From Rhizobacter sp. (GTDB taxonomy: Bacteria; Pseudomonadota; Gammaproteobacteria; Burkholderiales; Burkholderiaceae_C), in NCBI GenBank assembly GCA_021732645.1, contig JAKFUQ010000073.1:1-33348 (forward strand): a DNA stretch of 33,348 bases, written 5' to 3'. Positions within the stretch are counted from its first letter, which is position 1. Every line of letters begins with the position of its first letter. Positions 1-33,348 of the stretch are shown one piece after another. The notes beneath the pieces are model-generated. The model had not been told where the DNA came from, did no database searches, and saw nothing but the letters and a program-made list of their open reading frames with translations. Both the position numbers and the translations under genes were made by a program.

Positions 1-1185
1 GCCCTGCGCCGCCGCTTCCTCGTAGCCGGTGGTGCCGTTGATCTGCCCGGCGAAGAACAGGCCGCGGATCGACTTGGTCTCGAAGCTGGCCTTCAGAGCG
101 CGCGGGTCGAAGTAGTCGTACTCGATCGCATAGCCCGGCCGCAGGATGTGCGCCTGCCCCAGACCGACCATCGAATGCACCGCAGCCAGCTGGATGTCGA
201 ACGGCAGCGAGGTCGAAATGCCGTTCGGGTAGAACTCGTGGGTCGTCAGCCCCTCGGGCTCCAGATAGATCTGGTGCGAGGTCTTGTCGGCAAAACGATT
301 GACCTTGTCTTCGATGCTCGGGCAGTAGCGCGGCCCGACACCCTCGATCACGCCGGTGAACATTGGGCTGCGATCGAAGCCCGAGCGGATGATTTCGTGC
401 GTGCGCTCGTTGGTGTGGGTGATCCAGCAGGGCACCTGCTGCGGGTGCTGCGACGCATCGCCCAGGTAGCTGAACACCGGCATCGGCGTTTCAGGTGCCG
501 CGCCATCGGGGCCGGGAACGCCGTCGCCGTGCTGCGGCGTCAAACAGCTGAAGTCAATGCTGCGCCCGTCGAGGCGCGGTGGCGTGCCGGTTTTCAGGCG
601 ACCTTGGGGCAGCTTCAGTTCCTTCAACCGCGACGACAGCGTGATCGCTGGTGGGTCGCCCGCGCGACCTGCTGCGTGGTTGTCCAGGCCCACATGCACC
701 TTGCCATTCAGGAAAGTGCCAGCCGTCAACACCACGGCGCGAGACTTGAAGCGAACGCCCACTTGCGTGACAACGCCCGCCACAGCATCACCTTCAACGA
801 TCAAATCATCGCAGGCGCCCTGGAACAGCCACAGGTTCGGCTGATTTTCGAGCCTCCGCCGGATCGCCGCGCGGTACAGCACGCGATCGGCCTGGGCGCG
901 GGTTGCGCGCACCGCAGGGCCCTTCGAGCCGTTCAGGATGCGGAACTGGATGCCGGCCTCGTCGGTCGCTGCGGCCATCGCGCCGCCCAGCGCATCGATC
1001 TCCTTGACAAGGTGGCCTTTGCCGATGCCGCCGATCGACGGGTTGCAACTCATCTGACCCAGCGTTTCGATGTTGTGCGTCAGCAGCAAGGTGGCGCAAC
1101 CCAGCCGAGCCGAGGCCAGCGCCGCTTCGGTGCCGGCATGGCCACCACCGATCACAATCACGTCGAAGACTTGCGGGAACCACAT
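1..1185 (-). CDS. mnmG: tRNA uridine-5-carboxymethylaminomethyl(34) synthesis enzyme MnmG (GidA), partial (3' end outside window)
   Basis: Reverse-strand frame from ATG at 1185 reads [68 protein letters not shown]... with the FAD-binding GGGHAG motif, ending in EEAAAQG at the window edge. Absent from the ORF track because there is no stop inside the window. Confidence 0.97.
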
Positions 1186-1257
1186 GGCGTTGCCTGTTTT
1201 TTGAGCAATCTCCGATTGTAGGGAGCACGCCGCCTGAGCGGGTCACCGCAACTGCCC

Positions 1258-3423
1258 TCAGCGGCTCATGCCACTGGCCGGCACGCTGCGCAGGTCCTGT
1301 GCAAGGCGCCCTTCATGGAGCACGATCACGCGGCTGGCGGTGGCAATGGTCTCCGGCCGGTGCGCGACGATCACCCGCGTCAGGTCGAGTTGCCGCACCG
1401 CTTGGTTGACCAGCCGCTCGCGGTCGACATCGAGCGCACTGGTCGCCTCGTCCAAAAACAGGATGCGCGGGCGCTTGTACAGCGCACGGGCCAGCAGGAT
1501 GCGCTGCTTCTGGCCGCCCGACACGCTGGTGCCCATGTCGCCGATGAGCGTGTGAAAGCCCATCGGCATCGCCTCGATTTCCTCGTGAACGGCGGCCAGT
1601 CGGGCACATTCCTCGACCCACGCGGTGTCGGGCGCCGCGTCGAAGAAACTGATGTTGTCGATGATCGAACCCGCAAACAGCTGGTCGTCTTGCATCACAG
1701 CGCCGATCATGTCGCGCCACGCACGCGCGCCGAGCCGCGCCAGAGGCAGGCCACCGACACGCACCTCACCGGCCTGCGCCTCCAGCGTACCCAGCATCAG
1801 TTTCAACAGCGTCGTCTTGCCGCAGCCCGAGGGGCCCGCGATGGCCACCGACTCGCCCGGCTCGATGGTCAAGCTCAGTCCATCGATGACCCAGGGCTCG
1901 CCATCCGAATACCGAAAGCGGATGCCGCTGAGCTGGATCTGTGCCCCGACCTTGGCGACATCGACCGGGGCGGCCTCATCGGCTTCGGGCGCGGTCAGCA
2001 CGATGTCGGCCAGCCGCTCACCCTGCAGCTTGAGCATGCGCAGCTCGACCAGCTTGTCGATCAAGCCACTGACGCGCAACGCGAACTGTTCCTTGTAGGC
2101 GAAAAACGCGAACAGCATGCCGACCGAGAAGCTGCGGTCCAGCACCAACAGCGCGCCGACCCAGATCACCGCCACGCGCTCCAGACCGAACACCAGTTTG
2201 TGCGACACCGACAAGGTCAGGTCGAGCTTGCGCATCACGATGTGGGCGTTCAGCGCATCGACCGCGCGGTTCATGTACTGGCCCTGCCGCTGCTCTTGTC
2301 GGTTGAACAGCTTGATAGCCTGCACACCGCGTAGCGATTCAAGGAAGTGAGTGTCCGCTTTCGCGTCGTGAACGATGGATTCTTCAGTTGCATCACGAAG
2401 GGGGCGAAAAAACGCCCAGCGCAGCAGTGCGTAGGCGGTCACACCCGCCAGCGCAATCAGGGTCAACTTGACGCTGTAGAACGCCATCATGGCAAAGGTC
2501 AGTACCACCAGCAGGCCATCGAGCACCACCTCGATGAAGCTGGTGGTCAGCGTTTGCTGAATTTTCTCGACAGCGGCGAAGCGCGACATCACATCGCCGG
2601 TGTGGCGCTTCTCGAACCACGCCACCGGCAGCCGCATCAGGTGTGCAAACACGTTCGACAGCCACTGCAGGTTCAGCGTCGCCGACAGGTACAGCACCGC
2701 CCACGAGCGGATCGCGCCAGTGGCCACCTGCACCAGCACCAGCAAGGTGAAGCCCAACCCGAGGGTGACCAGCAGGTCGCGGTCGGCGCTGACCAGCACG
2801 CTGTCGACCACCCACTGCATGAAAAACGGCGACAGCAGCATGAACACTTCGAGCGCCAGCGCCAGCACCAGGATCTGCAACAGAGAGCGCTTCAGGCCAC
2901 TGACCTGCCCGAGCAGCTGCCGTACCGTCACCGACTGCCGCTCCACGCGTGGCTGAAACTCGGGGGTCGGTGTCAGCTCCAGCACCACGCCCGTGAAGTG
3001 GTTGGACACCTCGGCCATCGACAGCCGTCGAACGCCACGCGCGGGGTCGTGCAGCACCGCCTTGCCACCGCGCAGCGCGACCAGCACGACAAAGTGGTTC
3101 AAGTCCCAGTGCAGCACGCAGGGCAGCTGCAACTGCGGCAGGTGTTCGAGTTCGGCACGCAGCGCGCGCGGCGTCAGTTGCAGCTGGCCGGCGATGCGCG
3201 TCAAGTCCATCATCGTCGCGCCCTTGAGCGACAACGAGAAGCGCTTGCGCAAGGTCGGCAGGTCCGTCTTCAGCCCGTGGTGCGTGGCCACCATGGCCAA
3301 ACACGCCAGACCGCATTCGGCCTCCTCGGTCTGCAGCAACATCGGGACGCGCGAGGGGCCCAGGCCCACGCGCAGGGCCGACAAGGCGGCGGCACCCAGT
3401 CCCGGCTCGTCCGCGCGCTTCAC
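1258..3423 (-). CDS. Peptidase C39 domain ABC transporter (ATP-binding/permease; bacteriocin/double-glycine peptide exporter, CvaB/RaxB-like)
   Basis: N-terminal C39 motif LLQTEEAECGLACLAMVATHHG (Cys), HWDLNHFVVLVAL (His), LHDPARG (Asp); ABC motifs GPSGCGKTT, SVSGGQKQR, LFLDEATSALD. GTG at 3423 overlaps the TGA of the upstream gene (GTGA); the ORF track extends the start to 3462. Confidence 0.92.
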   Translation of the reverse strand: MKRADEPGLGAAALSALRVGLGPSRVPMLLQTEEAECGLACLAMVATHHGLKTDLPTLRKRFSLSLKGATMMDLTRIAGQLQLTPRALRAELEHLPQLQLPCVLHWDLNHFVVLVALRGGKAVLHDPARGVRRLSMAEVSNHFTGVVLELTPTPEFQPRVERQSVTVRQLLGQVSGLKRSLLQILVLALALEVFMLLSPFFMQWVVDSVLVSADRDLLVTLGLGFTLLVLVQVATGAIRSWAVLYLSATLNLQWLSNVFAHLMRLPVAWFEKRHTGDVMSRFAAVEKIQQTLTTSFIEVVLDGLLVVLTFAMMAFYSVKLTLIALAGVTAYALLRWAFFRPLRDATEESIVHDAKADTHFLESLRGVQAIKLFNRQEQRQGQYMNRAVDALNAHIVMRKLDLTLSVSHKLVFGLERVAVIWVGALLVLDRSFSVGMLFAFFAYKEQFALRVSGLIDKLVELRMLKLQGERLADIVLTAPEADEAAPVDVAKVGAQIQLSGIRFRYSDGEPWVIDGLSLTIEPGESVAIAGPSGCGKTTLLKLMLGTLEAQAGEVRVGGLPLARLGARAWRDMIGAVMQDDQLFAGSIIDNISFFDAAPDTAWVEECARLAAVHEEIEAMPMGFHTLIGDMGTSVSGGQKQRILLARALYKRPRILFLDEATSALDVDRERLVNQAVRQLDLTRVIVAHRPETIATASRVIVLHEGRLAQDLRSVPASGMSR

Positions 3424-4706
3424 AGCCGCCCCGTCACGCTCAACAGGGGCTCGAAGATCCACTCGATGAGCCGACGGCGGTCGAGCAGCACATCGGCCTC
3501 GAGTTGCATGCCTGCGACCAAGGGCTGCGCGACACCGTAGGCCTGCACCGTTTGCGCATCGAGTGCCACGGTGATGCGGTACAGCGGCTCCGTGACACGC
3601 GCGTCATCGTCTGCATGGGCGCCGACGACCGTACCCGCCGACAACGGCAGGTTGGCCAGTTCAGCCGCCTGCAACGGCGTGCGCGACACCTGCAGCACCT
3701 GCCCCGGGTGATGGCCGAACTTCTGGTACGGAAACGCCTGGTAGCGCAACTGCACCTTCTGCTCAGGTCGCAGAAAGCCGACCGCGCTGGAGGGGGCAAA
3801 CAACTGAGCCTGCATCTTCGCGCCCTCGGGCAAGAGGCTGGCCAGCGCAGCCGACGGGGTGACGCTGTCACCAGGCGCCGCGAGCACGGCAGTGACCACG
3901 CCTGATCGGGGCGCTCGAACGACGATGCGCTGCAAAGCGCCGCTCTCGGCCGAGGCCTGCGTCAGCTCGGCAAGGCTGCGCTCAATGCCGCCTCGCTGCG
4001 ATTGCGCCTGCGAGGTGCGCTCGCTTCGCTGCGCTTCAAGCACGCCGATTTCACGCTGCTGCGCGAGGCGTTGGCGCACCAGCGCTTGCGCCTGCGCGCG
4101 CAGGCCGAGGATTTCTTCCGCCTTTGTCTGTACGTGGGCGCCGGAGACGAAGTTGTCGGCCTGCAGGGACTGGAGTTGGGCCCAGGCTTTTTGTGCCAGC
4201 GCCAGGCGCTCCTGCTGGAGCTCGCCCTCTGCATCCATTTGCTTGAGTTCGCGGCGCATGTCAGCGATCTGTCGCGACAAGGCGGCGAGCTGCTCGGCTT
4301 CGAGCCGCTCGCTCTGTCGGCTTGCCTCGTTGAGGCTGCGCGCGCGCACGTCAATGCTGTCTTGCACCGCGGACTGCGCGTCACCCGACGCTGTCGACCG
4401 GTCTGTCGAGATGACGAACAGAATGTCGCCGGAGCGAACCGCGTCGCCCTCAGTCACGCGCCGCTCAACGACCGTGCCAGCCTGCGGCGTCGGCAGACGC
4501 AGCACACCCTGATCAGGCAACAAGACACCCACCACATGGGCTTTGCGGGTGTATTCGCCTTGAAACAGGAACCATCCCGTGGCCAGAGCGGTGATGGCCA
4601 CCAGTCCCGTCAAGACCGAAAAAGAAACTGGCCGGACCAGTTGAATCCGGCCCAGCCAAGTGTTTTTGTGGTGTTCCAGCGCCTCAATGCGAAACAGATC
4701 GCTCAT
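3420..4706 (-). CDS. HlyD family secretion periplasmic adaptor subunit (CvaA/RaxA-like)
   Basis: MSDLFRIEALEHHKNTWLGRIQLVRPVSFSVLTGL..., coiled-coil centre, RAPRSGVVTAVLAAPGDSV lipoyl/barrel motif; located directly upstream of the C39 ABC transporter. The ORF track uses a TTG start at 4739; ATG at 4706 fits family N-termini better. Confidence 0.9.
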   Translation of the reverse strand: MSDLFRIEALEHHKNTWLGRIQLVRPVSFSVLTGLVAITALATGWFLFQGEYTRKAHVVGVLLPDQGVLRLPTPQAGTVVERRVTEGDAVRSGDILFVISTDRSTASGDAQSAVQDSIDVRARSLNEASRQSERLEAEQLAALSRQIADMRRELKQMDAEGELQQERLALAQKAWAQLQSLQADNFVSGAHVQTKAEEILGLRAQAQALVRQRLAQQREIGVLEAQRSERTSQAQSQRGGIERSLAELTQASAESGALQRIVVRAPRSGVVTAVLAAPGDSVTPSAALASLLPEGAKMQAQLFAPSSAVGFLRPEQKVQLRYQAFPYQKFGHHPGQVLQVSRTPLQAAELANLPLSAGTVVGAHADDDARVTEPLYRITVALDAQTVQAYGVAQPLVAGMQLEADVLLDRRRLIEWIFEPLLSVTGRL

Positions 4707-4768
4707 TGTTGCGAGTGTCGTCGCCAGCGAGGCGACCAAGCAGGGTCACCACCAACAAAGTATCACGT

Positions 4769-4933
4769 TCACCACCGGCGGCCTGGGGCCCCGCCGCTGA
4801 CTTCACGCAATTCGTCTGATTTCAGCTCACGTGGGCCATTGGCCGACTCACGACGCGTCTTGACTTGGGTATCGACGGTCTTGGCGACAGGGGTTTGGCG
4901 AGACACCGGCGCGTTGAAGGGCAATTTCCGCAT
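4769..4933 (-). CDS. 54-aa double-glycine-leader peptide with a 6-aa predicted core (APGRRW)
   Basis: MRKLPFNAPVSRQTPVAKTVDTQVKTRRESANGPRELKSDELREVSGG|APGRRW. AGGAG Shine-Dalgarno 7 nt upstream of ATG 4933; leader residues L-12, E-8, L-7, V-4, G-2, G-1 match the GG-leader consensus; adjacent to HlyD and C39 transporter genes. Confidence 0.75.
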   Translation of the reverse strand: MRKLPFNAPVSRQTPVAKTVDTQVKTRRESANGPRELKSDELREVSGGAPGRRW

Positions 4934-4960
4934 TTGAAACTCCTGAGAGGGATGGGTCGC

Positions 4961-4977
4961 ATGCACACCATGTGCAT
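4961..4977. promoter_or_regulatory. Perfect inverted repeat ATGCACA-CCA-TGTGCAT upstream of the peptide gene
   Basis: 7-bp perfect arms with a 3-nt spacer, 28-44 bp upstream of the peptide ATG. Confidence 0.5.
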
Positions 4978-5071
4978 AACGACATTCCAGCAGCTCCCCG
5001 GCCATTTCATAACTGTCAACTCTTACAGCTTGTGCTCAGCCCAAGAGCCGACTACGAATTCACGTTGTCTC

Positions 5072-5785
5072 TCAAAAAATCAGTTTCAGCCGCAGCGCCT
5101 TCAGCACGGCCTGGTGCTTGTTGACGCATTCGAGCTTGTGCGTGGCGTTGGTCAGGTGAAGCACGGCGGTGCGCTCGCTGATGCCCAGGATGTTGCCGAC
5201 CTCCCAGGCGGTCTTGCCCTCCATGGTCCAGCGCAGGCTCTCCAGTTCGCGCGGTGTCAGAGACACCGTGCTGGCATCGGGAACGGTCGGCAACAGCACG
5301 CGGGAGGCCGCATCCTGGGCCAGCACCGCAAACAGCTGCAGGTCGGCGACCATGCGGGTGAGCTCCTGCGGCGCATGGGGCAGCGGGCGATCGCGGTCCA
5401 CGCCGAGCACAAAGTGTCGCCCTTCCGGCAGGTGCAGCGCCAGGCAGATGCCCGTGCGGTAGCCGTAGCGGGCCTGCGCCTCCCACATCTCCGATTGGCC
5501 GGCCGAGATGTAGGTGGTCTGGTCCCAGATGATGGGCACGCTCTTGCGCTTGCAGTGCTGCATCACCGGGTCATTCATGCATTTCGCGCCTTCTTCGAGC
5601 GCCGCACTGAAGGCCGGTGGTGCGTTGTCGATGGCGATGAATTCGGGGTCGCCCAGGAAGTGGTCTATGACGGTGATGGCCGACACGGTATCGAACCCCA
5701 GGCCACGGGCGAAGCCGACGATTTCAGAGTGAAGATCGTCCCGGCTTTGCGCCTCGAACACCGATGAAAAGCCACCCTGAAGCAT
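5072..5785 (-). CDS. LuxR family transcriptional regulator with autoinducer-binding domain (LuxR solo; no luxI in window)
   Basis: N-terminal autoinducer-domain pattern (NDPVMQHCKRKSVPIIW, YGYRTGICLALHLP) and C-terminal HTH SLTPRELESLRWTMEGKTAWEVGNILGISERTAVLHLTNATHKLECVNKHQAV. Confidence 0.92.
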   Translation of the reverse strand: MLQGGFSSVFEAQSRDDLHSEIVGFARGLGFDTVSAITVIDHFLGDPEFIAIDNAPPAFSAALEEGAKCMNDPVMQHCKRKSVPIIWDQTTYISAGQSEMWEAQARYGYRTGICLALHLPEGRHFVLGVDRDRPLPHAPQELTRMVADLQLFAVLAQDAASRVLLPTVPDASTVSLTPRELESLRWTMEGKTAWEVGNILGISERTAVLHLTNATHKLECVNKHQAVLKALRLKLIF

Positions 5786-5835
5786 CAGAAACCGATCACT
5801 CCCGAACGCCAGACAGTCGCTGTCTCACCGCCGCA

Positions 5836-5857
5836 CACCTGCAAACATTGACAGGTG
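5836..5857. promoter_or_regulatory. lux-box-like inverted repeat upstream of luxR
   Basis: cACCTGcaaacattgaCAGGTg: ACCTG-N10-CAGGT, 20 bp, same arms and spacing as the classical lux box; 51 bp upstream of the luxR start codon. Confidence 0.6.
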
Positions 5858-5989
5858 GCAAGCTCGACAAACCCGCAGACACTGATGTCAGAGGCAGTTT
5901 GGTGACTGCCCGGTGAAAGGCGGAAACCCATGACTCCCCCGTGGACAGTGCGTGCATGGCCCCCTCTATTGTGGCAGGCGGACTCTACG

Positions 5990-6304
5990 ATGGATTTGTG
6001 TCTGACACACATGCACACCCGTGTCGTCCATTCCGGTTTGTCCGACTCGCCCTGCTGTGGACAGACCTTGTGGGCACGCACCAGCGATGAAACGACCGCC
6101 GGTGTGGCCTGGGATTGGGTGCAACTGCACCAAGGCGTGGTCGCGATGGCCGACCCGATGGGCCTGGTGACCAACCTGATGCTGCTGGACGCCCATGGCG
6201 AACCGATTCCCACGCTGCAAGCGACGCTGCACCTGAACGAGATCGTGCACGCGCTGCCCTGGCAGACCGAGGTCGAACGCGCGCTGGCGCGGCTGGCCGC
6301 CTGA
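5990..6304 (+). CDS. Hypothetical protein
   Basis: Open frame ending ...VVAMADPMGLVTNLMLLDAHGEPIPTLQATLHLNEIVHALPWQTEVERALARLAA with protein-like composition; fills the gap between divergent/convergent genes. Start uncertain (5930, 5990 or 6011). Confidence 0.55.
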   Translation: MDLCLTHMHTRVVHSGLSDSPCCGQTLWARTSDETTAGVAWDWVQLHQGVVAMADPMGLVTNLMLLDAHGEPIPTLQATLHLNEIVHALPWQTEVERALARLAA

Positions 6305-6345
6305 CGGCTGCGGGCGTTTCGCCATGCCGCCGCGTGCGGCGCCGG

Positions 6346-6819
6346 TCAACCGGGTCGGCACATTTCAATGTGCGGGATGCCATCTTCGAAGTAGCCCTCG
6401 CCGACCGCCTGAAACCCTTGCGCGGCGTAAAAGCGCTCCAGATGGCTTTGCGCCGAAAGCCGGATGCCCTGGCCCGGGAAGGCCGTCACAAGCTGCGCTA
6501 CGGCGCGTTGAACCAGCTCCCGCCCGAGTCCTGTGCCACGGCCCGCACCGAAGGTGAGCACGCGGCCGATCGCCGGCTCGGCGTACTTGATGCCAGGGTC
6601 GAGGAGACGGGCATACGCCAAGGGCATGCCCTGTTCGCCTGGCCACGCGGCCAGGTGGCAGGCGGCCTCATCGCGCCCATCGACATCGAGGTAGGCGCAA
6701 CGCTGCTCGACGCAGAACACCTGCTGACGCACCATGTAGATGTATTGCAGCTCGTGCACGCTCAACGCGTCGAAGCGACAGCTGCGCCAGCGGGGGGTGG
6801 GGGCGGCAGCGGTCAGCAT
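6346..6819 (-). CDS. GNAT family N-acetyltransferase, ElaA-like
   Basis: ALSVHELQYIYMVRQQVFCVEQRCAYLDVDGRDEAACHLAAW...GRVLTFGAGRGTGLGRELVQRAVAQ; start ATG 6819 overlaps the upstream stop. Confidence 0.88.
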   Translation of the reverse strand: MLTAAAPTPRWRSCRFDALSVHELQYIYMVRQQVFCVEQRCAYLDVDGRDEAACHLAAWPGEQGMPLAYARLLDPGIKYAEPAIGRVLTFGAGRGTGLGRELVQRAVAQLVTAFPGQGIRLSAQSHLERFYAAQGFQAVGEGYFEDGIPHIEMCRPG

Positions 6820-7985
6820 GTGGCGGCATCGTTCAAGCGACGGGCCACCCACCACCCGCCCAACACGGTCAGGACGACGCAAACCACCAGCGGTGCCGCC
6901 ACATCAACCGGCCCGAGGGCTTCGCCCTTGAGCACCCGCGCCATCAGCGTCGACTGTGCCAGGGCCGGCACCCACAGGTACCAGGGCGATTCGCCGCTCT
7001 GGTCGAACACCGACACCAGGGGAAGCAGCGAGACGGCGGCCAGCACCACGGTGCTGCTGGCCTGGGCCTCCTTGAAGCTCTTGCAGCGGATGGCAATGGC
7101 CATCAGCAGCGCCGACATCGCCGCGGCAAACGGCAGCAGCAGCAGCACAAACGCCAGCGCCTCCGGCCAACCGTACTGAAACATCGCCTGCAAGGTGTCG
7201 CTGCGCAGCAACCACTGCGCCGGGATGAAGCTGAAGCAGCTCAGCGTCGCGATCAGCACCGCCACGCTGGCGACCGCGCCCCACTTGCCCAGCACGATCG
7301 CACTGCGACGCGCCGGGTTCATCAGCAGCGGCTCCAGCGATCCGCGCTCGCGCTCGCCGGCGGTCGTGTCCAGGGCAGCGTTCAAGGCACCGTACAGCAC
7401 CGCCATGATCACGAAGAACGGCAGCATGCCGGTGATCTGGGCGGCACGGGTGCGGGCGCTGGCCAGGTCGCGCTCCTGCACCTCGAACGGCTCCAGCAGC
7501 TCAATGGCCACGCCGCGCAGCGCCAAGGTCAGCGTCGTGCGCTCCTGCGCATAGGCCGCGAGCAGCCGCTGCACACGGGCCGCGCCGGCCTGCGCCTGCG
7601 CATTGCCGCTGTCGCTGACCACCTCGATCGCAGGGGCCTCGCCACGATGCACGGCCGCATCGAAGCCCTTGGGCACGACCAGCACCGGGTCGGACCATTT
7701 GCGCGCGCGCAGCTGCGCTTCGTAGTCGACCGGTGGCGCTTTCACGATGTGCGTCTGCCGCTGCAGAAAATTCACCAGGCCCGGCGCGTGCGCTGCCCCG
7801 TCGAGATACACGACGCGGTTCTCGGCACGGGTCTCAAAGCTGGCCAGCAGTGCCGACAGCGCGACCAGCAGCAGCGGGCCCATCAGCACGCTGCTGAACA
7901 ACACGACCATCAGCGTGCGGCGGTCGCGCAGCGCATCGACGATCTCCTTGCGGTAGACGGCCCAGGCCACGCGCGGGGTGCTCAT
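6813..7985 (-). CDS. ABC transporter permease (ABC-2 type, NatB-like)
   Basis: 390 aa; MSTPRVAWAVYRKEIVDALRDRRTLMVVLFSSVLMGPLLLVALSALLA, GERERGSLEPLLMNPARRSAIVLGKW, multiple TM segments; ATGA overlap with the ATPase gene. Confidence 0.88.
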   Translation of the reverse strand: MSTPRVAWAVYRKEIVDALRDRRTLMVVLFSSVLMGPLLLVALSALLASFETRAENRVVYLDGAAHAPGLVNFLQRQTHIVKAPPVDYEAQLRARKWSDPVLVVPKGFDAAVHRGEAPAIEVVSDSGNAQAQAGAARVQRLLAAYAQERTTLTLALRGVAIELLEPFEVQERDLASARTRAAQITGMLPFFVIMAVLYGALNAALDTTAGERERGSLEPLLMNPARRSAIVLGKWGAVASVAVLIATLSCFSFIPAQWLLRSDTLQAMFQYGWPEALAFVLLLLPFAAAMSALLMAIAIRCKSFKEAQASSTVVLAAVSLLPLVSVFDQSGESPWYLWVPALAQSTLMARVLKGEALGPVDVAAPLVVCVVLTVLGGWWVARRLNDAATC

Positions 7986-8779
7986 AACGCCAGCTCGTGC
8001 AGCGGCGGAAAGGCCAGTTGCACGAACGCTTCTTCAAAATCGGTCTGCCCGGTCTGCGCCAGCAGCTCGTCCACCGTGCCCGCAGCCACGCTGCGGCCAT
8101 GCGACACCACGACGACCTGGTCGCACAACCGCTGGACCTCTTGCATGATGTGCGTCGAGAACACGATGCACTTGCCACCGCCCTCGGCCGTGCGCAGAAA
8201 GCGCAGCGACTCCCGCAGGCTGCGCGTGGCGGGCACATCGAGGCCGTTGGTCGGCTCATCCAGCACGATGTTCGCTGGGTCGTGCACCAGCGCGCGGGCC
8301 AGCGCGATCTTCATCCGCTCGCCCTGGCTGAAGCCCTCGGTGCGGCGATCGAGCAACGGCTTGAAGGCCAGCATGTCGGCCAGCGCATCGGCGCGCGTCT
8401 CGGCCTGGTCACGGCCCAGGCCTTGCAGCGCGCCGTAATAGACGATGTTCTCGCGCGCCGTCAGCCGTGGGTACAAGCCGCGCGCGTCGCTGAGCACGCC
8501 CATGCGCGCCAGCGCCTCGCGCGGACGACTCGCCACGTCGATGCCATCCACCGTCATTCGGCCCGCGTCGGGTGCGATCAAGCCGGCCAGCATCCGCAAG
8601 GTGGTTGTCTTGCCCGCACCGTTCGGGCCCAGCAGGCCGGTGATGCAGCCATCGGCCGCGGTGAAGCTGAGCTGCCCGACCGCCACGATGCCAGCCTGCA
8701 CCGGCGCACCGGTCAGCGTCTCACGCAGGCTGCGCGCAGGTGCGGCGAACCGCTTCGCGAGACCTTCGACGACGATCAC
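7982..8779 (-). CDS. ABC transporter ATP-binding protein (NatA-like)
   Basis: Walker A GPNGAGKTT, signature FSQGERMKIALARALVHDP, Walker B NIVLDEPTNGLD. Confidence 0.93.
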   Translation of the reverse strand: MIVVEGLAKRFAAPARSLRETLTGAPVQAGIVAVGQLSFTAADGCITGLLGPNGAGKTTTLRMLAGLIAPDAGRMTVDGIDVASRPREALARMGVLSDARGLYPRLTARENIVYYGALQGLGRDQAETRADALADMLAFKPLLDRRTEGFSQGERMKIALARALVHDPANIVLDEPTNGLDVPATRSLRESLRFLRTAEGGGKCIVFSTHIMQEVQRLCDQVVVVSHGRSVAAGTVDELLAQTGQTDFEEAFVQLAFPPLHELAL

Positions 8780-10335
8780 CGGGCGCCCTTCTCGACCACC
8801 GGGGGCGATGGGTTCACCGGCTCGAATGTCAGGGGCTCAAATACCAGTGGCCGTGGAATGTCAGCAACGCACGACGCATCGACGGCCAGCGCTGCGACGT
8901 CGTCTGCCGCATCGATGAAGCGGAACATCAACTCACGCACGCAGCCAATGCCCATCAGGCCGTGGCCGGCGTTCGCCACCGTCACCTGGCGCGCTTTCGG
9001 CCCCAGCGCACGCGCGACCCGGTCGGCGTGGCGCGGCGGTGTGGCCGGGTCGAGTCCGCCGCTGAGCAACAGCGTTGCCGTCGACGCCACCGGGATCTTG
9101 TAGAACGCCGCGGGCACCGTCCCACGCGGCCAGAAGGCGCAGGCTTGTTGGTAAAGCCGCGCCGCATGGTCGATGAACGGCGCGGTCAGCGATACCGGGC
9201 TCGCGCCTGGTGCTTCGGCTGGCATCTCACGCGCAAGCCGCGGCCCGTCCTCGGCGCACAGCACACTGAAATGCATGCCCATGGCGAGCGTGCCACCGCG
9301 TCGACTGGCCAGCGCGTCGGCCAACCCCAACAGCGCCTCGTAGCGCCCCTGCGCCGCCTCGCCGATCGCCTGCGGCAGCCCGGCCGCCAGCGACGGCGCA
9401 TACAGCGGCCCACGAACCGCGCCGAGCACCCGGTCGGCATCCAGCGTGAAGGTCTCGCGCTGGCCGGTCAGCGGATGGATCGCACTCACCGGCTTCGGCA
9501 GGCTGGCCAGCAGCGCCGCCCAATCGGCACGCAGCGTCGGATGCGCACGCTGGCAGGCCGGGCTGCGCTCGCAGTCGGCCAGCATCGCGTCGAACGCAGC
9601 CTGGGTGTCGATGCCCCCGCTGGTCGGCAGCACCATGTCGGGCGGCGCGACGCCATCGAGCACGCTGCGGCGCAGCCGCTCGGGGAACTGCCGCGCGTAC
9701 TCCAGCGCCGCGCGCGTGCCGTACGAGGCGCCGACCAGGTTGATGCGCTCGGCACCCAGCCGGGCGCGCACCGCGTCGAGGTCTTGCATCGCCATCGCCG
9801 TGGTGAAAAAGCGCAAGTCGTCGGTCGAGGTCAGCGGTGCGGCAGTCGACAACCGCGCCAGGCATTGCCGCAACTGCGCCAATTGCGCGGCCAGACCGGC
9901 CGGTTCCGCCAGCGGCGCGTGCCGGCGGTCTTCGCATTCCAACGACGCCGAGCGGCCCGTGCCGCGCTGGTCCACGAAGACGATGTCACGCCGGTTGTTC
10001 AGCCGGGCGAACAGCGGCAGCACCGCAGGCGCCAGCGCGATCGCGCTCTGCCCCGGCCCGCCGGCCAACAGAAACACCGGGTCCGGCAGTCGGCGGCGCG
10101 CCACGGCGGGCACCACCATGTAGTGAATGTCGATCTGCGGCCCATCCGGCCGCGCCGCATCCAGCGGCCGCCGCAGCACGCCGCAGCGCACCTCGTTGGC
10201 CAGCCCGGGCACGCGGCATGACGTGGTCACCGCGTCGGCTTGCGCGCGCAGCGCGGGCGCGCAGGCCAGCACCAGCAAGGCGACCCCGGTGGCGCGCCAA
10301 GGCAATGTCACCTTCAAGCCAGCCGCCGTTTCCAC
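8776..10335 (-). CDS. Alpha/beta hydrolase, tripeptidyl aminopeptidase (TAP-like C-terminal) family
   Basis: VFLLAGGPGQSAI, VFVDQRGTGRS, nucleophile elbow NLVGASYGTRAALEYARQFP, C-terminal LLLSGGLDPATPPRHAD ... GHGLM. Confidence 0.9.
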   Translation of the reverse strand: METAAGLKVTLPWRATGVALLVLACAPALRAQADAVTTSCRVPGLANEVRCGVLRRPLDAARPDGPQIDIHYMVVPAVARRRLPDPVFLLAGGPGQSAIALAPAVLPLFARLNNRRDIVFVDQRGTGRSASLECEDRRHAPLAEPAGLAAQLAQLRQCLARLSTAAPLTSTDDLRFFTTAMAMQDLDAVRARLGAERINLVGASYGTRAALEYARQFPERLRRSVLDGVAPPDMVLPTSGGIDTQAAFDAMLADCERSPACQRAHPTLRADWAALLASLPKPVSAIHPLTGQRETFTLDADRVLGAVRGPLYAPSLAAGLPQAIGEAAQGRYEALLGLADALASRRGGTLAMGMHFSVLCAEDGPRLAREMPAEAPGASPVSLTAPFIDHAARLYQQACAFWPRGTVPAAFYKIPVASTATLLLSGGLDPATPPRHADRVARALGPKARQVTVANAGHGLMGIGCVRELMFRFIDAADDVAALAVDASCVADIPRPLVFEPLTFEPVNPSPPVVEKGAR

Positions 10336-10555
10336 GCACCCCCCGCCGCAGGCGAGCGAGGTTCGTTGAACACAGGTCGGGACATGGGTGGCTCCATCAC
10401 GCGCATTGAGGTTTGCGAGCGTAGCCGAGTGCGCGCGTCATCGAAAGCCGGGCGCGCTTCGTTACGCCAGTTCTCGTAGAAAATTTCTGCGCCGCAGCGC
10501 TGGCTACGCGCTGAGCGGCTTCGATGGCACCCCGACACGACAAGGATCCCTCACC

Positions 10556-11668
10556 ATGCGCACTCCCTTCAAGACGTTCAGCCTCGCCCTGGTCAGCCTG
10601 CTCGCCCTGGGCGGCGTCACCGGCGCGCAGGCCGCCGAGCCCAAGGTGCTCAACATCTACAACTGGTCGGACTACATCGCCGACGACACGATCAAGAACT
10701 TCGAGAAAGAGACCGGTATCAAGGTCAACTACGACAACTACGACAACAACGAGGTGCTGCACGCCAAGCTGGTGGCGGGCAAGACAGGCTACGACATCGT
10801 CGTGCCCGGCGCGCACTTCGCGAAGACGCAGATCGAAGGCGGCCTGCTGCAAAAGCTCGACCGCAGCAAGCTCACCAACTGGGGCAACCTCGACAAGGGC
10901 TTGCTTGAACAGCTTGCCAAGGTCGACCCGGGGAACGAGCACTTGGTCGACTGGATGTGGGGCTACATCGCGGTGGGCATCAACACGGCCAAGGTGAAGG
11001 CGGCCTTGGGCGACATGCCGATGCCCGACAACGCCTGGAGCCTGGTGTTCGATCCCAAGTACGCCAGCAAGCTCAAGAGCTGCGGCATCAATGTGCTGGA
11101 CTCGGCGTCCGAGGTTCTGCCGATCGCGCTGCTCTACGCCGGCAAGCCGCCGTTCAGCAAGGAAAAGGCGGACTACGACGAGGCCGCCAAGGTGCTCAAG
11201 GCCGCGCGCCCCTACATCACCCGCTTCTCGTCGTCGGGCTACATCAACGACCTGGCCGCAGGCTCGGTGTGCGTGGTGATGGGCTATTCGGGCGACATCA
11301 ACATCGCCCGGGCGCGGGCGATCGAGGCCAAGGGCAAGGTCGAGGTGCAAGCCCTGGTGCCCAAGGGCGGCTCGACCTTGTTCTTCGACACGATGGCGAT
11401 CCCGAAGGACGCAAAAAACGTCGCGAATGCGCACCTGTTCATCAACTACATCCTGCGCCCGGAGGTGCATGCCTCGCTGACCAACAAGGTGTTCTATGCG
11501 AACCCGAATGCGGCGTCGCTGAAGTTCGTCAAGCCGAATGTGGCGCAGAACACCACCATCTTTCTGAGCGACGCCGACAAGAAGATCATGACCGCGCCGG
11601 ACAGCGTGCCGCAGGCGATACGGCGCGTGCAGACAAGGGTGTTCACGGCCTTCAAGGCTGGGAAGTGA
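10556..11668 (+). CDS. potF: Polyamine ABC transporter substrate-binding protein (PotF-like)
   Basis: Signal peptide MRTPFKTFSLALVSLLALGGVTGAQA then EPKVLNIYNWSDYIADDTIKNFEKETGIKVNYDNYDNNEVLHAKLVAG; AAGGA SD before ATG 10556. The ORF track start at 10388 is an over-extension. Confidence 0.93.
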   Translation: MRTPFKTFSLALVSLLALGGVTGAQAAEPKVLNIYNWSDYIADDTIKNFEKETGIKVNYDNYDNNEVLHAKLVAGKTGYDIVVPGAHFAKTQIEGGLLQKLDRSKLTNWGNLDKGLLEQLAKVDPGNEHLVDWMWGYIAVGINTAKVKAALGDMPMPDNAWSLVFDPKYASKLKSCGINVLDSASEVLPIALLYAGKPPFSKEKADYDEAAKVLKAARPYITRFSSSGYINDLAAGSVCVVMGYSGDINIARARAIEAKGKVEVQALVPKGGSTLFFDTMAIPKDAKNVANAHLFINYILRPEVHASLTNKVFYANPNAASLKFVKPNVAQNTTIFLSDADKKIMTAPDSVPQAIRRVQTRVFTAFKAGK

Positions 11669-11711
11669 GCCTATCCCTGCCTTGAGGCCCGGCGGGCGGG
11701 GTTTGCCTTGC

Positions 11712-12100
11712 GTGGCAGCGCGCCGGGTTTCGGCCCGGCCGCCGAGTAACTTTCTTCTGCTGGCACAGAAGAAAGTCACCAAAGCAAAGGGCCTGAACAC
11801 CAGCCATTTGGTCTGCTCGCTGCGGCTACACGCCTACTTCAGAGGCTCTGGCCCGAGAACATTCAGCGAGCTACCGCCTCGGTTTCCTCGCTCAGGTTCA
11901 AACATGCGGTATCGACACGCCTCGACCCTTCGGGTCCTCGGTTTGAGTTCTTGTGCCAGAGCCTCTGCAGTCCACCTGTAGCCGTAGCGTGGTCACCAAA
12001 TGGGCTGGTGTTCAGGCCCTCTTTTTTGGTTACTTTTTTCTGGGCCAGCAGAAAAAAGTGACTCGCCCGCCGGGGCGAATACCCGGCGCGGTGCAACACA
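11712..12100. repeat. Large imperfect inverted repeat (about 135-bp arms, about 100-bp centre) with nested perfect hairpins
   Basis: Left arm about 11712-11852 and right arm about 11955-12100 are reverse-complement homologous (e.g. GGGCCTGAACACCAGCC / GGCTGGTGTTCAGGCCC; AGAGGCTCTGGC / GCCAGAGCCTCT). Nested hairpins at 11749-11776 and 12032-12059. Confidence 0.85.
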
Positions 12101-12117
12101 AAGCGAGCCGACGTCAG

Positions 12118-13728
12118 TCAGTACAAAGTACGCTCAGCCATCGGCGGCGGCACCCACTGATAAAGCCAAGTTTCTGTCAGCGACTGCCCCTCACAGCTGA
12201 GGTACAGCCGCAACTCGATCGGCTCGGTCGAGGCGGTCGGCACGACATCGAACAAGGCCCGGTAGCCGCGCACCGCGTGCAATGGCCGCGCCGAGGTGGT
12301 TTCGATGCGGGCGCCGGCTGACGCCGTAATCACCGCCGTCACCGCCGCGTTCGCACCGATCAGCGCCAGGTCGCCGCCGGAAAAATCGACCGCGAAGCGC
12401 CACGAAAAATACGTGCGCTTCTTGCCGACGACCCCGCCCAGGCCGGTGCGAGTGGCCACGCACTTCGCCAGCGGCGGCTGCGCGGGTGCCTGCGCACCCC
12501 AGTAGAGCCGGTAGCCCAGCAGCAACTCCTCGCCGGCCTGGGGCTTGCGCGCCGGGTTCCAGAACGCGACGATGTTGTCGAAGGTTTCGTCCACCGTCGG
12601 GATCTCGACCAGCTGCACCGAGCCCGCGCCCCAGCCCGATTTGGGCTCGACCCACAGGCTGGGCCGCTTCTCGTAGAACACGCCGTCGTCCTGGTAGTGG
12701 TCGAACGCGCGGTCTCGTTGCAGCAGGCCGAAGCCGCGCGGGTTGTTGTCTTGGAAGGCGTTGAAGGCGAGCTGGCGCGGGTTGGTCAGCGGGCGCCAGA
12801 TCCACTCGCCGTTGCCGGTCCACATCGCGAGGCCGTCGCTGTCGTGGATCTCGCCGCGCCAGTCGTAGCCCATGCGGCGGTCGTTCTCGCCGGTCTGGAA
12901 CATGCTGGTGCAGGGCGCGATGCCGAGGCGATCGATGGTTGTGCGCGGGTACAGCGCAACATCGATGTCCATCACCTGCGTGTCGCCCGGCGTGATGACG
13001 AAGCGGTAGGCGCCGGTCACGCTGGGCGAGTCGAGCAGCGCGTACACCGTGATGCTGTTCGAGCCCACGGCCGGGCGTTCGAGCCAGAAGCCTGTGAAGT
13101 TCGGAAACTCCTCCGGCGTCGGCGCACCCGTGTCGATCGCCAGGCCGCGTGCCGACAGGCCGTACTGCCACTCGCCACCGACCGCGCGGAAATAGCTGGC
13201 ACCCAGGAAGGCGGTGATGTCGCGCTGCAAGTCGGTATGAAAATTCAGCCGGAAGCCGGCGAAGCCGAGGTCGCGCGGCAGTTTCGCGTCGGCCAGGCCG
13301 CTTTTGCCCTGATCGAACATGTCGGGCACATAGGCCAGTTCCTGCGCCACGCCGTCGGCCAGCTCGTACAGCCGCACCGGCGACTTGAAGTACAGCCCGA
13401 GGTGAAAGAACTGCGCCTGAAAGCGCCGTTTGTCGCCGCGCCACAGCGCCTGGTCGGGGCGGAATCGGATCGACTGGTACGCGTCCCAGTCGAGCGCCTC
13501 GACCGCTTGGGGCAGCCGCGTGCTCGGTGGCGCGTAGGGCTTGCGCGACAGCGAGAGCGCCTGCCCCTTCAAGCCCGCGTAGTCAAAGCGCTGCGGCGCG
13601 GCGATGGCCTGCAGCTTCTCGGCCCAGGCGGGCACGGCAGCGCTGCCCGCCAGCGCCGCGAGGCTGGTGATGAACTGCCGGCGTGGAAGGGGCCGGTGGG
13701 CGCTCGCCGTCACGCGACCGTTCGTCAC
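12118..13728 (-). CDS. opgD: Glucan biosynthesis protein D (OpgD/MdoD), Tat-type signal peptide
   Basis: RPLPRRQFITSLAALAGSAAVPAWA leader; FDYAGLKGQALSLSRKPY, NFHTDLQRDITAFLGASYFRAVG, YGLSARGLAIDTG, FWLERP. GTG 13728 overlaps the upstream TGA. Confidence 0.9.
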   Translation of the reverse strand: MTNGRVTASAHRPLPRRQFITSLAALAGSAAVPAWAEKLQAIAAPQRFDYAGLKGQALSLSRKPYAPPSTRLPQAVEALDWDAYQSIRFRPDQALWRGDKRRFQAQFFHLGLYFKSPVRLYELADGVAQELAYVPDMFDQGKSGLADAKLPRDLGFAGFRLNFHTDLQRDITAFLGASYFRAVGGEWQYGLSARGLAIDTGAPTPEEFPNFTGFWLERPAVGSNSITVYALLDSPSVTGAYRFVITPGDTQVMDIDVALYPRTTIDRLGIAPCTSMFQTGENDRRMGYDWRGEIHDSDGLAMWTGNGEWIWRPLTNPRQLAFNAFQDNNPRGFGLLQRDRAFDHYQDDGVFYEKRPSLWVEPKSGWGAGSVQLVEIPTVDETFDNIVAFWNPARKPQAGEELLLGYRLYWGAQAPAQPPLAKCVATRTGLGGVVGKKRTYFSWRFAVDFSGGDLALIGANAAVTAVITASAGARIETTSARPLHAVRGYRALFDVVPTASTEPIELRLYLSCEGQSLTETWLYQWVPPPMAERTLY

Positions 13729-14003
13729 TCGACGGTGACGCCTTTGGCGAACGCGACCCGGCCCTTGATGTTGGAGGCGGCCTCGGTCGGCTCGGGGTAG
13801 TACCAGACCGCGTTCTCGTTCATGTCGCCTTCGACCATCAGGCTGTAATAGTGCGCTTGACCCTTCCACGCGCAGCCGGTGCGGTGGTTGCTGAAGGTCA
13901 CATGCTGGCGCTGCAAGCTGGCTTCGGGGAAATAAGAGTTGCCTTCGACGGTCACGATGTCGTCGCTCTCGGCAATGGTCACGCCTTTCCAGGTGGCTTT
14001 CAT
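13725..14003 (-). CDS. DUF427 domain-containing protein
   Basis: MKATWKGVTIAESDDIVTVEGNSYFPEASL...TGCAWKGQAHYYSLMVEG...AVWYYPEPTEAASNIKGRVAFAKGVTVE. Confidence 0.9.
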   Translation of the reverse strand: MKATWKGVTIAESDDIVTVEGNSYFPEASLQRQHVTFSNHRTGCAWKGQAHYYSLMVEGDMNENAVWYYPEPTEAASNIKGRVAFAKGVTVE

Positions 14004-14076
14004 CGGTTTCCTTTCAGCTTCCTTTGCGAGAACTATGGCGGCAGCGGCCCAACCGGCGGCAGCAGCAGACGACCCG

Positions 14077-15087
14077 TCAAGCGTACAACGCCGCGGCGTG
14101 CTGCAAGCGGCGGCCCACGGCGGTGGCCAGCGCCTTGTCGCCGGTCACACGCACGCTGTCGCCATGCCGCAAGATGTCCATCATCAGCTCGGTCGCGTCG
14201 ACGTACGGCACTTTCAGTTCGTAGCACCCGTCGCCATCGGCCGGACCCAGCCAGCGCGAGGTTTGCTGCGGGTGCCATTCCTCGTTGGCCACCCACTGCG
14301 CGGCATCGGGCTCGAACACCAGCGTGGCCCATTTCACTCTTTCGCCCGCACCGCCATAGATGCCATAGCCCGCATCAAGCGCGGTCTCCAGGTCTTTCAG
14401 CGCCACCGACTTGGCGCGGCTGTCCAGCGAGCGCGCCGCCTTGACCGCATCGAGTGCAAACCGGCGCAGGCCGTCGCTGGCGTGGCACCACGCGTCCAGG
14501 TACCAGGTGTTGCGGTAGTTGACCAGCCGCTGCGGTGACACCTCACGTTCGCTGGTCGTGCGGTCGCTGCGCTTGAAGTAGCGCAACCACACCCGCTTGC
14601 GCTGCACCAGCGCGCTGCCCAACAGCTCGAAATGCTGGCTCGGCACGCGGCGCCGCGCCGTGCCGATCACCTTGACGCGTCGCACCAGCTCGCGGGCCTC
14701 GGACTCGTCGGCACCCAGCAGGCCCTGCAGCCGGTCCATCATGGGTTGCAGGTGCCGCGCCAGCACGCCATCGTCGTCGAGCCCGGCCATCAGCTGGTGC
14801 ATGGTCAGCAACGCATGCAGCTCGCGTTCGCTGAACCAGATGCCCGGCAGCTCGTGATGTGCCGATTTCGTCGCTGCGTTGGCACCGACCGGGGGACCGT
14901 CGAGGCGGTAGCCGTTGTCGGCGCGGGTGTAGGTGATCGGTGCGCCCAAGCGGTCGCGCAGGTACTGCAAGTCACGCTTCAGTGTGGCGGGCGACACCGC
15001 CAGCTCGGCTTGCAGCGTGTCGAAGCTGACGCAGCCACGGCCGCGCAGCAGCAACTCGATCTTGTAGAAGCGTTCGGTTCGGTCCAT
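14077..15087 (-). CDS. WYL domain-containing HTH transcriptional regulator (YafY family)
   Basis: MDRTERFYKIELLLRGRGCVSFDTLQAELAVSPATLKRDLQYLRDRLGAPI (N-terminal HTH) and RVWLRYFKRSDRTTSEREVSPQRLVNYRNTWYLDAWCHASDGLRRFALDAV (WYL). The track ORF extends to 16473 but the family start is ATG 15087. Confidence 0.93.
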   Translation of the reverse strand: MDRTERFYKIELLLRGRGCVSFDTLQAELAVSPATLKRDLQYLRDRLGAPITYTRADNGYRLDGPPVGANAATKSAHHELPGIWFSERELHALLTMHQLMAGLDDDGVLARHLQPMMDRLQGLLGADESEARELVRRVKVIGTARRRVPSQHFELLGSALVQRKRVWLRYFKRSDRTTSEREVSPQRLVNYRNTWYLDAWCHASDGLRRFALDAVKAARSLDSRAKSVALKDLETALDAGYGIYGGAGERVKWATLVFEPDAAQWVANEEWHPQQTSRWLGPADGDGCYELKVPYVDATELMMDILRHGDSVRVTGDKALATAVGRRLQHAAALYA

Positions 15088-15123
15088 GGGTGACTCCGCG
15101 GTGGTTTCGCGATAACACACAGG

Positions 15124-15142
15124 TGGCTCACCCGATGAGCCA
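15124..15142. promoter_or_regulatory. Palindromic operator candidate TGGCTCA-CCCGA-TGAGCCA
   Basis: Perfect 7-bp arms with 5-nt spacer, 37 bp upstream of the WYL regulator start. Confidence 0.65.
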
Positions 15143-15186
15143 GCATTTGCCGAGCATACGCGAAATAGTTTTGCATCAGGCTCAGC

Positions 15187-15205
15187 TGGCTCACCCCATG
15201 AGCCT
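15187..15205. promoter_or_regulatory. Second copy of the operator candidate, TGGCTCA-CCCCA-TGAGCCT
   Basis: Near-identical to 15124-15142 (6-bp perfect arms); an extra GGCTCA half-site lies at 15179-15184. Confidence 0.65.
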
Positions 15206-15264
15206 GTGGCTGCACACACTGCATCCTTCGCGGCATGTCGCTGCGCCCCCAAGGAGCCCCCGCC

Positions 15265-16476
15265 ATGACCACCCACCTGTCCGCCCGAAGCGGGACCGCC
15301 ACAGACCTTGCCACCCCCGACCTGTTCGCCCTCGACCTCGCCGCGGTCAACCTCCCCAGCGCGCCGCTGCGAGCCCGCCCACCGGCCGCCTTGCTGACCA
15401 CGCACGAACACATCGGGTTCGAGCTCGGCTGGGACCACGCGCACCACGGCGTCACGCCACCCGCGCCCCACGCGCAGGATCCGTCGCCGCTGCGCCATGG
15501 CTGGATGGCAGGCGTTGCGGCCTTCGATGCGCGCACGCTCGCGCCCACCCCCGCGGTGCGTCAGTGGTTGCAACTGCGGCTGCACGCCTGGCTGCACGGG
15601 CGCAACGTCGAGTTGTTCCAGGTCACGCCGCGGCAATTGCAGCGGCTCGCCGTCAGCCACTGCCCGATCACCCGCCTGGCGCTGGACCACCCGGGCGACG
15701 CGGGCCAGCGCGCGTCCATCGACCGCGTGCGCAACGACGCCGGCTACGCTGCGGGCAACCTGGTGGTGCTGAGCGCGCAGGCGCAGCTGGCGAAGGCCGC
15801 CCACGGCTTCGAAAGCGCCCTCGGCATGGCGCGCCGCCTTGAGGCCAGCGGCGAGCACCGCAACAGCGGGCCGCAAACACACGACGGCTTGGGCGCGCAG
15901 CCCTGGGGCCGCCTCGCGGTGCTGTGCAGCTTTGTCGAGCCCCTGCCGCATGCCCGCGCCGCCTCGCTGCCGCTGCTGGTGCTGCCACCGAACCGGCTGC
16001 GGCTGTTCAACCCGGTGCAGGCCTTGCAGGCGTTCATCAGCCGACAGTTGCTCAACGCCGGCTGGAGCCAGCGCATCAACGCGTTCGAAGCGCTGCTGCC
16101 GAGCGCGCCCGTGCGTCGCGCCTTCCGCGGGTTTTTTCAGGCGTGGCTGCCGCGCGTGCTTGAAGCCGGGCGCTCCGTTGACCCGCAACAGGCGCGCTGG
16201 GCGATTGAAGACGCCTGGCGCCACGCGCCAGTGATGCAGCGCTGGGTGCGCTTCGCAACGCTGCTCGACGCCCCGCAGTGCGAGGCCCTGTTGTCGCGTG
16301 CGGTGGCCCATGGTCTGCTGCCCGGTGGCCTGCGCGTCGAGGTGGTGGCCGATGACCTGGCGACCGAGGGCTGGTGCCTGAACACCAAGGGCTGTGTGCC
16401 GCACGGCCGCGTGATGCGCCCCTCGCGCAGGCGGGCATCGCCAGACGACGCACCGGTTGCCCAGACGGTGCATTGA
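15265..16476 (+). CDS. Hypothetical protein with an HNH-nuclease-like segment
   Basis: About 403-aa ORF divergent from the WYL regulator; segment CPITRLALDHPGDAGQRASIDRVRNDAGYAAGNLVVLSAQAQLAK resembles the SIDRI-N-xGY-xxGNxxxxS pattern of HNH-type proteins. Start 15265 or 15235. Confidence 0.7.
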   Translation: MTTHLSARSGTATDLATPDLFALDLAAVNLPSAPLRARPPAALLTTHEHIGFELGWDHAHHGVTPPAPHAQDPSPLRHGWMAGVAAFDARTLAPTPAVRQWLQLRLHAWLHGRNVELFQVTPRQLQRLAVSHCPITRLALDHPGDAGQRASIDRVRNDAGYAAGNLVVLSAQAQLAKAAHGFESALGMARRLEASGEHRNSGPQTHDGLGAQPWGRLAVLCSFVEPLPHARAASLPLLVLPPNRLRLFNPVQALQAFISRQLLNAGWSQRINAFEALLPSAPVRRAFRGFFQAWLPRVLEAGRSVDPQQARWAIEDAWRHAPVMQRWVRFATLLDAPQCEALLSRAVAHGLLPGGLRVEVVADDLATEGWCLNTKGCVPHGRVMRPSRRRASPDDAPVAQTVH

Positions 16477-16530
16477 GCTTTGCGCCCGGGAAGTGCCCCG
16501 CGCAACGCGGCAGCGTGCGCCGCAGGCGGA

Positions 16531-16968
16531 TCAGCGGTCGGTGATCGCCATGCCGCTGGCATCCCACAGGGGCGCGAAGCCGCTGGGCGTCGCCGTCGCC
16601 GACCGCAGCAAACGCAGGGTCACCAGCTCTTGCGACACCGCAGGTGGAAAGCCGGTGCGCTGGCGGCGTCGGCCCAACACCAGGTCGTCCAGCACCCGCG
16701 ACACCAACGCCGGGTCGTTCCAGCACAGCGCGAGCCGGTTGGCCACGCGGGGGTACAGCGCACACAGCTGGGTGGGCCGATGACGCGGACTCAGCGAGTC
16801 ACACCAGGCTTTGGTCAGCGGCGACAACACCATGTCCTGCGGCCGCGCCTGTTCGCGCAGGCGTTGCCAGCCCGACTCGCTGGTCGGCTCCACCGCCACA
16901 CGGCGTGCCGGGGTCGCCTTGGTGGCCGTGCTTCGGGGGCTGTGCGCACCCCATCCGAAAATGCTCAT
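16531..16968 (-). CDS. Hypothetical protein (145 aa)
   Basis: MSIFGWGAHSPRSTATKATPARRVAVEPTSESGWQRLREQ...LCALYPRVANRLALCWNDPALVSRVLDDLVLGRRRQRTGFPPAVSQELVTLRLLR; protein-like composition, no better frame. Confidence 0.75.
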   Translation of the reverse strand: MSIFGWGAHSPRSTATKATPARRVAVEPTSESGWQRLREQARPQDMVLSPLTKAWCDSLSPRHRPTQLCALYPRVANRLALCWNDPALVSRVLDDLVLGRRRQRTGFPPAVSQELVTLRLLRSATATPSGFAPLWDASGMAITDR

Positions 16969-17191
16969 GGCGTGAGTGCTCCGCGCACCCGTGGCGGCGC
17001 TGACGCGGCGCAGGCATCACGGCCATCGATGGCTTGGTAACAGTAGGTATCCATGGCAAGCAGTGTGGGGCCGAAGGCCGTCGGAAACCCGCCTCTTTCC
17101 AGGCGCTCCCCCGACTTGCGGGTGTGCTTCCTTCACGCCCGCGGCGGCGTTGTGACACGTCGCTGCCTCAGGCACCCCCTACGATCGTCAA

Positions 17192-17917
17192 ATGGCGTTG
17201 ATGGTGTCGATGGTTTTGTGGAATGGCGTCACCCGACTCGGCGAAGCGCAGATCCTGCTGCCCGCCGCATTGCTGACCGCCCTGTGGTTCGTTTGGCGCG
17301 ATCGCTCGCCTCGGCTGGCGGCGGTGTGGCTGGGCGGCATCGTGGTCGCCACGCTGGTCACCACCGCGTCGAAAGTCGCCTTCATCGGCTATGGGCTGGG
17401 CTGGGCCGCGCTGGACTACACCGGCGTGTCGGGCCATTCGATGTTCGCGGCCGCCATCTATCCGCTGACCGGTGTGGCCCTCGTCAGTGCCGCCGCCGGC
17501 TTGCAGGCCGCGCGCTGGGAGCCGCTGGGCTTGCTCTCGGGCGCGGCACTCGCCACCGTGGTGGGCGTGTCGCGGGTGGCGATCGGGGTGCACTCCTGGA
17601 GCGAAGTGGTGGCCGGCTTGCTGGTCGGCGGTGCGGTGACGCTGCTGGCCACGCGAGCCCAGCGCGCGCCACCGGCGCGGCATTCGCTGTGGTTGCCGGT
17701 GGTGGTGTGCGTGTGGCTGGGCAGCGCCCTGCCGTATGCGCCGCCGTCACCGACGCACGGCTGGGTCACGCAGCTGGCACTGGCGGTGTCGGGGCGTTCG
17801 CAGCCCTACACCCGCGCCGACCTGCTGGCTCCGCGCGCCGCACCCCCAGACAGCGCAGGCCCCACCAGCAGCACCCCTCAGCGGCGAGGGGACAGCGACT
17901 TCGCCAACCCCGTTTGA
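17192..17917 (+). CDS. Phosphatase PAP2 family protein
   Basis: TM-rich; SGHSMFAAAIYPLTG and SRVAIGVHSWSEVVAGLLVGG match PAP2 motifs. Confidence 0.85.
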   Translation: MALMVSMVLWNGVTRLGEAQILLPAALLTALWFVWRDRSPRLAAVWLGGIVVATLVTTASKVAFIGYGLGWAALDYTGVSGHSMFAAAIYPLTGVALVSAAAGLQAARWEPLGLLSGAALATVVGVSRVAIGVHSWSEVVAGLLVGGAVTLLATRAQRAPPARHSLWLPVVVCVWLGSALPYAPPSPTHGWVTQLALAVSGRSQPYTRADLLAPRAAPPDSAGPTSSTPQRRGDSDFANPV

Positions 17918-18567
17918 TCGAGCACGTCGGACACCAATTCCAGCCGCAGCAGCGGGTTGTCCAGCGACATCAGGCGCTGCTTGTGCTCGGCGCCCATGGG
18001 CAACAACTCGCACCAGCGGTTGGCGACCCAGCCGCAGTCGCCCCAGCGGTAGGGCGGTTGAAACGGCAGTTCCGCCGCGTCGCCCGCCCGCTGCGTGTGG
18101 CTGTGCACCGCCTCGCGCAAGGTGGCCGACACCGACGCCAGATCGCTGGGCACGCCCACCTCGGCGTCGCCGTTCAGCAGCTCGACGTCGGCGACCCACA
18201 GGCCGTGCTTCAGCTGCTCGCGCGAGCGGATGCGAAAGCGCTGGGTGCCCGTGCAGCCTATCGTCATCAGGCCGGGATTCGGCCGCTCCAGGTGGGCTAT
18301 GCGGGCCAGCGTACCGATCTCGTGAAACGCCTCGGGCGCGCCGGGGTCGCGCAGGCCCTCGGGACCGCTTTGCGACGGTGCGCTGCGCACCTCACGGCCC
18401 TCGGTCAGGCAGACGACGCCGAACGGGGTGCCCGCCTTGTGCGCCCGCCCGATCATGTCCAGGTAACGCACTTCAAAAATGCGAAGTGGCAGGTAACCCC
18501 CAGGGAACAGCACGCATCGCAGCGGAAAAAGCGGCAACGCGGTGATTTGGGTCGGTGGCATCTCCAT
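17878..18567 (-). CDS. Lon N-terminal (substrate-binding) domain protein
   Basis: LPLFPLRCVLFPGGYLPLRIFEVRYLDMIGRAHKAGTPFGVVCLTEG...GTLARIAHLERPNPGLMTIGCTGTQRFRI. Confidence 0.92.
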   Translation of the reverse strand: MEMPPTQITALPLFPLRCVLFPGGYLPLRIFEVRYLDMIGRAHKAGTPFGVVCLTEGREVRSAPSQSGPEGLRDPGAPEAFHEIGTLARIAHLERPNPGLMTIGCTGTQRFRIRSREQLKHGLWVADVELLNGDAEVGVPSDLASVSATLREAVHSHTQRAGDAAELPFQPPYRWGDCGWVANRWCELLPMGAEHKQRLMSLDNPLLRLELVSDVLDQTGLAKSLSPRR

Positions 18568-18624
18568 CTGCGGATTGTCACGCCACCCCGACCCGGCTGC
18601 GGGACAGGGATTGCCCTTGTCTTG

Positions 18625-19932
18625 TCAGCCGTGCGGGGTCAGCGCGGCACCCGGTGCGCGGCCCTCGGCACGCAGCAGCGCCTCAAGGCACTGGTCGCGG
18701 ATGCCGTAGAAGCGCTTGATGTCGTCGATCTGCGCCCACACCGCGTCAGTTGGCTGCGGCTGTGCTCGCTTCACGGCCAGGATCATCTTGTTCTTCTGCG
18801 TGTGCTCCAGCGCCACGAACTCGAACACCTGGGTGTCGTAGCCACAGGCGTCGAGCAGCATCGCGCGCAGGCCGTCGGTCAGCATCTCGGCCTGCTGCCC
18901 CCTGTGCACGCCATGCTGCAAGATCGGCCGCAAGGGATGCGGGCTCAGCAGCTGCGGGCGCAGCTCCTTGTGGCAGCACGGCGAGCACAGGATGATGGCC
19001 GCGCCGCCGCGCAGGCCCAGGTGGATGGCGTGGTCGGTGGCGGTGTCGCAGGCGTGCAGCGCGATCATCACGTCGAGGGGCTGCAGCGCACGGCTGCGCA
19101 CATCGCCTTCGTCAAAGCGCAGGCCGACCAGGCCGAGCTGCTGCACCACCGCATTGCCCAGGCGCACCATGTCGCTGCGCAACTCGACGCCGCTCACCTG
19201 TGCTTCGATGCCGGGCTGTTGCAGCAAATGGTCGTGGACGGCAAAGGTCAGGTAGCCCTTGCCTGCGCCGAAATCGACGACGCGCAGCGGACGCTTCTCG
19301 GCAGGCTGCGCCGGGTCGGTATCGAGCAGGCGCGACGCCTGCAAGGCACCGGCAAACACCTCGACGAACTTGTTGATCTGCTTCCACTTGCGCGACATCG
19401 CAGGCACCACCGCATGGTGCGCCGTGGTGACGCCGAGCGCGGTCAGGAACGGCCGGGTCACGTCGACGGTGCGGTGCTTCTCACGGTCGTGCGCGGTGGC
19501 CTGCCCACGCGCCTCGGGCTCGCCGGTCACGGCCGCCTCGCCCGCCGCGTCAGCGATCACCGGCCGTCGGCGCAGCGTGCAAACGCCGCGCTGGCTGATC
19601 ATCAGCTCGACCATGGCATCACGCGTGTGCAGCTGGGCGTGGCGAAACACCGGCCCGAGCAGCTTCCGCAGCCACTGCAGCGCGTCGGCGATCGGCAGGT
19701 TCTTCGTCTCGTCGCGGGTGGCGTAGCGGTACACGAACGACAGGCAGGGCGAGCCGCGCAGCACGATGGGCCGCACGCTGACACGCTTCAGGTCGGCCTC
19801 GGGCCCGCAGTGCCTGGACAGCAGCAGCGACTCGAAGCCCCCGCCATCGAGGCTCGCCGCGCACAGCGCGGCAAAGCGGGCCAGCGTGGCCGCGCCCGGG
19901 GTGGTTGCGGGCAGCGTGTCGCGGGCGGTCAC
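18625..19932 (-). CDS. Class I SAM-dependent methyltransferase, METTL25/Methyltransf_32-like
   Basis: RVVDFGAGKGYLTFAVHDHL, VMIALHACDTATDHAIHLGLRGGAAIILCSPCCHKELRPQL. Confidence 0.82.
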   Translation of the reverse strand: MTARDTLPATTPGAATLARFAALCAASLDGGGFESLLLSRHCGPEADLKRVSVRPIVLRGSPCLSFVYRYATRDETKNLPIADALQWLRKLLGPVFRHAQLHTRDAMVELMISQRGVCTLRRRPVIADAAGEAAVTGEPEARGQATAHDREKHRTVDVTRPFLTALGVTTAHHAVVPAMSRKWKQINKFVEVFAGALQASRLLDTDPAQPAEKRPLRVVDFGAGKGYLTFAVHDHLLQQPGIEAQVSGVELRSDMVRLGNAVVQQLGLVGLRFDEGDVRSRALQPLDVMIALHACDTATDHAIHLGLRGGAAIILCSPCCHKELRPQLLSPHPLRPILQHGVHRGQQAEMLTDGLRAMLLDACGYDTQVFEFVALEHTQKNKMILAVKRAQPQPTDAVWAQIDDIKRFYGIRDQCLEALLRAEGRAPGAALTPHG

Positions 19933-20327
19933 GGGCGGGCGCGATCGCGGCCGTGGCGCTCGCCGCAGTTGGCGCGCTCGGTGGCGTCGACCAAGGCGCT
20001 GCAGCGCGCGGCGCTGTCGTCGATGGCGGCAGGCGGGGTGCCGCGGGCCGCCGGGTCGCGGCTCCGTTCGAGCTTCAACGGCGCGGCCGAAGGCTTCGGG
20101 CCGAGCGGGATGTTGATCTGTGGCGTGACCGTGCCTTCGTGCCGGGCGTTGTCAGCGGGCGACGCGTTGTCGCGCTTTTCCTCCGGCGTCAGCAAACGCG
20201 GCCCAGTCGCGCCCGCCGGGGCCGACGCACTCGCGGCGGGCGGCGGCGGGCCCGGCTCGGCGCGGACAACGGCGCAAGGCAACAGCGCCAGTGCAACCAT
20301 CAACGGCAGGCATCGAATCTTCATCAC
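19929..20327 (-). CDS. Hypothetical exported protein
   Basis: Signal peptide MMKIRCLPLMVALALLPCAVVRA; ATGA overlap with the downstream methyltransferase gene. Confidence 0.7.
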   Translation of the reverse strand: MMKIRCLPLMVALALLPCAVVRAEPGPPPPAASASAPAGATGPRLLTPEEKRDNASPADNARHEGTVTPQINIPLGPKPSAAPLKLERSRDPAARGTPPAAIDDSAARCSALVDATERANCGERHGRDRARP

Positions 20328-20408
20328 CTATCCTCTGCGGGCTGAAAGGCGCCTCGCGGTGCCCCGGTGTAGCACGTTCGGCCGCTGCGGTCGCCAGAAG
20401 ATGTCCTC

Positions 20409-20915
20409 ATGACCCCCCACAACGTCACTGCCCTCACCGATCCACCCGACGCCGACGAGGCGATCCACGAACCCCGGCTGTGGCGCGACCACGGTTGGAC
20501 CGCTCGCGTCATCAAGAACGAGGACGACGAGGGCTGGGCGGTCGAGATGCTGAAGCAGGGCGAGGCCGAGCCCGCGCTGGTCGGCCCGTGGACGATGGGG
20601 CGCGACAAGAAGAACCCGAAGCCGCTGGACACCGCCGCCTTCAACACATTGGTAAAAACGGCCGCCGAAGTGCTGCGCCGGCACGAGCAGGCACTCGACG
20701 CACAGCTGCACCAGCGCGTGGTCGTCGATGGTGATGCCGGCCGCATCACCGTCACGCTCGACATCGTGGCCGACGACGACGATCCCTCTGCCCTGCTCAG
20801 CGCCACCACCGCGGCCGGCGACACGCTGGCGCAGGTGCGCGTGTCGGCCGGCTTTCGTCTGAGCGCCGGCAGCGCCCGCCGCTGGATCGCCGACGACTTT
20901 CGCCGGCCGGACTGA
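20409..20915 (+). CDS. Hypothetical protein (168 aa)
   Basis: MTPHNVTALTDPPDADEAIHEPRLWRDHGWTARVIKNEDDEGWAVEMLKQGEAEPALVGPWTMGRDKKNPKPLD...; protein-like composition. Confidence 0.8.
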   Translation: MTPHNVTALTDPPDADEAIHEPRLWRDHGWTARVIKNEDDEGWAVEMLKQGEAEPALVGPWTMGRDKKNPKPLDTAAFNTLVKTAAEVLRRHEQALDAQLHQRVVVDGDAGRITVTLDIVADDDDPSALLSATTAAGDTLAQVRVSAGFRLSAGSARRWIADDFRRPD

Positions 20916-20934
20916 GCGCGCAGGCTGGGCAGAC

Positions 20935-21438
20935 TCAGCCGACCTCGGGCACGTCGAGTTCGCGCGCGGTCAGCCACAACCGCGCGTCGAACTCGAGCTG
21001 GTGGTAGTCGGGCGCCATGTGGGTGCACAGCGCATAGAACGGCTTGTCGTGGTCGCGCTCCTTCAGGTGTGCCAGCTCGTGCACCACGATCATCTTCAGG
21101 AACGGCGCGGGCGCGTCCTTGAACAGGCTGGCGATGCGGATCTCGCGCTTGGCCTTCAGCCGGCCGCCCTGCACCCGCGACACCGTCGAATGCGTGCCCA
21201 GCGCGTTGCGCAGCACCTGCAGCCGCGGGTCGTAAGCCACCTTCGCGATCGGCGGCGCGCTGCGCATGTGGCGGGTCTTCAGGTCCATCACATAGTCGTA
21301 CAGCGCCGGATCGCTGCGCACCGCGTGGGCCTCGGGGTAGCGCTGCTGCAGGTGCAGGGCCAGCCGACCTTGCGCGATCAGTTCGGCAACGCGCGACAGC
21401 ACATCGGGCGCATAGCCAGCCAGATATTTCAGGCTCAT
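20935..21438 (-). CDS. YgjP-like (WLM/M48-type) metallopeptidase domain protein
   Basis: HELAHLKERDHDKPFYALCTHMAPDYHQLEFDARLWL, zinc HExxH motif. Confidence 0.88.
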   Translation of the reverse strand: MSLKYLAGYAPDVLSRVAELIAQGRLALHLQQRYPEAHAVRSDPALYDYVMDLKTRHMRSAPPIAKVAYDPRLQVLRNALGTHSTVSRVQGGRLKAKREIRIASLFKDAPAPFLKMIVVHELAHLKERDHDKPFYALCTHMAPDYHQLEFDARLWLTARELDVPEVG

Positions 21439-22058
21439 GCGGTGAGCTTCGTTGCCGCGCGTTCCAGCACCAGCAACAGGTTGTTCGCCGGCATCGCCAC
21501 CCGCTCGCGCAAGTGCAGGCCGACCGCATGCGCCTGCGCCAGCACGTCTTCCCGCCGGCGCAGGCCCCAGGCGGGGTGGCGCTCACGCAGGTCCGCATCG
21601 AACGCCTGATTGCCCGGCGAGGTCGGCACCTCGTCTTCGAGGTACGGGCCGTAAAGCACCAGCCGACCGTCGGGCGACAGCACCCGCGCGGCCAGTTGCA
21701 TCAGCGCGGGGCAGGTGGCCCATGGCGAGATGTGCAGCAGGTTGGCGCAAAACACCGCGTCGACCGGGATGGGCAGGCCGACCGCGGGCGCGGCCAGCAC
21801 GTCCAGGTGCAGCGCGGGCCGCACGTTGGCCAAGCCCTCGCACCACGCATCGATCGACGCCAGCGCGAGCGGCTCGGCATCGGTGGGCTGCCAGCGCCAG
21901 CCGGGCAGCCCGGCCGCGACATGCGCCGCATGCTGGCCGGTGCCGCTGGCGATTTCCAGCGCCGTGCCCGACGCCGGCAGCACGCGCTGCAGCTGCGCAA
22001 AGATAGGTGCGCGGTTGCGTTCTGCGGCCGGGCTGTGCTGTCGTGAATCAGAGATCAT
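21435..22058 (-). CDS. DUF938 domain-containing protein (SAM-methyltransferase-like)
   Basis: RNRAPIFAQLQRVLPASGTALEIASGTGQHAAHVAAGLPGWRWQPTDAEP...VFCANLLHISPWATCPALMQLAARVLSPDGRLVLYGPY. Start MISDSRQ at 22058. Confidence 0.9.
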   Translation of the reverse strand: MISDSRQHSPAAERNRAPIFAQLQRVLPASGTALEIASGTGQHAAHVAAGLPGWRWQPTDAEPLALASIDAWCEGLANVRPALHLDVLAAPAVGLPIPVDAVFCANLLHISPWATCPALMQLAARVLSPDGRLVLYGPYLEDEVPTSPGNQAFDADLRERHPAWGLRRREDVLAQAHAVGLHLRERVAMPANNLLLVLERAATKLTA

Positions 22059-22155
22059 GCGAGGATGGTGCACGAAGTCGCCGCCACCTCGAAGTGGCGC
22101 CGCAGGCGCGGGTCTTGCGTACCGCGCACTCACTCAGGCCTCCCGGAGATGCACC

Positions 22156-22485
22156 ATGCCCTCACCCGACCTGGAATCGCTGCGCACCTCAGTGCACACC
22201 GCGTTCTCGCTGGCTCATCTGCTCGAACGCATCGAACGCAGCGGTGGCGCGGTCGACGCACACAGCTACCGCCATGTCGTTGCCCGGCTGCAGGATGCCT
22301 TGTCGGGCCCGCTGCCCGAGTCGGCATTGGCCGCGGTGCTGCGCAGCTATCCGTCGGCGGCGGAAGTGTTCGAGAACATGAACTACGCGCACGCCGGGTT
22401 GTCGTGCGCCTCGCTGGAATGCAAGGTGGCGTCCGAGGTGCAGGCCGCCCAGGCGTTGCGGCGCGCGGCGCAGCGCCGCGCGTAG
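22156..22485 (+). CDS. Hypothetical protein (109 aa)
   Basis: ATG 22156: MPSPDLESLRTSVHTAFSLAHLLERIERSGGAVDAHSYRHVVARLQDALSGPLPESALAAVLRSYPSAAEVFENMNYAHAGLSCASLECKVASEVQ...; the track start at 21715 is an over-extension. Confidence 0.75.
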   Translation: MPSPDLESLRTSVHTAFSLAHLLERIERSGGAVDAHSYRHVVARLQDALSGPLPESALAAVLRSYPSAAEVFENMNYAHAGLSCASLECKVASEVQAAQALRRAAQRRA

Positions 22486-22573
22486 GGTGCACTGTCCTTC
22501 GCTACTGCGGCGACCCGGGCAAGGCGGCGGGCGCCATCGGCTGCATCAGCTGACCACGCGCACCACGAAGGCA

Positions 22574-23371
22574 TCAACCTGCTGGCGCAGGCATCGCGGT
22601 CAGTTCACGCAACCGCTGGTGCGCCGCGTCGTCCCAGGCGATGGGCAGCTGATTCCTGGCCTGCAGATAGTGGTGGGTGAACACGTCGAGGTAGGCTTCC
22701 AGCGTTTGCTCGGCCCGGTGTTCACCGGCCAGGTTCAGGCACAGGGCCGCAACCTCGCTGGTGCAGAAGTGGTCGTTGCGGCGGGAGCGCCGCAGCCTGT
22801 ACTGCGAGACCTGGTCCGGCTGCAGGCTGAGCACCGGCAGGTGGTCGAGGTAGGGGCTTTTGCGGAACATCTTGCGGGCCTCGGCCCAGGTGGCGTCCAG
22901 CAGGATGAACAGCGGGCGTTTGCCGACCACACCATCAGCGGCGCTGTACGATTGAACGCTGTGCACCACGCGCTCGGGTGACACATATTCCCCCGGAAAC
23001 ACCACGTACGGTTGCCACTGCGGGTCGCGCAGCAGGGCCAGCAAGGCCGGGTCGGTCTCGGTGCGGGCCCAGCCGAAGGCAAAGGTGTCGGCCACCACAT
23101 CGGCGATCAACCAGCCGGTGTTGCTGGGCTTGAGCGGCTCGATGTCGGCCATCAGCAGGCACACGCCCGAAAGCGTGGGCACGTTCGGGCGCAAGGCACA
23201 CGTGCAGTGGCTGGGCAGCAGCCGGCAGCCCGCACACCGCTCGCGTTTGAAGCCCCCGCGGGCGAGAAAGGGTTTGGCGCTGCGCGCCAAGCGGGCGGCA
23301 CGCAGAAGTGAGACCGCGTGGGCGGTGGCGCAAGTCAATTCGGTGGCTTCTAGGTTTCGTTCGATGTTCAC
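22574..23371 (-). CDS. tapT: DTW domain tRNA-uridine aminocarboxypropyltransferase (TapT/YfiP-like)
   Basis: CAGCRLLPSHCTC zinc-type cysteines; RPLFILLDATWAEARKMFRKSPYL DTW motif. Start uncertain (GTG 23371 or 23509). Confidence 0.88.
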   Translation of the reverse strand: MNIERNLEATELTCATAHAVSLLRAARLARSAKPFLARGGFKRERCAGCRLLPSHCTCALRPNVPTLSGVCLLMADIEPLKPSNTGWLIADVVADTFAFGWARTETDPALLALLRDPQWQPYVVFPGEYVSPERVVHSVQSYSAADGVVGKRPLFILLDATWAEARKMFRKSPYLDHLPVLSLQPDQVSQYRLRRSRRNDHFCTSEVAALCLNLAGEHRAEQTLEAYLDVFTHHYLQARNQLPIAWDDAAHQRLRELTAMPAPAG

Positions 23372-23432
23372 ACACTCTGCAGTCGCGAGCCGCGTTGCAC
23401 CCTCGTGCCGGCGCACGGCATCATCGGGCGCC

Positions 23433-23825
23433 ATGACGCCTCCGGCCGACAACCCTCCGCAAGCACCGGCGTCGAAGTGCGCAACGCGGGCTACGCGCCG
23501 CACTGGCAAGCATCGTCACCATGTGTATGTCGTCGAACTCGACGACCGCGTGTGGAACGAACCCCGCTTCCGCAAGGCGAACCCCGACCACCAGCTGGGC
23601 AAGCCCTTCGTCTACGTCGGCATGACCGGCCTCGGCCCCGACCTGCGCTTCGACAAGCACAAGGCCGGCATCCAGGCCAACCGTTATGTGTTCGAGTACG
23701 GCCTACGCCTGCTGCCCGCTCTGTACGCCGTCTACAACCCGATGCCCTACGAAGCCGCGCGCGAGATGGAGGTGGAGCTGGCGATCGGGCTGCGCGAGGC
23801 GGGCTATGGTGTGTGGCAAGCGTAA
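23433..23825 (+). CDS. GIY-YIG-like nuclease-fold protein (hypothetical)
   Basis: HHVYVVELDD...KPFVYVGMTGLGPDLRFDKHKAGIQANRYVFEYGLRLLPALY...YEAAREMEVELAIGLREAGYGVWQA resembles GIY-YIG spacing (VYV...YVG...R..H...E). Confidence 0.65.
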   Translation: MTPPADNPPQAPASKCATRATRRTGKHRHHVYVVELDDRVWNEPRFRKANPDHQLGKPFVYVGMTGLGPDLRFDKHKAGIQANRYVFEYGLRLLPALYAVYNPMPYEAAREMEVELAIGLREAGYGVWQA

Positions 23826-24014
23826 CAGGCGCAGCCTGGCTCACTCACGCAGCTCCCGCTTTATTTCGTTCGTAACACGGGCAGCGCGTTTTCAGATCGC
23901 AAGCTGTAGGCGCCGGGCCGCAACCCCACGTTGTGGATGCATGACCAGCCCATGCTGGCGTGCTCAAGATGCTCGGAGCCTATGCGAGCGTCGCTTGAAA
24001 TGAAAGACTGAATC

Positions 24015-24203
24015 ATGAAGAAGAACCTGCTCATCGCTGCCGTGCTGACCACCTTCGCTGCCGTGTCGTTCGCCGCGACACCGGCGCCAACGGCGGCCGC
24101 CTCTGCGGCCACACCGGCCGCGAAGCCGGTGCACAAGGTCAAGCACGCGCACACCGTGAAGAAGGATGCCGCGCCTGCCGCTGCCACGCCGGCGGCCAAG
24201 TAA
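24015..24203 (+). CDS. Small exported Ala/Lys/His-rich protein (acid-shock Asr-like composition)
   Basis: MKKNLLIAAVLTTFAAVSFAATPAPTAAASAATPAAKPVHKVKHAHTVKKDAAPAAATPAAK; clear signal peptide, strong terminator downstream. Confidence 0.75.
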   Translation: MKKNLLIAAVLTTFAAVSFAATPAPTAAASAATPAAKPVHKVKHAHTVKKDAAPAAATPAAK

Positions 24204-24225
24204 GCACACAGCGCTTGCGGTAACA

Positions 24226-24252
24226 GGGCCTGAGGACACTCAGGCCCTTTTT
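24226..24252 (+). terminator. Rho-independent terminator after the small exported protein gene
   Basis: GGGCCTGAG-GACA-CTCAGGCCC-TTTTT: perfect 9-bp stem followed by a T run. Confidence 0.93.
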
Positions 24253-24316
24253 GCGTTCCGGCAATTCGGCCGCGAGGCACGTCTGCCTCGTGGGTGCGGC
24301 TGAGCGGCCAGCGTGT

Positions 24317-25252
24317 CTATGTCGCAGGGGTCTGCGGGCCGGCCGGAACAATGACCTGCAAAACGCCGGGCCGCGTTGAATACCGCAGCGGCGTGTTCAT
24401 CATCGAGACCTCGCCGTCGGTTGCCACGCGGAGGTGCCGATGGTGGGTGTGCACCGTGAACTGCTGCGCGGCCACGACGTCGAAATCGCGGGCCTGCTGA
24501 AGGCGGTGCAGCAACGCCCGCACCGCCAGCTGGAGCAGGCCGAAGCGGCCCATGCGATGGGTCAGATAAAGAGACAGCAAGCCCTGATCGAGCGCGCGCC
24601 GCTCACCGATCTCGAAGCCCTCCATCGTGTAGGCGTTGTTGCCGATGAAGACGAAGGGCGTGCGCCGCGCCAGGGTTTGGCCATCGAGTTCGACCGTCAC
24701 GTCGAGCACAGGGTAGCGGCGTGCTGCGTTGATGCTGGCATCGAGCAGCGCGCGCCACTTGCCGTGACCCAGCCGGTGCTGGCGATGGTTTCGCTCGCGC
24801 ACGATGTCCGGGTACAGGCCCAGGCTCGAGTTGATGATGAACACGCGGCCGTTGACGTCGCCAACGTCGACGGCCTTGCGGTGGCCTGCCGCGACGTTGG
24901 CGATCGCCGCATCTTCATCCAGCGGAATTCCGAGGTCCTTCGCGAAGTGGTTGAGCGTGCCCATGGGCAGAACGCCCAACGGCGTGGTCGTGCCGCACAG
25001 CATGGCGGCAACGGCGCTGACCGTGCCATCTCCGCCACCCGCCACGACGGCGCCGACGCCTGCCGCCACCGCATTGCGCGTCTCGGCGTGAATCTGCTCG
25101 CCGGAGACCTGCAGCACGTTGGGCTGGAGCCCTGCCGCGGCGAGCTTGCCGCGCAGTCGCTCGACGGCTTCCGGTGCGTGCCCGCCGCCTGCGCCCGCGT
25201 TGAGAATCACCGTCACGCGGGGGTCAGTCTTGCGCATTGGCAGTCTCAACAT
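24317..25252 (-). CDS. Diacylglycerol kinase family lipid kinase (DagK/YegS-like)
   Basis: VILNAGAGGGHAPEAVERLRGKL, VVAGGGDGTVSAVAAMLCGTTTPLGVLPMGTLNHFAKDLGIP. Confidence 0.92.
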   Translation of the reverse strand: MLRLPMRKTDPRVTVILNAGAGGGHAPEAVERLRGKLAAAGLQPNVLQVSGEQIHAETRNAVAAGVGAVVAGGGDGTVSAVAAMLCGTTTPLGVLPMGTLNHFAKDLGIPLDEDAAIANVAAGHRKAVDVGDVNGRVFIINSSLGLYPDIVRERNHRQHRLGHGKWRALLDASINAARRYPVLDVTVELDGQTLARRTPFVFIGNNAYTMEGFEIGERRALDQGLLSLYLTHRMGRFGLLQLAVRALLHRLQQARDFDVVAAQQFTVHTHHRHLRVATDGEVSMMNTPLRYSTRPGVLQVIVPAGPQTPAT

Positions 25253-25784
25253 CAGCGCGGTGGCGCGTAAATCTTCTCAGAAAAGCAACGCACAAGGCCA
25301 GCCACAGCACGCCTTCCAGCATCGCGGCGAGCACGTCACTGAGGTAGTGCGCACCGAGGTAGACGCGGGAGGTTGCCACGAGCAGCACCATCACCACCGC
25401 ACCGACAACGATGGCGCCGCGCCGCAGCGCACTTTGCCCAGGCCGCCGCAGCAACAGCAGCACCAGGAAGCCGTAAAACACCGTGGTTGCCGCGGTGTGG
25501 CCACTTGGGAAGCTGTAGCTGGCCAGGGTCACCAGAGGATCTTCGAACTGCGGCCGGGGGCGTTGAAAGACCTGCTTCAGCGCCGCATTGACCAACATGC
25601 CACCCACGACCGACAAGACCAGCAGGCGCAACCAATGATGCTGTTGGCGCAGGTACAGACGCACGCTCAGCGCTGCCGTCATCACCGACACCCCCAGGAT
25701 GCTGTGCCAGTGAGTGATCAGCAGCATGAACTGCGTGAGCACCGGATGGTGGTGGGCATGAAAACCAGGCACTGACAGACACAT
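25224..25784 (-). CDS. Phosphatase PAP2 family protein
   Basis: KQVFQRPRPQ, YSFPSGHTAATTVFYGFLVLLL, TSRVYLGAHYLSDVLAAMLEG. Confidence 0.93.
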   Translation of the reverse strand: MCLSVPGFHAHHHPVLTQFMLLITHWHSILGVSVMTAALSVRLYLRQQHHWLRLLVLSVVGGMLVNAALKQVFQRPRPQFEDPLVTLASYSFPSGHTAATTVFYGFLVLLLLRRPGQSALRRGAIVVGAVVMVLLVATSRVYLGAHYLSDVLAAMLEGVLWLALCVAFLRRFTRHRADVETANAQD

Positions 25785-25933
25785 CGGACAAGCTTGAATC
25801 CATGGGCGCTAGGCTACGCGAAGGGCCATGAAATGACGTTGGGTGGGTGCGAAGCGCGGCGTCGGCGCAGGTTTCCGGCGGTCCTTAAATTGGGGCTTCG
25901 GCCGCAGGCCAACTTGGGCGTTCGCCGGCGGGT

Positions 25934-26074
25934 TCAGTTGGCGCGGGCGAGCCAGGAAAGAATGTCGTAGCCCTCTTGGTCGCCGCGAACTTGAGAGTTG
26001 TGTTCGATGCGCCCGGCCAATACTTCTTGACCTGCGTGGATCAGCAGCTTCGTCTCCCTCAGGCGCTTAAGCTG
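25934..26074 (-). pseudogene. Remnant resembling a DUF3883 domain N-terminal segment
   Basis: Open frame without start: QLKRLRETKLLIHAGQEVLAGRIEHNSQVRGDQEGYDILSWLARAN*; resembles the ...xxLAxxIEHxSxxxGDxxGYDILSF... entry of DUF3883 domains but stops before the IEVKTT core. Confidence 0.5.
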
Positions 26075-26678
26075 TCACAAGATCACGCCACGCTGCCTGC
26101 AGCGTATCTGGTGTGCAGGCGTAGCGCCCGCCGAGCATCCAGTTGTTTTTCCCACTCGGGTGGTACACCCATCGCCACGGGACCCCTCTTGCGTCAAGAA
26201 AGGCGCGTGCCGCTTCGCGTGTTTTGGCACCCAGGACGAGTACACCACCCGGCTGCAGCCGATCTAGGAGCGTACCTAGCCGTGGTAGCCCGGCGCGAAG
26301 TTGAGCCGAGGTCACAACACTTTGCGTATTAGGGCCAATGCTGCCAAGACAAAGATTCGTATACGCGATTTCGGGCCACCACTGGGAAGCGGTAATTCCG
26401 AGCTTGCTTTCGAGGGTGTCGAATAAAAGATCCGTACGCAGTCCATCCAGGCACTGCTGCCAGTAGACATCGTCGTACTCGGATTCGGCATCGTATGTCC
26501 CTGCATAGCTCTCGCCGAGTACAAATATTGAGCGCGTCTTCTGAAACGCCTCGCCGACCCACGGTCGATCAGGATCGATTGCCCGGGTGGGGTGCGCGCT
26601 GTGGTCTATCTGCAAGTACAGGATCTCCGACGTAGGGCGCCTAGTTAACTGCTTCGGCGCGCAAGCGCTGACAAGCAC
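26067..26678 (-). CDS. Uracil-DNA glycosylase superfamily-like hypothetical protein
   Basis: RPWVGEAFQKTRSIFVLGESYAGTY, IAYTNLCLGSIGPNTQS, PGGVLVLGAKTREAARAFLDARGVPWRWVYHPSG suggest a UDG-type fold; start uncertain. Confidence 0.5.
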   Translation of the reverse strand: MLVSACAPKQLTRRPTSEILYLQIDHSAHPTRAIDPDRPWVGEAFQKTRSIFVLGESYAGTYDAESEYDDVYWQQCLDGLRTDLLFDTLESKLGITASQWWPEIAYTNLCLGSIGPNTQSVVTSAQLRAGLPRLGTLLDRLQPGGVLVLGAKTREAARAFLDARGVPWRWVYHPSGKNNWMLGGRYACTPDTLQAAWRDLVTA

Positions 26679-26806
26679 TTAGCGCAGTCGGCACCACGGG
26701 GCTCCGCCGCAAGCGGCAGAAGTTGATGCGACTGGCTGTTCATCGCGCCAAATCTACCGCTCAAGCTAAGCCGAGCCCACGCCAAGGACTGCCCGGCTGG
26801 CTCGGT

Positions 26807-28054
26807 TCAGCGCCCTGAATGCAGCAACCCGGCGCGCTGCTCGCGCAAGAACGGCCGATCGATCGCCGCCCCCAGTCTCTCGACGAGTTCCGCGGGCACC
26901 CCGGCCTCAGTGAAGTGCGCCCGCCACCCCTCGACCACCCTGGCCACATCGGCAGCGTGCGCAAGCGCGGCCTTCGGCTCGAGCCAGAACTGGCGCGACA
27001 GCGACAGCGCGTTGTCGATGCTCGACTCGGCGCCACGCTCGCCCACCACCATCGACTGGTAGCCCAATGACTGTCCGGCAGGTACCACGTCAAAGGCAGG
27101 CGACAGCACGAGCTGCTGATCCGGGCGCACGAGCAGCACATGGTTTTTCTCGTGATCGTCGGTGTTGTCGATCAGGATGTTGAAGACCATGCGCCTGAAC
27201 AACTCGGCCATTTGCAGGCGGTTCAGATCACCTTCCGTTGGCCCGCGGCGGCGCAACAGCTGCGCGAGCTCCGGATAGGACAACTCCGCGGCGGCCGCGC
27301 GCAACGCCACGTGCGCCGACATCGCATGCACCCGCCGGCCCCCAGCGTCGCGATCGAAGCGCTGGACTGCGACCGCTGCGCCACCGCGGCCGAACGGCAC
27401 TGGGCGCGTGGGCGCAACGTCGATTCCTGCGCGAGCGGCCAGGGTCATGGCCGCATGCTCGGCCAACGGCTCGGCAGACATGGCCTCCTCGGCGAACTTC
27501 AGGACCCACTGCGCGCCTTCGATCTCAACGAGCGCCTTGGGCCGCGCCCCGCCCAGCGTTCCGGGCGCCAGCAGTCGACGCTGCGCCTCCTTGACCGGCA
27601 AGCCACTCAGCACCTGCTGCACGAGCTGGTGCAAAGCGTCAACGTCGGCCAGATGCGGCAGTGCGCCGCGGTAGCGCGGCACGTACTCGGCGTCCGAGAC
27701 CGACACCCCGAGCGCACCGAAACGGTCGTCGCCCGCAAAGTACAGCATCTCGAGCGTCGACAACCGCGGCGGCCGGTCGATGTGCCGGATGACGCGCTCG
27801 CCCCATCGGTCCGGCCTCGCATCGTCGACCGCACCCGCGGCCGCATCCTTCTCCCTCGGCAAATGCTCGAGGTCGCTCAGCGGCAGATCCTCGCTGAGCG
27901 CGAAACCGTTCCTGCGCCACGCCGCCGCGTACGTCAGGGACACGCCCCGTGCGCCCGTCTTGACGAGGTTGATCTCGCCCACGAGTGCGGGCTGCGCTGG
28001 ATCGGCAAGCCACCACAGGTAGAGCCGATCGACGACCTCATAGTCCATGCTCAA
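26807..28054 (-). CDS. hipA: Type II toxin-antitoxin system HipA family kinase toxin
   Basis: GTLGGARPKALVEIEGAQWVLKF, FNILIDNTDDHEKNHVLLVRPDQQLVLSPAFDVVP; ATGA overlap with the upstream HTH gene. Confidence 0.93.
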   Translation of the reverse strand: MSMDYEVVDRLYLWWLADPAQPALVGEINLVKTGARGVSLTYAAAWRRNGFALSEDLPLSDLEHLPREKDAAAGAVDDARPDRWGERVIRHIDRPPRLSTLEMLYFAGDDRFGALGVSVSDAEYVPRYRGALPHLADVDALHQLVQQVLSGLPVKEAQRRLLAPGTLGGARPKALVEIEGAQWVLKFAEEAMSAEPLAEHAAMTLAARAGIDVAPTRPVPFGRGGAAVAVQRFDRDAGGRRVHAMSAHVALRAAAAELSYPELAQLLRRRGPTEGDLNRLQMAELFRRMVFNILIDNTDDHEKNHVLLVRPDQQLVLSPAFDVVPAGQSLGYQSMVVGERGAESSIDNALSLSRQFWLEPKAALAHAADVARVVEGWRAHFTEAGVPAELVERLGAAIDRPFLREQRAGLLHSGR

Positions 28055-28383
28055 GCCTCGTCCTTGGCGGCACGCGCGACGCGCCCGCGCCTGGATCTCA
28101 GCTGGCGCTCCTGCGCTGCAACGCGCACGTCAGCTTCCAGTGCGCCCAGATCTTGTTGCGGGTCAGCCAGGTCGGGTAGCGCGCCGGCGCGGCCCATGAT
28201 CCAAAGCGCCGTTGCGTACACCCCCATGCTCACGCCCGGCTCGCCGCGCTCCATGCTGGCCAGCGTCGGCACCGACACCCCCAGTCGCTGTGCCCAGGCG
28301 CGCTGCGACTGCTTGCGCCGCAGGCGCGCCAGCGCGAGCCGCTCGCCCAGCTCGGCCAGTGCCTTGGCCGCCTGTGGTGGCAT
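28051..28383 (-). CDS. hipB: HipB-like XRE/HTH antitoxin
   Basis: ALAELGERLALARLRRKQSQRAWAQRLGVSVPTLASMERGEPGVSMGVYATALWIMG; start chosen at ATG 28383 (GTG 28413 and TTG 28449 are alternatives). Confidence 0.88.
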   Translation of the reverse strand: MPPQAAKALAELGERLALARLRRKQSQRAWAQRLGVSVPTLASMERGEPGVSMGVYATALWIMGRAGALPDLADPQQDLGALEADVRVAAQERQLRSRRGRVARAAKDEA

Positions 28384-28421
28384 GCTGGACAGGGATGGGG
28401 ATGCCTTTGACACAAAATAAA

Positions 28422-28449
28422 TTTTATCTAATATGTATATAAAGAGCAA
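28422..28449 (-). promoter_or_regulatory. Candidate sigma70 promoter of hipBA
   Basis: Minus strand TTGCTC-17 nt-TAAAAT inside an AT-rich block (ATTTTATCTAATATGTATATAAAG) in otherwise high-GC DNA. Confidence 0.5.
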
Positions 28450-28523
28450 GTTTATATGATGTCACTGGTTCTGTGAGAAGGTGAGACCTTCAACGGCGAC
28501 TGACCGCAACGCTCAAAAAGGAG

Positions 28524-31353
<2,830 letters not shown>

Positions 31354-31393
31354 TTAGAGGGCCCGCGGGCCCGGGTGTGCTTCAAAACAGAAC

Positions 31394-31412
31394 CCCCCCG
31401 CTCGGCGGGGGG
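31394..31412 (-). terminator. GC-rich hairpin in the dnaN-gyrB gap, terminator-like
   Basis: CCCCCCGC-CGA-GCGGGGGG stem followed on the minus strand by GTTCTGTTTTG. Confidence 0.5.
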
Positions 31413-31437
31413 CAGGGGGGAGCCCAGCAACCGCGCA

Positions 31438-31470
31438 GCGGATATGAACCGCCACGCGGTTCATATCCGC
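31438..31470. repeat. Perfect 15-bp inverted repeat spanning the dnaN stop codon
   Basis: GCGGATATGAACCGC-CAC-GCGGTTCATATCCGC. Confidence 0.9.
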
Positions 31471-32579
31471 ATGGGCATGACCACGTACTTGAAGCCCGCC
31501 TGCTCGGGCACCGTGATCAGCACGCTGGAATTGGTGTCTTGCAATTCCAGCTTGATCATCTCGGCGCTGATGTTGGCCAGCGCGTCCATCAGGTAGGTGA
31601 CGTTGAAGCCGATCTCGATGCTGTCGCCCGCATAGTCGATCTCGATTTCTTCCTTGGCCTCTTCCTGTTCGGCATTGCTCGACGCGATGCGCAAGGTGCC
31701 GGGTTCGATGTTGACGCGCACCCCCTTGAACTTCTCGCTGGTCAAAATCGCCGCGCGTTGCAGGCTGGACAACAACGCCACGCGCCCCAAGGTGATGTGG
31801 TTTTTGTGATTCTTCGGGATCACCCGGTTGTAGTCGGGGAACTTGCCTTCGACCAGCTTGGTGACGAACTCCATGCCGCTGAAGCTGAACTTCGCCTGGT
31901 TGCCAGCAAAGCGCAACTCGATGGTGCTGTCCTGGTTGCCCTTGTCGTCTTTGAGCAAACGCTGCAACTCGAGCACCGTTTTGCGCGGCAGGATCACCTC
32001 CTGTTTGGGTATCTCGCTCTCCAGCGTGGCATGGGCCAGTGCCAGACGATGCCCATCGGTGGCCACCAAGGTCAGCGTCTTGCCTTCAGCGACAAACAAG
32101 ATGCCGTTCAGGTAGTAGCGGATGTCGTGCACCGCCATCGCAAAGTGCACCTGGTTGATCAGGTTCTTCAGTGTCGCCTGGGGCACCTTGAACACCGGGC
32201 CGAAGTCGGCCGCTTCCTGCACCAACGGGAAGTCATCGCTGGGCATGGTCTGCAAGGTGAACCGGCTCTTGCCCCCTTGCAAGGTCAGCTTGTTCTGGTT
32301 GGCGCTCAGGGTGACGGTCTGGTCGACGGGCAAGGCGCGCAAGATGTCGATCAGTTTGCGGGTGCCCACGGTGGTTGCGAAGCTGGCCGCATCGCCATCA
32401 AAGGTGTCGCGGGTTCGCACCTGGATCTCGAGGTCCGAAGTGGTGAATTCGATGTCGCCAGCGTTCTTGCGCAGCAACACGTTGGCAAGGATAGGCAAGG
32501 TGTGTCGCCGCTCGACGATGCCCGACACCGACTGAAGCGCACCCAGCAATTTTTCTTGCGTCGTCTTCAAGACAATCAT
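31461..32579 (-). CDS. dnaN: DNA polymerase III subunit beta (sliding clamp)
   Basis: MIVLKTTQEKLLGALQSVSGIVERRHTLPILANVLLRKNAGDIEFTTSDLEIQVRT ... SVLITVPEQAGFKYVVMPMRI. Confidence 0.98.
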   Translation of the reverse strand: MIVLKTTQEKLLGALQSVSGIVERRHTLPILANVLLRKNAGDIEFTTSDLEIQVRTRDTFDGDAASFATTVGTRKLIDILRALPVDQTVTLSANQNKLTLQGGKSRFTLQTMPSDDFPLVQEAADFGPVFKVPQATLKNLINQVHFAMAVHDIRYYLNGILFVAEGKTLTLVATDGHRLALAHATLESEIPKQEVILPRKTVLELQRLLKDDKGNQDSTIELRFAGNQAKFSFSGMEFVTKLVEGKFPDYNRVIPKNHKNHITLGRVALLSSLQRAAILTSEKFKGVRVNIEPGTLRIASSNAEQEEAKEEIEIDYAGDSIEIGFNVTYLMDALANISAEMIKLELQDTNSSVLITVPEQAGFKYVVMPMRI

Positions 32580-32741
32580 GTGAACCTCTCAGATTAGCCG
32601 TAGTAGTAGGGGCCCCGAGGCCCTGTGTACAACCCTATTTTCTGCCTTTAGATCAACACTTTAGAGGTGGATCAACCCTGTGTACCCATGCCCGCGATGC
32701 GCGGGACTCAGGTGCAACAACTTGTCCGCTGCGGCGAACGA

Positions 32742-32750
32742 TGTGGATAA
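32742..32750 (-). promoter_or_regulatory. Perfect DnaA box between dnaA and dnaN
   Basis: TGTGGATAA (reverse complement TTATCCACA). Confidence 0.8.
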
Positions 32751-32817
32751 CGCTCGCTTGTTCGAAAGTTGTCCCCAGTGTTGTGCGTTGACAGGGATCA
32801 AAAGGCAGTCGCAAAAC

Positions 32818-33348
32818 TCAGCCTTTGAGTGTTTGTTCCAGCACATGCAGTTGCTGGTTCAGCTCGGGGTTCTTTTGCCGTTCGGCCGAGATCTTGCGCA
32901 CGGCATGCAGCACGGTCGTGTGGTCACGGCCACCGAACAGCTCGCCGATCTCGGGCAGGCTTTTCTGCGTCATTTCCTTGGCCAGGTACATCGCTATCTG
33001 GCGTGGCCGCGCGATGCTGGCGGGCCGCTTCTTCGAGTACATGTCGGCGACCTTGATCTTGTAGAAGTCGGCCACGGTCTTTTGTATGTTCTCGACGCCG
33101 ACCTGCCGATTTTGGATCGACAACAAGTCTTTCAGCGCGTCGCGGGCCAGGGCGATGCTGATGTCCTTCAGGCTGAAGCGCGAATAGGCCAATATCTTGC
33201 GCAGCGCGCCTTCGAGCTCGCGCACATTGGCGCGCACGTTCTTGGCCACGAAGAAGGCCACGTCCTCGGGCATGGTCGCGCCTTCGGCCTCGGCTTTTTT
33301 CATCAGGATCGCCACCCGCATTTCCAGCTCGGGCGGCTCGATGGCGAC
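32818..33348 (-). CDS. dnaA: Chromosomal replication initiator protein DnaA, partial (5' end outside window)
   Basis: Frame runs to the window edge: [52 protein letters not shown] ... [40 protein letters not shown]. Confidence 0.98.

Follow-up and report, generated by a model that had tools for sequence, protein, structure and literature searches.

The window analysed here, a 33,348-nucleotide stretch of DNA from Rhizobacter sp., probably carries a peptide cell–cell signalling circuit in which an autoregulated hexapeptide signal is sensed by the LuxR-type protein encoded beside it. In the mechanism that we propose (features in Table 1), a 54-residue precursor would be cut after its Gly-Gly motif and carried out of the cell by a C39 ABC transporter and the HlyD adaptor, giving the hexapeptide APGRRW; this peptide, or the C-terminal hexapeptide of the longer cores seen in relatives, would then enter the pocket of the adjacent LuxR protein, which holds an acyl-homoserine lactone (AHL) in related receptors, and there the residue preceding the C-terminal Trp would rest against LuxR residue 69. 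The LuxR protein would bind a lux box and control peptide and exporter from a promoter of class II type, and an RsaM-like protein would be the likely brake. Uptake, physical binding and activation (i.e. positive feedback) rather than repression are inferred. The original prediction for the peptide gene had not linked it to the luxR gene; we consider that link to be the important one.

Table 1. Positions of the proposed signalling module's features in the window.
Feature	Position	Strand	Remarks
C39 peptidase-ABC exporter	1258..3423	-	catalytic Cys37, His110, Asp126
HlyD-type adaptor of the peptide exporter	3420..4706	-	domain searches
Peptide precursor gene	4769..4933	-	54 aa, stop TGA 4769-4771
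Six-residue core APGRRW, proposed xPxxxW signal unit	4772..4789	-	purifying selection and motif counts
Double-glycine leader	4790..4933	-	48 aa, ending ...PRELKSDELREVSGG
Shine-Dalgarno AGGAG of the peptide gene	4940..4944	-	6 nt before ATG
Extended -10 element CTGCTGGAAT	4984..4993	-	fixed distance from lux box
lux box CTGTAAGAGTTGACAG upstream of the peptide gene	5013..5028	-	present in 96/96 loci
luxR-type regulator, proposed receptor	5072..5785	-	Autoind_bind and GerE
Codon of LuxR residue 69 (Cys)	5579..5581	-	covaries with the peptide residue before Trp
Second lux-box-like site, luxR/rsaM-like divergent intergenic region	5839..5854		7 or 8 of 8 core bases
RsaM-like (DUF4902) gene	5930..6304	+	divergent from luxR

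The precursor gene, read from 4933 to 4769, translates as MRKLPFNAPVSRQTPVAKTVDTQVKTRRESANGPRELKSDELREVSGG, a leader ending in ...RELKSDELREVSGG, followed by the six residues APGRRW and a stop. The features on which the original prediction rested are borne out by the sequence: Leu at -12, Glu at -8, Leu at -7, Val at -4 and Gly at -2 and -1 (i.e. the hydrophobic residues at -12, -7 and -4 and the Gly-Gly/Ala of a double-glycine leader), a good Shine-Dalgarno sequence, and a frame that closes six residues past the glycines. Searches of Pfam and NCBIfam with the precursor gave no family match, and a comparison with PHROG gave a single, insignificant one. The open reading frame is real, well beyond chance: together with its leader motif and core, it is found again at the corresponding site ahead of hlyD in some 100 loci. 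The C39 domain of the window's exporter is clear (PF03412, E=6e-34), and its catalytic Cys, His and Asp are invariant in 68 of 68 loci; cleavage of the precursor after the Gly-Gly and export by the C39 system are predicted.

How widespread is this arrangement? Relatives of the HlyD protein were sought among named GTDB genomes and 300 genomes from the window's taxonomic family, and the survey of small frames near C39/HlyD pairs that had been suggested for this gene yielded about 100 loci with a GG-leader frame between luxR and hlyD, most of the fetched loci having the order rsaM-like < > luxR - peptide - hlyD - C39 ABC exporter. Named GTDB carriers of the five-gene order belong to Rhizobacter, Methylibium, Piscinibacter, Ideonella, Rubrivivax, Roseateles, Mitsuaria and Pelomonas, and metagenome-assembled genomes such as Burkholderiales bacterium PBB1 carry it as well. 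The module's LuxR protein occurs in 87 of 400 sampled genomes of the taxonomic family (34 of 141 genera). APGRRW belongs to a large, previously unrecognised family of Trp-ended short peptides in freshwater and soil Burkholderiales, which appear to be signals that the cells make for the adjacent LuxR receptor. An order-level search outside the taxonomic family found one divergent LuxR only, with neither peptide nor box behind it, and HlyD matches in a plasmid collection were all below 42% identity. By Pfam, the module's neighbours are the exporter, the RsaM-like protein, a GNAT protein and an ABC-2 export protein. Additionally, a minus-strand mnmG/gidA can be read at positions 1-1221 of the window, and most relatives likewise have mnmG next to the module; since the right end of the window (28807-33348) holds gyrB, dnaN and dnaA, the module lies near the replication origin.

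The cores in these loci span 6 to 47 residues (47 by repeats), and lengths of 6 to 8 are common; the longer ones contain an extra linker or two to five copies of the hexapeptide. There are 44 different hexapeptides, of which APGRRW is shared by the window and the three relatives nearest to it; elsewhere there are, for example, APKSTW, GPNGGW, LPKATW, SPVKGW, APRPMW and GPRGGW. Among 71 distinct loci, Pro stands at -4 in 69, -3 is mostly Lys, Arg, Asn or Val and -1 mostly Gly or Thr; the terminal Trp is present in all 71, having been the selection criterion of that set. The RRW ending flagged as distinctive by the original prediction thus falls within a conserved C-terminal xPxxxW hexapeptide. 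An exactly repeated unit is present in 21 of 74 distinct cores, with up to five copies (GPNGGW), and exact repetition is also seen where the motif deviates (LPRIGGL...LPRIGGL). The few precursors that lack Trp carry LPRVS, LPRIGGL or LPRVGGL; these Trp-less units mark a sub-group (L065/L120, L124, L127 and L309) and are repeated identically in two of its members. In three other loci (L279, L285 and L292), four SPKGTW copies follow a very short leader, and the lux box is weaker (7/8).

Which part of the precursor is constrained? Across 82 distinct leaders, the consensus is L-12, L-7, V-4, G-2 and G/A-1. Over the six core codons, the four nearest loci differ pairwise by one to three synonymous and no non-synonymous changes, and the L095/L096 pair differs by eight synonymous and no non-synonymous changes over nine core codons; unlike the core, the N-terminal part of the leader gathers replacements in the four nearest loci. 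The comparison of leader and core that had been proposed therefore comes out in favour of the core, which is under purifying selection, and a frame free of such selection, named beforehand as grounds for abandoning the gene, is excluded. The other such ground, longer cores in orthologues pointing to a frameshift here, holds in form only: many cores are indeed longer, but these end in or repeat the same hexapeptide. Because they do so, the window's core is one minimal unit and not a truncation, and the short conserved cores together with the selection on them rule out a frameshifted or truncated bacteriocin.

One genus (g13; loci L278, L284, L290, L296 and L304) lacks hlyD, C39 and leader altogether at the locus. 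Instead, luxR and a perfect lux box are directly followed by a minigene of 10 to 31 codons that ends in the hexapeptide, with the products MIATTTRQANTTTELPRAGW, MKPSHALDASSLSPKGGWSPKGGWWAPKGGW, MQASRHATATIRRNPKGGW, MQVLLPRNAW and MQAVKTVSTRPVQLPRAGW. Where checked, this locus has mnmG next to it, an arrangement shared with the window and with most relatives, and the genus has lost leader and exporter. Since it keeps luxR, lux box and hexapeptide, these three form the constant heart of the system, with leader and exporter as dispensable additions. The idea of a leader-like decoy, which the original prediction had entertained, finds no support here: no part of the precursor is more constrained than these six residues, and they are kept even without leader and exporter. 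Its preference for a signal peptide over a pore-forming bacteriocin, by contrast, is strongly supported by the conserved C-terminal hexapeptide, the repeats, the LuxR-type promoter and the covariation with the LuxR pocket described below.

The regulator beside the peptide gene is a LuxR protein by domain content (Autoind_bind, E=2.6e-23; GerE, E=3e-14), and the solved structures that its predicted fold (pLDDT 85) most resembles are QscR, RhlR and SdiA. If the peptide touches this protein, site-specific covariation is expected, and covariation was therefore what we tested. With all other parts of the module controlled, distance in the LuxR ligand domain is associated with hexapeptide distance (partial Mantel r=0.22, p=0.001); HlyD retains a weak association (r=0.115), and the DNA-binding domain, C39 domain, transporter and ATPase show no positive association in these tests. 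Column by column, covariation is strongest in LuxR 52-77, a segment lining the AHL pocket of related receptors. As the segment (51-76) had first been noticed from the top columns, it was re-tested by a scan of windows over four proteins, in which LuxR 52-77 ranked first of 1,216. Second came residues 19-44 of the RsaM-like protein, a protein that might therefore also make contact with the peptide, alone or in complex with LuxR.

The covariation centres on LuxR residue 69, which, anchored on the DP motif, aligns with LasR Ala70, a pocket residue that a review names among those detecting 3-oxo-C12-HSL (PMC9654057). In the 68-locus discovery set, residue 69 is Gly if and only if the peptide residue at -1 is Thr, Ser, Val or Asn. 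Mapped on a HlyD and ABC transporter tree, residue 69 and peptide -1 change 11 times each, together; they switch jointly in 11 of 11 phylogenetically independent pairs, and the next best of 2,603 column dichotomies in LuxR, HlyD, ABC and RsaM-like proteins reaches 6 of 11. In 33 loci outside the discovery set, size complementarity holds with rho=-0.79. Over 101 loci, Gly never occupies both positions (about 17 expected), and a bulky residue 69 (Trp, Met, Tyr, His, Gln, Phe or Arg) is paired with peptide Gly in 35 of 35 cases; L118 (LPSSWPKPTN, Asn69), having no canonical unit, was excluded from the count. For example, L081 combines APKSGW with Arg69, and its sisters combine APKSTW or APKNTW with Gly69; a Phe or Tyr before Trp likewise accompanies Gly69 (L311 and L298). 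The strict rule that Thr, Ser, Val or Asn goes with Gly69 is broken in five loci (L033, L060, L210, L280 and L282), each with a small residue at 69 (Ala, Ser or Asn) and three of them in genomes where luxR is present in several copies or the locus is rearranged. Residue -1 of the peptide is thus size-complementary to LuxR residue 69, and genetics of such high specificity point to contact between peptide and pocket.

Contact leaves the direction of the response to be considered, and the promoter speaks to it. A CTGT-N8-ACAG palindrome lies between luxR and the peptide gene in all 96 loci, 84 times perfect and 12 times with one mismatch, where shuffled sequences give 0.3% and 3.6%, respectively. 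It stands 66-83 nt from the start codon across loci (79 nt upstream of the peptide gene in the window). Anchored on the box, an extended -10 element, CTGcTNNAAT, is conserved over 82 distinct promoters, and this fixed spacing places the centre of the lux box near -43, the position of a class II activator. In 90 of 96 loci, the intergenic region shared by luxR and the rsaM-like gene has a second box, with 7 or 8 of the 8 core bases. The window's RsaM-like protein scores 24.2 bits against PF16245 (cut-off 25), 13 of 16 relatives match that family at E<0.01, and its best solved match is BCAM1869 (4o2h, E=0.027), which we take to be BcRsaM. The main alternative that retains the peptide-LuxR contact is that the peptide binds LuxR as an inhibitor inside the cell, its export, or the absence of export, serving as a timer or as a self/non-self check. 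The genetics settle contact and not sign, RsaM-like proteins repress LuxR systems, and the exporter-less genus would operate within one cell, all of which would suit an inhibitor; a lux box near -43, as in activator-dependent promoters, would however turn the inhibitor into a self-repressing loop, and we judge this version unlikely.

A perfect lux box of the same type also lies upstream of an HlyB-type type I secretion operon (L209:5907-5922, also L208, L220 and L223), in 3 of 11 copies from module-bearing genomes versus 0 of 12 from module-less ones, and the site is degraded in the module-less congeners G276 and G202. This operon is a possible regulon member, a suggestive observation that we do not use as evidence.

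LuxR receptors are the textbook sensors of AHLs, known for signals derived from lipids and not for peptides encoded by genes. Many LuxR solos have no known ligand; LuxR solos sense AHLs, photopyrones, dialkylresorcinols and plant compounds. Could the protein be an ordinary, eavesdropping AHL receptor, with the hexapeptide only its regulated output, such as a small antimicrobial or effector peptide? The operon is under lux box control, the window's LuxR retains Asp72, Pro73 and Trp87 of AHL receptors, and LuxI (PF00765) is absent from 40 of 45 module genomes, the window's own included (present in five), so that AHLs would have to come from outside; by the same count a LuxI partner is ruled out, and the protein is a LuxR solo, with Autoind_bind and GerE domains and no LuxI in its locus or genome. 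Against this, an output peptide should not follow the LuxR pocket residue by residue, and neither a bacteriocin-like core nor an immunity gene is seen. Additionally, the invariant AHL-contact set (W57, Y61, D70, P71 and W85 in TraR numbering) is incomplete in the window's protein, where the positions of TraR Trp57 and Tyr61, which vary among loci, hold Phe59 and Leu63. We regard an AHL receptor as quite improbable. For the peptide ligand that we favour, the main physical doubt is size: the hexapeptide is about 740 Da, to our knowledge all AHLs are smaller, and LuxR pockets are usually closed, so that what LuxR binds may be the C-terminal part or a shorter fragment. No peptide importer was identified for the module. 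A few loci (L210 in G097, L060 in G067, L034 in G212 and L287 in G197) carry LuxR copies of the same subfamily in tandem, three to five per locus and differing at residue 69, possibly receptors for the hexapeptides of other species.

Shared ancestry, or the swapping of luxR-peptide cassettes between lineages, is very unlikely to have produced the covariation as a side effect. The two genes are adjacent and could travel together, and Mantel tests are sensitive to relatedness; simple cassette transfer would, however, move all LuxR columns, and only residue 69 switches (11 of 11, against at most 6 for any other column), with the loci outside the discovery set, leaderless genus included, in agreement. 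As for a class II bacteriocin or microcin relative with a degenerate core, the GG leader, C39 ABC transporter and HlyD are the usual bacteriocin export set, and in more distant HlyD relatives (about 41% identity, without this luxR) such GG peptides as could be located have long, Gly-rich cores of bacteriocin type, but the chance of this is negligible: the core is six residues rather than tens and is the most constrained part of the precursor (which refutes the degenerate version), Pfam finds no immunity family among the neighbouring genes, the module's LuxR is spread over 34 genera, units are repeated within cores, and leaderless versions exist.

If the signalling circuit is correct, one large group of LuxR solos makes its own ligand, a gene-encoded hexapeptide that can be read from the genome, and a testable ligand is at hand for each species at once. 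The loci would amount to a natural key-lock series of more than 40 hexapeptides with matching residues 69, and would offer gene-encodable orthogonal signals for synthetic biology. The reading of small GG-leader frames, and of unannotated genes of 10-50 codons downstream of luxR, would change as well. A search of the open-access literature turned up no description of a LuxR protein whose ligand is a self-encoded peptide, and this LuxR group is not described in the parts consulted of three LuxR-solo surveys (PMC4357305, PMC4338825 and PMC10134790).

How does the module compare with known systems? With ComC, BlpC, class II bacteriocins, microcin V and RaxX it shares L-12, L-7, V-4, the Gly-Gly and an adjacent C39-ABC/HlyD pair; unlike in those systems, the core is 6-12 residues or hexapeptide repeats, and the regulator is a LuxR protein with an AHL-type domain rather than a histidine kinase. 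In the RRNPP systems (Phr, PapR, NprX and SHP/ComS) and the arbitrium hexapeptides, a short C-terminal peptide of a small precursor acts on a transcription-controlling receptor encoded next door, and peptide and receptor diversify rapidly as key and lock. The module shares the small-precursor peptide, the adjacent sensor gene and the key-lock diversity, and differs in that the regulator beside the peptide is of LuxR type and not a TPR protein, in its GG leader and C39 ABC export, and in its Gram-negative host. With the AHL systems (RhlR, QscR, LasR, SdiA and TraR) of LuxI/LuxR type it has in common the LuxR fold and domains, the lux box, an autoregulated signal gene, an RsaM-like neighbour and covariation of receptor and signal maker at the pocket (compare PMC8328516); unlike in these, there is no AHL synthase, and the signal gene itself encodes the peptide. 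The PAB/OryR-type solos, among them PipR of Pseudomonas sp. GM79, are similar in being LuxR proteins without LuxI and with altered AHL-contact residues. PipR is activated by the tripeptide Ser-His-Ser, only at about 1 mM and with the need for a peptide importer, and has been proposed to sense a peptide-like plant signal (PMC4981722). PipR has importer and peptidase genes for neighbours and responds to plant material; the neighbouring proline iminopeptidase and peptide importer of the PAB/OryR/PipR group are absent among the module's neighbours, and here, unlike for PipR, the peptide is encoded beside its proposed receptor, with whose pocket it covaries, and is predicted to leave the cell through a C39 ABC system.
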